Shown here: positions 1 to 64,000 of the stretch, in pieces
Layout of the letters: each line of letters begins with the position of its first letter
How positions within the stretch are numbered: position 1 is the first letter of the stretch
DNA from: Terriglobia bacterium
GTDB taxonomy: Bacteria > Acidobacteriota > Terriglobia > Acidiferrales > UBA7541
Direction: 5' to 3'
NCBI GenBank assembly: GCA_020073605.1
Contig: JAIQEW010000002.1
Span: forward strand, 62,001 to 126,000
DNA: 64,000 bases
Made by a program: the position numbers and the translations under genes
Notes under the pieces: model-generated
What the model was told of the DNA's origin: nothing
Database searches by the model: none
Seen by the model: only the letters and a program-made list of their open reading frames with translations

Positions 1-1198
1 GCGCCACCGACTGCATCTTCCTCGCCGAGCGGAAGGTCCACAGGCGGATGGGAAACAGCACCATCGTGAGCGCGAGCGTGAATACGACGATCGACCATCC
101 GTAGTTCGGCACGTAGCGGTGCATCCATTGCAGGACGAGCAGCAGCGGCTTCGCGATTACGCCGAACCATCCGAACTGCACCAGCTCCTCGAGCGACGGC
201 CGCACCTTGCCGAGCAGCGCCAGGTCCTTCGGCCCCACGTACACGCGCACCTTCAGAGTTTCCGGGTGCGCCGCGCCGGCAGCCATCTCCGCTTCGGGCT
301 CGCTCGAGGTCTGGCTGTCGGTCGTGACGTTGTGATACTGCGTCCAGTGCCAGAGCGACATGTCGGTGCCGTCGGGAATGAACGCCGCGGTGAAAAACTG
401 GTCCTCGATGCCGGTGAACACCATTGGGCCGGCCAGTTGCGCCGGCTGGCTCTGATTGCCGGAGACGCCGAGCTTCTTGTATTGCAGCAGGCTCAGGCTG
501 TCGCCCTGCTTGTAGAAGACGTTGACGAGCTGCGAGGCCTTGTAAACGGCCTTGTCGCCGAATCCGCCGCGCCAGGCAATGGCGGGAGCAAGCGGCTTGC
601 CGTCGAGCGTGGCCGAAACCTCGATCGAAACCTCGTAGTCCTCTTTGAATTTCAGTTTCTTCGTGACGTCGAGATGGCCATCGCTCCAGTGGAACGTTAC
701 TTCGGCCGGGGCGGTGAGATCTCCACCGGCGGGTGTGACGTCGTAGAGTCCCGCATTGGCCTGTTCCTGCAACTGCGCGTCGGCAAGCGCCAGCGACATC
801 GGCCAGCCGAGCTGCCTGGAGGAATCGGCGTTGACGAGATCGAGCGGATGGGGCGGCTTCTGGTCGTCAAGATGCTTCTTCAGCTTCCAGCTTCGCACCA
901 CGCCGCCGCGATTTGAGAGCTCGACGCGATAGAGCGAGCTTTCCACCACGATGGTTTTTTCAGCGGAAGCCTCGACCACGACGATCTTGGCGGGGGCGGC
1001 CGCGGTAGCGGCGACCGGTTGTCCTGAGCTCGGGCCAGAAGCTTGCGCGGGGCCTGCGGTTTGCGCCGTGGATGTCTGCGACGCGGGTTGGCCAGCCTTT
1101 TGGGGTGGCGGGGCAGGAGGCTGGAAGAAACGCAGCCAGACAACCGTGATCACGATTACCAACGCGACGAAAACGATGCCGCGTACTGTGTCGGACAT
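1..1198 (-). CDS. yidC: Membrane protein insertase YidC, N-terminal part (runs off window)
   Basis: Inserts and folds inner-membrane proteins, with or without SecYEG. 399 codons are visible; the gene continues past base 1. The start ATG is at 1198. The protein opens with one membrane segment (MSDTVRGIVFVALVIVITV), then an Ala/Pro/Gln-rich linker, then a large beta-rich periplasmic P1 domain as in Gram-negative YidC. The last visible part, NYGWSIVVFTLALTMVLFPI followed by a basic RLW, is the first segment of the conserved insertase core. It follows yidD by 5 bases, and the order rpmH-rnpA-yidD-yidC is the classical conserved cluster. The catalytic core and C-terminus lie outside, so completeness cannot be judged. 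The Shine-Dalgarno in front of the ATG is weak (GAAAGAA), consistent with coupling to yidD. Confidence 0.95.
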   Translation of the reverse strand, partial: MSDTVRGIVFVALVIVITVVWLRFFQPPAPPPQKAGQPASQTSTAQTAGPAQASGPSSGQPVAATAAAPAKIVVVEASAEKTIVVESSLYRVELSNRGGVVRSWKLKKHLDDQKPPHPLDLVNADSSRQLGWPMSLALADAQLQEQANAGLYDVTPAGGDLTAPAEVTFHWSDGHLDVTKKLKFKEDYEVSIEVSATLDGKPLAPAIAWRGGFGDKAVYKASQLVNVFYKQGDSLSLLQYKKLGVSGNQSQPAQLAGPMVFTGIEDQFFTAAFIPDGTDMSLWHWTQYHNVTTDSQTSSEPEAEMAAGAAHPETLKVRVYVGPKDLALLGKVRPSLEELVQFGWFGVIAKPLLLVLQWMHRYVPNYGWSIVVFTLALTMVLFPIRLWTFRSARKMQSVA

Positions 1199-1203
1199 TT
1201 CTT

Positions 1204-1596
1204 TCACTGCGCCTCACCATGAGTCCGCCCGAGGCGGACGAAGGGTTCACCCGGCAGCATTTCCGGCACGAGATCGACTCCGCCGCGCGTAAATGGATGG
1301 CAGCGCAGCAGCCGCTTTGCGGCGAGAAGGAGGCCGTGCCGCGCGCCATGCCGTGCGATCGCTTCCTGCGCGTAATTCGAGCACGAGGGATAGAACTTGC
1401 ACGTGCCCCCGAAAAACGGCGAAAGGAACACGATGTAGAAACGGACGAAGGCGAGCAGCAGCGCCGCAGGCAGCGATCTCGACCGGGAAACTACGTGGCC
1501 GGCTTCTCGCGGGGAAGCAGCTTCAGCAATTCCTGCGTGAGCGCTGAAAATTCCGCCGTGGCCGCCGAGCTGCGCGGATGAATCACGATGTCCCAT
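1204..1596 (-). CDS. yidD: Membrane protein insertion efficiency factor YidD
   Basis: Small inner-membrane-associated protein that assists YidC. The family core is clear: FVRFYIVFLSPFFGG, then CKFYPSCSNYA with its paired cysteines, an EAIARHG helix, and RCHPFTRGGVD near the end. Family members are usually about 70-90 residues. Here the only ordinary in-frame start codon is the ATG at 1596, giving 130 residues and a 106-base overlap with the end of rnpA. The expected start region (about codon 36) has only GTA, GTT and CTG codons. Either this protein carries a 40-residue N-terminal extension or it uses a rare start. Function is secure, the start is not. It is cotranscribed with rnpA and yidC. 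Confidence 0.85.
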   Translation of the reverse strand: MGHRDSSAQLGGHGGIFSAHAGIAEAASPREAGHVVSRSRSLPAALLLAFVRFYIVFLSPFFGGTCKFYPSCSNYAQEAIARHGARHGLLLAAKRLLRCHPFTRGGVDLVPEMLPGEPFVRLGRTHGEAQ

Positions 1597-1904
1597 CCCG
1601 GGGCGATCTCCTGTCGGTGCAGTCTGACAATTTCGCGGAGCCGGCGGCGTATGCGGTTGCGCCGGACCGCGCTGCCCAGCGCCTTTTTGATGCTCCAGCC
1701 GAACCGGCTGAGACCGAGGCTATTGGGGCGAACGAAAATTGTGAACTCGCGGCCCGCCCGCCGCCGGCCGTCGCGATACACCGCGTCGTATTCGGCGCGG
1801 CGCACCAGGCGGCAGTCGCGGGGAAATCCGAGCCCCGGCGCATCAGACGCGCGTGAGACTGTGGCGTCCTTTCTTGCGGCGTTGCGCAAGGACCTTGCGT
1901 CCAC
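1491..1904 (-). CDS. rnpA: Ribonuclease P protein component
   Basis: Protein subunit of RNase P, which with the rnpB RNA trims tRNA 5' leaders. The family pattern is present: [20 protein letters not shown] at the N-terminus, then the RNR-type basic motif [16 protein letters not shown], then GWDIVIHPR. The only usable ATG in frame is at 1904, inside rpmH, so rnpA overlaps rpmH by 62 bases in another frame and carries about 25 extra N-terminal residues. The later GTG would remove conserved FPRDCRL. Extensive rpmH/rnpA overlap is known from Thermus, so the arrangement is credible. The 3' end overlaps yidD. Confidence 0.9.
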
Positions 1905-1983
1905 CCGGGTTCTTCATGCGTGCGCGGAAGCCGTGTTTCTTGTGACGGCGGCGCACATGCGGCTGAAAGGTGCGTTTCGGCAA
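1843..1983 (-). CDS. rpmH: 50S ribosomal protein L34
   Basis: 46-residue ribosomal protein with the family pattern [20 protein letters not shown] followed by a [14 protein letters not shown] tail. The start is TTG at 1983 (LPKRTFQP), preceded by a good Shine-Dalgarno (AGGAGA) at about 7 bases. The stop is TGA at 1845-1843. It is first gene of the rpmH-rnpA-yidD-yidC operon, with a strong sigma70-type promoter about 90 bases upstream. The rnpA ATG lies inside the gene. In many bacteria dnaA is the divergent neighbour; here it is not, so this is not obviously the replication origin. Confidence 0.95.
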
Positions 1984-2066
1984 CGATCTATCTCCTCTGC
2001 TGGTTGGCCTTTGTCAGCGGCGGACTGCCCTATCGGATGCGCTTCGCGGCCTCAAGCGAATTACGT

Positions 2067-2095
2067 AGTGTATGCGACTGCCGCAGCACGGTCAA
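2067..2095 (-). promoter_or_regulatory. rpmH operon promoter
   Basis: On the minus strand, TTGACC (2095-2090) and TACACT (2072-2067) are separated by 17 bases, close to the sigma70 consensus. The predicted transcript starts near 2060 and reads rpmH-rnpA-yidD-yidC after a leader of roughly 75 bases. Confidence 0.75.
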
Positions 2096-2156
2096 GGAAG
2101 CCCCGCGAGCCCGGCCGGCGCGTGAGGGAGGGATATTCGCTAGTCACGATCGAGGA

Positions 2157-2585
2157 TCAAACGCCGGTCGCGCCAAACGCCTTCTTCACGTGCGGCTGGA
2201 AGAGATAAACGAGAACCCAGACGTCGAGCCCCAGAACTACGGCTCGCCAGAGGAGAAACATGATGTGGAAGCTCATCAGGGGACCGAGGATGCCGAAACC
2301 ATTGACGAGCAGGCCCAGACCCGCCAGCACGATCGTCAGGATGCGCGCCCATTCCTGGAGCTTCCACAATCCCAGGCCGGCGACCAGATAAAGAGCCGCC
2401 AGACCCAGGCACACGACGCCGAGAATCGCGCTGCCCATCCCCGCCATCATTCCGAATCGCGGGAAGGCGCCCATGCTCGACATCATTGCGCCTCCAAGGA
2501 GGAACATGAGGCCGACCAGCGCCGCACATCCCGTTGCGATGAAGGCCAGGATAGCGAGAATCGTTACTCCGGTGGGACGTTCCAT
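2157..2585 (-). CDS. Small integral membrane protein of unknown function
   Basis: 142-residue protein, MERPTGVTILAILAFIATG at the start, with about four hydrophobic helices and a Met/Gly-rich stretch between the first two. The ATG at 2585 follows a perfect GGAGGT ribosome site, so this start is chosen over longer frames that read into the upstream region. The pattern 'short charged N-terminus, PTGVTILAILAFI, then LGLAALYLVAGLGLWKLQEWAR' resembles conserved uncharacterised membrane proteins common in Acidobacteriota. No catalytic motif is visible. It is divergently arranged with the homoserine dehydrogenase gene, and about 60 bases separate its stop from the rpmH promoter. Confidence 0.75.
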   Translation of the reverse strand: MERPTGVTILAILAFIATGCAALVGLMFLLGGAMMSSMGAFPRFGMMAGMGSAILGVVCLGLAALYLVAGLGLWKLQEWARILTIVLAGLGLLVNGFGILGPLMSFHIMFLLWRAVVLGLDVWVLVYLFQPHVKKAFGATGV

Positions 2586-2803
2586 CAGACCTCCTGCTCC
2601 GGGGAAATGCGAATGGCGCCCGTCGAGCCCTGTCAGAGCCGCCCATCGATGATAAGAACAAATCCAAGCAATAGCGAGCCTTTCCGCTGCCGGTCCTCTC
2701 CCAGCTTTGATACGATGTGTGCTCGTCCATGCGGGCGCGCGTCCGCCGGGATTTTTCGGGATAGCACGTAAGAAATCGACATTCGGAACGAGGGGATCGG
2801 CCG

Positions 2804-4144
2804 TTGGTGAAATCGCGTTCGACCAAGACGAAGAAGCCTGCGAAGAAACCCGCCGCGAAAAAAGCCGTAAGCGCCGGCGCGAAGTTGAAGATCGCGCTCG
2901 TGGGTTTCGGCACTGTGGGCCGCTCCGTGGCGAAGATTTTGTGCCAGGATACAAACGGCCCGCTGCTGCTCACGCACATTTGCAATCGCAGGATCAAGAA
3001 GAAGAAGGACGCGTCGCTGCCCAAGCACATCCGCTGGACGGAAAACTTCGACGACGTGCTCGCGTCGGATGCCGATGTCGTCGTGGAGCTGATCGGCGGC
3101 CTCCAGCCCGCGGGCGACTGGGTGCGCAAGGCGCTGCGCGTCGGCAAGTCCGTCGTCACCGCCAACAAACTGCTGATCTCCGAAGCCGGCCCCGAGCTGC
3201 TCGACCTGGCGCGAAAAATGGGCAAGCGGCTCGAATTCGGCGCATCCGTCGCCGGAGGCATCCCGGCCATCATCGGCATTCAGGAAGGCCTCGCCGGCGA
3301 CCGCCTCTACAAAATCGCGGGGATTCTGAACGGCACGTGCAATTTCATCCTCACGAAAATGGAGAAGGACGGCACCAGCTTCGACGCCGCCCTCAAGGAA
3401 GCGCAGGCGCTTGGCTACGCGGAAGCCAATCCGAGCGCCGACGTGGACGGCCTCGACGCGCGCGCGAAGCTCGTGATCCTGATACAGGCGGGGCTGCGCC
3501 TGCGCGTCCGCAGCGAGCAGATTTTGTGCCGTTCGATTTCCTCGATTGCGGCCGTCGATTTCATGTACGCCAGCAGCCTCGATTCCACGATCCGCCAGAT
3601 TTCACTTGCGCAGAAGGAAACAAACAAGACCGTGCGCCTCGCCGCCGCCGTCCAGCCCGCGCTGATTCCCGCGGCTTCGTTGATGGCTCACGCGCAGGGG
3701 AGCCAGAATATTGTCACGGCCACGGGCGAATTCGGCGGGAAAACGATGTTTTCCGGATACGGGGCGGGCGGCGATCCCACGGCCGTTGCCGTGATCTCCG
3801 ATTTGTACGCGATCGCTCGCAGCACCGGCGCCTCCGCCGAAGCGCTTCCGGGCACCGCTGAGGTTCCCGATTCGGTGAGCGGCGATTTCACCGTGCCGCA
3901 CTATCTCCGCTTCATCGTGCGCGACCGGCCCGGCATCGTCGCCGCGCTCGCCACGATTCTGGCGAAATACGACATCAGCATCGATGCGCTCCTGCAGAAG
4001 CCGGGCTTTCCCCACTCCGCGCTTTCGTTCGTGATGACGCTCGAGGCCTGCGACAGCGCCGTGCTGAATCGCGCACTCGAGGAAATCGGCCGCCTCGATT
4101 TTCACGTCGAGCCGCCGCTCTGCCTTCCGATTTTTCTCGACTAA
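2804..4144 (+). CDS. hom: Homoserine dehydrogenase with C-terminal ACT domain
   Basis: Reduces aspartate semialdehyde to homoserine with NAD(P)H, the branch step to threonine and methionine. The Rossmann motif VGFGTVGRSVAKIL comes after a 30-residue Lys/Ala-rich tail. VVELIGG, VTANKLLIS, FGASVAGGIPAI, ILNGTCNFIL and ALGYAEANPSADVDGLDA are the family landmarks. The last about 85 residues (YLRFIVRDRPGIVAALATIL onward) form an ACT domain expected to bind threonine for feedback control. Start is TTG at 2804 or GTG at 2807. The N-terminal basic tail (KSRSTKTKKPAKKPAAKKA) is unusual for the family and looks like a histone-H1-type tail. No aspartokinase fusion is present. It stands alone between divergent and unrelated neighbours. 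Confidence 0.93.
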   Translation: MVKSRSTKTKKPAKKPAAKKAVSAGAKLKIALVGFGTVGRSVAKILCQDTNGPLLLTHICNRRIKKKKDASLPKHIRWTENFDDVLASDADVVVELIGGLQPAGDWVRKALRVGKSVVTANKLLISEAGPELLDLARKMGKRLEFGASVAGGIPAIIGIQEGLAGDRLYKIAGILNGTCNFILTKMEKDGTSFDAALKEAQALGYAEANPSADVDGLDARAKLVILIQAGLRLRVRSEQILCRSISSIAAVDFMYASSLDSTIRQISLAQKETNKTVRLAAAVQPALIPAASLMAHAQGSQNIVTATGEFGGKTMFSGYGAGGDPTAVAVISDLYAIARSTGASAEALPGTAEVPDSVSGDFTVPHYLRFIVRDRPGIVAALATILAKYDISIDALLQKPGFPHSALSFVMTLEACDSAVLNRALEEIGRLDFHVEPPLCLPIFLD

Positions 4145-4171
4145 TCGAGCGGTCCTTCGCTCTATAAGCCA

Positions 4172-4198
4172 TTGACAAGCATCTGGCCCTACTATACT
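4172..4198 (+). promoter_or_regulatory. Promoter of the alpha/beta hydrolase gene
   Basis: TTGACA (4172-4177) and TATACT (4193-4198) are both near-perfect hexamers, but the spacer is 15 bases, shorter than the optimal 17. A TACTTT reading gives 17. The leader to the ATG at 4244 is about 40 bases and ends in AGGAGGAAAG. Confidence 0.55.
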
Positions 4199-4243
4199 TT
4201 TGCGGGACCATTTACCATCCGGTTATCATCACCAGGAGGAAAG

Positions 4244-5806
4244 ATGGCTGCGGCGATCAATCCGGCTCCCCCGCTGCGCTTGCGAAGCGCGCGCCAGGCC
4301 TTGCTCGTCATTCACGGCATCGGAGAACAGAATCCGTACGAGACGCTCGACAGTTTCGCGCGCGGCGTCTTCACCCATGTGACGGCGACGCGCGGCTTGA
4401 ACGCCAAGCTCTGCCCCATCGAGATCGCTCGCAAGGAATGGACGCAGGTCGGCATGCGGATCGGCATCTTCGCTCGCGGGCGCGCTTTGCCTCTTTGCCC
4501 GTCGAAGGACGCTCCCGTCCCGCAGGCAGACCAGCCCGACTCCTATGTTGATCTCTTCGAGTATTACTGGGCGCCGGAAACAGAGGACAAGCTCAGCGCC
4601 ACGAACACGCTGAAGTGGGTGCTGAAGACCGACTTCACGCCGCTGCGATATTTCGCCGACAACCTCCAGGAGATGCTCGGCGTCTACGGGATGAACGTGC
4701 GCCAGGCGATCGGGAAGGCGCTCGCGATCTACGGGCGCGAACTACTGCGCGTGTTCGGTCTTTACATCTCTCTAGGCGTTGGCGCGGCGCTGCTGCTGGC
4801 GTGGCTTTCGAAACCGCATACATGGGGCACGGCGCTGAAGACTATCGCGGCGGGCCTGCTGCCGTTCCTTACCCCAACGCACTCCATCATTCTGTTCTTC
4901 TACTTTAGCTTTCTGCTGTTGGCGTGGTTCTTTGCGCAGTCGCTCGTCGAGCTGTACGGGCATCGGGGCCCGTCGTTCCAATCGAAGCCGGAAAAGATCT
5001 GGCTGGCGCTGGATGTGGTTCTGGGCCTGGCGTTTCTCGCGCTGGGGGTTTGGCTCGACCGCCGCGGAGGCAGCCACATGTTGTGGCACGCATGGCAGGC
5101 CGTCTCGCAAAGCGGCCACTGGCAGCCGCTCATGGGCGCGGCCATCTTCGCGGCCGTTTCCTACGCGCTCACGGCGTACGTCGCCGACGTGGCCGTGTAC
5201 GTGAACACTGACGCGAAATCGAAGGATTTTCAGGCGCGCAGCGCGATTCTCAAAGGCTCCACCGCCGCGCTGAAAGCGCTTCTCGCAAGCGGCTCCTACG
5301 ACCGCGTGATCCTGGCCGGGCACTCGCTCGGCAGCGTGATCGCCTACGACACGGTCAACGAGCTGCTCGCGCAATACAACGCCGATCCCGGCCCCGCGGG
5401 CGATCGCCCCGATCCTGCGCTGACGCTAGGGCAGCTTCAGTCGCTCAAGGGTCTACTCACGTTCGGCTCGCCGCTCGACAAGGTCTACTACTTTTTCCGC
5501 GAGCACGTGAAGCGCGACCAGGCGATCCGCGCGCAGATTCTCTCCATGCTGCATTCCTTCCGCAGGGCGCCATCGGGGCGCGACTACGGCAAGTTCGACT
5601 TCAACTATTCCTTCCGCCAGCTCGACGGCGCCGATCCGCTCGTGTGGGTCAACGCGTGGTCGCGCATGGATCCCGTCAGCGGCGAGCTGAAATTCTACCT
5701 GCCGGACGACCAGCGGCAATTCAACTACGCCGTGCCGGTCCTCGCGCACCTGAGCTACTGGGGCGATCCCGCCTTCTACGAATATTTCGGCGCGCAGCTT
5801 CTGTAG
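4244..5806 (+). CDS. Alpha/beta-hydrolase with inserted transmembrane segments
   Basis: 520-residue predicted serine hydrolase. The N-terminus carries the oxyanion-type HGIGEQNP motif (residues 24-31). The nucleophile elbow GHSLGS is far away at 359-364, followed by GSPLDKVYYFF near 407. Between them are about four hydrophobic helices (approx. 171-190, 212-231, 252-272, 297-320), so the hydrolase fold appears split by a membrane domain, or its ends face the same side of the inner membrane. ATG at 4244 is chosen because AGGAGGAAAG lies just upstream; an in-frame ATG at 4172 would overlap the promoter. Substrate is unknown (ester or lipid likely by fold). The 3' end is 7 bases from the convergent NmrA gene. 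Confidence 0.75.
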   Translation: MAAAINPAPPLRLRSARQALLVIHGIGEQNPYETLDSFARGVFTHVTATRGLNAKLCPIEIARKEWTQVGMRIGIFARGRALPLCPSKDAPVPQADQPDSYVDLFEYYWAPETEDKLSATNTLKWVLKTDFTPLRYFADNLQEMLGVYGMNVRQAIGKALAIYGRELLRVFGLYISLGVGAALLLAWLSKPHTWGTALKTIAAGLLPFLTPTHSIILFFYFSFLLLAWFFAQSLVELYGHRGPSFQSKPEKIWLALDVVLGLAFLALGVWLDRRGGSHMLWHAWQAVSQSGHWQPLMGAAIFAAVSYALTAYVADVAVYVNTDAKSKDFQARSAILKGSTAALKALLASGSYDRVILAGHSLGSVIAYDTVNELLAQYNADPGPAGDRPDPALTLGQLQSLKGLLTFGSPLDKVYYFFREHVKRDQAIRAQILSMLHSFRRAPSGRDYGKFDFNYSFRQLDGADPLVWVNAWSRMDPVSGELKFYLPDDQRQFNYAVPVLAHLSYWGDPAFYEYFGAQLL

Positions 5807-5813
5807 CTCGCCT

Positions 5814-6716
5814 TCAGGCCGCGGCCGGCTTGCCCTTGAACTGCGGAACGAACACCTTCTCCACGAACGTCTCGAACGAAGTCGGCATGGTGTTCTCCGC
5901 GGAGCGCGGCTCGAGCGCCGCCATGTGACCCGAATTCAGCGCCTCAGCCATCGCGAGGATTAGGTTCGCGGTGTCGAGCGAGACTCCCATTTGGATCAGC
6001 GAAGCGCGGATTTGATCGTCGGGCAGGCGCGTGTAGGAAAGTTGCGGCCGGCCGATTGCCCTGCCGATGATCCCGGCAACCTCGGCCATGCTGATGTTGC
6101 GCACGCCCAGCAGCTCGCGGGTCGATTGGCCGGTGAAGTCGAGCCGGAGCAGCGCATCCGCCGCGCAAGCGCCGATATCCTGCGTGGCGATCATCGGCAA
6201 CTCGAGCTCGCCGCGCAGCGGTCCCGCCGTCACGCCCATCACCTTGATAATCCCGATCTGCGCGAGCGTGTTTTCCATGAAATAGCCGGCCCGCAGGTGC
6301 AGCGCGTGCAGCCCGGTGATTTGGCCCAGCTTTGTCTCGAGGTAGCGCAGCCCGACGACGGGGCCGGTTCCTTCGAACTTGTCCGCGCCGAAGCTGCTGA
6401 GCGTGACCACGTGCCTCACGCGCGCCGCATCGAGCGCCGCCGCAACCGCGTCCGTGATCTGATTCTGGTGCGCGCGATAGTTGTCGCTGGCCATGTCCGG
6501 AGGAATCATCACGTACACGCCGCGCGCTCCCTCGAATGCCTTTGCCAGCGCCGCGCGGTTTGTGAGATCGCACACGAACGGCTCGGCCCCCTGCGCCACA
6601 ATCCGTTGCAGGCGCTCGCCGCTCCTGCCGATCGCCCGGACCTTTTGCCCTCTGGCCAGCAATTTTTCCGCAACCACATGGCCGCTGTTTCCCGTGGCCC
6701 CTGTAACGACGTACAT
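5814..6716 (-). CDS. NmrA-type NAD(P)-binding reductase (atypical SDR)
   Basis: 300-residue protein. It begins with the glycine-rich dinucleotide motif VTGATGNSGHVVAEKLLARG and continues with a basic RAIGRSGERL that would suit NADPH, then CDLTNRAALAKAFEGARGVY, typical of NmrA/QOR2-like proteins. There is no canonical YxxxK catalytic pair, as usual in this subfamily, so it may act as a redox sensor or as a quinone/azo reductase. The start ATG at 6716 has GGAGG about 7 bases upstream. Convergent with the hydrolase gene; divergent from ffh with a 293-base spacer that holds the ffh promoter. Confidence 0.85.
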   Translation of the reverse strand: MYVVTGATGNSGHVVAEKLLARGQKVRAIGRSGERLQRIVAQGAEPFVCDLTNRAALAKAFEGARGVYVMIPPDMASDNYRAHQNQITDAVAAALDAARVRHVVTLSSFGADKFEGTGPVVGLRYLETKLGQITGLHALHLRAGYFMENTLAQIGIIKVMGVTAGPLRGELELPMIATQDIGACAADALLRLDFTGQSTRELLGVRNISMAEVAGIIGRAIGRPQLSYTRLPDDQIRASLIQMGVSLDTANLILAMAEALNSGHMAALEPRSAENTMPTSFETFVEKVFVPQFKGKPAAA

Positions 6717-6969
6717 GGCAGCCTCCTTTTGTGCTGAAGGTGGATATTCGCTTCTGGGCCGGTGATTATCGGATGTGCGTTGCGGCCGATGGATTCATCC
6801 CAGGCGGCGCGGACAATCGGCGGCGCTTCGCTCGCGATTGGGCCGGTAGTGGTCTCGCCGAGGGCACGGAGGATGGCGCGACCAGCGCCATCTTGGCCCC
6901 ACGCCCCCGCGCAGTCAAGTACGCGCTATGACTCGCGACGATGTCGGGTCGACTGGCGCGCAAGCATGT

Positions 6970-6998
6970 TTGACCGTCTTCCCCCCGTCCCATAGAAT
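6970..6998 (+). promoter_or_regulatory. ffh promoter
   Basis: TTGACC (6970-6975), 17-base spacer, TAGAAT (6993-6998). Transcription should start about 7004-7005, only about 5 bases before the ffh ATG at 7010. No Shine-Dalgarno lies between, so the mRNA is leaderless or nearly so. The rest of the 293-base spacer 6717-6969 shows nothing recognisable. Confidence 0.75.
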
Positions 6999-7009
6999 GA
7001 AAAGTCGAA

Positions 7010-8350
7010 ATGTTTGAAACCCTCACAGAGAAGCTGCAGCGCACATTCAAGAACCTGCGCGGGCAGGGGAAGCTCACCGCGGAACACCTGGACGCGGCGT
7101 TGGGCGAAATCCGCGACGCGCTGCTCGAAGGCGACGTCAACATCGGCGTGGCGGATGAGTTCATCGCGCACGTCCGCGAGAAGGCGCTCGGCTCGGAAGT
7201 TCTGCTGCAGCTTTCGCCGGATCAGCAAGTTGTGAAAATCGTGCGCGACGAGCTGGCCGAGCTGCTCGGGCGCGAGGCGAAGCCGCAATATTCGTCGCGG
7301 CCGCCGTCGGTGTGGCTGATTTGCGGCCTGCAAGGCTCGGGCAAGACGACATCGACGGGAAAGCTCGGCAAATGGCTCGCGGAGCACGGGCACCGTCCGA
7401 TCGTGGTTTCGACGGACGTCTATCGCCCCGCGGCGCGCGAACAACTGGCGCAGGTGGCGAAGGCGACGGGCACGCCATGCTGGCCCGGCGCGGGCACGGA
7501 CAAGCCGCTCGAAATCGTGCGCGGAGCAACTCGCGAGGCAAAACTCTCGGCGTGCGACGTGATTCTGGTCGATACGGCGGGGCGGCTGCACATCGACGAC
7601 GATCTGATGGAAGAGCTTTCCATGCTGAAGCGGGAGCTCAACCCCGCGGAGATTCTGTTCGTCGCGGACGCGATGATCGGGCAGGACGCGGTGCGGTCGG
7701 CGGGGGAGTTTCACAAGCGGTTGGGCGTGACCGGCATCATCCTGACGAAGATGGACGGCGACGCGCGCGGCGGCGCGGCGCTTTCAATCCGCAAGGTGAC
7801 GGGCGCGCCGGTGAAGTTCGTCGGCGTGGGCGAGAAATACGACGCGCTCGAGCCGTTCGTCCCCGACCGGATCGTCGGGCGGATTCTGGGGATGGGCGAC
7901 GTCCTCGGGCTGATCGAGAAGGCGCAGAAGACGGTCAATGAGAAACAGGCGCGCGAGCTCGAACGCAAGATGCGGGAAAACGAGTTCACGCTGGAGGATT
8001 TCCGCGACCAGCTCCAGCAGATCCGCAAGATGGGGTCGATCGAGCAGTTGATGGGGATGCTGCCGAAGGTGGGGCCGTTCGCGAAGCTGCCGAAGGATGC
8101 GTCGATCAACGAGAAGCAGTTGAAGTCGATCGAGGCGATCATCAATTCGATGACGGCCGCCGAGCGGGCCAACGACAACCTGATCGACGGCAAGCGCCGC
8201 AAGCGCATCGCGCGCGGCAGCGGCACGTCCGTGCAGGAAGTGAATCAGGTGCTCAAGCAGTACGCGGACATGCGCCGGATGATGAAGCAGTACGGCAGCA
8301 TGGCGAAAATGAAGATGCGCGGGATCGGCAAGCTGGCGGGGCTCAAGTGA
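7010..8350 (+). CDS. ffh: Signal recognition particle protein Ffh
   Basis: SRP54-type GTPase that binds signal sequences of nascent membrane proteins and hands ribosomes to FtsY. 446 residues, the usual length. It has an N domain (EKLQRTFKNLRGQGKLT), the G1 motif GLQGSGKTTSTGKL (about 106-119), DTAGR (about 187) and TKMDGDARGG (about 245). It ends with the methionine-rich M domain (IRKMGSIEQLMGMLPKVG, then MMKQYGSMAKMKMRGIGKL). Translation probably starts from a nearly leaderless mRNA. It heads the conserved ffh-rpsP-khpA-rimM-trmD-rplS block, although a minus-strand acetyltransferase gene lies between ffh and rpsP. The last 8 bases overlap that convergent gene. Confidence 0.97.
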   Translation: MFETLTEKLQRTFKNLRGQGKLTAEHLDAALGEIRDALLEGDVNIGVADEFIAHVREKALGSEVLLQLSPDQQVVKIVRDELAELLGREAKPQYSSRPPSVWLICGLQGSGKTTSTGKLGKWLAEHGHRPIVVSTDVYRPAAREQLAQVAKATGTPCWPGAGTDKPLEIVRGATREAKLSACDVILVDTAGRLHIDDDLMEELSMLKRELNPAEILFVADAMIGQDAVRSAGEFHKRLGVTGIILTKMDGDARGGAALSIRKVTGAPVKFVGVGEKYDALEPFVPDRIVGRILGMGDVLGLIEKAQKTVNEKQARELERKMRENEFTLEDFRDQLQQIRKMGSIEQLMGMLPKVGPFAKLPKDASINEKQLKSIEAIINSMTAAERANDNLIDGKRRKRIARGSGTSVQEVNQVLKQYADMRRMMKQYGSMAKMKMRGIGKLAGLK

Positions 8351-8852
8351 CTTTGGCAGGCCGCTCGTTCCAGGCCACATCCCAGTAGCGGCCGAACTTC
8401 CTTCCGTTCTCGGTGAAGATTCCCACGGTCTTGAAGCCGAAGCGCTCGTGGAGGGCTGCACTCGCCGGATTTGGAAGCGTGTAGCCGGCGACGATGCGGT
8501 GAACGTCCTCGTCTTTCAACGAGTCGAACAGCGCGCCGTAGAGTCGCGAGCCGATTCCCTTGCCGACGGCTTGCTGCGCGCAGTAGATCGTGGTTTCGAC
8601 CGTGGTGTCGTAGGCGGCCTTGGGGCGAAAGCGCGCGGTGCCCGCATAGCCGAGAATGGAGCCGCTTTCCTCGGCGACCAGCAGCCGGTAGCGCCCGGAC
8701 GGCTGGAACTGGGCGAACCAGCTCTCCCGCCGCTCAACGGTGTACGGCTCGATATCGAAGGTGACGGGCGTATTGACGACGTAATAGTTGTAGATTTCGG
8801 TCAGGCGAGGCAAATCGGCGCGAACCGCAGCGCGAATCGTGATCTCAGACAT
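8343..8852 (-). CDS. GNAT acetyltransferase, phosphinothricin-acetyltransferase-like
   Basis: 169 residues. The pattern IRAAVRADLPRLTEIYNYYV, then TPVTFDIEPYTVERRESWF, then the acetyl-CoA-binding VGKGIGSRLYGALF, and the closing TLPNPASAALHERFGFKTVG is that of the PAT/Bar-like GNAT branch, which N-acetylates small amines such as phosphinothricin or methionine sulfone. The actual substrate is unknown. The ATG at 8852 (MSEITIRAAV) is preferred over an upstream in-frame ATG that would run through the rpsP start. It is inserted on the opposite strand between ffh and rpsP. The 3' end overlaps ffh by 8 bases. Confidence 0.85.
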   Translation of the reverse strand: MSEITIRAAVRADLPRLTEIYNYYVVNTPVTFDIEPYTVERRESWFAQFQPSGRYRLLVAEESGSILGYAGTARFRPKAAYDTTVETTIYCAQQAVGKGIGSRLYGALFDSLKDEDVHRIVAGYTLPNPASAALHERFGFKTVGIFTENGRKFGRYWDVAWNERPAKVT

Positions 8853-8900
8853 GGGCCGGTTCTCGACAGCATGATAGCGCCGATTCCGGATAGATAGCGA

Positions 8901-8929
8901 TTGGTGAAAGCGGGGGCGTCCGCTATACT
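8901..8929 (+). promoter_or_regulatory. rpsP operon promoter
   Basis: TTGGTG (8901-8906), 17 bases, TATACT (8924-8929). It lies about 30 bases before the rpsP GTG and upstream of a GGAGGAA ribosome site, so the rpsP-khpA-rimM-trmD run has its own promoter separate from ffh. Confidence 0.7.
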
Positions 8930-8958
8930 GGCGGGACCAAATTGAGGAGGAATTTCGA

Positions 8959-9198
8959 GTGTTAACGATTCGGCTGGCGCGCATTGGCAAGAAGAAGCAC
9001 CCCTTTTATCGCGTAGTGGTGACCGAAAAGACGCGCCCGCGCAACGGCCGTTTTGTCGAGATCGTCGGGACCTACGACCCGTCGAAGAAACCGGCCGCCG
9101 TCCAACTGGATGGCGAGCGGGTGCAATACTGGCTCGGCAAAGGTGCCCAACCAAGCGACACCGTCCGCAGCCTGATACGCAACCCCAAGCCCGCCTGA
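8959..9198 (+). CDS. rpsP: 30S ribosomal protein S16
   Basis: 79 residues, full-length. MLTIRLARIGKKKHPFYRVV, TRPRNGRFVEIVGTYDP and the ERVQYWLGKGAQPSDTV segment are the S16 signature; it stabilises the 30S 5' domain. GTG start at 8959 with GAGGAGGA about 9 bases upstream. First gene of the rpsP-khpA-rimM-trmD-rplS order that is typical of bacteria. The 94-base gap to khpA contains no recognised element. Confidence 0.97.
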   Translation: MLTIRLARIGKKKHPFYRVVVTEKTRPRNGRFVEIVGTYDPSKKPAAVQLDGERVQYWLGKGAQPSDTVRSLIRNPKPA

Positions 9199-9292
9199 GG
9201 CGTCCTAGTTCCACAGAAGGCCCAGTTCATAGTTCTTGTACGCGCTCGAGCGAGTTTCTCCGCTGAGCCGGGCAACCTGTGGAGGAAGCGCC

Positions 9293-9523
9293 ATGAGGGA
9301 TCTCGTGGAATCGATTGCGAAAGCTCTTGTAGATCATCCGGACCAAGTGCAGGTGAATGCCGTGGAAGGCGAACAGGTGACGGTGCTCGAGCTGCGCGTC
9401 CATCCCGAGGACCTGGGCAAGGTGATCGGGCGGCAAGGGCGCACGGCGAAATCCATCCGCACGCTGCTGGGCGCGGCCGGGATGAAGCTGAAGAAGCGGT
9501 TCACGCTCGAAATCCTGGAATAA
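9293..9523 (+). CDS. khpA: KH-domain RNA-binding protein KhpA
   Basis: 76-residue single KH-domain protein (KhpA/YlqC family), which binds RNA broadly, often as a heterodimer with KhpB. The motif [20 protein letters not shown] carries the GxxG loop as GRQG. The ATG at 9293 has GGAGGAAG 4-5 bases upstream. Its TAA is immediately followed by the GTG of rimM with no gap, so the two are probably translationally coupled. Position between rpsP and rimM is the conserved one. Confidence 0.93.
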
Positions 9524-10084
9524 GTGGCCACGCAGGATTCACCACGGGCGGCGGGCCTTACCGTGGCGCGCATCGTGCGCGCGCACGGGCGGCGCGGCGA
9601 AGTGGCCGCCGAAATCCTCACCGACTTTCCCGAACGCCTCAAGAAACTCACTTCCGCGCAATTGTGGGACGGCCGCTCCGAGCCGCGCGACGTCAAAGTG
9701 CGCTCGTGCTGGCTGAGTCAAAGCCACGGCGGCCAGGCCATCTTTCATTTCGAAGGCTCGGATTCGATCTCGGACGCCGAAACGCTGGTCGGGCTCGACG
9801 TGCAGATTCCGCTCTCCGCGCGCATGGAGCTTCCCTCCGGAAGCTACTACGTGACGGACCTAATCGGCTGCGAAGTGCGCGAAAAAGACGGCGCGGCGAT
9901 CGGGCAAGTGCGCGAGGTGCAGTTTACGGGCGAGGGCGTGGCCGGGACGCCGATCCTGGTGGTCGATTCGGCGAAGGGCGAGCTGCTGATTCCGCTCGCG
10001 CAGGAGATTTGCGTGCGGGTGGACACCGACGCGCGCCGGATCGAAGTGGCTCTCCCCGAAGGGCTCCGCGAATTGAACGGGTAG
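9524..10084 (+). CDS. rimM: Ribosome maturation factor RimM
   Basis: 186 residues. Binds S19 and assists maturation of the 30S head. [21 protein letters not shown] is the RimM N-terminal domain hallmark, and [12 protein letters not shown] plus the PRC-barrel-like [19 protein letters not shown] and [14 protein letters not shown] form the C-terminal PRC-barrel. GTG start at 9524 is directly abutting the khpA stop. Followed by trmD after a 34-base gap. Confidence 0.95.
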
Positions 10085-10118
10085 GACGGCGCTCCCGCCT
10101 GCGGTAGGATTGGCAATA

Positions 10119-10904
10119 ATGCGATTCGACATCATCACAATTTTTCCGGAGTTTTTCGGCGGCCCGCTCGACTACGGGATCGTGCGGCGGGCGCGCGAAT
10201 CGCGCCTGATCGAGGCGTGCATCCACGACTTGCGCGATTTCGCGCACGACCGCCACCGCACGGTGGACGACCGCCCGTTTGGGGGCGGCGAGGGAATGGT
10301 GATGAAGCCCGAGCCGCTGTTTGAAGCCGTCGAGACACTGGTTTTCGGAGGGTATGAGAAGGGAAAGACGCCGGCGCCGGAAGGGACGGCGATCGTGCTG
10401 CTGTCCGCCGCGGGGAAACTTTTCCGGCAGGAGACGGCGCGGCGATTCGCACAGTTGAAGCGGATCGTGCTGCTGTGCGGGCGCTATGAGGGAGTGGACG
10501 AACGCGTGGCCGAACATCTTGCCACCGATGAAATCTCCATCGGCGATTTCGTGCTCTCGGGCGGAGAGCTGCCCGCGGCGATGATCGTCGATGCGGTGAC
10601 GCGGCTGATTCCCGGAGCGCTCGGCAACGAGGATTCGGCGTTGAATGAGTCGTTCAGCGAACCGGCCGGCGCTGACGGATTGCCGACAACCACGAGTCAG
10701 CCGTTGCGAGCCACAAGCCGCGGCATTTTGGACTATCCGCACTACACACGGCCGCAATCGTTTCGGGGGTGGGATGTTCCCGAGGTGCTGATCGGCGGAA
10801 ACCACGAGGAGATTCGGCGCTGGCGCCGGCAAAAGGCGCTCGAAAAGACGCTGCGCAATCGCCCGGATTTGCTCGAGGGCATTTCGGCGGGGCGAGACCG
10901 GTGA
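10119..10904 (+). CDS. trmD: tRNA (guanine-N1)-methyltransferase TrmD
   Basis: 261 residues. Makes m1G37 next to the anticodon of tRNAs reading CNN and some other codons, preventing frameshifts; SPOUT-fold knot enzyme using [35 protein letters not shown], the knot [13 protein letters not shown], and [14 protein letters not shown] are the signature stretches, and [19 protein letters not shown] is the C-terminal tRNA-binding part. ATG at 10119 is chosen over a TTG at 10110. The stretch about 10650-10730 encodes an extra Thr/Ser-rich loop, [15 protein letters not shown], before LDYPHYTRP, longer than in most TrmD. Confidence 0.95.
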
Positions 10905-10961
10905 TAATTGGAAGCCATCTCCCAAACCAATTTCGGGTAGGCAGAACCGGGGAGAATTCTG

Positions 10962-10967
10962 TATAAT
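10962..10967 (+). promoter_or_regulatory. Possible rplS promoter (-10 only)
   Basis: A consensus TATAAT lies 59 bases before the rplS ATG in the 121-base trmD-rplS spacer. No convincing -35 hexamer is found 16-18 bases upstream, so this is only suggestive. It would allow L19 to be made independently of trmD. Confidence 0.4.
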
Positions 10968-11025
10968 TGCGGATTGTGCGTAGTGCGCTGGCCCCACCTG
11001 AGCGGGTCTGCCGGGAAAAAGAGCC

Positions 11026-11406
11026 ATGAAACCAATTATCGCCAAAGTGCAGCAGGCCCAGCTTCGCAAGGACCACCCCGCGTTCCGGCCGGGTGACACG
11101 ATCCGCGTACACGTCCGGCTGAAGGAAGGCGACAAAGAGCGCATTCAGCCATTCGAGGGCGTGGTAATGAGCCGGCGCGGCGAGCTATCGGGCGAGAGCT
11201 TTACGGTGCGGCGCGTCAGCTTCGGCGTCGGCGTGGAGCGCATCTTCCCGGTGCATTCGCCGATGATCAGCTCGATCGAAGTGGTGAACCAGGGCCGCGT
11301 CCGCCGCGCCAAACTGAATTACCTGCGCGCCCGCAAGGGCAAGGCTGCACGCATCAAGCGCGCCGAGACCGTCGAGACGGTAGCCGCAACCAACTCCAAA
11401 GAGTAG
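11026..11406 (+). CDS. rplS: 50S ribosomal protein L19
   Basis: 126 residues, sits at the 30S-50S interface. [28 protein letters not shown], then [28 protein letters not shown] and the [19 protein letters not shown] tail are full L19 features. The C-terminus has a short extra tail ([14 protein letters not shown]). ATG at 11026. Last of the rpsP-to-rplS run; the next plus-strand gene is rnhB, with one minus-strand gene in between. Confidence 0.97.
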
Positions 11407-11486
11407 GGAACGTTGTCCGAGATTATGGCCAGCTTTGGCTTTGCCGATGCGGGCCTTTCGTTTAGCTGAATCCCCGCCGCAGAAGT

Positions 11487-11966
11487 CTACGCAGGTGTCT
11501 TCTTCAGACCGCGGCGTGCCATCCCAAGTAGGATCAGACCTATCACTGGGTAGGCCGTCACAATCTGCAAGTACAATCCGAAATTCAAGAGCTCGGTGGC
11601 TACAATTGGCCAATTCAAGGGAGAAATCCCCATTGGCCATCGATACCAGAAGACCACGAAATAGACTAGTTCTGCCACAAACACCATGCCGCAGAGAACA
11701 ACCGCGCTGCGATTGGCGCGCCACAGCAGGATTCCGACGAGAACCAGCAGCGGTAAGAAGATTGAGCTCGCGACGACCATGTCATGAAATGGCTTCGGCA
11801 TGAACGGGCCATACTCTTGAATGAACGAAGCGGGAAGGCCATGGTAACCGACGGCGTTGAACAAGAGCGCGATCAAGCCTAGGCCTGCAAGAATCAGGTT
11901 GAGCGTGCCGAGAATTCGTTCGATCTGGACTGATCGAGTCACATTGCTAGACGTAACATCGCCCAT
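11487..11966 (-). CDS. Hypothetical four-helix membrane protein
   Basis: 159 residues with four hydrophobic helices (ILGTLNLILAGLGLIALLF; MVVASSIFLPLLVLVGILLW; AVVLCGMVFVAELVYFVVFW; LYLQIVTAYPVIGLILLGM) and short polar ends. No catalytic motif is seen and the family is not recognised. ATG at 11966 follows a GGGGGTT stretch, a modest ribosome site. Base composition is lower in GC than its neighbours and it interrupts the otherwise collinear rplS-rnhB order, so it may be a later insertion. Confidence 0.65.
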   Translation of the reverse strand: MGDVTSSNVTRSVQIERILGTLNLILAGLGLIALLFNAVGYHGLPASFIQEYGPFMPKPFHDMVVASSIFLPLLVLVGILLWRANRSAVVLCGMVFVAELVYFVVFWYRWPMGISPLNWPIVATELLNFGLYLQIVTAYPVIGLILLGMARRGLKKTPA

Positions 11967-12084
11967 GACAACCCCCTTAGAGTCCGTTCAGGTGGCCCGG
12001 AGCCGAATCAATCTTCGTGGAATCCTATCACCCAGTTCGTCACGCAGATGAGAATCATCGTGATAAGGGGGCGCCGAGGCCATG

Positions 12085-12093
12085 TGCTAAAAT
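12085..12093 (+). promoter_or_regulatory. Extended -10 promoter of rnhB
   Basis: TG-C-TAAAAT (TG at 12085, TAAAAT 12088-12093) is an extended -10 element; no -35 is seen. The predicted start near 12100 is about 3 bases before the ATG at 12103, so the mRNA would be leaderless. There is no Shine-Dalgarno in the intervening bases. Confidence 0.5.
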
Positions 12094-12102
12094 CCGTGGC
12101 CG

Positions 12103-12756
12103 ATGGGACGCCTCTGCTCCGCAAGGCACGAGCGCGCCGCGCGACAGCGCGGATGGTTGCGCATCGCCGGACTCGATGAAGCGGGCCGCGGATCCCTTTT
12201 CGGGCCCGTGGTGGCGGGCGCGGTGGTGCTGAATCCCAGGCGGCGGATCGTCGGCCTCGACGATTCGAAGAAACTGGCGCCCGAGCGGCGCAGCGAGCTT
12301 GCCGAACGCATACGCGACCACGCGCTCGCGTGGGCGGTGGCGGAAATCGACGCGAGCCGAATCGACGCGTGGAACATCTACCAGGCGAGCCGTCAGGCAA
12401 TGGTCGCAGCGATTTCGCAGCTCAATCCCCTGCCCGATTTTCTGCTGCTCGACGCCATCGAACTCGATTTGCCGATTGAACAGAAGGCGTTGATTCACGG
12501 CGACGCGCGGTCGGTTTCGATTGCCGCGGCTTCGATTCTGGCCAAGGTGGACCGCGACCGCCGGATGGAGGAGTTCGACCAGCTCTATCCGCAGTACGGT
12601 CTCGCGCAGAACAAGGGCTACGGAACGCCGGATCATCTTGAGGCGCTGCGGCGGCACGGACCGTCGCCGCTGCACCGATTCTCGTATGCTCCGGTGCGCG
12701 AATCGCGCTGCTGGGCCGCGGGAGCCGAGCAGACGCCGCTGCCGCTCGAGGCGTGA
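12103..12756 (+). CDS. rnhB: Ribonuclease HII
   Basis: 217 residues. Cuts RNA in RNA-DNA hybrids, including single ribonucleotides left in DNA. The catalytic motif GLDEAGRGSLFGPVVAGAVV supplies the D-E-x-G-R-G residues, followed by GLDDSKKLAPERR and the later catalytic DAIELD and SIAAASILAKVDRDR. The common family end HGPSPLHRFSY is present. Start ATG at 12103 is the first in frame and is probably leaderless. Belongs to the conserved trmD-rplS-rnhB neighbourhood. Confidence 0.95.
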   Translation: MGRLCSARHERAARQRGWLRIAGLDEAGRGSLFGPVVAGAVVLNPRRRIVGLDDSKKLAPERRSELAERIRDHALAWAVAEIDASRIDAWNIYQASRQAMVAAISQLNPLPDFLLLDAIELDLPIEQKALIHGDARSVSIAAASILAKVDRDRRMEEFDQLYPQYGLAQNKGYGTPDHLEALRRHGPSPLHRFSYAPVRESRCWAAGAEQTPLPLEA

Positions 12757-13001
12757 ATCAAGCCCGAGAACTGCACGAGCGTCCAGCCAGTCAGCCAATT
12801 CAGCGAAGTGAAGGGGTAGCCGGGCAGGCCCGCGCCCGCAAGCCCCTGCACCCGTTGCGGGCTGTTATCCCCTTCGTCACCACCCCCGTGGGGCTTCATA
12901 GACCCCCGTTTTCCGCGCGTGCTAACCTTTCGTCTTGAGCCGCACTTGCGGCTCAATTAGGCAGCCCAGGCCAAGCGGGGCCGGGGCGCGCAAAAATATC
13001 C
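12757..13001. other. Intergenic region with a long hairpin
   Basis: 245 bases without a convincing gene. Arms GCCCGCAA (12834-12841) and TTGCGGGC (12855-12862) pair perfectly, and GAAGGGG (12810-12816) pairs with CCCCTTC (12869-12875) around them. A separate GAGCCGC/GCGGCTC hairpin lies at 12937-12954. No T-tract follows, so a simple intrinsic terminator is not supported. The minus strand has an open frame with acceptable codon use here, treated as unproven. Confidence 0.4.
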
Positions 13002-15740
13002 ATGGCCTTCAACAAAAACAAGGCGCTCGAGAGCGCGCTGAAGTTCCTCAACCAGGGCAAGGTCGCCCAGGCCATCGGCGAATACCAGCAAATCCTCCGG
13101 CAAGATCCCAAGGACCAGGCAACGTTAATGACCGTGGGCGATCTCTTCGCCCGTCAGGGAGACATGCCGCAAGCCATCGAGTATTTCGAGCGGCTCGCGC
13201 AGGTTTATCTCAGCGACGGCTTCAACAGCAAGGCCATCGCGATCTACAAGAAGATCGCCAAGCTGGCGCCGACGGAGCTGGCGCCGCTCGAGCGGCTGGC
13301 CGACCTCTACGTGCAGCAGGGAGTGCTGAGCGAAGCGCGGCCGCTGTTTCTGCAAATCGCCGAAGCGCACCTGAAGGCCAACCACGCGCCGAAAGCCGTG
13401 GAAGTGCTGAACCGCCTGCTCGAAGTGGAACCGGAAAATCCGCGCGTGCAGATGCGCCTGGCGGAACTCTACAACGTCATGGGCCAGAAGAAAGAAGCGG
13501 CCCAGACGTATCTATCGTACGCGCAGCGGCTCTTCGACCGGGGCGAAAGCGACGAAGCGCAGAAGCTGATCGAACGTGCGCTGGGAGTGGATTCGAGCAA
13601 TGCAGCCGCCCTGCTCCTGAAGGCCAAGATTCTCGGGATGGCCAACAAGCACGAGCAAGCCACCGAGATCCTCGAGAGCCATCCGGAAGCCGACGCGGGC
13701 GGCGAGGTGACGAACCTGCTCGTTGACCTCGAAATCAATTCCGGCCACTTGGCGAAGGCCGCGGAGCGCGCGCGCCGCCAATTGGCCCGCGGGAGCGCCC
13801 ATTCGGGACTGCTCCAGCGCGTGGCGGATTCCATGATCGAAGCCGGGCAGGCCGACCAGGCTCTCCCGCTTCTCCGCGAACTCCGCGATCCGATGATCGA
13901 GACGAGCGAGCAGGACAGATTTCAGAAGCTGCTCTCGACCGCCTCGGAGAAACTTCCTGGCAATACCGAGCCGCTCGAAATGCTCGCCGACTTCTGCCGG
14001 CATACGAGCGATCCTTTCCCGCTGAACGCGGCCCTGAGCCAGCTCGTGGACGCCTACGCGGCGGCCGGAGACTTCCCGCGCGCCGAAGAAGTGATGCAGG
14101 AGATGCTCGAACGGAACAAGGGCGACGAGCGCCTGGTCGCACGGTTCGATCAACTCCGCGCGCGCCGCAGCGGATCGCCGGAGCCAGCCCAGCAGGCAGC
14201 TCCACCACCGCCAACGAATATAGGAGAAGCGACCTCGGGCGAGGGACCTGCGCCGGAAGCAGGCTCCGTGAAGGCGACGTTTGTGGAGGCTGCGCCTGCC
14301 GCCGCCGCACAAGCCTCCGACGAATCGTTCGATGACGAGACGCAGCGCTACATCGCGCAGGCGCTGACGGATGTGGACCTTTTCTCGAGCTACGGGCTGA
14401 CGCAGAAAGCCACGCACCTGCTGGAGAACGTCCTGCAACGCGCGCCGCGGCACACGCCCACGCTCGAGCGGCTGCTCGATCTCTATCTGGGAGCAGGCAA
14501 TGAGCGCCGTACGGTGGAATTGGCCTCTCAGCTCGAGCAGATTCACCGCGAGCGGCAGGATACGGTCAACGCAGACCGCTTTGCGGAGCTTCGGCAGCGA
14601 TTCCAGAACGTCGCAGGGTTGACACCCGAGGAAATGGCTGCGACGCCGGCCACACCGGTCGACGCATCGGCAGCGGAGACGGTCGAGCCGCCAGCGGCAG
14701 TTGAGGCAGCATCCGTGGCCGCCCCGGTGGAAGAGGCACCCGTCGAATTCGAAATCCCGCTCATCCCGGTCGAGCCAGAGCCGGCTGTTGCGGAGGCCGC
14801 GCCCGCTGAGCCGCAACCCCCGGCGGTCAACGAAGAGGTGGACCTCTCGGATGAATGGGAGGCGATAGCCCAAGAGGTGGCAGAGCCCGCTGCTACGGCA
14901 CCGGCGGCTCCCGAACCCGTGCAAGCGGAAGCTGAAGCGGAAAGAATCGAGATTGAAGTTCCTCAGGAAGAGCCGGTGCAAGCGCAGGAAGCGGCAGCCG
15001 AACCGGCGGCTCCCGAACCGTCAATTGAAATCATCGAAGAGCCCGCCGAAGCGGCGCGTGCTCCGGAGACTGTGGCAGCGGGGAACGGCGAATTCGAACT
15101 CGAATTGACGCCGGAACCAGCGGGAGTCCAAGGCAAAGCGAGCCCCGCCACGACGGAAGATTTCCTGAGCGAGCTGGCGGCGGAAATCGACGGCATGGAA
15201 GCACCCGCGGCTGCCCCGGTGAGCACCGCGAAACCGGCGCCTGTTGCAGCGGCATCCGTCGCGCCCGTTGCCGAGCCGACTGCCGAGAGCTTGAACGAAC
15301 TCGCCGAAGTTTTTCAAGAGTTCCGGAGCGAGCTGGGCGAGATGGAAGACGAGGAAGAGGATCTCGAAACGCACTACAACCTCGGAATCGCCTACCGCGA
15401 GATGGGCCTGCTTGACGAAGCCATCGGGGAATTCCAGAAGGTGGCCAAGGCCGTGCAAAAGGGGAAACCGTTCCCGTACGCGATGAATTGCTCGACGCTG
15501 CTGGCGCTTTCGTTCATGGACAAGGGCGAGCCGAAGATTGCATCCCTGTGGTACGAGCGGGCGCTTGAGGTGCCCGGGCTGGACCAGGAAGCGATTCTGG
15601 CGCTGCGCTACGACCTTGCCACCGCGCTCGACATGGCGGGCGAAGCAACGGCTGCGCTGGACAGCTTCCGCCAAGTCTATGCGATGAACATCGACTACCG
15701 CGACGTGGCCGACCGCATCGCCACGCTTCAGAAACACTAG
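13002..15740 (+). CDS. Long TPR protein with acidic Ala/Pro/Glu linker (FimV-like layout)
   Basis: 912 residues, no signal peptide or membrane segment seen, so probably cytoplasmic. Residues about 5-400 are tandem TPR-type helical repeats (for example AIGEYQQILRQDPKDQATLM, PLERLADLYVQQG). About 400-440 is a Pro/Ala linker, then a short TPR-like block (THLLENVLQRAPRHTPTLE). About 540-770 is very Ala/Pro/Glu rich. The C-terminal about 140 residues return to TPRs (LETHYNLGIAYREMGLLDEA). Such scaffolds assemble protein complexes; in other phyla this layout accompanies motility or type IV pili, but no such genes are adjacent. ATG at 13002; no good Shine-Dalgarno. The family is not precisely recognised. 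Confidence 0.85.
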   Translation: MAFNKNKALESALKFLNQGKVAQAIGEYQQILRQDPKDQATLMTVGDLFARQGDMPQAIEYFERLAQVYLSDGFNSKAIAIYKKIAKLAPTELAPLERLADLYVQQGVLSEARPLFLQIAEAHLKANHAPKAVEVLNRLLEVEPENPRVQMRLAELYNVMGQKKEAAQTYLSYAQRLFDRGESDEAQKLIERALGVDSSNAAALLLKAKILGMANKHEQATEILESHPEADAGGEVTNLLVDLEINSGHLAKAAERARRQLARGSAHSGLLQRVADSMIEAGQADQALPLLRELRDPMIETSEQDRFQKLLSTASEKLPGNTEPLEMLADFCRHTSDPFPLNAALSQLVDAYAAAGDFPRAEEVMQEMLERNKGDERLVARFDQLRARRSGSPEPAQQAAPPPPTNIGEATSGEGPAPEAGSVKATFVEAAPAAAAQASDESFDDETQRYIAQALTDVDLFSSYGLTQKATHLLENVLQRAPRHTPTLERLLDLYLGAGNERRTVELASQLEQIHRERQDTVNADRFAELRQRFQNVAGLTPEEMAATPATPVDASAAETVEPPAAVEAASVAAPVEEAPVEFEIPLIPVEPEPAVAEAAPAEPQPPAVNEEVDLSDEWEAIAQEVAEPAATAPAAPEPVQAEAEAERIEIEVPQEEPVQAQEAAAEPAAPEPSIEIIEEPAEAARAPETVAAGNGEFELELTPEPAGVQGKASPATTEDFLSELAAEIDGMEAPAAAPVSTAKPAPVAAASVAPVAEPTAESLNELAEVFQEFRSELGEMEDEEEDLETHYNLGIAYREMGLLDEAIGEFQKVAKAVQKGKPFPYAMNCSTLLALSFMDKGEPKIASLWYERALEVPGLDQEAILALRYDLATALDMAGEATAALDSFRQVYAMNIDYRDVADRIATLQKH

Positions 15741-15759
15741 CCCCGCGCAGGACTGCCTG

Positions 15760-15788
15760 TTGCCACTCCGGCGAGAATCTCCCATAAT
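15760..15788 (+). promoter_or_regulatory. Promoter for small membrane protein and thiE
   Basis: TTGCCA (15760-15765), 17 bases, CATAAT (15783-15788). The predicted start about 15795 lies about 6 bases before the ATG at 15801, giving another very short leader. Confidence 0.6.
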
Positions 15789-15800
15789 CCTAGCTCGACG

Positions 15801-16043
15801 ATGAGCCGCGTTGTGCGCGTCCCCATTCTCTTGCTCTGGCTCGTTTTCGGGCTGGCGTTGATCCTCGTGCCGTGGTCAGACATCTGGGAGATCAACTACT
15901 TTCTCTACCAGTATCCGGCGCTGGGGTTCGTTCTGAAGAATCCCTTCGTGCGCGGCGCGATTTCCGGACTGGGATTCATGAACGTTTTGCTTTCGCTCGA
16001 AGCGTTTCGCCACCGGACCACCGCCGTTGCCAGCCGCACCTGA
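15801..16043 (+). CDS. Small two-helix membrane protein
   Basis: 80 residues with two hydrophobic stretches: VPILLLWLVFGLALILVPW and AISGLGFMNVLLSLEAF. In between is NYFLYQYPALGFVLKNPFVR. The family is not named here, but its compact pattern and promoter suggest a real gene. It sits 22 bases before thiE on the same strand, most likely cotranscribed. No Shine-Dalgarno; translation is probably from a near-leaderless mRNA. Confidence 0.7.
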   Translation: MSRVVRVPILLLWLVFGLALILVPWSDIWEINYFLYQYPALGFVLKNPFVRGAISGLGFMNVLLSLEAFRHRTTAVASRT

Positions 16044-16065
16044 AAAACCGGCCGCAAAACCGCCC

Positions 16066-16713
16066 ATGAAGCCGATTGTGTGCTACGTGACCGACCGGAA
16101 ATCTCTCGGATCGGCCGACCCCATCGAAAGCGTACTTGCGAAAATTCGCGCGGCGATTGCCGCAGGCACGGATTGGGTGCAAATCCGCGAGCGGAACCTT
16201 CCGGCGCGGGAACTGCTCGCGCTGGCTCGTGGAGCCGTGGAAGAAAGCGGAGACGCGGCGCGCGTGATCGTAAACGACCGGCTCGACGTGGCGATCGCGG
16301 CCGGCGCGGCGGGCGTGCACCTGGGAGAACAATCCATGCCGGCGCGTGAAGTCATCCGCTGGTGCCGGAGCGGAAATGCGCCTCCCGAATTTCTCGTCGG
16401 AGTTTCCTGCCACAGTCTTGAGGAAGCCCGCGAAGCGGAAGGCTCGGCCGCTAGTTACGTTTTCTTCGGCCCGGTTTTCGACACGCCTTCGAAAAGATCG
16501 TTCGGGCGGCCGCAAGGAATCGCGAGGCTTGCCGAGGCCTGCCGCAGCGTGCGGATTCCCGTGATTGCAATCGGCGGCGTGAACGAAGAAAACGGCGTGG
16601 AGTGCATTCGCGCGGGAGCGGCGGGAATCGCGGCGATTCGACTATTTCAGGAACCGCGAGATCGGGGAATACTCCAGGAGACAATCGCGCGACTGCACGA
16701 CGCGGCTCGATGA
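16066..16713 (+). CDS. thiE: Thiamine-phosphate synthase
   Basis: 215 residues, joins HMP-pyrophosphate and THZ-phosphate to thiamine monophosphate. TIM-barrel landmarks are present: YVTDRK at the start, WVQIRERNLPARELL, VIVNDRLDVAIAAGAAGVHLGE, YVFFGPVFDTPSKRS, and the phosphate-binding IPVIAIGGVNEENGVECIRAGAAGIAAIR. The ATG at 16066 is chosen over an upstream TTG at 16027 that would overlap the previous gene. No TPP riboswitch is visible in front of it. Stop is 6 bases from the convergent AI-2E-type gene. Confidence 0.93.
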   Translation: MKPIVCYVTDRKSLGSADPIESVLAKIRAAIAAGTDWVQIRERNLPARELLALARGAVEESGDAARVIVNDRLDVAIAAGAAGVHLGEQSMPAREVIRWCRSGNAPPEFLVGVSCHSLEEAREAEGSAASYVFFGPVFDTPSKRSFGRPQGIARLAEACRSVRIPVIAIGGVNEENGVECIRAGAAGIAAIRLFQEPRDRGILQETIARLHDAAR

Positions 16714-16719
16714 AGCCGC

Positions 16720-17784
16720 TTAGGCGCTCATCCAGCGGCCGACGGGTTGCAGCCTTTCCACGTGGTCGCAGATCACCTTGATGACCGCCGTGATGGGAAT
16801 CGCGAGGACGAGACCCATCGCGCCCCACATCCATCCCCAGAACAAGAGCGAGACTGTAAGCGCCAGCGCGTTGAGCCGCACGCGCCAGCCGACCAGCGCC
16901 GGAATCAGCAGGTTGGCCGTGACGATGTGGAAGAAAGTCAGCATGGCGAAGATTCCGACGTACGGCCCCACGGTGCGGAATTGCTTCAACCCGATGAGCA
17001 GCGGCGGAATCCACGACAGAATTGCGCCGAGGTAAGGAACCAGATTACAGACGCCTGAGACGAGCGCCGTCAGAAACGGAAAGTCGAGCCCAATCCCCCA
17101 GAAGAAGATCCAGCTCGCGAGGACCAGAATCAATCCGACCATCGCCGTTCCCATCAGATAACTTCGCAGGACCTGCGTGACGTCGGCAAGGGTGTCGCGC
17201 ACTTGCGTGCGATCGGCCGCCGGGAACAACTGCATCGTGGCGTGCCAGACCTGGCGTTTCGCGGCCAGCATGAAGAATACGAGGAAAGGCACGAAAGTAG
17301 CCGCTAACAAGAATACGTACAGCGAATTCAACCGGCCGACCAGGGCGTCGCGCACCGGGTGGGATTCGGCAACCGTCACGATCCGCGAGCCGGCGCGGGC
17401 CCCGGGCTCGATTTCCGAAACGTGAGCTTCAATATTTTCGAGCCTGCTCTCGACCGCTTGCGCCAAGGCGCGTAGAGGGGCGCGGTAGTTCGGCCAGTCC
17501 TGGCTGAATTGGTCGGCGCGGTTGATCAACGACCAACCGAGAACAGCCAGCAATGCCAAGGTGACCAACACAACCAGCAGGGAGCCGAGCGCCCGCGAAA
17601 CATGCACGCGTTCGAGCCAAGTGACCACGGGATCGAGAAAATAGGCCATCAGCACGGCTACCAACAGGGTGACCAGCACGGTCGACGCCCAATAGCAGAA
17701 ACCGATCACGATTCCCGCCGCGATGATCCGCGCGCTGGCGGAACTCCCGGTGACGATTCTAGTTTCCTCAACAGACATTTGCAT
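16720..17784 (-). CDS. AI-2E family (PerM-type) membrane permease
   Basis: About 354 residues from the ATG at 17784. It has the family layout: a paired N-terminal helix block (ARIIAAGIVIGFCYWASTVLV; LLVAVLMAYFLDPVVTWLER), a central amphipathic coil, and C-terminal helices with LDFPFLTALVSGVCNLVPYLGAILSWIPP and LVGWRVRLNALALTVSLLFWGWMWGAMG. Family members export small molecules or ions; the AI-2 link is historical and no substrate can be assigned. An ATG at 17778 is equally possible, and upstream in-frame codons lack a ribosome site. Divergent from glmM. Confidence 0.85.
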   Translation of the reverse strand: MQMSVEETRIVTGSSASARIIAAGIVIGFCYWASTVLVTLLVAVLMAYFLDPVVTWLERVHVSRALGSLLVVLVTLALLAVLGWSLINRADQFSQDWPNYRAPLRALAQAVESRLENIEAHVSEIEPGARAGSRIVTVAESHPVRDALVGRLNSLYVFLLAATFVPFLVFFMLAAKRQVWHATMQLFPAADRTQVRDTLADVTQVLRSYLMGTAMVGLILVLASWIFFWGIGLDFPFLTALVSGVCNLVPYLGAILSWIPPLLIGLKQFRTVGPYVGIFAMLTFFHIVTANLLIPALVGWRVRLNALALTVSLLFWGWMWGAMGLVLAIPITAVIKVICDHVERLQPVGRWMSA

Positions 17785-17923
17785 TAACGATAGCACAGCG
17801 GCCGTCGTGAGAAGGCCAGCGTGTTCCCCTGTGCAACGCGTATGCAACTGCGGCGGCAGCCTGCGGGAAGGTAACGCTTGCGGTGAACGCGGCCCGTGCC
17901 GCGCGGGACTCGAATCGCCGCGG

Positions 17924-17932
17924 TGGTAAAAT
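17924..17932 (+). promoter_or_regulatory. Extended -10 promoter of glmM
   Basis: TG-G-TAAAAT (TAAAAT 17927-17932) about 40 bases before the glmM ATG, with no clear -35. The same TG-n-TAAAAT pattern is used by rnhB. Confidence 0.5.
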
Positions 17933-17972
17933 CGCTCTTCGCGCCTTTTCCGCGCGGTGGGGCTCCATTCGC

Positions 17973-19322
17973 ATGGCGAAAGAACTCTTCGGCACGGACG
18001 GCATCCGCGGCATCCCCGGAAAATATCCGCTCGATGACGTCACACTCGAACGCGTGGGCTACGCGCTGGGAAAGCACGTGCTGCCGCAGGGGGCACGGCC
18101 ACGCGTGCTGATCGGGCGCGACACGCGCGAATCCGGCCCTCACATCGCCGAGCGAATCGCGCAGGGCCTTGATGCCGCCGGAGCGGAGGCCGTCTCCGCG
18201 GGCGTGCTGACCACGCCGGGAGTGGCGTGGCTGGTGAGCCGCGAGGGATTTGCCGCCGGCGTCGTAATCTCCGCCTCACATAATCCATATCACGACAACG
18301 GCGTGAAGCTGATTTCCGCATCGGGGATGAAATTCCCGGACGCGATTGAAGCCGATCTCGAACGCGTGATCCTTTCGGCAGGCGCACATCCCGGCGTCAA
18401 CGGGAAGAAGAAGATCGCGGATAATGGCGACGAAAAACTCCACCAGGATTACCTCGCCGGATTGCGCGAGGCGGCATTCCCGGGCGCAAAGCTCGCGGGG
18501 ATGAAGATCGTCCTCGATTGCGCGAATGGAGCGGCGAGCAAACTCGCACCGGAGCTCTTTCGCTCACTCGGTGCGAACGTGACCGCGATGAACGACTCGC
18601 CCGATGGGCGCAATATCAACGCAGGCTGCGGCTCGCTGCATCCGGGAGCGCTACAGAAACGCGTGGCTGAAACAGGTGCGGCGCTCGGAGTGGCCTTCGA
18701 TGGCGATGCCGACCGCGCGCTCTTCGTGAGCGCCTCGGGAAAGCTCGTGGATGGAGACGGCATTCTGCTTGTCGCGGGCCGCTACCTGAAATCAGCCGGG
18801 AAGCTCAAGGGCAACGTGATCGTCGGCACGACCATGGCGAACCTGGGGCTCGAGCGCGCGCTCGAAAAATCCGGATTGAAGCTGGCGCGCACGGCGGTGG
18901 GCGACCGCTACGTCCTCGAGGAGATGCAGCGCATCGGGGCGAACCTGGGCGGCGAGCAATCGGGGCACATTCTGTTTCTCGACGACGCCACAACCGGCGA
19001 CGGGATGCTCACGGCGGTGAAGATCGCATCTCTCGTTTCGATTGCCGGGCCGCTCGACAAGCTGGTGGCGGACCTCAAGATTTTCCCGCAGAAGATCGTC
19101 AATATCCCGGTGAAGTCGAAGCCGGCGCTTGATTCCCTGCCCGAGGTGGCCCGCGCGCTCAAAGAAGCTGAACGCGCGCTCGGCAATTCCGGGCGGGTGG
19201 TGCTGCGCTATTCGGGCACGGAGCCGCTGGCGCGCGTGATGGTGGAAGCCGAACGCGAAGAGGACGTCCGCCACTGGACCGAAACACTGGCGACCGCGCT
19301 TCGCACCGCCATCGGAGCATAG
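17973..19322 (+). CDS. glmM: Phosphoglucosamine mutase
   Basis: 449 residues. Converts glucosamine-6-phosphate to glucosamine-1-phosphate for UDP-GlcNAc, peptidoglycan and lipid A. FGTDGIRG at the N-terminus, the phosphoserine loop GVVISASHNPYHDNGVK (about 97-113), the metal loop FDGDADRALF (about 242), and the C-terminal RYSGTEPLARVMVE phosphate loop are all intact. ATG at 17973 (MAKELFGTDG) is preferred over an in-frame codon at 17883. Usually glmM lies by folP/cdaA; here it stands alone after a TPR/thiE region. Confidence 0.96.
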   Translation: MAKELFGTDGIRGIPGKYPLDDVTLERVGYALGKHVLPQGARPRVLIGRDTRESGPHIAERIAQGLDAAGAEAVSAGVLTTPGVAWLVSREGFAAGVVISASHNPYHDNGVKLISASGMKFPDAIEADLERVILSAGAHPGVNGKKKIADNGDEKLHQDYLAGLREAAFPGAKLAGMKIVLDCANGAASKLAPELFRSLGANVTAMNDSPDGRNINAGCGSLHPGALQKRVAETGAALGVAFDGDADRALFVSASGKLVDGDGILLVAGRYLKSAGKLKGNVIVGTTMANLGLERALEKSGLKLARTAVGDRYVLEEMQRIGANLGGEQSGHILFLDDATTGDGMLTAVKIASLVSIAGPLDKLVADLKIFPQKIVNIPVKSKPALDSLPEVARALKEAERALGNSGRVVLRYSGTEPLARVMVEAEREEDVRHWTETLATALRTAIGA

Positions 19323-19442
19323 AATCTCTCGATCAGTAATCTCTATCGGAACGATAGATCAGATTGATTATTCCAAAGTACATAGAAATCGGCGGTATCG
19401 ATTTTCATAAACTGGATTCGCTTCTCTCACCTAGAACATCCG

Positions 19443-19637
19443 TTGGCATTTCGATTCGCTAAGCTATTTCCTGACAAGGAGATAGTTCTGCCCGGAAAAA
19501 CGGGCGGGAGTGGCATGGTGCGTGCAAATCATCCGTCCGGCTGTCTCTTATCCCGGGGTGGGCCGGTTTCGTCGCGCCGAAACCGGAATCTTGGGGGTAG
19601 AGCAAACAGGGGGTCCGGGTGGGCCCCCTATTTTTTG
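19443..19637 (+). ncRNA. Candidate small RNA of about 160 nt
   Basis: TTGGCA (19443-19448), 16 bases, TATTTC (19465-19470) would start a transcript near 19477. It then forms GCCCG-CGGGC (19490-19505), CCGGTTTC-GAAACCGG (19563-19570 with 19579-19586), and AGGGGGTCC-GGGCCCCCT (19608-19629) followed by ATTTTTT, an intrinsic terminator. GGA triplets occur at several unpaired places. No known RNA family was recognised; it does not match 6S, SRP, tmRNA or RNase P motifs. The -10 is weak, so transcription is unproven. Confidence 0.4.
19608..19637 (+). terminator. Intrinsic terminator after the candidate sRNA
   Basis: Hairpin with about 9 base pairs (AGGGGGTCC against GGGCCCCCT) and a 3-4 base loop, followed directly by ATTTTTT. 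Could also be a distant glmM terminator. Confidence 0.7.
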
Positions 19638-19699
19638 CCCGCGCAATTTCTCTCACGCTGAATTGAATCCACTACCTTGCAGCGGAGGGCGCCCCTAAA

Positions 19700-19733
19700 C
19701 GTAAAGAGGGCGCCCGCCGTGGCGAGCGCCCTC
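19700..19733 (-). terminator. nrdJ terminator
   Basis: On the minus strand, GAGGGCGC (19733-19726) pairs perfectly with GCGCCCTC (19713-19706) over a 12-base loop, followed by TTTAC. It sits 28 bases after the nrdJ stop. Confidence 0.65.
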
Positions 19734-19761
19734 TGAAACTCCTACCGATGTTGGTTTCTTC

Positions 19762-22593
19762 CTAGCTGCAGCCGGAGGTCGAGCCGCAGTTGGAGCACTT
19801 GTAACAACTGCCGTTCGGCGTCATCAGCATGCCGCACTCGGAGCAGTAAGGCGCGTCTTCGATCGCGGCGCGCGGTCGAGTGACACTCTCGGGTTCCGGG
19901 ACTCTCGTGGAGCCAGCGGGAGCGGGCGCCGCCGCTACAGCCGCCGGAGCCGCGGTTTCCGCGGGCGCTCCGTTTTCAACCGCCGCCCCGTCCTGATCGA
20001 GGTAATCGAGCGAGATGAATTTCCCTCCCAGCCAGCGTCCGAGGTAATCCACCACCGACTTGGCGTAGCGGATTTTCGGATTGCCCGTATAGCCCGAAGG
20101 CTCGAAGCGCGAGTTGACGAACTTATCGACGAGCGCGCGGAGCGGAACGCCGTACTGGAGCGAGATGGAGACGGACAGCGCGAAGGCGTCCATGATTCCG
20201 GAAAGAGTGGAGCCTTCCTTGGCCATCTTGATGAAGATTTCGCCCGGCTGGCGATCTTCGTACATGCCGACGGTGATGTAGCCTTCGTGGCCGCCCACGG
20301 AGAACTTGTGCGTGATCGAGTTGCGCTCGGCCGGCAGCTTGTGGCGTCTGGTGCCCGGAAAGAGGTCTTGCTGTTGCGGCGCCGCAGCTTCGGCGGGAGC
20401 AACGGCCGCGCCGACTAGCGCAGGCGCCGGTACGGGCGCTGCGGCCTTCTCTTCTTCTCTCTTACCGGCTGCGGAAAGAGGCTGCGAGCGTTTGGAATTG
20501 TCGCGGTAGATGGCCACAGCCTTGAGTCCGAGCTTCCAGGACTCCGTGTAGGCCTCCATGATGTCTTCGACCGTCGATTCCTCCGGCATGTTGATCGTCT
20601 TGCTGATCGCGCCGGAAAGGAACGGCTGCGCCGCGGCCATCATGCGCAGGTGGCCGCGCCAAGCAATCGAGCGGCCTCCGCCCATGGGTGCGAGGGAGCA
20701 ATCGAACACGGGGAGGTGCTCGGGCTTGAATCCAGGGGCGTCCTCAATCTTCCCCTGCGCGTCGATGTAGTCGACGATCTTGGCGACAGCTTCCGGCGCG
20801 TAGCCGAGCTTCATCAGCGCCTGCGGCACGGTGTTGTTGACGATCTTGATGACGCCGCCGCCGACGAGCCTCTTCTGCTTGACGAGAGCAAGATCGGGCT
20901 CGATGCCGGTGGTGTCGCAATCCATCATGAAGCCGATCGTGCCCGTGGGCGCGAGGACGGAGACCTGCGAATTCTTGTAGCCGAACTTCTCGCCCAGCTC
21001 GAGCGCCTGATCCCACGATTCCTGCGCGGCGTAGAGGAGCGAGGGCTGGACGTTGTCTCCCTTGATCGGGCGAAGCGAATCGCGGTGCATGCGGATCACG
21101 TCGAGCATCGACTCGCGGTTGCGAGGATAGCCCCCGAACGGCCCCATGCGCTCGGCGATGCGCGCCGACTGCGCGTAGGATTCGCCGGTCATCAGCGCGG
21201 TAACGGCGCCGCAGAAGTCCCGGCCGCCATCGGAATCGTAGGGGAGCGCGAGCGACATCAGCAGCGCGCCGAGGTTCGCGTAGCCGATGCCGAGCGGGCG
21301 GTAGTCGTGCGAATTGCGCCCGATTTTCTCGGTCGGATAGCTCGCGTTATCGACCAGGATTTCCTGGGCCGTGATCGTGACGTCCACGGCGTGGCGGAAT
21401 CCCTCGGTATCGAACTGGCCGTTCGATCCCAGGAACTTCAAAAGATTGAGCGAGGCCAGGTTGCAGGCCGTGTCGTCAAGGAACATGTACTCCGAGCACG
21501 GATTCGACGCGTTGATGCGGTCGGTGCCCTTGCAGGTGTGCCAGCGGTTGATCGTCGTATCGTACTGCATGCCAGGATCGCCGCACTGCCAGGCGGACTC
21601 GGCCATTTTCCGCATCAGATCGCGGGCGCGGTACTGGTCAGCCGCCTCGCCGTCGTTGACGTTGCGGGTCCACCAATCGCGGTCTTCCTCGACGGCGCGC
21701 ATGAACTCGTCGGTGACGCGGACCGAATGGTTCGCGTTTTGGAAGAAAACGGAAGAGTAGGCCTCGCCGTCAATCGAGGAGTTATAGCCTTGCTCGATCA
21801 GAACGTGCGCCTTGCGCTCTTCCTTCATCTTGGACTCGATGAATTCCATGATGTCGGGATGATCGACGTTGAGGATCACCATTTTGGCGGCCCGGCGCGT
21901 TTTTCCGCCGCTCTTGATCACGCCGGCGAATGCGTCGAACCCCTTCATGAAACTGACCGGCCCCGAGGCAATGCCGCCGCCCGAAAGTTGCTCGTGGCTG
22001 CCGCGCAGGGACGAGAAGTTGGTCCCCGTGCCTGAGCCCCACTTGAAGAGCATGCCCTCCGTCTTGGCCAAGTTCATGATCGAGTCCATGTTGTCCTGGA
22101 CGGAGTTGATGAAGCAGGCGGAGCACTGCGGCTTGGTCTGGACGCCGACGTTGAACCACACCGGCGAATTGAAGGCCATCTTCTGTTCGACGAGCAAGTG
22201 AGTCAGCTCGTCGCGAAACGCATGCTTCGATTCGGCCGAGGCGAAGTAGCCGCCCTCCACGCCCCAGCGGACGATCGTATCGGCCACGCGGGCGATCAAC
22301 TGCCGCACGGAAGTTTCGCGCTCGGGGGTGTTTGGCTTCCCGTGGAAGTACTTTGACGTGACGATGTTTGTTGCCGTCTGCGACCAGCCCTTGGGGACCT
22401 CTACATTCTCCTGGCGGAAAATGACCTGTCCCTTATCATTGCCTATGAGTGCCGTGCGGCGCTCCCATTCGACTGCATCGAAGGGAGCCACCTTCCCGTC
22501 GGTGAACCGGCGGTGAAATTCCAGACCAGTCGTTCGCTTGGTGGGTTTTTCCGTTTGCGAATTAGCGTTCAGGGCCATCCGTGTTTCCGCCAT
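19762..22593 (-). CDS. nrdJ: Vitamin B12-dependent (class II) ribonucleoside-diphosphate reductase
   Basis: 943 residues. Makes deoxyribonucleotides with adenosylcobalamin as radical source, oxygen-independent. The 10-stranded barrel shows SACFINSV (first redox cysteine), GSGTGTNFSSLRG, the N-x-C-x-E motif NPCSEY (thiyl cysteine and partner), APTGTIGFMMDCDTTGIEP, and the IKIVNNTVPQAL loop. An Ala/Pro-rich linker (about residues 710-740) and another near 870 flank a C-terminal domain. The tail ends in a CSECGM...CYKCSNCGSTSGCS zinc-ribbon or redox-shuttle array. ATG at 22593 has GGAGG at 7 bases. No adjacent class I nrdAB. B12 dependence implies import or synthesis elsewhere. Confidence 0.95.
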   Translation of the reverse strand: MAETRMALNANSQTEKPTKRTTGLEFHRRFTDGKVAPFDAVEWERRTALIGNDKGQVIFRQENVEVPKGWSQTATNIVTSKYFHGKPNTPERETSVRQLIARVADTIVRWGVEGGYFASAESKHAFRDELTHLLVEQKMAFNSPVWFNVGVQTKPQCSACFINSVQDNMDSIMNLAKTEGMLFKWGSGTGTNFSSLRGSHEQLSGGGIASGPVSFMKGFDAFAGVIKSGGKTRRAAKMVILNVDHPDIMEFIESKMKEERKAHVLIEQGYNSSIDGEAYSSVFFQNANHSVRVTDEFMRAVEEDRDWWTRNVNDGEAADQYRARDLMRKMAESAWQCGDPGMQYDTTINRWHTCKGTDRINASNPCSEYMFLDDTACNLASLNLLKFLGSNGQFDTEGFRHAVDVTITAQEILVDNASYPTEKIGRNSHDYRPLGIGYANLGALLMSLALPYDSDGGRDFCGAVTALMTGESYAQSARIAERMGPFGGYPRNRESMLDVIRMHRDSLRPIKGDNVQPSLLYAAQESWDQALELGEKFGYKNSQVSVLAPTGTIGFMMDCDTTGIEPDLALVKQKRLVGGGVIKIVNNTVPQALMKLGYAPEAVAKIVDYIDAQGKIEDAPGFKPEHLPVFDCSLAPMGGGRSIAWRGHLRMMAAAQPFLSGAISKTINMPEESTVEDIMEAYTESWKLGLKAVAIYRDNSKRSQPLSAAGKREEEKAAAPVPAPALVGAAVAPAEAAAPQQQDLFPGTRRHKLPAERNSITHKFSVGGHEGYITVGMYEDRQPGEIFIKMAKEGSTLSGIMDAFALSVSISLQYGVPLRALVDKFVNSRFEPSGYTGNPKIRYAKSVVDYLGRWLGGKFISLDYLDQDGAAVENGAPAETAAPAAVAAAPAPAGSTRVPEPESVTRPRAAIEDAPYCSECGMLMTPNGSCYKCSNCGSTSGCS

Positions 22594-22667
22594 CGTCTGC
22601 CTCCGCGCCGGCAGTCGTGCCGCCGAATAGTTGGCCGGGGTGCCAAGCGGGAGGACGTCTTACTGCA

Positions 22668-22673
22668 TTGTAC
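22668..22673 (-). promoter_or_regulatory. Possible proximal nrdJ -10 element
   Basis: TACAAT on the minus strand, about 75 bases before the nrdJ ATG, without a good -35. The palindrome at 22701-22719 is centred about 40 bases upstream of it, the usual place for an activator site. Confidence 0.35.
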
Positions 22674-22700
22674 TCCCAATTGGGACCCGAGATTTTGTTG

Positions 22701-22719
22701 CGTGTATCAGGGATACACG
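22701..22719. promoter_or_regulatory. Perfect operator-like palindrome upstream of nrdJ
   Basis: CGTGTATC-agg-GATACACG: 8-base arms, 3-base centre, no mismatch. Long perfect inverted repeats with a short spacer are typical of dimeric repressor or activator sites. It does not match the NrdR box. Confidence 0.5.
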
Positions 22720-22950
22720 AAGGTGAAGGGAACGTGAACCGGAACAGCGGCCAGCTTCGACCCCCGAAAATGGCCGCTCAAAACCGAAAACAGAGAAAAG
22801 CGCAGCTAAGCCGCGCGAAAAAAGCTGAGGCGCGGTTGCTAGTAAGGCGCGTCCCTGCTGGATATTCGGTTGAACCCGGTCCGGCTTCGACGTGGAGGCC
22901 GCCGACGCTGCGAACGACGACCAGATCACGTTGTCCGAGTCTGGGTGCGA

Positions 22951-22979
22951 AGTATCGTGGGTTGTGGAAAACTTGTCAA
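22951..22979 (-). promoter_or_regulatory. nrdJ distal promoter overlapping a DnaA-box-like site
   Basis: On the minus strand TTGACA (22979-22974), 17 bases, GATACT (22956-22951). Inside the spacer, TTTTCCACA (22971-22963) matches the DnaA box form TTWTNCACA. The predicted leader to the ATG is about 350 bases, long for a simple leader. In E. coli, DnaA also controls nrd transcription, so control by DnaA is plausible (inference). Confidence 0.6.
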
Positions 22980-23144
22980 GAGAAAATCGCAACGAAACCA
23001 CAAAATCTTTGGTCGCGCGTGTCGAAACTGTCTACTGGTAGTGGTGTGACCGCTCCATTCCACTACGAAGCGAAATCGCGCGATGTGCTCCGCAAAGCAA
23101 CACCGGAGAATTGACATGCGCGCCGCACCTGAAAAAAAATCATA

Positions 23145-24113
23145 ATGACTGCCATGAGCACACCCGCCATCGAAATCCTTGGGCTGACGAAGGATTATCC
23201 AGTCGGCTTCTGGCGCAAGCGGATGGTCCGCTCGCTCGACAATCTCACATTCCAGGTGGAAGAGGGCGAAGTGTTCGGATTTCTAGGGCCCAACGGCGCC
23301 GGGAAGACCACCACAATGAAACTGCTGATGGGGCTGATCTACCCGACGTCGGGCACGGCTCGCGTCCGCGGGCGCTCGATTGACGACATCCAGATGCACC
23401 GCGAAATCGGGTACCTGCCGGAGCAGCCTTACTTCTACGACTACCTGACGGCGCGGGAATTGCTCGATTACTACGCGCGGTTTTCGGACTACAGCGCGGC
23501 GGAGCGGCGCGAGCGCGTCACACGATTTCTCGGGCGCGTGGGGCTGGCGGATGCGGGCGACGTGCAACTGCGGAAATTTTCAAAAGGAATGCTGCAGCGC
23601 GCCGGAATCGCGCAGGCCATCCTGCACGATCCGAAAGTGATTTTCATGGACGAGCCGATGTCGGGCCTCGATCCGGTGGGGCGGCGCGAGGTGCGCGACA
23701 TCATCCACGAGATGAAACAACAGGGCCGAACCGTGTTTTTCTCGACGCATATCCTGTCCGACGCTGAAATGCTGTGCGATCGCGTCGCGGTGCTGGCGGG
23801 AGGCAAATTGCAGGGAGTCGGCGCGCCGAACGAGATTGTTTCGATCGAAGTGCATGCGATGGAGATTCTGTTCGAGGCACATGAAGGCCGTCCCCTGCCC
23901 GCCGGGCTCGCCAGCCATGCAACACAGATCGGAGGGCGGACCCGCGTGGAAGTGCCCGAATCCGATCTTTATCAAGCCCTCCACGAACTGCGGAACTGCG
24001 AGGCGCGGATTCTTTCCGTCTCTCCGGTGCGGCCGACGCTCGAAGATTACTTCCTCCGCTTGATTGGCCGCGAAAAGGCGAATTCGCATGCGGTTGAGGT
24101 GAACTCGCGATGA
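23145..24113 (+). CDS. ABC-2 type transporter ATP-binding protein
   Basis: 322 residues. Walker A GPNGAGKTT (about 48), Q-loop region YLPEQPYFYDYLTARELL, a non-canonical signature RKFSKGMLQR as in CcmA/Nod-type exporters, Walker B VIFMDEPMSGLDPVG, and H-loop FFSTHILSDAEML. The C-terminal about 90 residues is a typical accessory domain. Start could be ATG 23145 or 23154 (MSTPAIEI); no clear ribosome site. First of a three-gene unit: the stop overlaps the permease ATG by 4 bases. Probably exports a lipid, polysaccharide or drug; substrate unknown. Confidence 0.9.
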   Translation: MTAMSTPAIEILGLTKDYPVGFWRKRMVRSLDNLTFQVEEGEVFGFLGPNGAGKTTTMKLLMGLIYPTSGTARVRGRSIDDIQMHREIGYLPEQPYFYDYLTARELLDYYARFSDYSAAERRERVTRFLGRVGLADAGDVQLRKFSKGMLQRAGIAQAILHDPKVIFMDEPMSGLDPVGRREVRDIIHEMKQQGRTVFFSTHILSDAEMLCDRVAVLAGGKLQGVGAPNEIVSIEVHAMEILFEAHEGRPLPAGLASHATQIGGRTRVEVPESDLYQALHELRNCEARILSVSPVRPTLEDYFLRLIGREKANSHAVEVNSR

Positions 24114-24889
24114 GCGCGACCCCGGGCATCGTGGCGATCAACACGTTCCGCGAGGCGGTACGGGACCGCGTCCTCTACAACCTGGTGTTCTTCGCGCTGC
24201 TGATGATCGGCGCGGCAATCCTCGTCGGGCAGATTTCAATCGGGATCGAACGGCTGGTGATCATCAACCTGGGCCTGACCGCGATTTCGATCTTCGGGCT
24301 CGTGATGGCCATCTTCATCGGCGTGGGGCTTGTCTATAAGGAGATGGAGAAGCGCACGCTCTACAGCCTGCTGGCGAAGCCGATCCGGCGGTGGGAATTC
24401 CTTGTGGGGAAATACGCGGGCTTGCTTCTGACACTGTGCGTCAACACTGCGTTCATGACGCTGGGCCTGGCGGCGGCGCTCTTCTACGTAGGCCGGCCGT
24501 TCGTGCGGTCCGATGCCTCGATTTTGGCGGCTGTGTATTTCATCGTGCTCGAGCTGGCGCTGGTGACGGCGCTGGGGCTTTTCTTCTCGTGCTTCTCAAG
24601 CCCCATGCTCTCGACGCTGTTCACGCTGGGGATTTACATCACAGGCGTGTTTTCGAAGGACATTCGGGACGTGGGAGAACTCACGAATGTCTCCGCGCTG
24701 AAAACGTTGACGCGCGTGGTCTATTACCTGGTGCCGAACTTCCATAACTTCAATGCCATCGCAGTTGTGGCGCATGGGGATGCAATTCCGTTTTCGCTGA
24801 TCTGGCAGAACACCGTCTACGCCGTGCTGTACGCCGGCGTGGTTTTGCTGGCCGCCTCGGCGGTGTTTTCAGGCCGCAACTTGAAATGA
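24110..24889 (+). CDS. ABC-2 type transporter permease
   Basis: 259 residues with six hydrophobic helices (for example YNLVFFALLMIGAAILVGQI, AISIFGLVMAIFIGVGLVY, AVYFIVLELALVTALGLFF). The EMEKRTLYSLLAKPIRRWEFLVGKYAG segment between helices 2 and 3 is the characteristic cytoplasmic loop of ABC-2 permeases. Its ATG overlaps the end of the ATPase gene (ATGA), and its own end overlaps the next ATG the same way, so the three proteins are made together. It is the membrane half of the exporter. Confidence 0.88.
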   Translation: MSATPGIVAINTFREAVRDRVLYNLVFFALLMIGAAILVGQISIGIERLVIINLGLTAISIFGLVMAIFIGVGLVYKEMEKRTLYSLLAKPIRRWEFLVGKYAGLLLTLCVNTAFMTLGLAAALFYVGRPFVRSDASILAAVYFIVLELALVTALGLFFSCFSSPMLSTLFTLGIYITGVFSKDIRDVGELTNVSALKTLTRVVYYLVPNFHNFNAIAVVAHGDAIPFSLIWQNTVYAVLYAGVVLLAASAVFSGRNLK

Positions 24890-25797
24890 GCAGCCCGAGT
24901 CACGTTCGCGCAAAATGGGCCGCCATCGCCGGAGCGCCGCTGCTTTTCGCAGCGATCGCGGCCCTGCAAGTGCGGATCGACGCCCAGACGCGTTCCGAAG
25001 CGCAGGAAGAAGAAGAAATCCTGTTGCGGTCAGGCTCGGCGGTTAAGAAACTGAGCCTCGGATACGATTCGCTCCTCGCGAACATCTACTGGACGCGGGT
25101 AGTGCAGTATTACGGCGCGCGATCGGGAAAAGATGGCGCGACCTTCGACCTGCTGTGGCCGCTTCTGGATATCACGACGACGCTCGATCCGAAGCTCGTC
25201 GTGGCCTATCGATTCGGCTGGATCTTTCTTTCCGAGACGGGCGCGGCGGGACCGGACCGGACGGATCTGGCCGTCGCGCTGCTCAAGCGCGGAATCGCTG
25301 CGAACCCGGACGATTGGCGCCTGAACTGCGATCTGGGGTTTCTCTACTACTGGAGGGTGAAGGATTATCCGAATTCCGCGGCGGCCTATCTTGAAGGGAG
25401 CAAGAAACCAGGCGCGGCGCTGTGGCTGAAGATGATGGCCGCTCGCGTTCTGGAGAAGGGCGGGTCGCTCGAAACCTCCACCATGCTCTGGTCGGAATTG
25501 TATGAGTCCACGAAAGAGCCGAGCATCCGCCATCGAGCCGTGCAAATGCTGCGCGGTCTCAAGACGCTGCAAGACGAACTGTATCTGGATGATCTTGCCG
25601 AGCAGTATCAAAAGCGCTTCCAGCACTATCCGGCGTCGACCCGGGAACTGCGCGATGCAGGGCTCATCGGCGGAATACCGGTGGATCCCGACGGATACCC
25701 CTACGTCTTCGGACCCGACGGGAAATCGCGTCTCAACCCGCGCAGTACGGTCGTGGTTCCACCGGACCTGACAAACCAGCCGGCCGAACCCAAATAG
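24886..25797 (+). CDS. TPR-like protein of the ABC transporter operon
   Basis: 303 residues. N-terminal hydrophobic segment WAAIAGAPLLFAAIAALQVR (about 11-30) as signal anchor, then an EEEEILLRSG acidic turn and alpha-helical repeats (LDPKLVVAYRFGWIFLSETG; DLAVALLKRGIAANPDDWRL) that read as TPR units. The end has a KDEL-like none but DPDGYPYVFGPDGKSRLNP, similar to pilin-assembly (type II secretion GspG-like) C-termini. Start overlaps the permease (ATGA). The conserved coupling suggests it works with the exporter, for example as an accessory on the periplasmic face (inference). Confidence 0.75.
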   Translation: MSSPSHVRAKWAAIAGAPLLFAAIAALQVRIDAQTRSEAQEEEEILLRSGSAVKKLSLGYDSLLANIYWTRVVQYYGARSGKDGATFDLLWPLLDITTTLDPKLVVAYRFGWIFLSETGAAGPDRTDLAVALLKRGIAANPDDWRLNCDLGFLYYWRVKDYPNSAAAYLEGSKKPGAALWLKMMAARVLEKGGSLETSTMLWSELYESTKEPSIRHRAVQMLRGLKTLQDELYLDDLAEQYQKRFQHYPASTRELRDAGLIGGIPVDPDGYPYVFGPDGKSRLNPRSTVVVPPDLTNQPAEPK

Positions 25798-25904
25798 CCG
25801 GACGCGCGGGACCCGGCAGGCTGCGGCGCGCGCGAAAGACAGTTACAATATAAGCTGACAACCGGTTTGCCGCGGTGTGAATCCCACCAAGGGACGCAAT
25901 CGTG

Positions 25905-26870
25905 ATGTCCAAGCGCTTCGCAATCTCGATTCTGAGCTTTTCACTTGCGCTGGCGAGTCTGGCGCCGGCGGCTGACTCATGGGCGGATGCGTATCCGCAG
26001 ACCGGCCGGCAATCCGGCTCACCCGCCGACCCTGCGGAGAAGCTGCAAGGACAGGCTCCATCGGACGAAGAAATTCGCGCTCGCGCCAAGAAGCTGATGG
26101 CAAATCAGCACGGCGACGACGACGCTCTCGAGCTGTACGAGCGCGTCGAGCGGCACATCGATCGCACTGGCGGAATCGACCCGCGCACGCTCGAGGACAG
26201 AACCTACCGCATCGTGCCCACCGGCGGCGGCAATCAGAAGATCGTGCTGAAGGATGAAGGGATACCCGTCGATCCCGCTGCCTATAACCGGCAACTGCGG
26301 ACTCTGGCGGACTTGCTCGGGATCATGGCGGACCCGAACAACCCGAAGACGAAGGCGGCATTGGCCAAACGCGAAAAGCGCCAGCGCGAACGTGCCCAGT
26401 TCCTGGACGCGATGATGGATGCCTTTCTGCCGAAGTGGGTGGGATCCGAGACATGGAACGGCCACGCCTGCGACGTGATCGAGCTCAATCCGAATCCGAA
26501 CTTCCGGCCGCGCTCGATGTTTCAGGATGCCCTCTCGCACGTCAATGCCAAGATCTGGGTGGAGCACGACTCCAATCAGATGGCGCGGGGAGAGGCGCGC
26601 GTGACGAGCGACATTTCGTTCGGCGGAGGCATTCTCGGAAAGCTCTATCGCGGCGGCATCGTATCGATGGAGCAGGCGGAGGTGGCGCCGGGCGTGTGGC
26701 TGCCGACGCGATACCAGTACGATTTCTCGGGGCGGAAATTCCTGTTTTCGTTTCAGCAGCACCAGGTGATCGAGGTGATCCGCTACCGGCGCGTGGGGCG
26801 GGCCAAGGAGGCCCTCCAGATCGTGCAGGGCGAGCTGGCGAGTGGGAAGACCTTCGGCGAGGATCCATAG
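25905..26870 (+). CDS. Secreted protein of unknown function
   Basis: 321 residues. MSKRFAISILSFSLALASLAPAADSWA is a clear Sec signal peptide. The mature part has a charged helical region, a Lys/Arg-rich KTKAALAKREKRQRERA stretch, and then beta-rich sequence (WNGHACDVIELNPNPNFRPRS, IWVEHDSNQMARGEARVTSD, LPTRYQYDFSGRKFLFSFQQ) reminiscent of the periplasmic LolA/outer-membrane-lipoprotein-sorting fold, though I do not claim that family. ATG at 25905 is used; a GTG lies one codon upstream. Separated by 107 bases from the ABC unit. Confidence 0.75.
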   Translation: MSKRFAISILSFSLALASLAPAADSWADAYPQTGRQSGSPADPAEKLQGQAPSDEEIRARAKKLMANQHGDDDALELYERVERHIDRTGGIDPRTLEDRTYRIVPTGGGNQKIVLKDEGIPVDPAAYNRQLRTLADLLGIMADPNNPKTKAALAKREKRQRERAQFLDAMMDAFLPKWVGSETWNGHACDVIELNPNPNFRPRSMFQDALSHVNAKIWVEHDSNQMARGEARVTSDISFGGGILGKLYRGGIVSMEQAEVAPGVWLPTRYQYDFSGRKFLFSFQQHQVIEVIRYRRVGRAKEALQIVQGELASGKTFGEDP

Positions 26871-26915
26871 TTTTCCCCGAAGGAGTTCCCACCCATTAGC
26901 GAAAACCAGCCTTAG

Positions 26916-27779
26916 CTACCGCGCGGCGGCGGCGACCTCTTTCTCAATGGGAGCGCCGATCAGGTTGCCCCACTCGGTCCACGAGCCGTCGTAATTCTTC
27001 ACGTTGCCGTAGCCGAGCAGATACTTCAGGACGAACCACGTGTGGGAGCTGCGCTCGCCGATGCGGCAATAGGCGATCGTTTCGCCGCTCCCGTTGACGC
27101 CTTTCCCCTGGTAGAGCTGCTTCAACTGGTCGGCGGACTTGAAGGTGCCGTCCTCGTTCGCGGCTTGCGCCCACGGAATATTCGCGGCGGTCGGGATGTG
27201 CCCAGCGCGCTGCGCGGTCTCGGACATTCCCGGCGGAGCGATGATTTTCCCGGTGAATTCATCCACGGAGCGAACGTCCACGAGGCGCCCGGCAGTCTTC
27301 CGCTGCACGATCGCTAGAACCTGGTCCTTGTAAGCCCGGAGCGACTCATCCGGCCCGGTGGCGCGGTAGGTCGCCGCGGCGACCTTCGGCGCATCGGCAG
27401 TCAGCGGGCGTTTTTCCTCGAGCCACTTCTTGCGGCCGCCGTTCATCAGGCGCACGTCCTGGTGGCCGTAATACTTCAACTGCCAGAGAGCGTAGGCCGC
27501 AAACCAGTTGTTGTTGTCACCGTAGAGAATAATCGTGGTGTCGTTCGAGACGCCGGATTGCCCAAGCAGCCTCTCAAGCGTGGCCTTATCGATCAGGTCG
27601 CGGCGGATGTTGTCCTGGAGCTGGGTCTGCCAATTCCATCCAACCGCTCCCGCGATGTGGCCCTGATCGTAGGCGGTCGTATCCACGTCCACTTCCACCA
27701 GCCGGACCTTTGGATCACTTGCGTGGTCCGCCACCCATTGCGTCGAAACCAGCACTTCCGGATGCGCATACTCAGACAT
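26916..27779 (-). CDS. Two-domain sulfurtransferase (rhodanese / mercaptopyruvate type)
   Basis: 287 residues, two rhodanese domains. N-terminal: VSTQWVADH, VRLVEVDVDTTAYDQGHIAGAVGWNW. C-terminal domain: RLVDVRSVDEFTGKI, AGHIPTAANIPW, active-site loop CRIGERSSHTWFVL. The active-site pattern CRxGxRSSH is that of thiosulfate sulfurtransferases (SseA/CysA type), which move sulfur to cyanide, thiols or acceptor proteins. ATG at 27779 has GAAGGAGGAAG at about 5 bases. The gene is preceded by a structured leader with terminator, so its expression is probably controlled by premature termination. Convergent with the secreted protein gene; 45-base gap. Confidence 0.93.
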   Translation of the reverse strand: MSEYAHPEVLVSTQWVADHASDPKVRLVEVDVDTTAYDQGHIAGAVGWNWQTQLQDNIRRDLIDKATLERLLGQSGVSNDTTIILYGDNNNWFAAYALWQLKYYGHQDVRLMNGGRKKWLEEKRPLTADAPKVAAATYRATGPDESLRAYKDQVLAIVQRKTAGRLVDVRSVDEFTGKIIAPPGMSETAQRAGHIPTAANIPWAQAANEDGTFKSADQLKQLYQGKGVNGSGETIAYCRIGERSSHTWFVLKYLLGYGNVKNYDGSWTEWGNLIGAPIEKEVAAAAR

Positions 27780-27826
27780 GTCACTTCCTCCTTCAAAGGA
27801 TATCGATCGACTTACAGGGGTCCCTT

Positions 27827-27867
27827 AAAACAAAAAGCCCACCAGCCAGCTCTCCTCTGGCGGTGGG
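27827..27867 (-). terminator. Intrinsic terminator in sulfurtransferase leader
   Basis: Minus strand: CCCACC-g-CCAG, 7-base loop, CTGG-ct-GGTGGG, then CTTTTTGTTTT. It ends about 50 bases before the sulfurtransferase ATG and points along the same strand, so it can stop transcription before the gene. Its left arm overlaps element C. Confidence 0.85.
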
Positions 27868-27987
27868 TCCAAGGAATCTCAGGCTCTAACCAGCTTGCTA
27901 GATGCCTCGCCTGCCCGCGCCAGAGGGCACACCGGTGCGACACAGGCAACAGCAACCCTGGGCCGGCCTCTGGCGGCAAATCATCAT
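27868..27987 (-). ncRNA. Candidate riboswitch-like switch RNA (unrecognised family)
   Basis: Element A (27977-27967) GCCGCCAGAGG, B (27926-27918) CCTCTGGCG, C (27863-27854, just beyond) CCGCCAGAGG. A:B and B:C each form 9 uninterrupted pairs and exclude one another. Inside A:B a junction can hold CAGG...CCTG and GCAC-cggt-GTGC hairpins. Between B and C, AGGC-a-TCTA pairs with TAGAGCCT (27881-27907). Pairing B:C would take the left arm of the terminator. Ligand, if any, is not known; no match to SAM, TPP, cobalamin, glycine or T-box motifs was seen. Confidence 0.6.
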
Positions 27988-27993
27988 GGCCGC

Positions 27994-28022
27994 AGGATAC
28001 GCCGGAATGGCCTGCACGGCAA
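27994..28022 (-). promoter_or_regulatory. Promoter in front of the switch RNA
   Basis: TTGCCG (28022-28017), 17 bases, TATCCT (27999-27994), 60 bases after the preceding gene ends. Predicted start about 27987, so the transcript would begin just before element A. Confidence 0.6.
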
Positions 28023-28082
28023 TGGCTGCCTAGTGACCGGAACCGGGTGAAACTGCGGATGGGCGGCGGTTCGGGCGGCCGG

Positions 28083-28787
28083 CTACTTCTGCTTGCCGGT
28101 GGGCGCCGAGCAAGCAAACTGTTTCAAGGATCTTTCAATGGGCTTGCCCATGCGTCCCGTATCTCCGACAAAGTTGCCGCGGGAAATCGAATCGGTATAG
28201 AACAAAACGTTGCCCGTCTGGGAATCGACGACGGTAACGTCCATCACCACAAAATCGCTCGCGTTCCCCCCAACGACCGCCGCAAAAGCCTTCTTGCCTC
28301 CTGTGGTCAGCACACCGGACGCGCGCGCGAAGACCAGCGCGTCCGCGGCCGCCCCGGGACTGAAATTGGCAACTTCGTCGCCCATGGTGTAGCGGCCGGT
28401 GCGCACGTCCTTGGGTTTTTGCTCCACATGGGTGTGGATTGTCTCGAAGTGGCCCTCAATATCGGCCACGGCGTATTTGAGATCCGGGTCCTTCTCCAAT
28501 GCAGCAGGGGCCAAGACGTTGCCCAAGACCGTGCAGCCTTTTGCCTGCAGCGCTTGCGAAATGAGGCCCGGCAATGCGTTTTCGACGATTCGCGACTCTT
28601 CGATCAAGCCTTCGCTGCCCTTCATCCCGGACTTCGTGACCGTCGCATGCGCGGGAAGAATCAGCAGCTTGTGCACGACGATCTTCCCGCTCTTTAGATC
28701 GGGGTGCGCGAATTGCGCCTGCGCGAGCGAAGCGCTCGATGCGATCGCCAGCAGGAAACCTGCCGTGAGTGCGAACCGTTTGGTCAT
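28083..28787 (-). CDS. Secreted protein of unknown function
   Basis: 234 residues. MTKRFALTAGFLLAIASSASLAQAQ is a Sec signal peptide. The mature part has alpha/beta content (IVVHKLLILPAHATVTKSG, LISQALQAKGCTVLGNVL, VVMDVTVVDSQTGNVLFY), reminiscent of periplasmic CsgG-like or TolB-N-like folds, where small secreted proteins combine with outer-membrane parts; family not assigned. ATG at 28787 has AAGGAG 7 bases upstream. Follows the M48 protease gene by 62 bases on the same strand, so likely cotranscribed. Confidence 0.7.
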   Translation of the reverse strand: MTKRFALTAGFLLAIASSASLAQAQFAHPDLKSGKIVVHKLLILPAHATVTKSGMKGSEGLIEESRIVENALPGLISQALQAKGCTVLGNVLAPAALEKDPDLKYAVADIEGHFETIHTHVEQKPKDVRTGRYTMGDEVANFSPGAAADALVFARASGVLTTGGKKAFAAVVGGNASDFVVMDVTVVDSQTGNVLFYTDSISRGNFVGDTGRMGKPIERSLKQFACSAPTGKQK

Positions 28788-28849
28788 ACGCTCTCCTTGT
28801 CGATCATTGCGTCACGGCCTTGCGCGGGCCGCACAACTCGGCGCGTTGT

Positions 28850-30241
28850 TTACGGCGTCGCCGGGGACGAGGCATTCGCCGCGAGTTGCTTCTGGGCGGC
28901 TTCGAGCCGGCGGTGGATTTGCGCCTGATCCGGAGCGGTGGGCGAAAGCTCGAGATACTTTTGAAACTCCTCCGCGCACGGCTTCCACTGGCGCTCGCGC
29001 TCATAGAGGAAACCGAGGCCTCGGTGCGCCGGAGCTTCCGCCGGATCGATCTCGAGCGCCTTGCGGTAGGCATCCTCGGATTGCTTCTGGTTTGCTTCCC
29101 ACGCGGCTTTGCCAGCTGGAGAGGCCATCAGCGAGTCCTCGTATTCCTGCGGCGTAAGCTTCACGAGCGACTTACGAGCGTCCTTCTTGCCGCGTGATGA
29201 AAGCTCCTCCGGAGTGGGATCCGGCGTTCTGGCTCCGAGGGTGCGGAATGCATCACCCAGCGCCCGGAAGTTGGCGGCTGACTTCGGATCTTTCTTCACC
29301 AGACGCTGGGCGACGGCAACCGCGGTGCGCTGGCGTCCGGCGTAAATATCCATCGTGACGTTGTCGCGAGCCACCTTCTCGGTGGCCGCAAAGTATCGCT
29401 CCTCTTCGACCATGGGGTGCGGCGTGTGCGCATGGAGTCCATCGACCGCCTCACTTACGTAAGCGATGCGGTCCTTCAGCTTCGGATGATCCTGGTAAAA
29501 GCCCTGCGACAAATCCACTTCGTGGGGCGAATCGAGCAGCTTGAACGTGATGATCATCTCTTCCGTCGAATAGTCGGCTTCGTTGATGGCTCCCACGGCG
29601 CGAAGGTCCGCCTCTTTTTCGAGCTCGCGGCTATATCCGTAGATCGTGGATTCGAGGATGGCCGGGGCGACGGTTCCGACGAGAACGGCGGCAAGCCCTC
29701 CGACACCTCCTGCGGCATCCCCTGCCGCGGCGACTCCGGAAAATATATTCGCGGCGAGTGCTTTCTTCCGGTAGCTCCGGTTTTCGATATATCCGTGACG
29801 GTTCAGGACGTGCGTCTCCTCGTGAGCGAGAACGCTCGCCAGCTGCGCTTCGTTTTCGAGCAAAGCCAGCAGGCCCGTGTTGACATAAATCGAGCCGTTC
29901 GGCAGCGCGAAGGCGTTGGGAATCGAGTCGCGCAGCACGTGAAACCGCCACTTCACATTCTCGGGGTCCGGACCGTGGGGCAGGACATCGTTCCCGACCG
30001 CGCTTACGTATTCGGTTAGCTGGGCATCCTCGTACACCAATCCGCGGTCGGCCATTTGGCGGTCGAGTTCATTCGACTTTTCGAGCAGTTCCAGATCGAC
30101 CTTGGTGAAAGTGAAAGCAGGCGGCGCAGGCGCAGCGGGCGGCTGCTGAGCCGACGCGACGCTGAGAACGACGAAGAAGGCAAGCACCGGCGCGACGCAG
30201 CGAATCCAAACCCTGGAAATGCGTTCTACCGGAGGGAACAT
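28850..30241 (-). CDS. M48-family metalloprotease with TPR tail
   Basis: 463 residues from ATG 30241 (MFPPVERISR). A signal peptide (VAPVLAFFVVLSVASA) leads to the periplasm. The zinc motif HEETH is at about 140-144 within LASVLAHEETHVLNRHG, followed by ESTIYGYSRELEKEADLRAVG, where E and D complete the metal site. Proteases of this BepA/YcaL-like type clean up misfolded outer-membrane proteins. The C-terminal third has TPR repeats (EDAYRKALEIDPAEAPAHRGLGFLYERE, FQKYLELSPTAPDQ). Promoter -10 is only about 8 bases upstream of the ATG, so the mRNA is nearly leaderless. A GTG at 30265 would sit inside the promoter. Confidence 0.9.
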   Translation of the reverse strand: MFPPVERISRVWIRCVAPVLAFFVVLSVASAQQPPAAPAPPAFTFTKVDLELLEKSNELDRQMADRGLVYEDAQLTEYVSAVGNDVLPHGPDPENVKWRFHVLRDSIPNAFALPNGSIYVNTGLLALLENEAQLASVLAHEETHVLNRHGYIENRSYRKKALAANIFSGVAAAGDAAGGVGGLAAVLVGTVAPAILESTIYGYSRELEKEADLRAVGAINEADYSTEEMIITFKLLDSPHEVDLSQGFYQDHPKLKDRIAYVSEAVDGLHAHTPHPMVEEERYFAATEKVARDNVTMDIYAGRQRTAVAVAQRLVKKDPKSAANFRALGDAFRTLGARTPDPTPEELSSRGKKDARKSLVKLTPQEYEDSLMASPAGKAAWEANQKQSEDAYRKALEIDPAEAPAHRGLGFLYERERQWKPCAEEFQKYLELSPTAPDQAQIHRRLEAAQKQLAANASSPATP

Positions 30242-30249
30242 TTGCGCTG

Positions 30250-30278
30250 ATGCTACGGCACACACACAGCACTGTCAA
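30250..30278 (-). promoter_or_regulatory. M48 protease promoter
   Basis: Minus strand TTGACA (30278-30273), 17 bases, TAGCAT (30255-30250). The start of transcription is expected about 30243, two bases before the ATG. No Shine-Dalgarno. Confidence 0.7.
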
Positions 30279-30316
30279 TTGCGAACCCCAGACATGCTGC
30301 TGCAGCGCCATCGCGT

Positions 30317-30580
30317 TCACAGCGGCTGGAGCGAGCCGCCCGCAGTCGATTCGAGCTCGACGCGCAGCAACCAATCGAAATGGAACTTCTCCAGCGCGAG
30401 CCACTTCTCCAGCTCTTCGCGGCCGGGCGCGTCGAATTCCACGAGCATTTTCCCCTCATGCATATTGACGAGGACGCGCCGCGCAGTCACCGGCGCAGCG
30501 CCGTGCATCCGCTTGGCCAACTCTTCGGCGCCCTGGCGGGTCAAGCAGGCCAAAGTGTGCTGCGAGAGATATCGAGGCAT
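30317..30580 (-). CDS. Hypothetical 87-residue protein
   Basis: 87 residues, soluble, alternating helix and strand (TARRVLVNMHEGKMLVEFDAPG, REELEKWLALEKFHFDWLLRV), the pattern of small ferredoxin-like alpha-beta proteins. No catalytic residues stand out and no family is assigned. ATG at 30580 has GGAG 8 bases upstream. It stands alone between the M48 protease and a plus-strand gene. Confidence 0.6.
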   Translation of the reverse strand: MPRYLSQHTLACLTRQGAEELAKRMHGAAPVTARRVLVNMHEGKMLVEFDAPGREELEKWLALEKFHFDWLLRVELESTAGGSLQPL

Positions 30581-30775
30581 TTCGTCTCCTATACCGTTTG
30601 CATGATTGCTCTAAGTGGCAGACACAGGAAATACATGGCGCGCGCGGAAAAAGCAAATCTCCCGGAGGCACGCAAAAGCTGAACTAGCGGACAGGTGATC
30701 GAGCCGAAAACCTGCACTTGAATTCGAAGCTCGCCTTTGAAGCCGGGACTAAAATGGGTCTCGGAGGTGCATGTG

Positions 30776-31138
30776 ATGAAGCGATCCATGTGTTTGATGG
30801 CGCTGCTTATGGCGCTGGGACTTGCTTCGAGTGCCTACGCCAGAGTCGCGATCGGGACGCTCGCGGGAACGGTGCTCGACGCAAAGGGCAAGCCGGTGGC
30901 CGATGCAACGGTCACGATGCAGACCTCCGCCGGCGATTATCCCCATGCGACGCACACGGACGCGAGAGGCCATTTCGAGTTCACGCGCTACGAGACAGGC
31001 CAGTACGACGTGCGCGCGTACGCCAATGGAATGTTCTCCGAATGGGTAAAACGCGTTTCGATCCGCAGAGGCAAGACAACCAAAGTGACGCTGCACATGC
31101 CTCCTGCTGCCGACGTTTCGGTCACGGTTTCGAAGTAG
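30776..31138 (+). CDS. Secreted carboxypeptidase-regulatory-like domain protein
   Basis: 120 residues. Signal peptide MKRSMCLMALLMALGLASSAYA, then one beta-sandwich domain of the CarboxypepD_reg type: GTLAGTVLDAKGKPVADATVTM, HTDARGHFEFTRYETGQYDVRAYANG, and KTTKVTLHMPP. Such domains occur alone or at the head of TonB receptors in this phylum; here the domain is the whole protein. GGAGGT lies 9 bases before the ATG at 30776. A TAAAAT at 30750-30755 could be its -10. Confidence 0.8.
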   Translation: MKRSMCLMALLMALGLASSAYARVAIGTLAGTVLDAKGKPVADATVTMQTSAGDYPHATHTDARGHFEFTRYETGQYDVRAYANGMFSEWVKRVSIRRGKTTKVTLHMPPAADVSVTVSK

Positions 31139-31645
31139 CTGCAAGACAAGGCTTGCTAGTGCGGTTTTCTACCGTCGATGGGTGGCAAGTCCCACAAATT
31201 GCGGCAGATACACGTCTAGCAGGTTCCTTCATCGTCCGGCCAAGCGAGAGCCTCATAGGCGTACTAAAACCCAAGTACCCGCAACAATATGCCATTGGAG
31301 CCATTGGTTCGTAGGGTGACTGCTGTATAGAATGTGGGCGCGGGTTGGGAGTTGTGTTGCGGGGACGACGGTTCCGCAAGGAGCCGGAGCACGCTCCCAA
31401 ACCCGTCCAGCCCGCCTGCCGACGTAAATCCTCTGACCCCCGTCTGCAGGACGGGCCTGTCTCGACGCCACCGCGAAACCCCGATGGCCGGCTTTCGTTA
31501 GCGGCGCCGCTGCCGACGGCTTTCCTCACTGACGCCACATGCACTCTGCCCCCGGCATCTTTTGGCAAGGCGAGTGCTTCTGAAGGAGTGGCAAAGCGGC
31601 TTATATCGTGATTCCAAGTAGCCAGCCGCCGGAGGCATCCGACAG
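31139..31645. other. Intergenic region with structured segment
   Basis: 507 bases without a supported gene. TTGGTT...TATAGA near 31306-31329 might be a promoter. Downstream, GGGTTGGGAG (31342-31351) pairs with CTCCCAAACCC (31394-31404) with one bulge, enclosing TTGCGG/CCGCAA (31357-31362 with 31374-31379). The rest shows nothing I can name. Confidence 0.4.
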
Positions 31646-32527
31646 GTGACGGGAAAAGCAGGCAGACATGCGCGCCGGGTGATGGTGATCGTTCTCGCCG
31701 GATTGTGCGTGTCGACCGGACCGGCGGGAGCTGACGACCTCAAGCCGAAGACGGTCGAAGCGTTCGACCGATACGTGCAAGCCACGGAAGCCCAAATCAA
31801 TTCCGAGCTTGCGCGTCCATCGCCCTTCCTATGGATTGAAAGCTTGCCGGGGAATCGCCGGGCGGCCGCCGAAGCGCAGTTGCGCGCCGGCCAGGTGGTG
31901 ATCGAACGCCTCGACACACTGGACCAGAACAGCAACAGCGACCACGACAAGCCGATCCCTGTTCCCGGCGGGATGATCCACCACTGGATCGGAACGGCGT
32001 TCATTCCGGGCGCGACGCTCGCACAGACGCTCGCACTCGAGGAAGACTACAACCATCATCAGGATTACTTCCGCCCGGACGTGATGCGTTCGAAGATCCT
32101 GCGTCACGATGGAAACGATTTTCTGATCGATCTCCGCCTGTACAAGAAGAAGATCATCACGACGGTTTTGGACACCGAGCATGAAGTCCACTACACGCTT
32201 GTGGACTCGGCCCATGCCTGGAGCCGTTCACGAAGCACGCGGATCCAGGAAGTGGACAAAGCGGGCGAGCGCGACGAGCGCCTCCAGGCCGAGGGGCACG
32301 ATCGCGGATTTCTCTGGCGCATGAACACCTACTGGCGCTTCGAGGAAAAGAGCGGCGGAACCTACGTCGAATGCCAGTCCATCTCGCTCACGCGGGATAT
32401 TCCCACCGGCCTCGGCTGGTTGATCGGGCCGTACGTGACAAGCGTGCCGCGCGAATCCCTGACCTTCACGCTCGCCACGACCCGCAGCGCAGTGCTGCAA
32501 CGCGCGGAGACGCACGCCGCAAAATAG
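31646..32527 (+). CDS. Secreted protein, possibly START-like fold
   Basis: 293 residues. GTG start at 31646 with GGAGG about 10 bases upstream. N-terminus KAGRHARRVMVIVLAGLCVSTGPAGA is a signal peptide. The body has VEAFDRYVQATEAQINSELA (helix) followed by beta-rich regions (VIERLDTLDQNSNSDHDKPI, GNDFLIDLRLYKKKIITTVLD, EVHYTLVDSAHAWSRSRSTR) and the closing GGTYVECQSISLTRDIPTG and PRESLTFTLATTRSAVLQRA, a pattern seen in periplasmic START/DUF-type lipid-binding proteins. Family is only suggested. Convergent with the IPT lipoprotein gene. Confidence 0.65.
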   Translation: MTGKAGRHARRVMVIVLAGLCVSTGPAGADDLKPKTVEAFDRYVQATEAQINSELARPSPFLWIESLPGNRRAAAEAQLRAGQVVIERLDTLDQNSNSDHDKPIPVPGGMIHHWIGTAFIPGATLAQTLALEEDYNHHQDYFRPDVMRSKILRHDGNDFLIDLRLYKKKIITTVLDTEHEVHYTLVDSAHAWSRSRSTRIQEVDKAGERDERLQAEGHDRGFLWRMNTYWRFEEKSGGTYVECQSISLTRDIPTGLGWLIGPYVTSVPRESLTFTLATTRSAVLQRAETHAAK

Positions 32528-32595
32528 GAGACGTCCGAGGCGAGCACGGCGAGATCTGCTTCAGCAGGCCAATTGCGGAATCATTCCACTGCAAA

Positions 32596-35358
32596 TCAGT
32601 GAAACGTTGCGGTGGCGGTAAGATCCTGCACGATCGAGAACGTGCATGTCCCGCTCGTGGTGGTTCCAGTGGTCACGGTGCAACTGGCGTTGGGGGCGCT
32701 TGTGGCCGTCCCGCTCCATCCCGCGAAAGTGAAATTTGACCCCGCAGCGTTAGTGGCGTTGGCGGTCAGAGTCACGGAAGTGCCGCTGATGTAGCGAGCC
32801 GTACAGGTTCCCGATTCAGTCAGCGGAGTCGTAGATGTTGCAGCGGTTTGGACGCAATTGATTTGACTTGTGCTGTCCGTCACCGTCCCCGAACCAGCCC
32901 CCTGGAGAGTCACCGTGAGATTGAACGTGAGAGAAGCGCCCGCAAGAAAGACGTCCTCAACCGCATTCGTGTCGCGCGGAACGAGGTTGTTCGCAAAAGA
33001 TATGAAGCTGACCGTCTGGCCGTCGCCGCCGATCGCCGGAGCGAAGCTGCTGCCGAGCGCGGGAGGCGGAGACGTGCCGGCAGGCTGACTCGCAAGGATC
33101 GTATAAGGGACGCAGGCCGTTGTGGTCGTCGGGAGCGGCGAGCACGCATTCCGCACGTAGATATTCTCGACGCCGTTCGCGACGCTCGGCCCGAGATTCG
33201 TCGCGAAGGAGGCGAAGGAGATGAACTGTCCAGAGGCGCAGCCGGTTGTGATGGTGCCGCAGTTGTTGATGCTTGGATTCTCGCTCAACTCGTTTCCGGG
33301 GATCGTGCTGCTGGGGCCGTTGGGCGTGGACACAAGGTGAATCGAAGGAGCGCACGTGGGAGGCGTGGCGGCCGCAACTCCCGTGCATAGATCGCGCACG
33401 TAAACCTGCTGTGTCGGACCTACTCCGGCGATGAGTGTCGTTGCCTTGGAGGCGAAGGCAACGAAGCGGCCATTGCTCGAAATCGCGGACTCGCTGCTAT
33501 CACCATCGGCGGGCGACGTGCCATCGAAAGTGGAGACGAGGCTGGTCACGGGAGCGCACGTGTTGCCCGTCGTACCTATGGTCGTCACGCACGTGGCCCT
33601 CATGAAAATCTCGTTCACCGGATTGGGCGCGCCAAGATTGGGCGCGGAAGACGTGAACGAAACGAAAAGTCCCTGGTTGGCGATGGCAGGATGCGAGCTC
33701 GGGCCGTCGGCGGGAGTTGTTCCGTCCAGCGTGGAAACCAGATACGTCTTTGGCGTGCAGGAGCTGCTCGCGGGCGGCACGATGCTGCACGTGTCTCGCA
33801 GATAGACTTGCGGCGTGACGCCATCCACCACGGGGCCGAGGTTCGTCGCCAGCGAAACAAACGCGACGTAGCGCCCATCGGCGCTGATCGCGGGGTCGTA
33901 GCTATCGGCGTTGCCCGGACTCGACGCGTCGGGAGAGATGGACACAAGAGCCGCCGCAGCGTTCCCGGAAGTGCAGCCACCGATTGCCGTGGACGTGCAA
34001 ACGGGCTGCCAATAGACCTGGCGAGTGGGTGGCGTTCCTTGGGTCACCGTCACGTAGTTCACCAGATTGCTGGCCGTTGAAGTGTAGGCCAGGTGCGTGC
34101 CCGCGCCATCGAGCGAAGGCTGGACGCTTGGGCCATCGGGTGCGCCGCCGCTGGGCGTTATGCTGACAACGGAAGTCTTGGGTATGCAGGTGCCAGTGCC
34201 CGAACCCGTCGTCTTGAGGCACGTGTCGCGGAAAAAGATGTCACTCGAAATGTTCGCCGGGCTCGCCGCCAGATTGGTGGAATTAGACGCGAAAGCCACG
34301 AGCCCGCCGCTCTGGCTCACGGAGGGTCCGGCGGTCGCCAGAGCCGGAGTTCCACTCGGGCAAGAATTGCCGCAGACTCCGTCGTTTGCCTGAGTGCCAT
34401 CCGGCGCGAGATCGACGAGCACCGGCAGGCCGGCCAGCTCGGTCGGGGTCACCGCAAACGTCAGCGTGTTGGATGTGCCGCCACCTGGCGCGGGGTTCAT
34501 CACCTGCACCTGACTAATGCCGCCATTCGCGAAATCACCGGCGTTGAGTATGGTCTGGATCTGTGCCGAATTCCCAAAAGCAGTGGCGCGCGGCACGCCG
34601 TTGACTAAGATCACTGAGTTTGAAACGTAGTTCGCGCCGGCGACGGTAAGCGCCGTCCCCGCGCTTCCAGCAACAACGGACGTGGGCGCAAGAGCCGCGA
34701 TGCTCGGCACCGGATTCCTGATGCTCAGCGGCACGATATTGGAGCCCCCTCCGCCGGGCGGAGGATTCACCACCGCGATCTGAATCGTCCCCGCGCTCGC
34801 AATATCGGAAGCCTGGATGCCTGCCTGCAAGGAGGTGGAATTCAGGAAAATGGTCTGGCGATTGGCGCCGTTCACCGTCACGATGGATTTCGAGACAAAG
34901 TTTTTCCCCGTCACAGCAAGCGTGAATTGGCCGCCGCCGACAAGGATTCCGGACGGAGAAAGCGACGTGATCTGCGGCACGGGGCTTGGGATTGGGTCGA
35001 TCGTAAAGGTCTGCGGCTGTGTGGCTCCGCCACCTGGTGAAGGAGTGGTAACCACGACCGATGCCGTACCAGCAGTCTGGATGAGGCTTGCGGGGACTAC
35101 CACCGTCAATTCCGAGGTGCTTACGAAGAGAGGGCTGAGTTGAAATTGGTTCCACACTACAGCGGACGCTGGCGTGAAATGGGAGCCGTCTACCGTCAGC
35201 GTGAAACCGGGCTGGCCCGCCTCAATGTGCGTGGGGCTGATCGACGTGAGAGCCGGCTTGGGGTAACTGATCTGCGCCTGGCAGGCTGCGAACAGCACCG
35301 CCAGCGAGCAGATCAAAAGACAATGAAAGAGACGAGCTTTGCCCCGCAAGTTCCTCAC
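32596..35358 (-). CDS. IPT/beta-propeller surface lipoprotein with InlB-type repeat
   Basis: About 920 residues from a GTG at 35358 (an upstream TTG is also open). The leader LFHCLLICSLAVLFAAC ends in a lipobox cysteine. Three tandem IPT/TIG-type domains follow (IEAGQPGFTLTVDGSHF; VGGGQFTLAVTGKNFVS; VAGSAGTALTVAGANYVS), then about six PD40/TolB-like blades (SADGRYVAFVSLATNLG, ISSNGRFVAFASKATTL, GGDGQTVSFISFANNLVP) rich in disulfide-able CxxxxxC loops. The end is a divergent InlB B-repeat-like domain (GSGTVTDS, FAGWSGTATS). Likely displayed outside; ligand unknown. No operon partner. Confidence 0.8.
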   Translation of the reverse strand: MRNLRGKARLFHCLLICSLAVLFAACQAQISYPKPALTSISPTHIEAGQPGFTLTVDGSHFTPASAVVWNQFQLSPLFVSTSELTVVVPASLIQTAGTASVVVTTPSPGGGATQPQTFTIDPIPSPVPQITSLSPSGILVGGGQFTLAVTGKNFVSKSIVTVNGANRQTIFLNSTSLQAGIQASDIASAGTIQIAVVNPPPGGGGSNIVPLSIRNPVPSIAALAPTSVVAGSAGTALTVAGANYVSNSVILVNGVPRATAFGNSAQIQTILNAGDFANGGISQVQVMNPAPGGGTSNTLTFAVTPTELAGLPVLVDLAPDGTQANDGVCGNSCPSGTPALATAGPSVSQSGGLVAFASNSTNLAASPANISSDIFFRDTCLKTTGSGTGTCIPKTSVVSITPSGGAPDGPSVQPSLDGAGTHLAYTSTASNLVNYVTVTQGTPPTRQVYWQPVCTSTAIGGCTSGNAAAALVSISPDASSPGNADSYDPAISADGRYVAFVSLATNLGPVVDGVTPQVYLRDTCSIVPPASSSCTPKTYLVSTLDGTTPADGPSSHPAIANQGLFVSFTSSAPNLGAPNPVNEIFMRATCVTTIGTTGNTCAPVTSLVSTFDGTSPADGDSSESAISSNGRFVAFASKATTLIAGVGPTQQVYVRDLCTGVAAATPPTCAPSIHLVSTPNGPSSTIPGNELSENPSINNCGTITTGCASGQFISFASFATNLGPSVANGVENIYVRNACSPLPTTTTACVPYTILASQPAGTSPPPALGSSFAPAIGGDGQTVSFISFANNLVPRDTNAVEDVFLAGASLTFNLTVTLQGAGSGTVTDSTSQINCVQTAATSTTPLTESGTCTARYISGTSVTLTANATNAAGSNFTFAGWSGTATSAPNASCTVTTGTTTSGTCTFSIVQDLTATATFH

Positions 35359-35544
35359 CTCTGGGTCCGCAGGTCGCCCCGGCGGCTTGAGCGCAATCGT
35401 AGAGACTACTAGAGATGGCCCCAACGGGCAATCGGGATGCCTGCCGCGCCGGGTGCGGCAGGGTGGAGAACAGAAAACGAAGCGCTTGGGCCCGGTTGCA
35501 CGCCAGAAAGTGGAAGGCGCATCGCTAAAGACGAGCGCGTCCGA

Positions 35545-36630
35545 TCACTTCTTCGTTTTGCCGAAGGACAAGTTCTTCGAGAAAAACGGCATGACGTTTT
35601 GCTCGAGCCGCGTCTGGACTCCGCTGATGTGCGTCCCTTCGTAGGTCTCGAACGTGTGCGCGATCCCGAAGGTTGTCATGCCGCGATCGAGCTCCTGAAC
35701 CGAGGCCATCAACCCGTCCTTGGTGCCCACATCGAGCGCGATGGCGTGCGCTTTCTTGAGATTCGGCACGTACTGATCGAGCATCGCGAGCGGCGCGTTC
35801 GCGTCCCATTTCGCCACGATCAGCGGCTGAGGCTTTCCATCCACCGTGGGAAGATCGAAATAGAGAGGCGGTTTATTCGGATTGGGAGACCACGCTGCGG
35901 CCGAGGCGATCATGGCCCGCGTCCCGAAATCGGCTTTCGCGAGATCGGCGGCGCTCTGAATGGCTTCGGCCTTGGCCATCGCCGGGTTCGGCGAACCCGC
36001 GCTCGGGGGCAGGCAACAAGCACTCATCGCATAGAGGCTCGAGAAAACCTCCGGATATTTCATTCCCAGCCGGATGGTGCCGTACCCGCCCATCGAATGC
36101 CCGGCGAGGCCGCGGCTGGCGCGTTCGGGAATCGTCCGGTAGTGCGCGTCGATGTAGGACACCAGATCGTGCACGATGAAACTTTCCCAATCTCCGGTGG
36201 TGACGGAGTTCGAGTACATGCTGCCCATGTAAACCGTGTAGGCGCTGGGCATGACCACGATCATCTCGCGCGCCCCATCGGCCGCGAGCGATTTGTCGAT
36301 AGCTGCGGGAGCATCGACGAAGACGTGCTTAGGGCCGAACCAGTAGATGTCGTTGTCCGTGTAGCCGTGAAGCAGGTAGACGACGGGATATCGCTGCTTC
36401 TTGTGAGTCTTGTAGCCCGGCGGGAGGTACACGGAGACGTCGCGATCGGGAGAATCGCCCTCCAGATTTCCTTCGAGCGACGTGCCGTGGACCTTCACGC
36501 GCTCAACCGTGCCGTGCGGTGCTGGCGCCGGCGTCTGCGAATGAAGCGGGCCGGACACCCAAATGACGAGAGCAAATGCGAGCGCCGCGAAGGATGCCGG
36601 ACGCCGGAGACTCCGGTGATTCGATTTCAT
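35545..36630 (-). CDS. Secreted esterase (alpha/beta-hydrolase, putative-esterase family)
   Basis: 361 residues with signal peptide (RPASFAALAFALVIWVSG). The fold resembles the Esterase D/FrmB and enterochelin-esterase-like family: VYLPPGYKTHKKQRYPVVYLLHGYTDND, the nucleophile motif GLAGHSMGGYGTIRLG, a catalytic Asp/His region near FETYEGTHISG. Substrate likely an acylated sugar or short ester; not resolved. ATG at 36630. It is 16 bases after the DUF3237 gene on the same strand, so the two are an operon. Confidence 0.85.
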   Translation of the reverse strand: MKSNHRSLRRPASFAALAFALVIWVSGPLHSQTPAPAPHGTVERVKVHGTSLEGNLEGDSPDRDVSVYLPPGYKTHKKQRYPVVYLLHGYTDNDIYWFGPKHVFVDAPAAIDKSLAADGAREMIVVMPSAYTVYMGSMYSNSVTTGDWESFIVHDLVSYIDAHYRTIPERASRGLAGHSMGGYGTIRLGMKYPEVFSSLYAMSACCLPPSAGSPNPAMAKAEAIQSAADLAKADFGTRAMIASAAAWSPNPNKPPLYFDLPTVDGKPQPLIVAKWDANAPLAMLDQYVPNLKKAHAIALDVGTKDGLMASVQELDRGMTTFGIAHTFETYEGTHISGVQTRLEQNVMPFFSKNLSFGKTKK

Positions 36631-36646
36631 TGTGCTGACCCCCAGT

Positions 36647-37315
36647 TCAGAGAACCGCGTAATACGTGAAGATCGTGTGATCGGGATTCGCATACCGTTT
36701 GGCGGTGCCGACGATCACGGTCCGCGTGAGCCAATCGTGCGGGCCGATGGGAGTGTCGAACACAGGCGTGCACCGGAAGTAGAACTCGCGGTCGCCGCCC
36801 CAGCTCGGATCGTTTCGGTCGATGGGCTTGCCATCGATCGGGTAGAGATACCCCGCGTTGTTGATGTAGATCATCGTGCCATCGGAGGCCTGCAGCATGT
36901 AGTGAGCGTTCAAACGGCCGTTCCCCGCGTAATCGGCGCCGCTATGAGGCACCACGCGGCCCTGGAGCCGCGGGCCTTCAATCACGCCCGAAATCGCGGG
37001 GACGTACGCACGGCGACCATTGGGAGTCTGAAACGACACGCGCTCGCTGAAGTCGATGCGCACCTGAAACACGTATTCGAGCTTGATCGGCACGATCTCG
37101 CCTAGTTGCTTCGCCGCAGCCTCACCCGCGGGCTTGCTCGCTTGCTGCGGGTCGCTGACTAGACCAGCTGAGGCAAGAGCCGCCTTGAAAAACGGCCCGC
37201 CGAAGACGCTTTCGGCAAGCACCGCGCCGCCCAGCACGGAGCCCTTCAGCATGGAGCGGCGAGCGATTGCCGTTTTCGGCGGGTCTCCGGCGCAATTCCG
37301 GGTTTTGCTATTCAT
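36647..37315 (-). CDS. DUF3237-family protein with Tat-like signal
   Basis: 222 residues. The N-terminus has ARRSMLKGSVLGGAVLAESVFGG, with paired arginines close before a hydrophobic run, resembling a Tat signal. The mature part IPIKLEYVFQVRIDFSERVS, GVIEGPRLQGRVVPHSGADY, LNAHYMLQASDGTMIYINNAG, and VIVGTAKRY is the beta-barrel DUF3237 pattern; these proteins have unknown, possibly epimerase-like, roles. ATG at 37315 follows GGAGGCGTGACG. Operon with the downstream esterase, which suggests they act on one exported substrate. Confidence 0.8.
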   Translation of the reverse strand: MNSKTRNCAGDPPKTAIARRSMLKGSVLGGAVLAESVFGGPFFKAALASAGLVSDPQQASKPAGEAAAKQLGEIVPIKLEYVFQVRIDFSERVSFQTPNGRRAYVPAISGVIEGPRLQGRVVPHSGADYAGNGRLNAHYMLQASDGTMIYINNAGYLYPIDGKPIDRNDPSWGGDREFYFRCTPVFDTPIGPHDWLTRTVIVGTAKRYANPDHTIFTYYAVL

Positions 37316-37472
37316 CGTCACGCCTCCTTCTGCTGAATCGGCACGCGCAAGCGACACGCAGAGCAGTTCGCTCAATCCTATCGGGCGTCCCAAACCGACG
37401 CCATTGTAGTCGCGAGACAGGCGGATGCAAGCGGATGTTAATGCGGAAGGAGAATTTCGAACGGCGAGGCGG

Positions 37473-37847
37473 CTAATTGGCGGGGGCGGAGGGGTTGCGC
37501 GAAGGCCAGTCTTGCTGCGCGAATTCAACGCCCCAGAAGTGCGGGCTGGGCGAGAGGAATTCGACGCCGACGCGCGTGCCCTTGTCGGAGGTGTCGCCCA
37601 GATAGACGATGCGGCATTCCTGCTCTTCTTCGGTCGCGGGATTCATGAGGACAAGCTCGGAGCCCAGTTCGAGCGCTTGCTGCAAATAGAGCAGGCCGCC
37701 GTGCGCATTGATCACAATCGTCTGGCTGCTCTCCCGAAATTTCCGCCCCTCGACGTTCTTCCCCTTCGCACTCACGGGGATGCGCGTGAAGACGCGGGAA
37801 CTCCGGCGCTGCGTGCTGGCTTGCGCTTCGAGCATCATCACAGCCAT
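37473..37847 (-). CDS. PilZ-like domain protein
   Basis: 124 residues. QRRSSRVFTRIPVSAKGKN, then SQTIVINAHGGLLYLQQALELGSELVL, then RIVYLGDTSDKGTRVGVEFLSPSPHFWGVEF. The R...R at the start and the N-A-H-G-G (for the D/NxSxxG motif) read as PilZ: a c-di-GMP-binding or degenerate beta-barrel. The canonical RxxxR is present as RRSSR, and NAHGG replaces N/DxSxxG, so ligand binding is uncertain. ATG at 37847; ATG at 37838/37835 also possible. Divergent from the M20 peptidase. Confidence 0.7.
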   Translation of the reverse strand: MAVMMLEAQASTQRRSSRVFTRIPVSAKGKNVEGRKFRESSQTIVINAHGGLLYLQQALELGSELVLMNPATEEEQECRIVYLGDTSDKGTRVGVEFLSPSPHFWGVEFAQQDWPSRNPSAPAN

Positions 37848-38004
37848 CGTGCAGCGCCGGCGGCGGCGAGTCAACCGCGCGGCAATCGCGCGTGCCCAAA
37901 GAAGCAGTTCGCAAAAGATTGTTGAATTCTGCTGGGCTTGGGTACTATGTGAATTCAACGGCTGGGCGGCGGGACCACTTCCATCCCCGGGGCAGGAGCT
38001 CTCC

Positions 38005-39369
38005 ATGGACCTGATTGGCTACATCGAATCGAAACGCGAAGACAATCTGAACGAGCTGAAGGAGTTTCTGCGCATCCCCAGCGTCAGCGCGAAGAGCGAG
38101 CACAAACCCGATATCGAGCGAGCCGCGCAGTGGGTGGCCGGAAAACTTCGCGCCGCGGGCCTGGAAAACGTCGAAATCACGCCGACGAAGATGCATCCCC
38201 TTGTGTACGGCGAATCGCTGCGCGCGCCCGGCAAACCCACGATCCTCTTCTACGGCCACTACGACGTGCAGCCTGCCGAGCCGCTCGAACTGTGGACCAG
38301 CCCTCCTTTCGAGCCGACGGTGCGCGACGGCAATCTTTTCGGCCGCGGCACGGCCGACGACAAGGGGCAGGTGCACATCCATCTGAAGGCGCTCGAAGCG
38401 CTGCTCAAGACGGCCGGCAAGCTGCCGATCAATCTGAAAGTGATGATTGAAGGCGAGGAAGAAGTGGGCAGCGTCAGTCTGTGGGATTTCGTGCGGCAAA
38501 ACCGCGAACGATTGAAGGCCGACGCGCTCATCGTTTCTGATACGGCGATGCTCGCCAAGGGCGTCCCATCGATCACATACGGACTTCGCGGCTTGAACTA
38601 TTACCAGATCGAGATCACCGGCCCATCGCAGGATCTGCACTCCGGAGTGTTCGGCGGCGGGGTTCCGAACCCGATCACGATCCTCGCCGAAACGATCGCG
38701 AAACTCCACGACGCGAATTTCCGCGCAACCGTTCCGGGCTTCTACGACGATGTGGCCGCGCTCTCGCGCCAGGAACGCAAAGCGCTCAATTCCCTGCCAT
38801 GGAAAGAAAAGGAATTCCGCAAGACCGTGGGGGCGCCGGCGCTTTGCGGCGAGAAAGGCTTTACGATTGTCGAGCAGCTCTGGGCGCGCCCGACGATCGA
38901 GCTCAATGGAATCTGGGGCGGGTACATCGGAGAAGGCGCGAAGACGGTGATCCCGTCCAAGGCGTACGCGAAAATTTCGACGCGCCTCGTTCCCAATCAG
39001 GATCCGGCGAAGATCGCGAAGCTGGTCGAGCGGCACATCCGCAAGCTGCTGCCGAAGACGGTGCACTGCAAATTCGAGGTCCTCAGCACGGGCAAGCCCT
39101 GGGTGGCGCCGTATTCGCACCCGATTTTTCAGAAGGCGATTCACGCGCTGGAAGCGGGCTTCGGGAAAAAGGCCGTGTTCATCCGCGAGGGCGGTTCGAT
39201 ACCGTTCGTCACCCAAATGCACGACACGTTCAAGGTCCCGTGCGTGCTGCTCGGCTTCGGCCTGCCGGATGAGAACGCGCACGCGCCCGACGAACACATC
39301 GCGCTTGAGAACTATTTCGGAGGCATCAAGTCGATCGCGCTGTTCTACGAGCAGCTCGCGACGCCGTGA
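38005..39369 (+). CDS. M20-family dipeptidase
   Basis: 454 residues. Zinc-dependent amino- or dipeptidase. Metal ligands: H86 and D88 in ILFYGHYDVQP, D in GRGTADDKGQ, E/E in MIEGEEEVGS, D in LIVSDTAML and H in a later DEHIALENYF stretch. The dimerisation (lid) domain (ITGPSQDLHSGVFGG) is complete, so this is the M20A/M20F-type cytosolic dipeptidase. ATG at 38005 (MDLIGYIESKR) has GGCAGGAG 10 bases upstream. An intrinsic terminator follows 25 bases after the stop. Confidence 0.9.
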   Translation: MDLIGYIESKREDNLNELKEFLRIPSVSAKSEHKPDIERAAQWVAGKLRAAGLENVEITPTKMHPLVYGESLRAPGKPTILFYGHYDVQPAEPLELWTSPPFEPTVRDGNLFGRGTADDKGQVHIHLKALEALLKTAGKLPINLKVMIEGEEEVGSVSLWDFVRQNRERLKADALIVSDTAMLAKGVPSITYGLRGLNYYQIEITGPSQDLHSGVFGGGVPNPITILAETIAKLHDANFRATVPGFYDDVAALSRQERKALNSLPWKEKEFRKTVGAPALCGEKGFTIVEQLWARPTIELNGIWGGYIGEGAKTVIPSKAYAKISTRLVPNQDPAKIAKLVERHIRKLLPKTVHCKFEVLSTGKPWVAPYSHPIFQKAIHALEAGFGKKAVFIREGGSIPFVTQMHDTFKVPCVLLGFGLPDENAHAPDEHIALENYFGGIKSIALFYEQLATP

Positions 39370-39394
39370 CAAGCGGGCCGCGCTTGCGCGATAT

Positions 39395-39424
39395 GCAAAA
39401 TCCCCGGTTTTGCGGGCCTTTTTT
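39395..39424 (+). terminator. Terminator of the M20 peptidase gene
   Basis: GCAAAA-tccccgg-TTTTGC (39395-39413) followed by GGGCC and TTTTTT. Lies between the peptidase stop and the HU promoter. Confidence 0.65.
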
Positions 39425-39435
39425 AAGGTTTTCGC

Positions 39436-39464
39436 TTGCGTTCGCCAGGTGGGACGGCTATAGT
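39436..39464 (+). promoter_or_regulatory. HU gene promoter
   Basis: TTGCGT (39436-39441), 17 bases, TATAGT (39459-39464), about 60 bases before the ATG. Good sigma70 match, as expected for an abundant nucleoid protein. Confidence 0.7.
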
Positions 39465-39527
39465 GCACCGCGGCATCCGGCCCCCGCGGCCGACCAGCAA
39501 TCACACCTGAGGAGGAAAAAGAATTCA

Positions 39528-39830
39528 ATGGCATCCCCGTTGAGCAAGTCCAAAATTATCGCCCACATCGCCGATAAGGTCAGCACACCCGACAAGCCAA
39601 TTTCGAAGAAGCAGGCCGCGGCGTTTTTCGACGAGTTGTTCAAGCTCGCCGTGAAAGAAGCCAAGAGCTCAGGCAAGTTCGTGATCCCCGGCATCGGCCG
39701 AGCCGTGAAGGCGCACCGCAAGGCGCGCATGGGCCGCAACCCTGCCACGGGCGAAGCGATCAAGATCAAGGCCAAGACCGTTGTACGCCTCCGCGCGGCG
39801 AAGGCGTTCAAAGACGCCGTTCTGAAGTAG
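39528..39830 (+). CDS. HU-family DNA-binding protein
   Basis: 100 residues. SKSKIIAHIADKVSTPDKPISKKQAAAFFDELFKLAVKEAKSSGKFVIPGIGRAVKAHRKARMGRNPATGEAIKIKAKTVV is the HU/IHF pattern: N-terminal helices, beta-arm with the GRNPxTGE motif that intercalates DNA, C-terminal helix KAFKDAVLK. Nucleoid-associated. ATG at 39528 has GAGGAGGAAAA upstream. Followed by its own terminator overlapping the start of pncB's region. Confidence 0.93.
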   Translation: MASPLSKSKIIAHIADKVSTPDKPISKKQAAAFFDELFKLAVKEAKSSGKFVIPGIGRAVKAHRKARMGRNPATGEAIKIKAKTVVRLRAAKAFKDAVLK

Positions 39831-39869
39831 TCCAGTCCGGCGCTCAATCTGGCCAAAGGGTTCGAGGCG

Positions 39870-39925
39870 AAACCCCCAATGTGCGTCCCGTCTGGCGGGA
39901 GGGACGTTCGGGGGTTTTGTCTTTT
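39870..39925 (+). terminator. HU terminator
   Basis: Arms AACCCCC (39871-39877) and GGGGGTT (39910-39916) enclose an inner GTCCC/GGGAC stem, followed by TTTTGTCTTTT. About 40 bases after the HU stop and just ahead of pncB. Confidence 0.75.
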
Positions 39926-39955
39926 CATCCCTCCGGCATCCCTGCGGCGAATCGC

Positions 39956-41308
39956 ATGCGTGAACACTCCGGCCTACTGACCGATCTCTACGAATTGACA
40001 ATGGCGGCGGGTTATTTCGAGACCCGCTTCGATGCGCGCGCCACGTTTGAATTGTTCGTGCGGCACCTGCCGCCGCGGCGCAACTACCTTGTGGCCGCGG
40101 GACTCGAGCAAGCGCTTGAATTCCTCGAAAACGTCGATTTCTCACCTGAAGAGATCGGCTTCCTCCGGCAACACCTCCTTTTCAGCCACATCCACGACGC
40201 GTTTTTCGACTACCTCGCGAAGTTCCGGTTCACCGGTGACGTCTGGGCGATGCCCGAGGGGACGCTGGTCTTTCCGGGCGAGCCGGTGATGCGCGTGACC
40301 GCGCCGATCATCGAGGCTCAAATCCTGGAGACGTACCTGCTCGCGACGCTCAGTTATCAGACAATGATTGCGAGCAAGGCGGCGCGGATCGTCACGGCCG
40401 CCCAGGGGCGGCAGGTGGTGGATTTCAGCGCGCGGCGGGCCCACGGCGGCCCGGCCAGCCTGCTTTCCGCCCGGGCCTCCGCGATCGGGGGTTGCGGGGG
40501 TACTTCCAACACGCTCGCGGGCCAGCAATTTGGCATCGGCATCTACGGAACGCAGGCCCACTCCTGGGTGATGGCCCATGAGGACGAAGGCGAGGCGTTC
40601 GGCCACTTCCTCGACGCGTTTCCCGAAGGTGCCGTCCTGCTGGTGGACACGTATGACGTGCGCAACGCAGTAAAAAGGATCATCGCGATGGGCCGGAAGC
40701 CCGCGGGAATTCGTCTGGATAGCGGCGACATCGGCGGAGACAGCCGGTGGGCCCGGCGGGAACTGGACCGCGCCGGATGGAAGGACGTGAAGGTATTCGC
40801 ATCCGGCGACCTCGACGAATACAAGATCGCGGAGCTGCTTCGCGGGGGCGCTGCGATTGACGCTTTCGGCGTGGGCACCGCTCTCGGGACGCCGGGCGAC
40901 GCGCCGCACATGAATCTGATCTACAAGCTCACCCAAGTCGAGCGCGGGGGCAAGATCCGCGAGGCGGCGAAATTCAGCCACGCCAAGGTCACCTACCCCG
41001 GGCGCAAGCAGGTGTTCCGCTATCGGAACCCGGCGGGCGAATATCAGAGCGACCGCATCGCGCTCGAAGACGAACCGCCGAACGGCGGCGAGCCGCTGCT
41101 CGTCCAAGTCATGCGCGGCGGACGCCGCGTCGCCCCTGCGGAATCCGTCGGCGCCCTTCGGGACCGGTGCACTTCCAGCCTCGCGCGGCTCCCGAAGCGC
41201 TATCGCCAGATCGGCCGCACGGCCGTCTATCCCGTCCATTACAGCAAGAGGCTGCAAGCCCTGCTCGAAGAGGTCCGCAAGCGCGTGCGGCGCTTTGCGG
41301 TAAAATAG
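39956..41308 (+). CDS. pncB: Nicotinate phosphoribosyltransferase
   Basis: 450 residues. Makes nicotinate mononucleotide from nicotinate, PRPP and ATP, first step of Preiss-Handler NAD salvage. SGLLTDLYELTMAAGYF, PPRRNYLVAAGLEQALEFLE, FSARRAHGGPASLLSARASAIGG, GTSNTLAGQQFGI, GTQAHSWVMAHEDEGEAF, and IRLDSGDIGG are family landmarks (nicotinate-binding and PRPP sites). ATG at 39956; a longer frame begins in the HU terminator. A pncA gene follows 30 bases later and its enzyme would supply nicotinate, a neat salvage pair. Confidence 0.93.
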   Translation: MREHSGLLTDLYELTMAAGYFETRFDARATFELFVRHLPPRRNYLVAAGLEQALEFLENVDFSPEEIGFLRQHLLFSHIHDAFFDYLAKFRFTGDVWAMPEGTLVFPGEPVMRVTAPIIEAQILETYLLATLSYQTMIASKAARIVTAAQGRQVVDFSARRAHGGPASLLSARASAIGGCGGTSNTLAGQQFGIGIYGTQAHSWVMAHEDEGEAFGHFLDAFPEGAVLLVDTYDVRNAVKRIIAMGRKPAGIRLDSGDIGGDSRWARRELDRAGWKDVKVFASGDLDEYKIAELLRGGAAIDAFGVGTALGTPGDAPHMNLIYKLTQVERGGKIREAAKFSHAKVTYPGRKQVFRYRNPAGEYQSDRIALEDEPPNGGEPLLVQVMRGGRRVAPAESVGALRDRCTSSLARLPKRYRQIGRTAVYPVHYSKRLQALLEEVRKRVRRFAVK

Positions 41309-41338
41309 TCCTCGTAGCGCTTGGGAGAATTCAAGCGT

Positions 41339-41992
41339 ATGGCGCCGCCAAGAATCATTTTCTGGGAAGTGGACGTTCAGGCCGATTTCATGCTGCCGGG
41401 AGGAAAGCTCTACGTGCCCGGCGCCGAGAAGATCATTCCCAACATCCGGCGCCTGGTGACTGCGGCACCCGGAGCAGGCGCGCTCCTGGTTTCGAGCGGC
41501 GACGCGCATCCGGAAAACGATCCTGAATTCCAGAGATTCCCGCCACACTGCCTGCGCGGAACTCCGGGGGCACGAATCATTCCCGAGGGACTGACCGGCA
41601 ATTTCCTTACAATCCCAAACGATGCATCGCAAAAGCTACCGGAAGATGTACTCCGTCGCGCGCAGGTCGTGATCCAAAAGCAGACGCTCGACGTCTTCGA
41701 CAATCCGCACACAAGCGAGCTTGTCGAGCGTCTCGGCAGCGACGCCGAATACATCGTCTTTGGCGTGGTCACGGAATACTGCGTGCAGTACGCCGCGAAG
41801 GGCCTGCTCGAGCGCGGCCGCAAAGTCTCGATCGTGAAGGACGCGATTGAAACGCTCAAGCCCGAGGACGGCCGGCGCGCGCTCGATGAATTGCAAACGC
41901 TCGGCGCGCGGCTGATTACGACAGACGAAGCGCTCGCAATGGCCGACGCTCGTGCGCCTCAAGCCGCGGTCCGCGCACCGAACAGCCACTAA
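41339..41992 (+). CDS. pncA: Nicotinamidase (isochorismatase-like cysteine hydrolase)
   Basis: 217 residues. Deamidates nicotinamide to nicotinate, feeding PncB. Catalytic triad Asp-Lys-Cys: WEVDVQADFMLPGG (D), VIQKQTLDVFDNP (K), VVTEYCVQYAAKG (C). Metal site region SSGDAHPENDPEF and FPPHCLRGTPGARI, with the HPENDPEF replacing the DWHPxxHxSF of typical PncA. ATG at 41339, with GGGAGA 11 bases upstream. A TAAAAT at 41301-41306 inside the end of pncB might be its own -10. Convergent with the anti-sigma gene, gap 7 bases. Confidence 0.88.
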   Translation: MAPPRIIFWEVDVQADFMLPGGKLYVPGAEKIIPNIRRLVTAAPGAGALLVSSGDAHPENDPEFQRFPPHCLRGTPGARIIPEGLTGNFLTIPNDASQKLPEDVLRRAQVVIQKQTLDVFDNPHTSELVERLGSDAEYIVFGVVTEYCVQYAAKGLLERGRKVSIVKDAIETLKPEDGRRALDELQTLGARLITTDEALAMADARAPQAAVRAPNSH

Positions 41993-41999
41993 TGCTGAA

Positions 42000-43613
42000 T
42001 CACGCGGCGGCCGCGGCCTGCGGGCGCATTCTCTTGTAAATCGCCAGGACCAGAGCGCCGAGCCCCCAAGCAATTATGGCGAAAAATGCCATCCACCGGA
42101 CGTAAGGTAACGTCATCAGAACTTGTTGAACCCCCAACCCGAGGGCCAGCCGCCCGATTGCCCCGCCTACTCCCACTCCCGCGCCCAGCAGTTTTTCGCC
42201 AAGCCACGAGGCGGTGATTACCTGCGCGGAATACACTGCAATCGCCCACAACAGTAGCCCTGCGATTCCAATGCCCAGGCCCACGATGGTGAAACAAACG
42301 AGAATCGCCACGATGGGCGTGGCAATCCCGAAGACCAGGCCGAATACCAGCGCGGGGCCGATTCTCCTGCTGGCATGCACGGCGTCAGAAGAAAATCCCG
42401 GAGCGACGAGGAGCATGACGAGACCAAGCAGGAAGGCCGCTCCCCAGAAGAGCACCTGGTGCCAGTAATAGCGCGGCGAGGCATAGTCCGGCCCGCGATG
42501 CCTGATCGTGATGTCGGCGGGGCCCGCGAGCTTTGCACTGGGCGAAATGTCCGGCTGGCGGCTTCCTTCGTACTTCAACTTCCCGCCGATTTGGGCGGAG
42601 GGGCCAATCGTGAGCCGGTCGCCTCGGATCGTAGCATCGCGCCCCAGCACGCCATCGATTTCGAGATCGCCCCCAAAGGAGAGAAGGTCGCCTGAGACCC
42701 GGCCGTTCAGATCGGTGGCGCCGGAAAAAAACGTCATCGTGCCGCCCACGACGGCCTTTTGGCCCAACTCCATCGCGCCGGCCCCGGCAATCACATTCTT
42801 GCCGATGGGCCCGTTCAGCGTGAGATTCTGCGCCCAGACGCGCACGTTGCCGTCCACGGGGCCATCCACGCGAAGTGCTTGCGCAAAACAGATGATGTCT
42901 CCCTTGACGTGGCCGCTCACGGTCACGACGTTCGAGAAGACGATGAGATCGCCATCCACATCCCCGTCGATGCGCGTGCGCTGAGCCGCCGTCACGATCA
43001 GATCGTTCTTCACTTCCTGTCCGGCGGGAAGGGTGTAACTCGGGTTGCCGCGCTCCACATCGGCGGCCTGCGCGGAGGGAGGCAGCGCCAGCGCGCACAC
43101 GAGTGCGCCCATCACAAACGCAATCGCCGTGAAGCGCCTCCACTGCTTCCTCAGCAGCCAGACCGCCACCGTTCCAAGAGTCGCCACCGCCAAAAATTGC
43201 GTTAGACTTCGCATCACGTCCCATCCTTTCCAAAAAGCACCGCTGAAGAAGAGCATGGTCAGAAGATTCCCCTGCGTGAAGCCGGCTTGCGATGCCTGCG
43301 CGAGCCACGGCTCGACGAAGCCGCTCCAGAGCGTATAGGCGCCGCCGACAGCGAGCCCGAATGACGCAATCCATCCCCAGTTGGCCCCGTCCCGCTCCGG
43401 CGCTGCGATCAGGCGGGCGGGAATCGGTTCGTCTTCCGCAAGGAGCGCCTGCCGCAGCCAGACGCCTTCGCTCTCGAGCGCGCGGAGGAGTTCGCGGCAC
43501 GCGGCGCACGAAGCCAGGTGTGTCGAGACCTCGCGCACGCGGCCTTCGTCGAGCTGGCGTTCGAGATAGAGCAGGCCGGTCACTTCATCGAAATGGTCGT
43601 CGAGGTGGCTCAT
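42000..43613 (-). CDS. Zinc-finger anti-sigma factor fused to bactofilin-like/membrane domain
   Basis: 537 residues. N-terminal zf-HC2 (HLASCAACRELLRALESEG, H-x3-C-x2-C) expected to bind the ECF sigma factor encoded just upstream. Membrane helices follow (NWGWIASFGLAVGGAYTLW; LAVATLGTVAVWLLRK; FTAIAFVMGALVCALALPP). Then a right-handed parallel beta-helix with short repeats (RTRIDGDVDGDLIVFSNVVTVSGHVKGDIICFAQALRVDGPVDGNV), typical of bactofilins/polymer-forming proteins, and four more hydrophobic helices at the C-terminus. So anti-sigma, beta-helix and membrane transport-like parts sit in one chain. Its ATG overlaps the end of the sigma gene by 4 bases (ATGA). Confidence 0.8.
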   Translation of the reverse strand: MSHLDDHFDEVTGLLYLERQLDEGRVREVSTHLASCAACRELLRALESEGVWLRQALLAEDEPIPARLIAAPERDGANWGWIASFGLAVGGAYTLWSGFVEPWLAQASQAGFTQGNLLTMLFFSGAFWKGWDVMRSLTQFLAVATLGTVAVWLLRKQWRRFTAIAFVMGALVCALALPPSAQAADVERGNPSYTLPAGQEVKNDLIVTAAQRTRIDGDVDGDLIVFSNVVTVSGHVKGDIICFAQALRVDGPVDGNVRVWAQNLTLNGPIGKNVIAGAGAMELGQKAVVGGTMTFFSGATDLNGRVSGDLLSFGGDLEIDGVLGRDATIRGDRLTIGPSAQIGGKLKYEGSRQPDISPSAKLAGPADITIRHRGPDYASPRYYWHQVLFWGAAFLLGLVMLLVAPGFSSDAVHASRRIGPALVFGLVFGIATPIVAILVCFTIVGLGIGIAGLLLWAIAVYSAQVITASWLGEKLLGAGVGVGGAIGRLALGLGVQQVLMTLPYVRWMAFFAIIAWGLGALVLAIYKRMRPQAAAAA

Positions 43614-44224
43614 GATTTGCCTCCCGCGGAAGCTCTCTGGGCGCCCGCGCCGCTTTCGCTCAGCGCGTCGCGCAACTGATGCCGCGCGCGCAGCAGCAAC
43701 ACGCCGACGAACGCGCGGCGCACGCCCAGGGTGTCCGCAATTTCGTCGTAACTCATGTCCGCGTAGTAGCGCAGCACGAGCGCCATCCGCGCGCGATCGG
43801 GCAGCTTGGCGAGGCCCGTGCGCACCTCTTTGCTGGTGTGTTCGGTCTGGAGGCGTTCGAGCTGGCCCGGGTCGGGGTGCTCGAGCGGAAGAGTGTCCAG
43901 GTCGCCGGTCTCGAGGTCCTGGCGGATGCGGCGGCGGCGCAGCGTGTCCCAGCAGTGATTGCTCGCAACCTTATAGAGCCACGCCGTGAACGGCCGCGAG
44001 GAATCGTAGGTGCCGAGTTTCTGTCGCACTTTCATGAAGATTTCCGTTGTCGCGTCTTCGGCGTCCTCGCGGGCCGGCAGCAGCCGCCGGCAAAACCGGA
44101 AAATAGCCGGCGCGTACCGGCGATAGAGCTCGCCCCAGGCGTCGGCATCGCCCGCCCGGACTTGGGACAGCACTTGCGCCAATTCGGCTTCGCTCATCGC
44201 CTCGGTTGTCGAATGCCTGTCCAT
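43610..44224 (-). CDS. ECF-type RNA polymerase sigma factor
   Basis: 204 residues. Region 2: LYRRYAPAIFRFCRRLLPAREDAEDATTEIFMKV and TAWLYKVASNHCWDTLRRRR. Region 4: LPDRARMALVLRYYADMSYDEIADTLGVRRAFVGVLLLRARHQLRDAL. No region 3, so ECF (sigma-70 group 4). Overlaps the anti-sigma gene by 4 bases; the pair is the standard sigma/anti-sigma unit. The first ATG at 44224 has no Shine-Dalgarno and lies only 6 bases after a CGTATC box, consistent with a leaderless, autoregulated mRNA; ATG at 44197 is the alternative start. Confidence 0.92.
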   Translation of the reverse strand: MDRHSTTEAMSEAELAQVLSQVRAGDADAWGELYRRYAPAIFRFCRRLLPAREDAEDATTEIFMKVRQKLGTYDSSRPFTAWLYKVASNHCWDTLRRRRIRQDLETGDLDTLPLEHPDPGQLERLQTEHTSKEVRTGLAKLPDRARMALVLRYYADMSYDEIADTLGVRRAFVGVLLLRARHQLRDALSESGAGAQRASAGGKS

Positions 44225-44229
44225 TGTTT

Positions 44230-44258
44230 GATACGCAGGGCCGCCAGGAAATATTTCA
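44230..44258 (-). promoter_or_regulatory. ECF-type autoregulatory promoter of the sigma gene
   Basis: Minus strand TGAAAT (44258-44253), 17 bases, CGTATC (44235-44230), the same form as ECF promoters such as Bacillus SigW (TGAAAC-N16-CGTA). The transcript would start at about the ATG. Confidence 0.55.
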
Positions 44259-44333
44259 CAAGTATCACAAATCAGCCCACTTGTCTGCGAAACATGACTT
44301 CTGCCACGGGGGCCGGAAGCCTCGCACGCGGTC

Positions 44334-44342
44334 TGGTATACT
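44334..44342 (+). promoter_or_regulatory. Extended -10 promoter of polA
   Basis: TG-G-TATACT (TATACT 44337-44342), no -35, about 70 bases before the polA ATG at 44413. Matches the TG-n-TATA type seen elsewhere in the window. Confidence 0.5.
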
Positions 44343-44412
44343 CCCCTGCCTGTGCGTCACCTGCCTCGGAGCGGCACGCCGCGCGGCAGTTGACGCCAAT
44401 CATTCGATTCGC

Positions 44413-47064
44413 ATGCCTGCCAAGGAATCAAAACGCCTGTTCCTGATCGACGCGATGGGCTACATCTTCCGCGCCTTCTACGCGCCCATGCCTCAGCGGC
44501 TGCGCGGCCCCTCGGGCGTGCCGACGAACGTCCCCTACCTGTTTGCGAACATGATTCGCAAGCTCGTGAAAAACTGGAAGCCGGATTACCTGGCCGTGGT
44601 CTTCGATGTATCGGCGCCGACGTTTCGCGACGAGCTCTTCGCCTCGTACAAGGCGCAGCGCCCGCCGATGCCCGAGGATCTTGCCCTGCAGTTGCCTTAC
44701 GTCCGCCGCTACTGTGAGGCGATGCGACTGCCCATCCTCGAATATCCCGGATACGAAGCCGACGACGTGATCGGCACGCTCGCGCACCAGGCGGCCAAGA
44801 AGGATCTCGAGGTTCTCATCGTGACGAGCGACAAGGACCTGATGCAGCTCGTCGGCAAGCGCGTGCGAGTGCTGAATCCCGCGAAGGGCGATCTGGTGAT
44901 TGATGAAAAGAAGGTCGAGGAGCTCATGGGCGTCCCTCCGGAAAAAGTGCGGGACGTCATGGCCTTGATGGGTGATTCGATCGACAACATTCCCGGCGCG
45001 CGCGATCCCAACGAGAAGCCCGCTCCCGGCGAGCGGCGGAAACCAGGTATTGGTGAAGTTGGTGCGCGAAAGCTGATTCAACAGTACGGCAGCGCCGAAG
45101 AGGCCCTAGCACACGCGGGCGAAGTGAAGCCGGCGAGCTACCGCGAGGCGCTCGAAAAGCACGGCGAGTTCGTCCGGCTCAGCAAGCAGCTCGCCACGAT
45201 CCCGACCGATGCTCCCGTGCCGCTTTCGCTCGATGCGCTGCGGATGCAGGAGCCGGACTCCGCCGCGCTGCGCGAACTCTATGGCGAGCTCGGCTTCACG
45301 TCGCTGCTCAAGGAACTTGCCCCGGCGGCGGAGGCTCGGGCGACCGACTACACGGCGCTCGATTCACCCGCGGCACTTCGAAAGTTTCTGGAGGCAGTCC
45401 CTCGCGGCCAGGACACCGCCGTCTGGCTTTCGCTCGACGCCGAGGAACCCGACGACGAAGGTTTCGGAACTCACGTCCTTGGGATCGAAGTTTCGACGAT
45501 GCCGGGATCGGCCTGCACCGTAGCGAATGATGCCGAGAACAAAACTCTCGCGGCGATGTGCGATTGGCTGGCCGATCCGAAGTGTCCAAAAGTCGTGCAC
45601 GACCCAAAGCTGTTTCATCTGCTGGGCGGGGTCGATGCTCCGGGGAGCGCCGAAGCCGTCGCCGGTATCCGCCACGCCACGATGCTCTACTCCTATCTCC
45701 TCCGTCCCACGACGGCAAATCACGCTTTCGCCGAGGCCGTCCTTCGACAGTTGAATCAGACTTTGTCCGGCGCGCCCGGCGAGCGGGCGGATCTTCTGCT
45801 GCGGCTCGCGCCCGCCCTCCGCGCGGAAGTCGAGAAGCAAGGCCTCGCGGAAATCTACGAGAGCATCGACCTGCCGCTTGCGCCCGTGCTCGCCCGCATG
45901 GAAGCCACGGGCGTCCGCGTGGATCCGCACGAGCTCGACAGGATTTCAGCGAAAGCGCAGGAAGAGATCGGCAGATTGGAGAAAGACATCTACGAGCTTG
46001 CGGGATTCGAGTTCAACATCCGATCCACCCAGCAGCTCGCGGAAGTCCTCTTCGACAAACTCAATCTGCAAATGCCGCGGCGCATCCGCGCCAAGGCTCG
46101 TTCGACCGCCGCGGAAGTCTTGGAAGAGTTGGCGCTGGTTCATGAGCTGCCAAAAAAGATACTGGAGCACCGCGAACTCGCGAAACTGAAATCGACGTAT
46201 GCCGACACTCTGCCTCAACTGATCCATCCCTCGACGGGCCGCCTGCACACACGAATCAGCCAGACCGGCACGGCCACCGGACGGCTGAGTTCGTCGAATC
46301 CAAACCTGCAAAATATTCCCGTGCGCACGGAGCTCGGCCGCGAAATCCGCGCCGCGTTCATCGCCTCCCCGGGACGCCTGCTGCTTTCCGCGGACTATTC
46401 GCAGATCGAGTTGCGCATCCTGGCGCATCTCTCCGAGGACCCGGTCCTCGTGGAAGCCTTCCGCCGCGGCGAAGACATCCATTCCCGCACGGCCCAGGAG
46501 GTGTTCGACGTGGCGCCCTTCGCGCAGACGCCCGAGCACCGGCGCGTCGCCAAAGTGATCAATTTCGGCGTGATCTACGGCCTTTCAGCGTTCGGCCTGG
46601 CCCAGCAGCTCGGGATCGACACGAAAGAGGCTTCAAAATTCATCGGCGCGTACTTCGAGCGCTACAGCGGCGTGAAGAAATATCTCGACGCGCAAATCGC
46701 CGATGTCCGCAAGGCCGGATTCACGCGGACCCTTTTCGGGCGCATCCGGCCGATTCCCGAAATCAATTCCCCGCAGCCGAATTTGCGCAGCTTTGCCGAG
46801 CGCACCGCGATGAACACTCCGATGCAGGGCGCCGCCGCGGACCTGATCAAGCTCGCTATGATCGAGCTCGACCGCCGTCTCGCGGGCGAATTCAAGTCGC
46901 AGATGATCCTGCAAGTCCACGACGAATTGCTGTTTGAGGCGCCCGAAGAGGAAATTCCGCGGCTGACGAAGCTCGTCAAGGAAGTGATGGAGGGTGTGCA
47001 CGAGCTGCGCGTCCCGCTCGTGGTGGATACGAAGGCTGGCCCGAACTGGCGCGACATGAAGTGA
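44413..47064 (+). CDS. polA: DNA polymerase I
   Basis: 883 residues. 5' nuclease domain (RLFLIDAMGYIFRAFYAPM; VVFDVSAPTFRDELFASYKAQR; GYEADDVIGTLAHQAAKK; SDKDLMQLVG). Polymerase domain complete: motif A SADYSQIELRILAHLSED, motif B RRVAKVINFGVIYGLSAFG, motif C QVHDELLFEAPEEE, and the helix-hairpin-helix region MEATGVRVD. The middle 3'-5' exonuclease-like domain (about residues 320-480) is degenerate: DAE can stand for motif I but the motif II Asp (NLKYD) is Phe (DPKLF) and motif III (YAAEDAD) is APGERAD. ATG at 44413; upstream in-frame sequence runs into the sigma gene's promoter. Fills Okazaki and repair gaps. Confidence 0.95.
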   Translation: MPAKESKRLFLIDAMGYIFRAFYAPMPQRLRGPSGVPTNVPYLFANMIRKLVKNWKPDYLAVVFDVSAPTFRDELFASYKAQRPPMPEDLALQLPYVRRYCEAMRLPILEYPGYEADDVIGTLAHQAAKKDLEVLIVTSDKDLMQLVGKRVRVLNPAKGDLVIDEKKVEELMGVPPEKVRDVMALMGDSIDNIPGARDPNEKPAPGERRKPGIGEVGARKLIQQYGSAEEALAHAGEVKPASYREALEKHGEFVRLSKQLATIPTDAPVPLSLDALRMQEPDSAALRELYGELGFTSLLKELAPAAEARATDYTALDSPAALRKFLEAVPRGQDTAVWLSLDAEEPDDEGFGTHVLGIEVSTMPGSACTVANDAENKTLAAMCDWLADPKCPKVVHDPKLFHLLGGVDAPGSAEAVAGIRHATMLYSYLLRPTTANHAFAEAVLRQLNQTLSGAPGERADLLLRLAPALRAEVEKQGLAEIYESIDLPLAPVLARMEATGVRVDPHELDRISAKAQEEIGRLEKDIYELAGFEFNIRSTQQLAEVLFDKLNLQMPRRIRAKARSTAAEVLEELALVHELPKKILEHRELAKLKSTYADTLPQLIHPSTGRLHTRISQTGTATGRLSSSNPNLQNIPVRTELGREIRAAFIASPGRLLLSADYSQIELRILAHLSEDPVLVEAFRRGEDIHSRTAQEVFDVAPFAQTPEHRRVAKVINFGVIYGLSAFGLAQQLGIDTKEASKFIGAYFERYSGVKKYLDAQIADVRKAGFTRTLFGRIRPIPEINSPQPNLRSFAERTAMNTPMQGAAADLIKLAMIELDRRLAGEFKSQMILQVHDELLFEAPEEEIPRLTKLVKEVMEGVHELRVPLVVDTKAGPNWRDMK

Positions 47065-47204
47065 TGCAAGAAAATGGAAAGCAGGCATTGTGGCGCGGGA
47101 CGAGGCGGCGGCAGGCGGCTTCATCCTTCTCGGTGAACTCTGCGCCCGCTCTGCCTTCTCTGTGTTAATGTTTTCGTCTTTCGATCAAAGAGCGAGGTGA
47201 AGGG

Positions 47205-47582
47205 ATGGCACCAGGTCACGGCGAAGGGTTCCTGAAGCTCGTGAGAGATGCGAAGTCGCGCGTCAAGGAAGAGGACTTCCGCGAGACGAAGAAGAGGCTC
47301 GACGCCGGCGAAAGAATCATCCTGGTGGACACGCGCGAGGACGCCGAATGGGCGCGCGGCCACATCCCCGGCGCGATCCACCTCGGCAAGGGCATCATCG
47401 AGCGCGATATCGAGAAGACGGTCCCCGACAAGGAAGCGCAGATCGTCCTGTATTGCGGCGGCGGATTCCGGTCCGCGCTCGCGGCGGAAAACCTTCAGAA
47501 GATGGGCTACCGCAACGTGATCTCGATGGATGGCGGCTGGCGCGGCTGGACCGAGGCCGGCTTCCCCATCATTCGGGATTGA
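47205..47582 (+). CDS. Single-domain rhodanese
   Basis: 125 residues. ERIILVDTREDAEWARGHIPGAIHLGKG, then IVLYCGGGFRSALAAENLQKMGYRNVISMDGGW is the family signature with active-site loop CGGGFRS, a variation on the usual CxxGxRS. Sulfurtransferase or thiol carrier; partner unknown. ATG at 47205 with GCGAGGTGAAGGG upstream. Lies between polA (141-base gap) and tRNA-Asn. Confidence 0.88.
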   Translation: MAPGHGEGFLKLVRDAKSRVKEEDFRETKKRLDAGERIILVDTREDAEWARGHIPGAIHLGKGIIERDIEKTVPDKEAQIVLYCGGGFRSALAAENLQKMGYRNVISMDGGWRGWTEAGFPIIRD

Positions 47583-47613
47583 GATTCGCTGCTTCTTCGC
47601 GCCCGGAGAGAGT

Positions 47614-47689
47614 TGGCTGGGGCGGTTGGACTCGAACCAACACCGTCCTCATTAACAGTGAGGTGCCCTACCGATTGGACCACGCCCCA
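47614..47689 (-). tRNA. tRNA-Asn (GUU anticodon)
   Basis: 76 nt on the minus strand with CCA encoded. Acceptor TGGGGCG/CGCCCCA (7 bp), D-stem GTCC/GGGC, anticodon arm CCTCA-CTGTTAA-TGAGG with GTT in the loop, T-arm GTTGG-TTCGAGT-CCAAC, and discriminator G. Only tRNA seen in the window. Confidence 0.95.
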
Positions 47690-47715
47690 ACTCGGTTGCG
47701 GATGCTTCTACCTAG

Positions 47716-47744
47716 AATTTACACGAATCTGGCGCGGACGTGAA
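47716..47744 (-). promoter_or_regulatory. Possible tRNA-Asn promoter
   Basis: Minus strand TTCACG (47744-47739), 17 bases, TAAATT (47721-47716), about 27 bases before the tRNA 5' end. Both hexamers are 4 of 6 matches. Confidence 0.4.
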
Positions 47745-47869
47745 TGCGCATCGAAAAGTTTTTTGAGCGTCGCGGCTTGAGCCGCGCGGCGAAGAAGAAG
47801 TGAACGCAGGCACCCCCGCCGCGCGTTCGAGAGGGATAGGTGAAGGTCCTGGCCCGGCGGAAATGGTCC

Positions 47870-47927
47870 GGGGAAGGAAGCCGGCCCAGCCCTCAATCCC
47901 CGAAGGGATCCTCGGCTTTCCTTCCCC
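47870..47927. repeat. Long imperfect hairpin upstream of uvrA
   Basis: GGGGAAGGAAGCCG pairs with CGGCTTTCCTTCCCC with one unpaired base, and an ATCCC-cgaa-GGGAT hairpin lies inside. No T-tract on either side, so it is not an ordinary terminator. Not matched to SRP RNA, 6S RNA or RNase P RNA. Confidence 0.5.
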
Positions 47928-48110
47928 TGACTCAAAACATAGGGCACGCGAAAAACCAAACCTAAGCTGCTGAAATCACACGTGTTTTATTTGGAGTCCA
48001 CGGTAAAAAGTCCCCGGCGCCAGTAAAAATTCCGGCTGCGAGTCGAAGCGCGAAAAGTTTCCGCCAAAAGAAAAGCGAAGAGAAGAACTTCGTGCACTGG
48101 TGTGCCCTGC

Positions 48111-48140
48111 TTGACCGCGGCGACGCGTTCTTGCTACGTT
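48111..48140 (+). promoter_or_regulatory. Possible uvrA promoter
   Basis: TTGACC (48111-48116) with TACGTT (48135-48140), 18 bases. The predicted start about 48147 is right at the palindrome beginning at 48148, which could then be an operator. Confidence 0.4.
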
Positions 48141-48147
48141 GAAAGAT

Positions 48148-48198
48148 TACACTGGGCTCATTCTACCCAGTGTAGAGATGGCCCCTCTGTGCAGGGGC
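48148..48198 (+). promoter_or_regulatory. Two palindromes in the uvrA leader
   Basis: TACACTGGG (48148-48156) pairs perfectly with CCCAGTGTA (48166-48174) across 9 bases. GCCCCT (48181-48186) pairs with AGGGGC (48193-48198). They fill the leader between the predicted start and the ATG at 48208. Either a repressor site (an SOS operator would make sense) or leader hairpins that block the ribosome site; no GGAG ribosome site is visible. Confidence 0.5.
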
Positions 48199-48207
48199 AC
48201 TCCACCC

Positions 48208-51015
48208 ATGGGCCTGAAGAAAATCATCATCCGGGGCGCCCGGCAGCACAATCTCAAGAACATCAGCCTGGAAATCCCGCGCAACACCCTGACGGTCATC
48301 ACGGGGCTCTCCGGCTCCGGCAAATCCTCGCTCGCGTTCGACACGCTCTACGCCGAGGGCCAGCGCCGCTACGTCGAATCACTCTCGGCCTACGCGCGGC
48401 AGTTCCTCGACCAGATGGAGCGCCCCGAGGTGGATTCAATCGAAGGCCTATCGCCCTCGATTGCGATCGAGCAGAAGACCACCACGCGCTCGCCTCGCTC
48501 GACTGTCGGGACGATCACGGAAATCTACGACTACCTGCGCGTCGTTTACAGCGCCATCGGCACGCCCCACTGCCCGAAATGCGGCAAGCCGATCGCGCGA
48601 CAATCCACCGAGCAGATCGTGCAGGCCGTAATGGCGCTCAAGCCGGAAGACCGCATCATGGTCCTCGCGCCGGTGGTCCGCGGGCGCAAGGGCGAATACA
48701 AGAAGGAACTCGAAAAGTACGCGAAGGAGGGCTACGTCCGCGCGCGCATCGATGGCGAGCTTGTGAATCTCGACGAGCCGCACGCGCTCGACCGGCGGAA
48801 GAATCACACGATCGAAATCGTCGTGGACCGCCTGCTGCTGAAAGGCGGCATCGCGCATCGGCTCGAGCAATCGATCGAAACGGCGCTGAAGCTCACCGGA
48901 GGGCTCGTCACGATCGCCGTCGTGGGCGGCGAGGAGCGCGTGTACTCCGAAAAACTCGCATGCCCGGACTGCGGCATCTCGGTGCCCCTGCTCGAGCCGC
49001 GCTCATTCAGTTTCAATTCGCCGTACGGCGCCTGCACGGAGTGCCACGGCCTCGGTTCGAAATACGATTTCGACCCGGCAAAGGTGATCGTGGATTGGAC
49101 CAAGCCGCTCTTCGACGGCGGCCTCGGCCCGGGCTCCGGCTCGGGGCATCTCCAGCGCACGCTGCGAATCGCCGCCGCCGCGCACGGCTTCGATCTTGAT
49201 ACGCCGTTCGAGAAAATGCCGCGCAAGGTGCAGAACCTGGTTCTGCGTGGCAATCCTTCGAACGGAAGCTCGGACAAGGGTTTGCACTTCCAGGGAATTC
49301 TGGGGCATCTCGAAGGCAGCCTCGGTGACTCGAACTCCGACAATTACCGCGAATGGCTCACGCAGTACATGTCGCCCGCGCCGTGCGCCGCCTGTAACGA
49401 GCGCCGGCTGCGGCCCGAAAGCCTCGCCGTGAAAATCGCCGGGCTTTCGATCGCGGACTTCACCGCGCTCGCGCTCACCGAGGCACGTCCCGCGGTGGAC
49501 AAGATACGCAGCCGCCTCACGCTTCGGCAGCGCAAAATCGCGGGACGCCCGCTCGGCGAAATCGCCGAGCGCATCGATTTCCTCCTCGCGGTTGGGCTGG
49601 GTTACCTGACGCTCGCGCGCTCCGCCTCGACCCTCTCGGGCGGCGAAGCCCAGCGCATTCGCCTCGCCACGCAAATCGGCTCACGCCTGCGCGGAGTGCT
49701 CTACGTCCTCGATGAGCCTTCCATCGGCCTGCACGCGCGCGACAACGGCCGCCTGCTCTCGACGCTTGAGACGCTGCGCGACCTCGGCAACACGGTTCTC
49801 GTCGTCGAGCACGACGAGGAAACGATTCGCCGCGCCAACTACGTCGTCGACCTCGGCCCCGGCGCCGGAAGTGCGGGAGGGTATCTGGTCGCATCCGGCT
49901 CGCCCGCCGAAATCGAGGCGAATCCGGCGTCGCTCACCGGAAGATATCTTTCCGGACAAATGAAAATCCCCGTTCCAGCGGAGCGCCGCAGCCCGAACGG
50001 CAAGTCGATTACGATTTTCGGCGCGCATGGCAACAATCTGAAGAACATCGATGTCGCGATCCCGCTCGGACTTCTGACGGTCGTCACCGGCGTTTCGGGC
50101 TCCGGGAAATCGACGCTCGTGAACGATATTCTGTATCGCGCGCTCGCGGCGAAACTCTATCGCTCGATGGAAAAGCCCGGCGCGCATCGCGCCATCCTTG
50201 GCATCGAGCACATCGACAAGGTGGTTCAAATCGACCAGGCGCCTATCGGCCGCACGCCGCGCTCGAATCCCGCCACCTACACCGGAGTCTTCGCGCCCAT
50301 TCGCGAGCTTTTCTCCATGCTGCCCGAATCGCGCGAGCGCGGATACAAGCCGGGGCGTTTCAGCTTCAACGTGAAGGGCGGCCGCTGCGAGGCGTGCCAG
50401 GGCGGCGGCCAGCGACGGATTGAGATGAACTTCCTGCCGGACGTGTACGTCACCTGCGAGGTCTGCCGCGGCAAGCGCTACAATGCCGAGACGCTCGCGG
50501 CCCGCTACAAAGGCCTGTCGATTTCAGACCTGCTCGATCTTCCGATCGAAGAGGCGCTCAAGGCGCTCGAAAACATTCCTGCGATCCAGCAGAAGCTCCA
50601 AACGCTCGCCGACGTCGGCTTGGGTTACATCCAGCTCGGGCAATCGGCGACCACGCTTTCCGGCGGCGAAGCCCAGCGCACCAAACTGGCGCGCGAGCTT
50701 TCCCGCAGGCAGACGGGCCGCACTCTCTACATTCTCGACGAGCCGACCACCGGGCTGCATTTCGACGATGTGAAAAAGTTGATGGACGTGCTGAACCGCC
50801 TCGTCGGGCTCGGCAACACGGTGCTGATCATCGAGCACAATCTCGACGTGATCAAACAGGCCGATTGGATCATCGACCTCGGTCCTGAGGGTGGTGAGGC
50901 GGGCGGGCGCGTTGTGGCGCAAGGCTCGCCAGAGCTGGTCGCGCGGAGCAAGAAGTCGTACACGGGCCAGATCCTCGCCCGCGCGCTCAATGGTGCAAAC
51001 GGGCGCCGCTCATGA
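48208..51015 (+). CDS. uvrA: Excinuclease ABC subunit A
   Basis: 935 residues. Nucleotide-excision-repair damage sensor, ATPase dimer acting with UvrB. Two ABC modules: first Walker [10 protein letters not shown] (about 32), signature [17 protein letters not shown], Walker [16 protein letters not shown]; second Walker [10 protein letters not shown] (about 628), [17 protein letters not shown], Walker [16 protein letters not shown]. Zinc sites: CPKCGKPIA with [24 protein letters not shown], and [33 protein letters not shown]. Preceded by a palindromic leader; ATG at 48208 ([10 protein letters not shown]) fits the family start. An earlier in-frame start would run through the palindromes. Confidence 0.97.
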
Positions 51016-51100
51016 TGAGCCCTATGCCTTGCGCCGAAACGAGTGTGCCGGTAAAGTGCGATGATTCATCGCGGCTGCGCACGGCGCGCCGCCAACGATC

Positions 51101-51973
51101 ATGACGTTCGACGAAGACCACTCCCTGCCGCCCGAGGCGGCAGAACCTACCGCTGCCCCGCAAGCCGCTGAGGCTCCGCATGAGTCCCCGGCTCCAGCGC
51201 GACGGGTTCTGCCCGAAGACCTCCGCGTGCCATGGGGCTGGGTCGACCTGCTGCTCTTTGTACTGATTTCCATCTTCGGCACGCTTGCGCTGGGCGTCGC
51301 GCTGGTGATCGGTTTCCATCTTTTGGGCGCCAGCCGGGAGCAGGCTCAGAAGTTTTTGGGCGAACGGACCAGCATCAGTGTGTTGCTCCAGATCGCGCTC
51401 GACTTTGCGTTGCTTGGATTTCTTGCCGCGCACGTGCGTTTGCGGTTCCACGCCCCGTTTTGGCGGACGATCGGCTGGCGCCCACTGGACACGGGCCGCA
51501 GGACTCGTGGCTGGACAGTACTCGTTCTTATCTTGGCGGGGCTCGTTCTGGACGTGGTGGTCAGCCTGGCATCCGCCGTCTCTCCGCCCAAGCAGGCGCT
51601 GCCCATCGAGACGCTCTTCCGGGATCCCCGCACGGCGCTCCTATTCATGCTGGTGGCCGTGGTGGTCGCTCCGGTGATCGAAGAAACGATCTTCCGCGGC
51701 TACATCTATCCCGTGGTCGCCCGGAGCTGGGGAGTCCCGGCGGGTGTGGTGGTCACGGGCTTGCTCTTCGGCGGGCTGCACGCTCCGCAATTGTGGGGCG
51801 GCTGGGCGCAGATTGCGGCGCTGGTGATCGTGGGAATCGCATTGACGCTCGTGCGCGCGACAACTCGCACCGTGGTCGCGAGCTTCATCGTGCACACGAG
51901 CTACAACTCATTTCAGGTGCTCGCCATTCTGATCGGCACACACGGACTGCGCCATTTCCCGCCCATGCACTAG
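51101..51973 (+). CDS. CPBP-family intramembrane metalloprotease
   Basis: 290 residues. Pro/Ala-rich start, then about eight hydrophobic helices. The signature EETIFRGYIYPVV (E193, E194, R198) and HAPQLWGGW (H227) plus the third motif SFIVHTSYNSF (H, N) form the metal site of CAAX-type prenyl proteases and bacteriocin-processing relatives. Role unknown; relatives remove prenyl-CAAX tails or control membrane-protein cleavage. ATG at 51101; 85 bases after uvrA, same strand. Confidence 0.85.
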   Translation: MTFDEDHSLPPEAAEPTAAPQAAEAPHESPAPARRVLPEDLRVPWGWVDLLLFVLISIFGTLALGVALVIGFHLLGASREQAQKFLGERTSISVLLQIALDFALLGFLAAHVRLRFHAPFWRTIGWRPLDTGRRTRGWTVLVLILAGLVLDVVVSLASAVSPPKQALPIETLFRDPRTALLFMLVAVVVAPVIEETIFRGYIYPVVARSWGVPAGVVVTGLLFGGLHAPQLWGGWAQIAALVIVGIALTLVRATTRTVVASFIVHTSYNSFQVLAILIGTHGLRHFPPMH

Positions 51974-52069
51974 GTCTGCGCCTTCGCGTCACTGCGGAAT
52001 CAGTTAGAATGATAAATGGTTCGCGTCGCGTTCGGTTCCGAGCGCCGCGCAATCCACGGAGAAGAGTCT

Positions 52070-53134
52070 TTGCACACAGTTGAGCCCATTCGATGGACGG
52101 CCGAAGGCGTGGTCCTGCTCGATCAGCGGCGGCTGCCCGGCGAAGTGATCTACCACACCTATACGGATTACCGCGAGCTGGCGCGTGCAATCAAGGACAT
52201 GGTGATTCGCGGGGCTCCCGCCATCGGCGTCGCGGCGGCGATGGGCGTGGCGCTGGGCGTCCAGCGGTCCAAGGCGAAGACGCTTGAGGAATTGCGCGCC
52301 GAATTTGTGTTGATCTGCGAGACGCTTGCGAAAACGCGCCCCACCGCTGTGGATCTATTCTGGGCCATCAAACGGTTCCAACGCCGTTTCCAGGAACTTT
52401 CGCTCGCCGCCGCGAACGACGGCGGAGCCGGACTCGCCCGCATCAGGACCGCGCTCGTTGAAGAGGCCCAAAAGGTCCATCAGGAACGCCGCGAAGCGGA
52501 CGAGCGAATTGGCCGGCTCGGCGCGGAGCTTATGCCGAGGAGCGGCCGCGTGATGACGCAGTGCAATGCCGGAGCGCTCGCGACCGGAGGGATCGGCACC
52601 GCGCTCGGCGTGATTCGCATGGCGGTCGAGGGCGGCTATCGGATTGAGGTGCTGGTTCCCGAAACGCGGCCCTATCTGCAAGGGGCGCGCCTCACGGCGT
52701 GGGAGCTCCATCAGGATCATATTCCTCTGACCCTCATCACCGATAACATGGTGGGACATTTCCTGAAGACCGGAGGCGTCGCAGCCGTCGTCGTGGGCGC
52801 CGACCGGATCGCGGGCAACGGCGACACGGCCAACAAGATCGGCACCTATGGAATCGCCGTGCTGGCGCGGGAAAACAAGGTCCCGTTTTACGTCGCTGCG
52901 CCGATTTCTACCCTCGATCTTTCCATTTCCTCAGGGGAGCAGATTCCCATCGAAGAGCGGTCGGAGGAGGAAGTTCACCATCTCGCCGGCGTGCGCATTT
53001 CGCCCCAGGTCCGCGCGGCGCATCCTGCTTTCGACGTGACGCCGGCGCGATTCATCACCGCGATCATTACCGAGCGCGGCGTTGCGCGCCCGCCCTATGA
53101 AGAGTCACTTGCGGCGTTGGCAGCTCACTCGTAG
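52070..53134 (+). CDS. mtnA: S-methyl-5-thioribose-1-phosphate isomerase
   Basis: 354 residues from a TTG at 52070. Isomerises MTR-1-P to MTRu-1-P in methionine salvage. [99 protein letters not shown], and [10 protein letters not shown] are complete. The TTG has GGAGAAG 6 bases upstream. An in-frame ATG at 52016 exists, but TAGAAT at 52005-52010 is too close to be its promoter, so the TTG is preferred. Ends 10 bases inside the convergent permease gene (53125). No other salvage gene in view. Confidence 0.88.
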
Positions 53135-54411
53135 CGGAGAGCTTCCACCGGATTCAGCCGAGCCGCTTTCCACGCAGGGTACACGCCGAAGAACACACCG
53201 ATCGATCCCGCCACCGACACGCCCAGAATAACCAACGTTGGGGAAACCGCGGCGGGGAAAGAAGAGAATGCCAGCCGAATCGCCAAAACGATCATTCCTC
53301 CCAGCAGCACCCCGATCACCCCTCCCAACGCCGCCAGCGTCACCGCTTCCAGCAGGAATTGCGTCAGGATATTCAACCGCCGCGCGCCGATGGCTTTGCG
53401 CACGCCGATCTCGCGCGTCCGCTCGGTCACGCTCACCAGCATGATGTTCATCACGCCGATGCCGCCCACCAACAGCGCCACCGAGCCCACCGCAAGCATC
53501 ACGACGAAGATGCCGCTCGAAATCTGGTTCCACAGATCGAGAAAAGTGTCCGTCGTCATGATCGCGAAGTCGTCTTCCTTGTCCGAAGGCAGGCGCCTCA
53601 TCCGGCGCAAGTATTCGCGCACCTCGTCGATGACGATCGGCATCGTGTTCGTGTCGTCCGCCTGAACGAACAGCACGAAATCCTTGTATTCAGGGTGCAG
53701 CTTCCGCATGGTCGTGAACGGAACAATCACGATGTTGTCGTTGGGATTGTCCCCGGTCCCCAGAGCCTGCTTTTGCTCTTGCAGCACGCCAACTGCCGTG
53801 AACACTTTCCCTTCGACCAGGATTTCCTGCCCGACGGGGTCCTCGTTGTTCGGGAACAGCTTCTTCGCCGTCGTATGCCCCAGGACTGCGACGGACGAAC
53901 GATGCTCTTCGTCCGTCTGGTTGAAGAAACGCCCGCGCTCCATCTCGAGATTCGTGATCGTCATGATCGAGGGCGTATTGCCCTGCAGGATGACGCTCTT
54001 CGCGCGATAGTTGCCGCGGCGGACGCTGCTCGATCCCACTCCGATTTCAAAGTTTTGGATTCGCGCTTCCGGCGCCGCAGCCTTCACGTGCGGCAGAAGA
54101 GCCAGGCCATCCGCCCATTCCGCTTTCAGCTCTTTCCGCTGGAGCTCCTCGGCGGGCCGCCGCCCGAGCGTGGCGAAGGAAAACCGGTAGCAGATGATCG
54201 TATTCGACCCGAGCACTGACACGTTGCCCAGCACGTTCGCGTTCAGCCCTTGAATGACCGCCCCGATCACGATGAACGTGGTCACGCCGATAACGATCCC
54301 AAGGACCGTGAGAAACGACCGGAGGGGATTCCGCCGCAGGACATCGAGCGCGAGCAGGATCGATTCCTTGAGGCCGCCGAACCGCCCTCTCCTGCTGGCC
54401 GTCTCTTCCAT
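53125..54411 (-). CDS. MacB-type ABC permease, copy A
   Basis: 428 residues. FtsX-like permease with one N-terminal helix ([21 protein letters not shown]), a large periplasmic MacB_PCD domain ([58 protein letters not shown]), and three C-terminal helices with [28 protein letters not shown]. Nearly identical layout and high identity to copy B, so a tandem duplicate. ATG at 54411; its A lies in the stop of copy B (TGATG), 1-base overlap. No ATPase adjacent; it may pair with a MacB or LolD ATPase elsewhere. Such phylum-specific permeases are often annotated as ABC permease family proteins without partner. Confidence 0.85.
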
Positions 54412-55685
54412 CACTCGTACCTCAGGGCTTCGACGGGATTCAGCCGCGCTGCCTTCCACGCCGGATAGACGCCGAAGAACACGCCGATCGATCCCGCAAC
54501 GGCTACCCCCAGGGCTACGAGCGAGACGGAAATCGCAGCCGGAAACGCGGAGAAGGCCAGCCGAATCACGAGAACAATCAGTCCGCCGAACAGAACCCCG
54601 ATCACGCCTCCCAGCGCGGCCAGCGTCACGGCTTCGAGCAGGAATTGCGTGAGAATATTCGACCGGCGCGCCCCGATTGCCTTGCGCACTCCGATTTCGC
54701 GCGTCCGTTCCGTCACGCTCACCAGCATGATGTTCATCACGCCGATGCCCCCCACCAGCAGCGCCACCGAGCCCACTGCCAGCATGGCGATGAAGATGCT
54801 GCCAGAAATCTGCTTCCAGGAATCGAGGAACGTATCCGTCGTAAGCAGCGCGAAATCATCCGGCTTGTCCGACGGCAGCCGTCGCACACGTCGCATGTAT
54901 TCGCGCACCTCGTCCACCACAATCGGCATGTTCTTCGTATCATCGGCCGCGATGAACAACACGAGATCTTTGAACTCGGGATGCATCTTCCGCATCACCG
55001 AGAAGGGGATAACGGCGATGTTGTCTTCCGGATTCTCCCCTGTTCCCAGTGCTTGCTTCTGCTCCTCCAACACTCCCACGACCGTGAACGCTTGTCCTTC
55101 GAGCAGCACTTCCTGCCCCACCGGATCCTCGCCCTTCGGAAAGAGCTTATTCGCGGTGATACGGCCCAGAACGGTCACCGGGGAGTGATGCTCTTCATCC
55201 GTTTGATTGAAAAACCGGCCGCGCTCCAGATTGAAATTGCTGATCTGCGCGATGGAGGGCTTGTCCCCTTCCAGGATGACGTTTTGCGCGCGAACACTGC
55301 CGCGGCGCACGTTGCTCGAGCCCGCATTGAGGTTGTAATTCTCGATCCGCGCCGTCGGTGCGGCCGCCAGCACGTGCGGCAACTGCGCCAAGCCGTCGGC
55401 CCATTCCGCCTTCAGATCTTTCCGTTGGAGCACGTCCGACGAAAGCCTGCCCAGCGTGGCCCAGGAGAACTTGTAGCAGATGATCGTGTTCGATCCGAGC
55501 GACTGGATTTGACCGAGCACATTCGAATTCAGTCCCTGAATCACGGCCCCGATCACGATGATCGTCGTTACGCCGATCACGATGCCGAGCACCGTCAAAG
55601 ACGATCGGAGAAGGTTTCGCCGCAGAACGTCCAGCGCGAGTGCGATGGATTCCCCGATGCCGGCGAGCCCGCGTTGCTTGCGCAC
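54411..55685 (-). CDS. MacB-type ABC permease, copy B
   Basis: 424 residues from GTG at 55685, which has GGGGAGA about 8 bases upstream. Same layout as copy [22 protein letters not shown], a periplasmic domain ([39 protein letters not shown]) and [31 protein letters not shown] at the C-terminal helices. Much of the protein is identical to copy A, with divergence mostly in the periplasmic domain, pointing to duplication followed by divergence of substrate contact. 10 bases after the stop of copy C; translationally coupled to copy A. Confidence 0.85.
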   Translation of the reverse strand: MRKQRGLAGIGESIALALDVLRRNLLRSSLTVLGIVIGVTTIIVIGAVIQGLNSNVLGQIQSLGSNTIICYKFSWATLGRLSSDVLQRKDLKAEWADGLAQLPHVLAAAPTARIENYNLNAGSSNVRRGSVRAQNVILEGDKPSIAQISNFNLERGRFFNQTDEEHHSPVTVLGRITANKLFPKGEDPVGQEVLLEGQAFTVVGVLEEQKQALGTGENPEDNIAVIPFSVMRKMHPEFKDLVLFIAADDTKNMPIVVDEVREYMRRVRRLPSDKPDDFALLTTDTFLDSWKQISGSIFIAMLAVGSVALLVGGIGVMNIMLVSVTERTREIGVRKAIGARRSNILTQFLLEAVTLAALGGVIGVLFGGLIVLVIRLAFSAFPAAISVSLVALGVAVAGSIGVFFGVYPAWKAARLNPVEALRYE

Positions 55686-55695
55686 TTTTCTCCCC

Positions 55696-56934
55696 TTATT
55701 CGGACCGCAACGCCACCACGGGATCAAGCCGCGCCGCTTTCGCCGCGGGATATACGCCGAAGAAGAGCCCGACGCTCGTCGCCACGAGCAGGCCCATGAC
55801 CACCGACCACAGCTGGACCGAGCTCGGCAGCGATGTCGTCCAGGTGACGATCTTTGCCAGCAGAATCCCAAGAAGCACGCCGCAAGCCCCTCCGATCGCC
55901 GCAATGGTGGAGGATTCGATCAGAAACTGGAGTCGAATGTCACCCTGGCGGGCGCCCAGGGATTTTCGCAGACCGATCTCTCGCGTCCGCTCCGTCACGG
56001 ATACGAGCATGATGTTCATGATCACGATGCCGCCGACGATCAGGGCGATCGAGGCGATTCCGATCGTGACGCCGAAGAACGTGCCGCTGATGCTGCTCCA
56101 TAACTGGAGAAACGAGGAGTTCGTTTCCATAGAAAAATCGTCGGCGTCCTGGTAGGCCACGTGCCGCCGCCCGCGCAGGATCAGCCGCACCTCGTCCATC
56201 GTGGACTCGATCGCGCCAGTGCCCGCGGCCTTCACCCACAGGCGCACGGAATCATCGCTCCCGTAGATTCTCTGAAATGTGGTGAGCGGCAGGATCACCC
56301 AGCTGTCCTGCGACTGGCCCATCACCGAGCCGCGTTTCTTCCCCACGCCGATGATTTCGCACTCGGATGTATCGATGCGGATCGTCTTGCCGACCGGGTC
56401 GGTTCCAGGAAGCAGCTTGTCCACGATGTCGTAGCCCACGTCGCAGACAAAAGCGCCGCGCGCCATATCCAATCGAGTGATCTGCCGCCCCGCGCTCAGC
56501 TCGCGGTCGAGCACCTGGGGCATTTCGTACGTGAAGCCGATAATATTGGCATCCGAAAGATATTCCGTGCCGTACTTCACTTGGCCGACGTGGTTCAGGT
56601 TCGCAGCCACGGCCACGCACCTCTGGCAGTTGTCGCGGACGGCTTCATAGTCGTCAAAATGGAACTTCCTGTGCTTCTGAGCCGCTTCGTACTCTTCGAT
56701 CGTGGTGATGATCGACGGTCCTCGGTTGATCAGGAAAACGTCCGCGCCCAAATTGAAGATCTTCTCGGCCACGTAGCCGTTCAGGCCGTTGATCACGCTC
56801 ACAACGGCGATCACGGACGTCACCCCGATCACGACGCCCAGCAGCGTGAGCACGCTGCGCATCTTGTGCGCCCACAAGCTGGCGACGGCGATGCGCATCG
56901 CCTCGCTCAGCGCCATTGAGGTTTTTCCAGCCAT
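55696..56934 (-). CDS. MacB-type ABC permease, copy C (divergent)
   Basis: 412 residues. Same family as A and B ([72 protein letters not shown]) but clearly more distant in the periplasmic domain (RGPSIITTIEEYEAAQKHRK; QVLDRELSAGRQITRLDM). First gene of the operon C-B-A. ATG at 56934; a TATAAT lies 27 bases upstream. All three keep the short conserved C-terminal coupling region, so each probably still contacts an ATPase. Confidence 0.85.
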   Translation of the reverse strand: MAGKTSMALSEAMRIAVASLWAHKMRSVLTLLGVVIGVTSVIAVVSVINGLNGYVAEKIFNLGADVFLINRGPSIITTIEEYEAAQKHRKFHFDDYEAVRDNCQRCVAVAANLNHVGQVKYGTEYLSDANIIGFTYEMPQVLDRELSAGRQITRLDMARGAFVCDVGYDIVDKLLPGTDPVGKTIRIDTSECEIIGVGKKRGSVMGQSQDSWVILPLTTFQRIYGSDDSVRLWVKAAGTGAIESTMDEVRLILRGRRHVAYQDADDFSMETNSSFLQLWSSISGTFFGVTIGIASIALIVGGIVIMNIMLVSVTERTREIGLRKSLGARQGDIRLQFLIESSTIAAIGGACGVLLGILLAKIVTWTTSLPSSVQLWSVVMGLLVATSVGLFFGVYPAAKAARLDPVVALRSE

Positions 56935-57467
56935 GTCGTGGTTGTCCGCCCGGCCTAACGATTATACGCGCGCCGCCCGCTTGAAGTTGCGCATGAACTG
57001 GGCGAATCGGCGTTATTTCTGAAGTTGAAGTTTGCGCACCGGGCGCCGGCCATCACGTCCGCCGTCGGCCAACTTCGGATACGAAGCAATGGAGGAATTT
57101 GGATCTGCTGACTGTAACGTATGTTAGCTTGGTGCTAAGAATGGAGAAAGCCGCAGGCGCGCGCAGGAGCTCGAATCCGCGATATCGTATGGGCGAATTC
57201 CAGAATACAAGAAACCATAGCAAGAGAGTCTAGACACCTTCTCACTTCTCGGTAAGTGTTTAAGAATCATACCGATATTGCGCGAATTTCATGGCAAACT
57301 TATTGCTCGCATCAGACTGATCTCAGCACCTAGATCCGTATCATTTGCGCAGTCAGAGAGGGGCATTCTGCCGGAGCCCCCAACTGAATTGCGGTTAATT
57401 GGGGCAATGCGGGATCTATGACGGTCAGACAAGTCTTGGGTTGTCTCGGAAAAAGCGAGGGGGTCTC
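56935..57467. other. Intergenic region between permease operon and TonB receptor
   Basis: 533 bases with lower GC than its flanks and no convincing gene. The permease -10 (TATAAT 56961-56966, minus) is at the left. On the plus strand a TTGCGC-N17-TATTGC pair lies near 57276-57304 as a weak candidate promoter. GAGGGGG at about 57458 serves as ribosome site of the receptor gene. Nothing else is recognised. Confidence 0.5.
56961..56966 (-). promoter_or_regulatory. -10 element of the permease operon
   Basis: TATAAT on the minus strand, 27 bases before the copy C ATG. No clean -35 at 16-18 bases (nearest are CAACTT and TTCAAG). Leader about 20 bases. Confidence 0.45.
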
Positions 57468-60400
57468 ATGAAACGAGCCGTCGCACTTTGCGCTTCCGCG
57501 TTTGTCGTTGCAATTCTCCTCTCTCAATTGACGAAACCGGCGCTAGGCCAGGCCGCTACCGGCCGGGTGATCGGCACGGTCTATGACCAACAGGGCGCGG
57601 TAGTACCGGGCGCCAAAGTGACGGTCACGAATGCCGCCACTCGTATCGGCAGCACCACCGTCACGCAAGGCGACGGAACCTTCGAAGTGCTCAATCTCCC
57701 CATCGGACGCTATCGCGTGGAGGCCGAGCACGAGGGATTCAACAAAGTCGTCATGAGCGAGCAGGAGCTCCAGATCAATCAGTCCTTGCGAATCGACATC
57801 ACCTTGACCCTCGGGGCAACGAGCCAGACGGTCACGGTAGAAGCGCAGGCTCCGCAGGTGGAAACCGTGAATCCCACGGTGGGTGGCACTGTCGTCGGCG
57901 CGGCGATCCAACAGGCGCCGCTGAACGGGCGCAACGTGCTCGATCTGGCCACGCTACAGCCCGGCGTCACGGAATCGAATCCCGACAACAGCGGCGCGGG
58001 AACTTTCAGCATCTCGGGCGGCCGCACGGACTCGGTGACGTTTTTGCTCGACGGCAGCCTGAACAACAATCTCCTCAGTAACGGCGTGGTGTTCAATCCC
58101 AACCCCGATACGATCGCCGAGTTCCGGATTTTGGAAAGCAATTACTCGGCGGAATACGGCCGCAATGGCGGCGGAATCATCAGCGAGGTCACCAAGTCCG
58201 GCACCAACCAGTGGCATGGCAGCGCGTACGACTATCTCCGCAACGGCGACCTGAATTCGAACTCTTTCTTCAGAAAGATCAACGGAATACCGCGGGATCC
58301 CCTCCGGCGCAATCAATACGGCGGCACCTTCGGCGGACCGATCACGATTCCGCATCTGATCCGCGGGAAAGACCGCTTCTTCTTCTTCGTTGGTTATCAG
58401 GGCCAGAAGCTATCAAATCTCGCGACGCCAGTCGGCTCGCAGGTGTCCGTGCTCACTACTGCGCAGACCGCCTGCATTTCCAACCCGGCGCAGGGCTGCG
58501 ATTTCTCATCCGATCCGGCAGTCGTATCGTTCCTGGCGGCGAACCCGTTTTTTCATGACTCGAGCAAGCCGGCTGGCTTTCTGAACCCGCAGGCACTCAA
58601 TCCAGTCTCTGTAAGTTACATCACGAAGGGGCTGATGCCGGTTTCGCCCACCGGAGTTCTGACCCCGACGAGTTCCTTGACGGACAATCGCAACGAACTG
58701 ACGATGCGGTTCGACTTCCAGATCACGCCCAAGGATCAACTTACAGCGACGCTTGGAGGTCAGCGCAATCCGACCCTCGATCCCTTTGCTACCCAGTCGA
58801 ACCTGGTCCCATGGGCGGACGTGCCGGGCTATTCCGTCACGACCAAGATCAACACGTATTTCGCAAACGTGGCCTACACGCGCACTTTCTCACCCGACAT
58901 GCTCAACGAGCTTCGATTCGGCACGCAGCGATACTTCGAGATTCAGGGCAGTCCGCAAGGACCGAATCAGCAGAACACCGCTCAGTCGCTGGGCTTCGTG
59001 AATTTGACGCCGGACAATCCGACCGGTCCGCCGCTGGTCGGCGTGAACGGCGAGTCAACGACGGTCGGCTACACGTTCGGCGGTCCTTCGACCCTCGTGA
59101 ACAACACGTTTGGCGTGTCCGACACGTTTACGTGGATTCATGGAAAGCACAATTGGAAGATGGGCGCCGGCGTCTCCGCGTACCAGAACAACCAGGTGTT
59201 CGACTTCATCACCAACGGTCTGTACGACTTCGATGGCAGCATCTCGGGCAATGGCTTTGCCGACTTCCTCCTCGGCGCGGCGAGCGATTTCGTGCAGGCT
59301 TCGGCCGCCCCTTCGAACATTCGCACCAAGTCCACGTCCGCGTTTTTCGAGGACGAGTGGCGTGCAACAAAACGCTTCACACTCACCTTGGGAATCCGCT
59401 ACGAGTACAGCAGCCCGAAGTCGGATACCCTGGGCCGCACCTTCTCGGTCGTTCCCGGCGCACAGTCCTCCCGGTTTTCCAACGCGCCTGTCGGTCTGGT
59501 TTTCCCGGGGGACAGGGGCGCTCCGAGCGGCGTCAATTTCCCGGACCGGAACGACTGGGCGCCGCGCATCGGATTCGCCTGGAATCCCGACGGCCACGGC
59601 AAGACGAGCGTTCGCGGCGGATTCGGCGTCTTCTACGATATCCTCAAGGCCGAGGACAATTTTCAGTTCAACGGCCAGCCGCCGTTCTTCAGCCTTGCAT
59701 TCTTTTTCTTTCCCACATCTCTCACCGGAAACCCGTGCGCTGCCTCCAATCAATCCGCACAGGTGATCACCTACTTCTCGGATCCGTACGGTTCGAGCTG
59801 CAACGCGAACACATTCCCGTCGGTGCCGCAGCTATCGGGAACCCAGTATTTCGCCCAGGACGGGTCGCTGCCGTACGGGGGGCAACTTTTCTTCGTCGAT
59901 CCGCACCTGAGAACTCCCTATACGTATCAATACAACCTGAGCGTGCAGCGCGAACTTGCGCCCGCACTTGCCCTCGAAGTGAACTATCTTGGCAGCAGCT
60001 CGCACGGGCTTACAACGCTGCAGGACGTGAACCCGTTCGTCCTAGGCACCACGGATCATGTGCTTAATCTCGCGCCCGGGAACAGTTCCTGCGTGGATTC
60101 GTTGGGCAATAGCACGTCCGGCGTGTCTCCAGATGCCACGTGCAGCTTCGCATCTGTCCAGGAATTCAGAAACATTGTCAACGCGAGTTACAACTCTCTG
60201 ACGATGAGTGTGACGAAGCAGATGGGTAATACTCCCGCCGGGAGCATGTACTTCACGCTCGGCTATACGTACGCCCACAACATCGACAACGGATCCGGAT
60301 TCCGCCAGCGGAGCCAGCTCGTGCCCTCGTACGATCCCACGCTCCTTCGCGCGTCGAGCGACCTCGACGTGCGCCATCGGATCACGTTCAGCGGCGGGTG

Positions 60401-61013
60401 GGACCTTCCCTTCGATCGGGCGTGGAAGTCAGCACCCAAGCGACTGACGCAAGGATGGACCCTCTTCCCCATCTTCACCTGGAGAAAAGGCTTCCCTTTG
60501 AACGTCTTCGCCAACATCCCCGGCGACACCGGTCCATTCAATGAGGGACCGAGCGGGGCAGGTGACGGTCTCACCGTCAACGCCAACGTAGTCGGCCCGA
60601 TCGCCATGGCGAATCCGAGGGCAGCCGGCAACTTCTGGTTTGACCCTTCTACCTTCACGAATAGTCAGAGCGTTGACACTGTGGGCAACTGTAGCGAGCT
60701 TGCGTCCGAACCTGCCGGCACGTTCCCGTCAGACGCGCAGGCTGTGCTCTGCCCCGGGCTTCGCACCTACGGCACGTTTCGAAGAAACTCTCTCCGCGGA
60801 CCGGGGCTCGTGAATTTGGATCTTTCCCTGTCCAAGACGACGGCAATCACCGAAAGGCTGAAAATCGAAATTCGCGGGGACTTCTTCAACATACTCAACC
60901 ACGGGGAGTTTACGAACCCGTCCACCGAGATTCTCGACAGCACCAATTTTGGCCGGATCACAAACACGTTCGATCCGCGCATCATTCAGATCGCCGCGCG
61001 GCTGAGCTTCTAA
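57468..61013 (+). CDS. TonB-dependent receptor (Oar-like) with CarboxypepD_reg domain
   Basis: 1181 residues. Signal peptide MKRAVALCASAFVVAILLSQ up to ALGQ. First domain RVIGTVYDQQGAVVPGAKVTVTNA, FEVLNLPIGRYRVEAEHEGF is the carboxypeptidase-regulatory-like beta sandwich. Plug domain: QTVTVEAQAPQVETVNPTVG, QAPLNGRNVLDLATLQPGV, TDSVTFLLDGSLNNN, FRILESNYSAEYGRNGGGIISEVTKSG. Barrel strands follow, ending FGRITNTFDPRIIQIAARLSF, whose terminal aromatic is required for outer-membrane insertion. The receptor imports large substrates such as carbohydrates or peptides; no TonB box substrate hint. ATG at 57468 after GAGGGGG. A TonB gene lies 0.9 kb downstream. Confidence 0.92.
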   Translation: MKRAVALCASAFVVAILLSQLTKPALGQAATGRVIGTVYDQQGAVVPGAKVTVTNAATRIGSTTVTQGDGTFEVLNLPIGRYRVEAEHEGFNKVVMSEQELQINQSLRIDITLTLGATSQTVTVEAQAPQVETVNPTVGGTVVGAAIQQAPLNGRNVLDLATLQPGVTESNPDNSGAGTFSISGGRTDSVTFLLDGSLNNNLLSNGVVFNPNPDTIAEFRILESNYSAEYGRNGGGIISEVTKSGTNQWHGSAYDYLRNGDLNSNSFFRKINGIPRDPLRRNQYGGTFGGPITIPHLIRGKDRFFFFVGYQGQKLSNLATPVGSQVSVLTTAQTACISNPAQGCDFSSDPAVVSFLAANPFFHDSSKPAGFLNPQALNPVSVSYITKGLMPVSPTGVLTPTSSLTDNRNELTMRFDFQITPKDQLTATLGGQRNPTLDPFATQSNLVPWADVPGYSVTTKINTYFANVAYTRTFSPDMLNELRFGTQRYFEIQGSPQGPNQQNTAQSLGFVNLTPDNPTGPPLVGVNGESTTVGYTFGGPSTLVNNTFGVSDTFTWIHGKHNWKMGAGVSAYQNNQVFDFITNGLYDFDGSISGNGFADFLLGAASDFVQASAAPSNIRTKSTSAFFEDEWRATKRFTLTLGIRYEYSSPKSDTLGRTFSVVPGAQSSRFSNAPVGLVFPGDRGAPSGVNFPDRNDWAPRIGFAWNPDGHGKTSVRGGFGVFYDILKAEDNFQFNGQPPFFSLAFFFFPTSLTGNPCAASNQSAQVITYFSDPYGSSCNANTFPSVPQLSGTQYFAQDGSLPYGGQLFFVDPHLRTPYTYQYNLSVQRELAPALALEVNYLGSSSHGLTTLQDVNPFVLGTTDHVLNLAPGNSSCVDSLGNSTSGVSPDATCSFASVQEFRNIVNASYNSLTMSVTKQMGNTPAGSMYFTLGYTYAHNIDNGSGFRQRSQLVPSYDPTLLRASSDLDVRHRITFSGGWDLPFDRAWKSAPKRLTQGWTLFPIFTWRKGFPLNVFANIPGDTGPFNEGPSGAGDGLTVNANVVGPIAMANPRAAGNFWFDPSTFTNSQSVDTVGNCSELASEPAGTFPSDAQAVLCPGLRTYGTFRRNSLRGPGLVNLDLSLSKTTAITERLKIEIRGDFFNILNHGEFTNPSTEILDSTNFGRITNTFDPRIIQIAARLSF

Positions 61014-61312
61014 TCGGGGAATTTACACGCGCAGGCCCGCGTTTGGCCTGAAGTCAAAGGTGGAAACAGCACAAAAGGGCGGCCGTTGCTGGCCGCCCTT
61101 TGTTGGTCATAATTTCCCTCTCGCTCGCGAAGCAAGACTTCTCTTCGCGGGTAAACCCTCGCACGAAAGCCCGCATCCAACGATTTCCCAGCGCAAAACG
61201 GGGCCTGAGACCTCTGCGGAAGCTAGCGGGTCCGCAAGTCGGTAAGGCTCCAAAGCCCCAACCAGCGGGGCGAAGGGCAAGGATTCACATCCCACAGGAC
61301 TAGGAGACTCTC
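61014..61312. other. Leader/intergenic region with several hairpins
   Basis: 299 bases. After the receptor terminator there are CGCGAAG/CTTCGCG (61126-61132 with 61143-61149), GCGGA/TCCGC (61216-61220 with 61230-61234), and GCCCC/GGGGC (61255-61259 with 61267-61271). The string GGAAGCTAGCGGGTCC is superficially like the 3' half of GEMM-I c-di-GMP riboswitches, but the 5' half does not match. No ORF. Ribosome site of the next gene is TAGGAGACTCTC. Confidence 0.45.
61074..61101 (+). terminator. TonB-dependent receptor terminator
   Basis: AAAGGGCGGCC-gttgct-GGCCGCCCTTT, 11 perfect base pairs, 60 bases after the receptor stop. The T-tract after the stem is short (TTT in stem), so efficiency is uncertain. 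Confidence 0.65.
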
Positions 61313-61807
61313 ATGGTGCGGAAACTATCTTTGTTGCTTGGGTTGGTGCTGTTGGCTTCGATCTCGGCGCGAGCGCAGGGGCTGGGAGACAAGGTGGAGG
61401 CGTTCGGCGGCTTTTCCTACATGCATGCCGACAATTTCCCTTCGTCCAATCTGAGCGGTTGGGAACTCGCGGGTGAATACAAGTTTGCCGGCTGGCTGGG
61501 CGGCGTCGCGGATCTTGATGGCCACTACGGCGGTGGTTTTTCCGTCCATACATACCTGTTCGGACCGCAGGTTTCCTGGCCCGCCCGCGTTTCCCCGTTT
61601 GCGCACGTCCTGATCGGCGGCGCCCACGTCAGTGCGGGCGGCTTCTCTGACTCGTCATTTGCAACGGCGATCGGCGCGGGAATCGACACGGAGCTGGTCC
61701 ACGGAATCTACTGGCGCATCATTCAGGGCGATTACTTTCCCACCCACTTTGGTGGCGCCCGGCAGGACAATGTGCGCATCTCGACCGGAATCGTATTCCA
61801 CTTCTAG
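61313..61807 (+). CDS. Outer-membrane beta-barrel protein
   Basis: 164 residues. Signal peptide MVRKLSLLLGLVLLASISARA. Then alternating hydrophobic strands (KVEAFGGFSYMHADNF, WELAGEYKFAGWLGGVADLDGHY, FGPQVSWPARVSPFAHVLIGG) and a terminal Phe (ISTGIVFHF), the pattern of small OmpA-like 8-strand barrels. Function unknown; such barrels are structural or adhesin-like. ATG at 61313; TAGGAGA at 8 bases. Downstream of the receptor, ahead of tonB on the other strand. Confidence 0.82.
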   Translation: MVRKLSLLLGLVLLASISARAQGLGDKVEAFGGFSYMHADNFPSSNLSGWELAGEYKFAGWLGGVADLDGHYGGGFSVHTYLFGPQVSWPARVSPFAHVLIGGAHVSAGGFSDSSFATAIGAGIDTELVHGIYWRIIQGDYFPTHFGGARQDNVRISTGIVFHF

Positions 61808-61831
61808 CCGCTCATTCGGTCATCGCAATTC

Positions 61832-61878
61832 AGGAGCGGTCCGCCGCGCGCTTGCTCCGGGCGCGGCCGACCGCTCCT
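61832..61878. terminator. Bidirectional-type terminator between barrel protein and tonB
   Basis: AGGAGCGGTC (61832-61841) pairs perfectly with GACCGCTCCT (61869-61878) and CCGCGC/GCGCGG lies inside. Very stable; lacks a strong T-tract on either strand, so it may work as a weaker or partner-assisted terminator for both convergent genes. Confidence 0.6.
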
Positions 61879-61889
61879 AAAGGCCGCGT

Positions 61890-62606
61890 CTACTCGAGAA
61901 TGAAGTTCACCGTAATCCGCGTCTCAACCTCGACGGGAGTGCCGTTCAATCGCGTTGGCTGATAGCGCCACTGCCAGACGGCGGCAACGGCCGCCCGCGC
62001 GAGAATCGGATTGCCGCTGACAACTTCGATGTCCCGCACGCTTCCGTCCGTGCCGATAATCGCGCGCAGTTCCACGGTGCCGCCGAGATGAATGGTCCTC
62101 GCAAGTGACGGATACTCAGGCTGCACGCGGTAAACAAGCATCGCATCCATCACTCTACTGATCATCGGAGGCTTGACCGGGCGTGTAAGCGGAGGAGGAA
62201 CGATCGTATCGCGCGCCATCCACGTCGGTGTATCGATGGTTTCCCCTGGTCCCGACCCGATGTACGGATCCTGCGGCGCATCAGGCTCCGCGGCGGGCGG
62301 GTGAGTGATCGCTCCGTGTGTAGGAACACGGTAATTGGACGTAGGCCTCGAAGCCGGGTTCGGATTTGCGCGCTCGTGGGCCCGTTGGGAATGTCGGGCA
62401 TGGGGAAAAGGCACCGCAGGCGTGACGATGGTTGCAGGCGGCAGCACGCCGGGCGTCACGAGTGGCCATAGCAACAGGCCCACCACCACGGCCGCCTCGA
62501 ATGCGAGGGACGCAAGCAGCGCTTTCCTGCGAAGCCGCCTCGCGCGCCCAATCGCTCCCGCGTCGGCATCCAAAACACATTGTGAAAGGTTTCCTAAGTC
62601 GCTCAC
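61890..62606 (-). CDS. tonB: TonB energy transducer
   Basis: 238 residues. One N-terminal helix (LLASLAFEAAVVVGLLLWPLVT), a Pro-rich spacer (PFPHARHSQRAHERANPNP, PPPLTRPVKPPM), and the TonB C-terminal domain: YRVQPEYPSLARTIHLGGTVELRAIIGTDGSVRDIEVVSGNPILARAAVAAVWQWRYQPTRLNG, with the end VEVETRITVNFIL. Couples the proton motive force via ExbBD to receptors such as the one at 57468. GTG at 62606 has GGAGG about 7 bases upstream; a GTG two codons earlier is possible. No exbB/exbD adjacent. Confidence 0.9.
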   Translation of the reverse strand: MSDLGNLSQCVLDADAGAIGRARRLRRKALLASLAFEAAVVVGLLLWPLVTPGVLPPATIVTPAVPFPHARHSQRAHERANPNPASRPTSNYRVPTHGAITHPPAAEPDAPQDPYIGSGPGETIDTPTWMARDTIVPPPLTRPVKPPMISRVMDAMLVYRVQPEYPSLARTIHLGGTVELRAIIGTDGSVRDIEVVSGNPILARAAVAAVWQWRYQPTRLNGTPVEVETRITVNFILE

Positions 62607-62909
62607 AGGCACACCTCCTCCATTCAGTTGGACAGAATGGGAACGGCGCGGCGGCTTAGGCTGGGATCAAGCGGCCCGTCGCCGCGCTTGGGTTGACGCT
62701 GGAGTTCGCGCGATCTCTACAGGGCATAGACACCGCCCTTGCGAAGAGGTTCCCAGGGACCCAGGCTTTGCGGGCTCTCTGATCTAAGCCATTGCACGGC
62801 AGCAAGTTGCAGCAATCCGTAGAAACAGTGCATCAATCCGGGCGGTCGGTGCGTCTAAGAATTCGTAGGCACCCCAATTGGGGGGCATAAATCATACGAG
62901 GTGGTCATC
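62607..62909. other. Intergenic region tonB / zinc-ribbon gene
   Basis: 303 bases without a gene. The only clear element is the self-complementary CCCCAATTGGGG about 25 bases before the zinc-ribbon ATG. No good promoter hexamers are visible on either strand. Confidence 0.4.
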
Positions 62910-63224
62910 ATGAAGGGCTCTTCTCTTGAAACAGTAGGCGTTCGCTACACCGGCTGGGCCGCGCTGAACCGCGACCCGCTCGAGGATCTGGTCGAGTACA
63001 CGTGTCCTCACTGTGGGGCACACGGCACCAAAGCCGCGCGGCGTCCCCGCTCCGAGTATCACTTCACCGACGGGTTCGTGCAGGACCTGCACGGTGAGAT
63101 GAGCATGTGCCGGAATTGCAGGAAGTCGCTGCGGGTTTCGCCCGTGGTCCTGCTGCACGACCGGGACGAGCAGCGGCGGTTCAACGCCGTCTTTTCGGCC
63201 GATCTGGAAGTCTCCAAGAACTAA
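62910..63224 (+). CDS. Zinc-ribbon protein of unknown function
   Basis: 104 residues with two CxxC pairs: YTCPHCGAHG (about 31-40) and SMCRNCRKS (about 65-73), a single zinc ribbon or knuckle of about 30 residues between. The rest (HDRDEQRRFNAVFSADLEVS) is helical. No further motif. ATG at 62910 has ACGAGGTGG about 6 bases upstream, so it is a real gene. A CCCCAATTGGGG palindrome at about 62873-62884, just upstream, may be its operator. Divergent from tonB, convergent with the LOG-family gene. Confidence 0.65.
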   Translation: MKGSSLETVGVRYTGWAALNRDPLEDLVEYTCPHCGAHGTKAARRPRSEYHFTDGFVQDLHGEMSMCRNCRKSLRVSPVVLLHDRDEQRRFNAVFSADLEVSKN

Positions 63225-63286
63225 GCTCGCGGGCCGGATCTCCCGACGTCGCAACTCCGCCGCCGGTAGTGTGCCTGCGTGCGGCG

Positions 63287-64000
63287 CTAGTCCACGTCGA
63301 GCGCGAGGTGATGGGTTTCCATTTGAGTGCGGACGCGATCGAATGCGTCGTCCACGTTGTCGGCAAACTGAAGCATTTTGTAGTCTTCCTCGGACACCGT
63401 TCCGGTGCGGACCATGTGCCGCCAGTTGAGAACCTTGTCCCAGTATTGGCGTCCGTAAATCAGAATCAGGTGGCGCTGGGCGAGTTTGCCGGTTTGCAGG
63501 AGCGTGAGCATTTCCCAGAGCTCGTCCATCGTGCCGAAGCCGCCGGGGAAAACGATCAAGGCCTTGGCCATCTGCGCGAACCACAGCTTGCGCATAAAAA
63601 AGTAATGGAAGCAGAAATTCAATTCGGAGCTGATGTAGGGATTCGGCCGCTGCTCGTGCGGGAGCTGGATGCTCAGCCCGATCGACGAGCCGCCCGCCTC
63701 GGCCGCGCCGCGGTTGGCCGCTTCCATGATGCCGGGGCCGCCGCCCGAGCAGATCACGAACCGCCGCGGGTGCACGCCGAGCGTCATGGCCCACGCCGTG
63801 ATGCGCCGCGATAGCTCGCGCGCGTCTTCGTAGTAACGCGACATCCCCAGATGCGACCGCGCCGTGCGAATCTTTCCCTGCCACTCGCGCGTCCGCCGGC
63901 CGCGCGCTTCGTGCTTGATTCGCCGGAGATCGGCGAGCGCCTGGTCTCGCGACTTGATGCGCGCGGACCCGAACATCACGATCGTATCGCCCACCTTCGC
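63287..64000 (-). CDS. LOG-family (TIGR00730) Rossmann-fold nucleotide-binding protein, 5' truncated
   Basis: At least 237 residues. The reading frame is open to the window edge and starts (A)KVGDTIVMFGSARIKS, the core of the family; the real start is beyond 64000. Signature motifs: CSGGGPGIMEAANRGAAEAGG and the PGGFGTMDELWE active-site loop. Family members are cytokinin-riboside 5'-monophosphate phosphoribohydrolases (LOG) or relatives, often long forms (Rossmann-fold nucleotide-binding protein, YgdH type) in bacteria. Ends 62 bases after the convergent zinc-ribbon gene. Confidence 0.9.
   Translation of the reverse strand, partial: AKVGDTIVMFGSARIKSRDQALADLRRIKHEARGRRTREWQGKIRTARSHLGMSRYYEDARELSRRITAWAMTLGVHPRRFVICSGGGPGIMEAANRGAAEAGGSSIGLSIQLPHEQRPNPYISSELNFCFHYFFMRKLWFAQMAKALIVFPGGFGTMDELWEMLTLLQTGKLAQRHLILIYGRQYWDKVLNWRHMVRTGTVSEEDYKMLQFADNVDDAFDRVRTQMETHHLALDVD

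Follow-up and report, generated by a model that had tools for sequence, protein, structure and literature searches.

A candidate cysteine-sensing leader-peptide attenuator ahead of an acidobacterial sulfurtransferase gene, and related leaders ahead of other operons

The leader of a sulfurtransferase gene in a Terriglobia bacterium is best read as a transcription attenuator of the ribosome-mediated (leader-peptide) kind, with charged tRNA-Cys as the signal sensed, a reading to which we give a probability of about 0.9; translation of a Cys-rich leader peptide very probably decides whether a terminator stops transcription. The parts of the leader, their conservation, the covariation of one of its pairings (B:C) and the match between codons and pathway were established by comparison; from these we infer the transcription start, the stalling of the ribosome, and the direction and size of the response. 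In the mechanism proposed, transcription would start at or next to the ATG of a 29-codon open reading frame (ORF). When Cys-tRNA is scarce, the ribosome would stall on a run of Cys codons, covering segment A and leaving segment B free; free B would then pair with the emerging segment C and enclose hairpin E, so that the terminator would be blocked and the sulfurtransferase gene transcribed. When Cys-tRNA is plentiful, the ribosome would reach the TAG, with B masked or re-paired with A; B being unavailable, C would pair with the right arm of the terminator and transcription would stop.

The elements concerned are given below in order of transcription; the window is the whole stretch of DNA analysed (64,000 nucleotides), and an asterisk after a peptide marks the stop.

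27994..28022, minus strand: promoter-like site, TTGCCG (28022-28017), 17 nt, TATCCT (27999-27994), from the sequence
27898..27987, minus strand: leader ORF, 29 codons plus TAG, MMICRQRPAQGCCCLCRTGVPSGAGRRGI*, from translation; absent from the earlier note on this DNA
27967..27975, minus strand: segment A (region 1), CGCCAGAGG, from a repeat search
27940..27954, minus strand: regulatory codons Cys-Cys-Cys-Leu-Cys (codons 12-16, TGC TGT TGC CTG TGT), from translation
27928..27939, minus strand: small hairpin GCAC-CGGT-GTGC, directly downstream of the Cys run, from conserved pairs in the genus leaders
27918..27926, minus strand: segment B (region 2), CCTCTGGCG, reverse complement of A and C, from the repeat search
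27881..27912, minus strand: hairpin E, AGGC (27912-27909) with GCCT (27884-27881), enclosed by B:C, from pair counts
27854..27862, minus strand: segment C (region 3), CGCCAGAGG, overlapping the terminator left arm, from the repeat search
27827..27867, minus strand: intrinsic terminator C:D plus T tract, CCCACCGCCAG-AGGAGAG-CTGGC(T)GGTGGG-C-TTTTT, between leader ORF and gene
26916..27779, minus strand: controlled gene, a 287-aa sulfurtransferase with two rhodanese stretches (PF00581) and a Shine-Dalgarno (SD)-like AGGAGG ahead of its ATG

That the switch controls a sulfurtransferase, as the earlier note had it, is borne out by the Rhodanese domains of the gene product. Its relatives with solved structures include 1uar ('Rhodanese') and 3hwi ('Thiosulfate sulfurtransferase'), and among named records those closest to it come from Candidatus Acidiferrales and Acidobacteria. 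The gene is apparently monocistronic, because the next long ORF (26870-25902) lies on the opposite strand. At gathering scores, the sole Rfam match in the 64-kb window is a tRNA (47617-47689, minus strand).

A:B and B:C are 9-nt arms with 100% complementarity, and A and C form a 10-nt direct repeat in the repeat search. By sequence, A, B and C are mutually exclusive partners, and the antiterminator B:C is exclusive with the terminator; when 10000 dinucleotide shuffles of the leader were made, 6 contained such a 9-nt triple. The terminator hairpin has 11 pairs and one bulge, followed by the T tract, and a search for its stem pattern (≤3 mismatches) gave a single hit in the window and none in 100 shuffles. 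A simple consensus terminator scan of the window did not list it, probably because of the bulged T. Two structural claims made earlier stand: A, B and C are mutually complementary with 9 uninterrupted pairs each, exactly so in the repeat search, and C overlaps the left arm of an intrinsic terminator, which we place at 27867-27827. The leader as a whole is no more stable than its own shuffles (z -0.65), and its minimum-energy fold contains the terminator and lacks A:B. The SD of the sulfurtransferase gene is outside the terminator hairpin.

The leader ORF spans A and B, with A before the Cys run and B between the Cys run and the stop. Because of these positions, A, B, C and the terminator right arm correspond to regions 1-4 in the scheme used for trp-type attenuators. 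The promoter-like site is the best-scoring one of the 60 nt before the leader ATG, its TATCCT ending 6 nt before that codon; a consensus scan requiring 9 of 12 matches found no promoter ahead of the leader ORF, and no SD-like site precedes this ORF in the window. The ORF is probably leaderless, with the transcript starting at or next to its ATG.

The genus search covered all 20 genomes, of which 18 have a sulfurtransferase ortholog, 16 of them whole or nearly whole in length (L001-L016); in L026 the gene start falls in an assembly gap, and L111 is truncated. The two other genomes gave no sulfurtransferase match (G016, 55% complete) or a distant match only (G017). Ahead of the gene, 18/18 leaders have an ATG ORF that contains Cys, segment B, altered in places, and a terminator, and the sequence farther upstream differs among these 18 genomes. 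Three or more Cys within eight codons were found in 17/18, the remaining one (L003 by its peptide) having two. In all leaders except L010, the distance from the end of the best promoter-like site to the ATG is 6-10 nt (17/18; 13.9% of shuffles), and an SD-like motif stands before 1/18 leader ORFs versus 17/17 main ORFs with a visible start. The number and position of Cys vary among the leaders while Cys richness is constant. The frame in which the ORF passes through B is a different one in L003 and L111, yet the nucleotides of B are largely kept, which points to constraint on the RNA.

Covariation was tested in an 18-row alignment of the genus leaders. With statistics that all ignore the kinship of the genomes, the covariation score of B:C plus hairpin E was reached by 0 of 500 shuffles, and 12 cells had changed on both sides (shuffled mean 5.8; reached by 1 of 500); the count of pair types was unremarkable (132 of 500). 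In hairpin E, 67.5% of cells are paired, with both-side changes in 3 of 7 pairs. Adding the GCAC/GTGC hairpin gave 15 both-side-changed cells (0 of 500) and a score reached by 3 of 500, and this hairpin alone, with 88.9% of cells paired, showed no covariation excess over shuffles. Across the 18 leaders 93.4% of the terminator stem cells are paired; the complete terminator form (A:B + E + C:D) showed no covariation above shuffles, and A:B showed none in pair counts, being nearly lost in L009 and L111 (4 and 3 of 10 pairs). In anchored 9-10-nt registers B:C was better within species (1.8% of label shuffles as good; longest run 11%), and A:B was not better within than between species (74%; longest run 26%); when the windows are widened, own A:B pairs are favoured by energy (0.14% of 10000 shuffles). 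B:C is imperfect in several leaders, its longest run being 4 pairs in L003, L006 and L111.

With a ribosome modelled on the Cys run, C paired upstream with a mean P of 0.95, versus 0.50 with the upstream part shuffled; L003, L006 and L111 were weak in this model (12-25% of shuffles as high). With the ribosome at the stop codon, C:D formed in 18/18 leaders (P 0.67-1.0). The covariation of B:C with E and the conserved terminator support the termination/antitermination switch described in the earlier note, and the same covariation favours B:C as its ON form. The proposed OFF form, A:B, fared unevenly: exact in the window and favoured by the wider-window energies, it finds no backing in pair counts or in the 9-nt register. 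The covariance check that had been suggested was likewise divided, with covariation in B:C plus E and no excess in A:B or the terminator-form structure.

Relatives of the leader precede many other genes. A profile of the 18 genus leaders (R1) matched 19/20 genus genomes at E ≤ 1 and 72/89 family genomes at E ≤ 0.01; several matches in one genome were frequent. We chose 60 further R1 matches, mostly with good E-values and none at the genus sulfurtransferase (L180-L239; 20 genus, 40 family), and typed their first genes by Pfam on representatives and by tblastn with these. The first genes were cysD(+cysN) in 24 leaders, of sulfite/nitrite-reductase type in eight, ilvB in five, of siroheme-synthase type in three, and aspartokinase, asd and Porin_5 in two each, one Porin_5 gene being followed by an NMT1-type gene; a sulfurtransferase-like stretch (L208), a sulfate-type binding protein, an NMT1-type binding protein and TauE occurred once each, and ten were without assignment. 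Sulfur-type first genes thus number 41/60, where NMT1, TauE and Porin_5 are so classed by family names and company. An ORF with at least three Cys in eight codons is present in 68/78 leaders (the 18 plus the 60); the corresponding figures are 1/78 for the reverse strand and 5.0% for shuffles. Over the leaders, Cys is encoded by TGT 251 times and by TGC 104 times.

Ahead of ilvB, four of the five leaders encode Ile-Val-Val-Val, as in MNTITNLSRLTLGIVVVRLVFASRPGGHH* from the window's own genome; the fifth, L196, has six Val without that run (MRVHVNAEGTARVGLGSVPVALVRAPWPGGLD*). The two aspartokinase leaders have Thr codons, MSTTSTTTTSTILASGAWRNS* and MSIISTTTKKTISASGAWRNT*, for which ATGs further upstream in the same frame are alternative starts, and the asd leaders hold a mixture of Cys, Thr and Met. 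As judged from the sequences, the regulatory codons match the pathway: Cys for sulfur genes, Ile/Val for ilvB and Thr for aspartokinase. Leaders of exactly 29 codons precede the sulfurtransferase, cysDN (MTLLLPSACCTCCSPTQMCASSGAQGFTS*) and ilvBN in the own genome. In five genus cysD leaders B and C have changed together (e.g., L189, CTCCGGGGC with GCCCTCGGAG), and a sixth, L182, has the usual letters. Over 77 leaders, L191 being left out for want of a recognisable C, own B:C was stronger than in 10000 of 10000 label shuffles. By group, own B:C was not stronger than cross-pairs in the sulfite-reductase leaders (-14.2 own; -15.1, -15.6 cross) and not clearly stronger in the asd leaders (-16.4 own; -17.3, -15.4 cross).

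We lean slightly towards a broader view of this family, in which an attenuator chassis of the Acidobacteriota's own (a ~29-codon leader with a B-E-C-D module) would have been copied to many operons and re-specified by codon exchange (Cys, Ile/Val, Thr, perhaps His), the ribosome thus coordinating a cysteine regulon from sulfate assimilation and siroheme synthesis to the sulfurtransferase and, in one family, an encapsulin operon. For this one family of leaders the analysis proposes a sensor and its likely signal, and names operons that would be its targets. One RNA chassis with different codons would be a natural series for how attenuators gain new specificities, and unknown operons such as the encapsulin operon could be assigned to cysteine control from sequence only.

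Other explanations of the leader fare less well. An ending like SSGAGRL is common to many of the leader peptides and could speak for an arrest peptide or a translation-rate sensor, in which the nascent peptide or general slow translation, not Cys-tRNA shortage, would stall the ribosome. L003 and L111, however, read this ending in another frame with its nucleotides kept, the Cys residues vary in number and position while Cys richness stays, and the codons change with the pathway of the gene; we regard such a sensor as improbable. Slightly less probable again is that the leader peptide controls translation of the main gene by occluding its ribosome-binding site, or acts through Rho-dependent termination, the hairpin being secondary. 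Mycobacterial polycysteine leaders act on translation, according to two reports (PMC9031893, PMC13236596), but here the leader ORF is separated from the gene by a strong terminator and T tract, with 93.4% of stem cells paired, and this terminator does not include the SD of the main gene.

The earlier note preferred a riboswitch, that is, an aptamer closed by A:B that would sense a sulfur compound. The sequence-level exclusivity of A, B and C would suit such a device, as would the hairpin between A and B, since of the two inner stems drawn in that note GCAC/GTGC is conserved in 18/18 genus leaders (3 or 4 of 4 pairs). The other, CAGG/CCTG, has all 4 pairs in 1/18, the window's own leader. Moreover, the A-B interval is coding, with Cys codons in frame with the ATG of the ORF in 18/18 leaders; this 3' module is also found ahead of ilvB or aspartokinase, there with Val or Thr codons; and an Rfam scan of the leader returned no fitting family and two chance-level matches only. 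A metabolite-binding aptamer is therefore very unlikely, and it is the note's own alternative, a leader-peptide mechanism, that the Cys ORF, its conservation and the codon-pathway match support. Scarcely credible is a simple terminator belonging to the upstream gene (28787-28083), the complementarity being due to chance: this ORF does lie on the leader's strand and ends ~220 nt before the terminator, but the element accompanies the sulfurtransferase in 18/18 genus genomes with differing upstream sequence, recurs before other operons, and contains a triple that arises in just 6 of 10000 shuffles.

The preferred reading, a Cys-tRNA attenuator, places the leader beside several known systems, and features of the attenuator class are present: clustered codons for the gene-linked amino acid, and an antiterminator exclusive with an intrinsic terminator. 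The enterobacterial trp, his, thr, leu and ilv attenuators work by pairing of regions 1:2, 2:3 and 3:4 and encode a peptide rich in the amino acid of the pathway; their leader peptides are SD-led, and their leader sequences are not known to be related from one amino acid to another. The amino-acid-rich peptide and, by position, the layout of the regions are shared, with mixed evidence for the 1:2 pairing (A:B), whereas the acidobacterial leaders use one chassis with different codons. Mycobacteria have polycysteine leaderless short ORFs, the original study of which is reportedly that of Canestrari (2020).

Closest in mechanism is the uORFC-8-2 motif ahead of cysS in Rhodobacterales, which is described as a short ORF with tandem Cys codons, alternative stems and an intrinsic terminator with a U run, and for which ribosome-mediated attenuation by Cys-tRNA is proposed (PMC8632094). 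Both systems join a Cys-codon ORF to an intrinsic terminator; compared with the acidobacterial leader by description, uORFC-8-2 differs in its phylum, in preceding cysS only and in having two Cys codons (positions 14, 15). Closest at the sensor, judged here by sequence, are the mycobacterial ORFs, leaderless and with a Cys run before cysteine-metabolism genes, at several loci that respond together (PMC9031893, PMC9094748, PMC13236596). No conserved terminator hairpins were found in mycobacterial cys leaders, according to another report (PMC1262725). Though the sensor is alike, the acidobacterial leader is not classed with these ORFs, whose read-out is described as translational, because it has a conserved intrinsic terminator. 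Leader-gene spacing is treated in PMC4833913. Our literature search, with most subscription journals outside its scope, found no title about this leader element. The mechanism is of a known kind; as far as searched, the lineage, an intrinsic terminator joined to a leaderless Cys ORF, the chassis with different codons per pathway, and the regulon look new.

The reach of the 3' module was followed with a second model, R2, built from 51 modules including three of the own genome. Six matches below E 1e-4 were found in that genome; those at the leaders of the sulfurtransferase, cysDN and ilvBN match by construction, because the model was built from them, and the others are L279, L278 and L280. At L279 an ORF that starts with GTG and contains Cys-Cys precedes a tetrapyrrole methylase. 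L278 (G000:C18:9200-12650) is a His-rich leader, MKLLRAHHSHHHHVNPCPRRCG*, before a PRA-CH (hisI-type) gene. L280 (G000:C6:86931-87025) has no ORF rich in one amino acid and was therefore taken as a false positive. R2 matched 87/299 genomes of the class at E ≤ 1e-8, 57/396 of the phylum at E ≤ 0.001, and 1/38 outside Acidobacteria, hand-picked by record title from loci of sulfurtransferase relatives, by one weak match (E 7.5e-4). The weak phylum-level matches, partly other attenuators or plain terminators, were not counted as members. They include Trp, Leu and Met/Cys leaders, several before fitting genes, which suggests that attenuation may be common in the phylum, a statement that we do not make for the same chassis.

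Outside the genus, 43 genomes of the family had a match to the sulfurtransferase gene, and in at least 17 of these an R1 match lies directly upstream of it (lists compared by hand). Among the first 30 loci, 13/13 sulfurtransferase orthologs outside the genus were without the 3' module; L035, also an ortholog outside the genus, has it (61 bits). The leader of L034 (isolate gp2 AA84 contig) looks decayed: it matches the module weakly, its Cys codons are few and an intact Cys ORF is missing. Upstream of the distant orthologs L022-L025 and L027 are other Cys-rich ORFs without the module (endings CSCSGGR*, GCCCR*, FCCC*), and the Williamsia and Mycobacterium loci L105 and L107 have similar endings. 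To judge by these ORFs, the Cys leaders of this sulfurtransferase are of more than one make.

One family of the phylum search, f11 (L281, L282, L286, L287, L288), has a Cys leader with a 3'-module match before a 106-aa rhodanese and an SrpI-like type 2A encapsulin gene, a hint of a sulfur-linked encapsulin shell under cysteine control. Five or six consecutive Cys occur in leaders before a 1-Cys peroxiredoxin-type gene (L307, L315, L316). In other Acidobacteriota, Trp- or Leu-rich leader ORFs stand before terminators (L291, L302, L305, L308, L309, L317); among these Trp/Leu-type leaders, L309 precedes an anthranilate synthase gene and L305 an HMGL-like gene.
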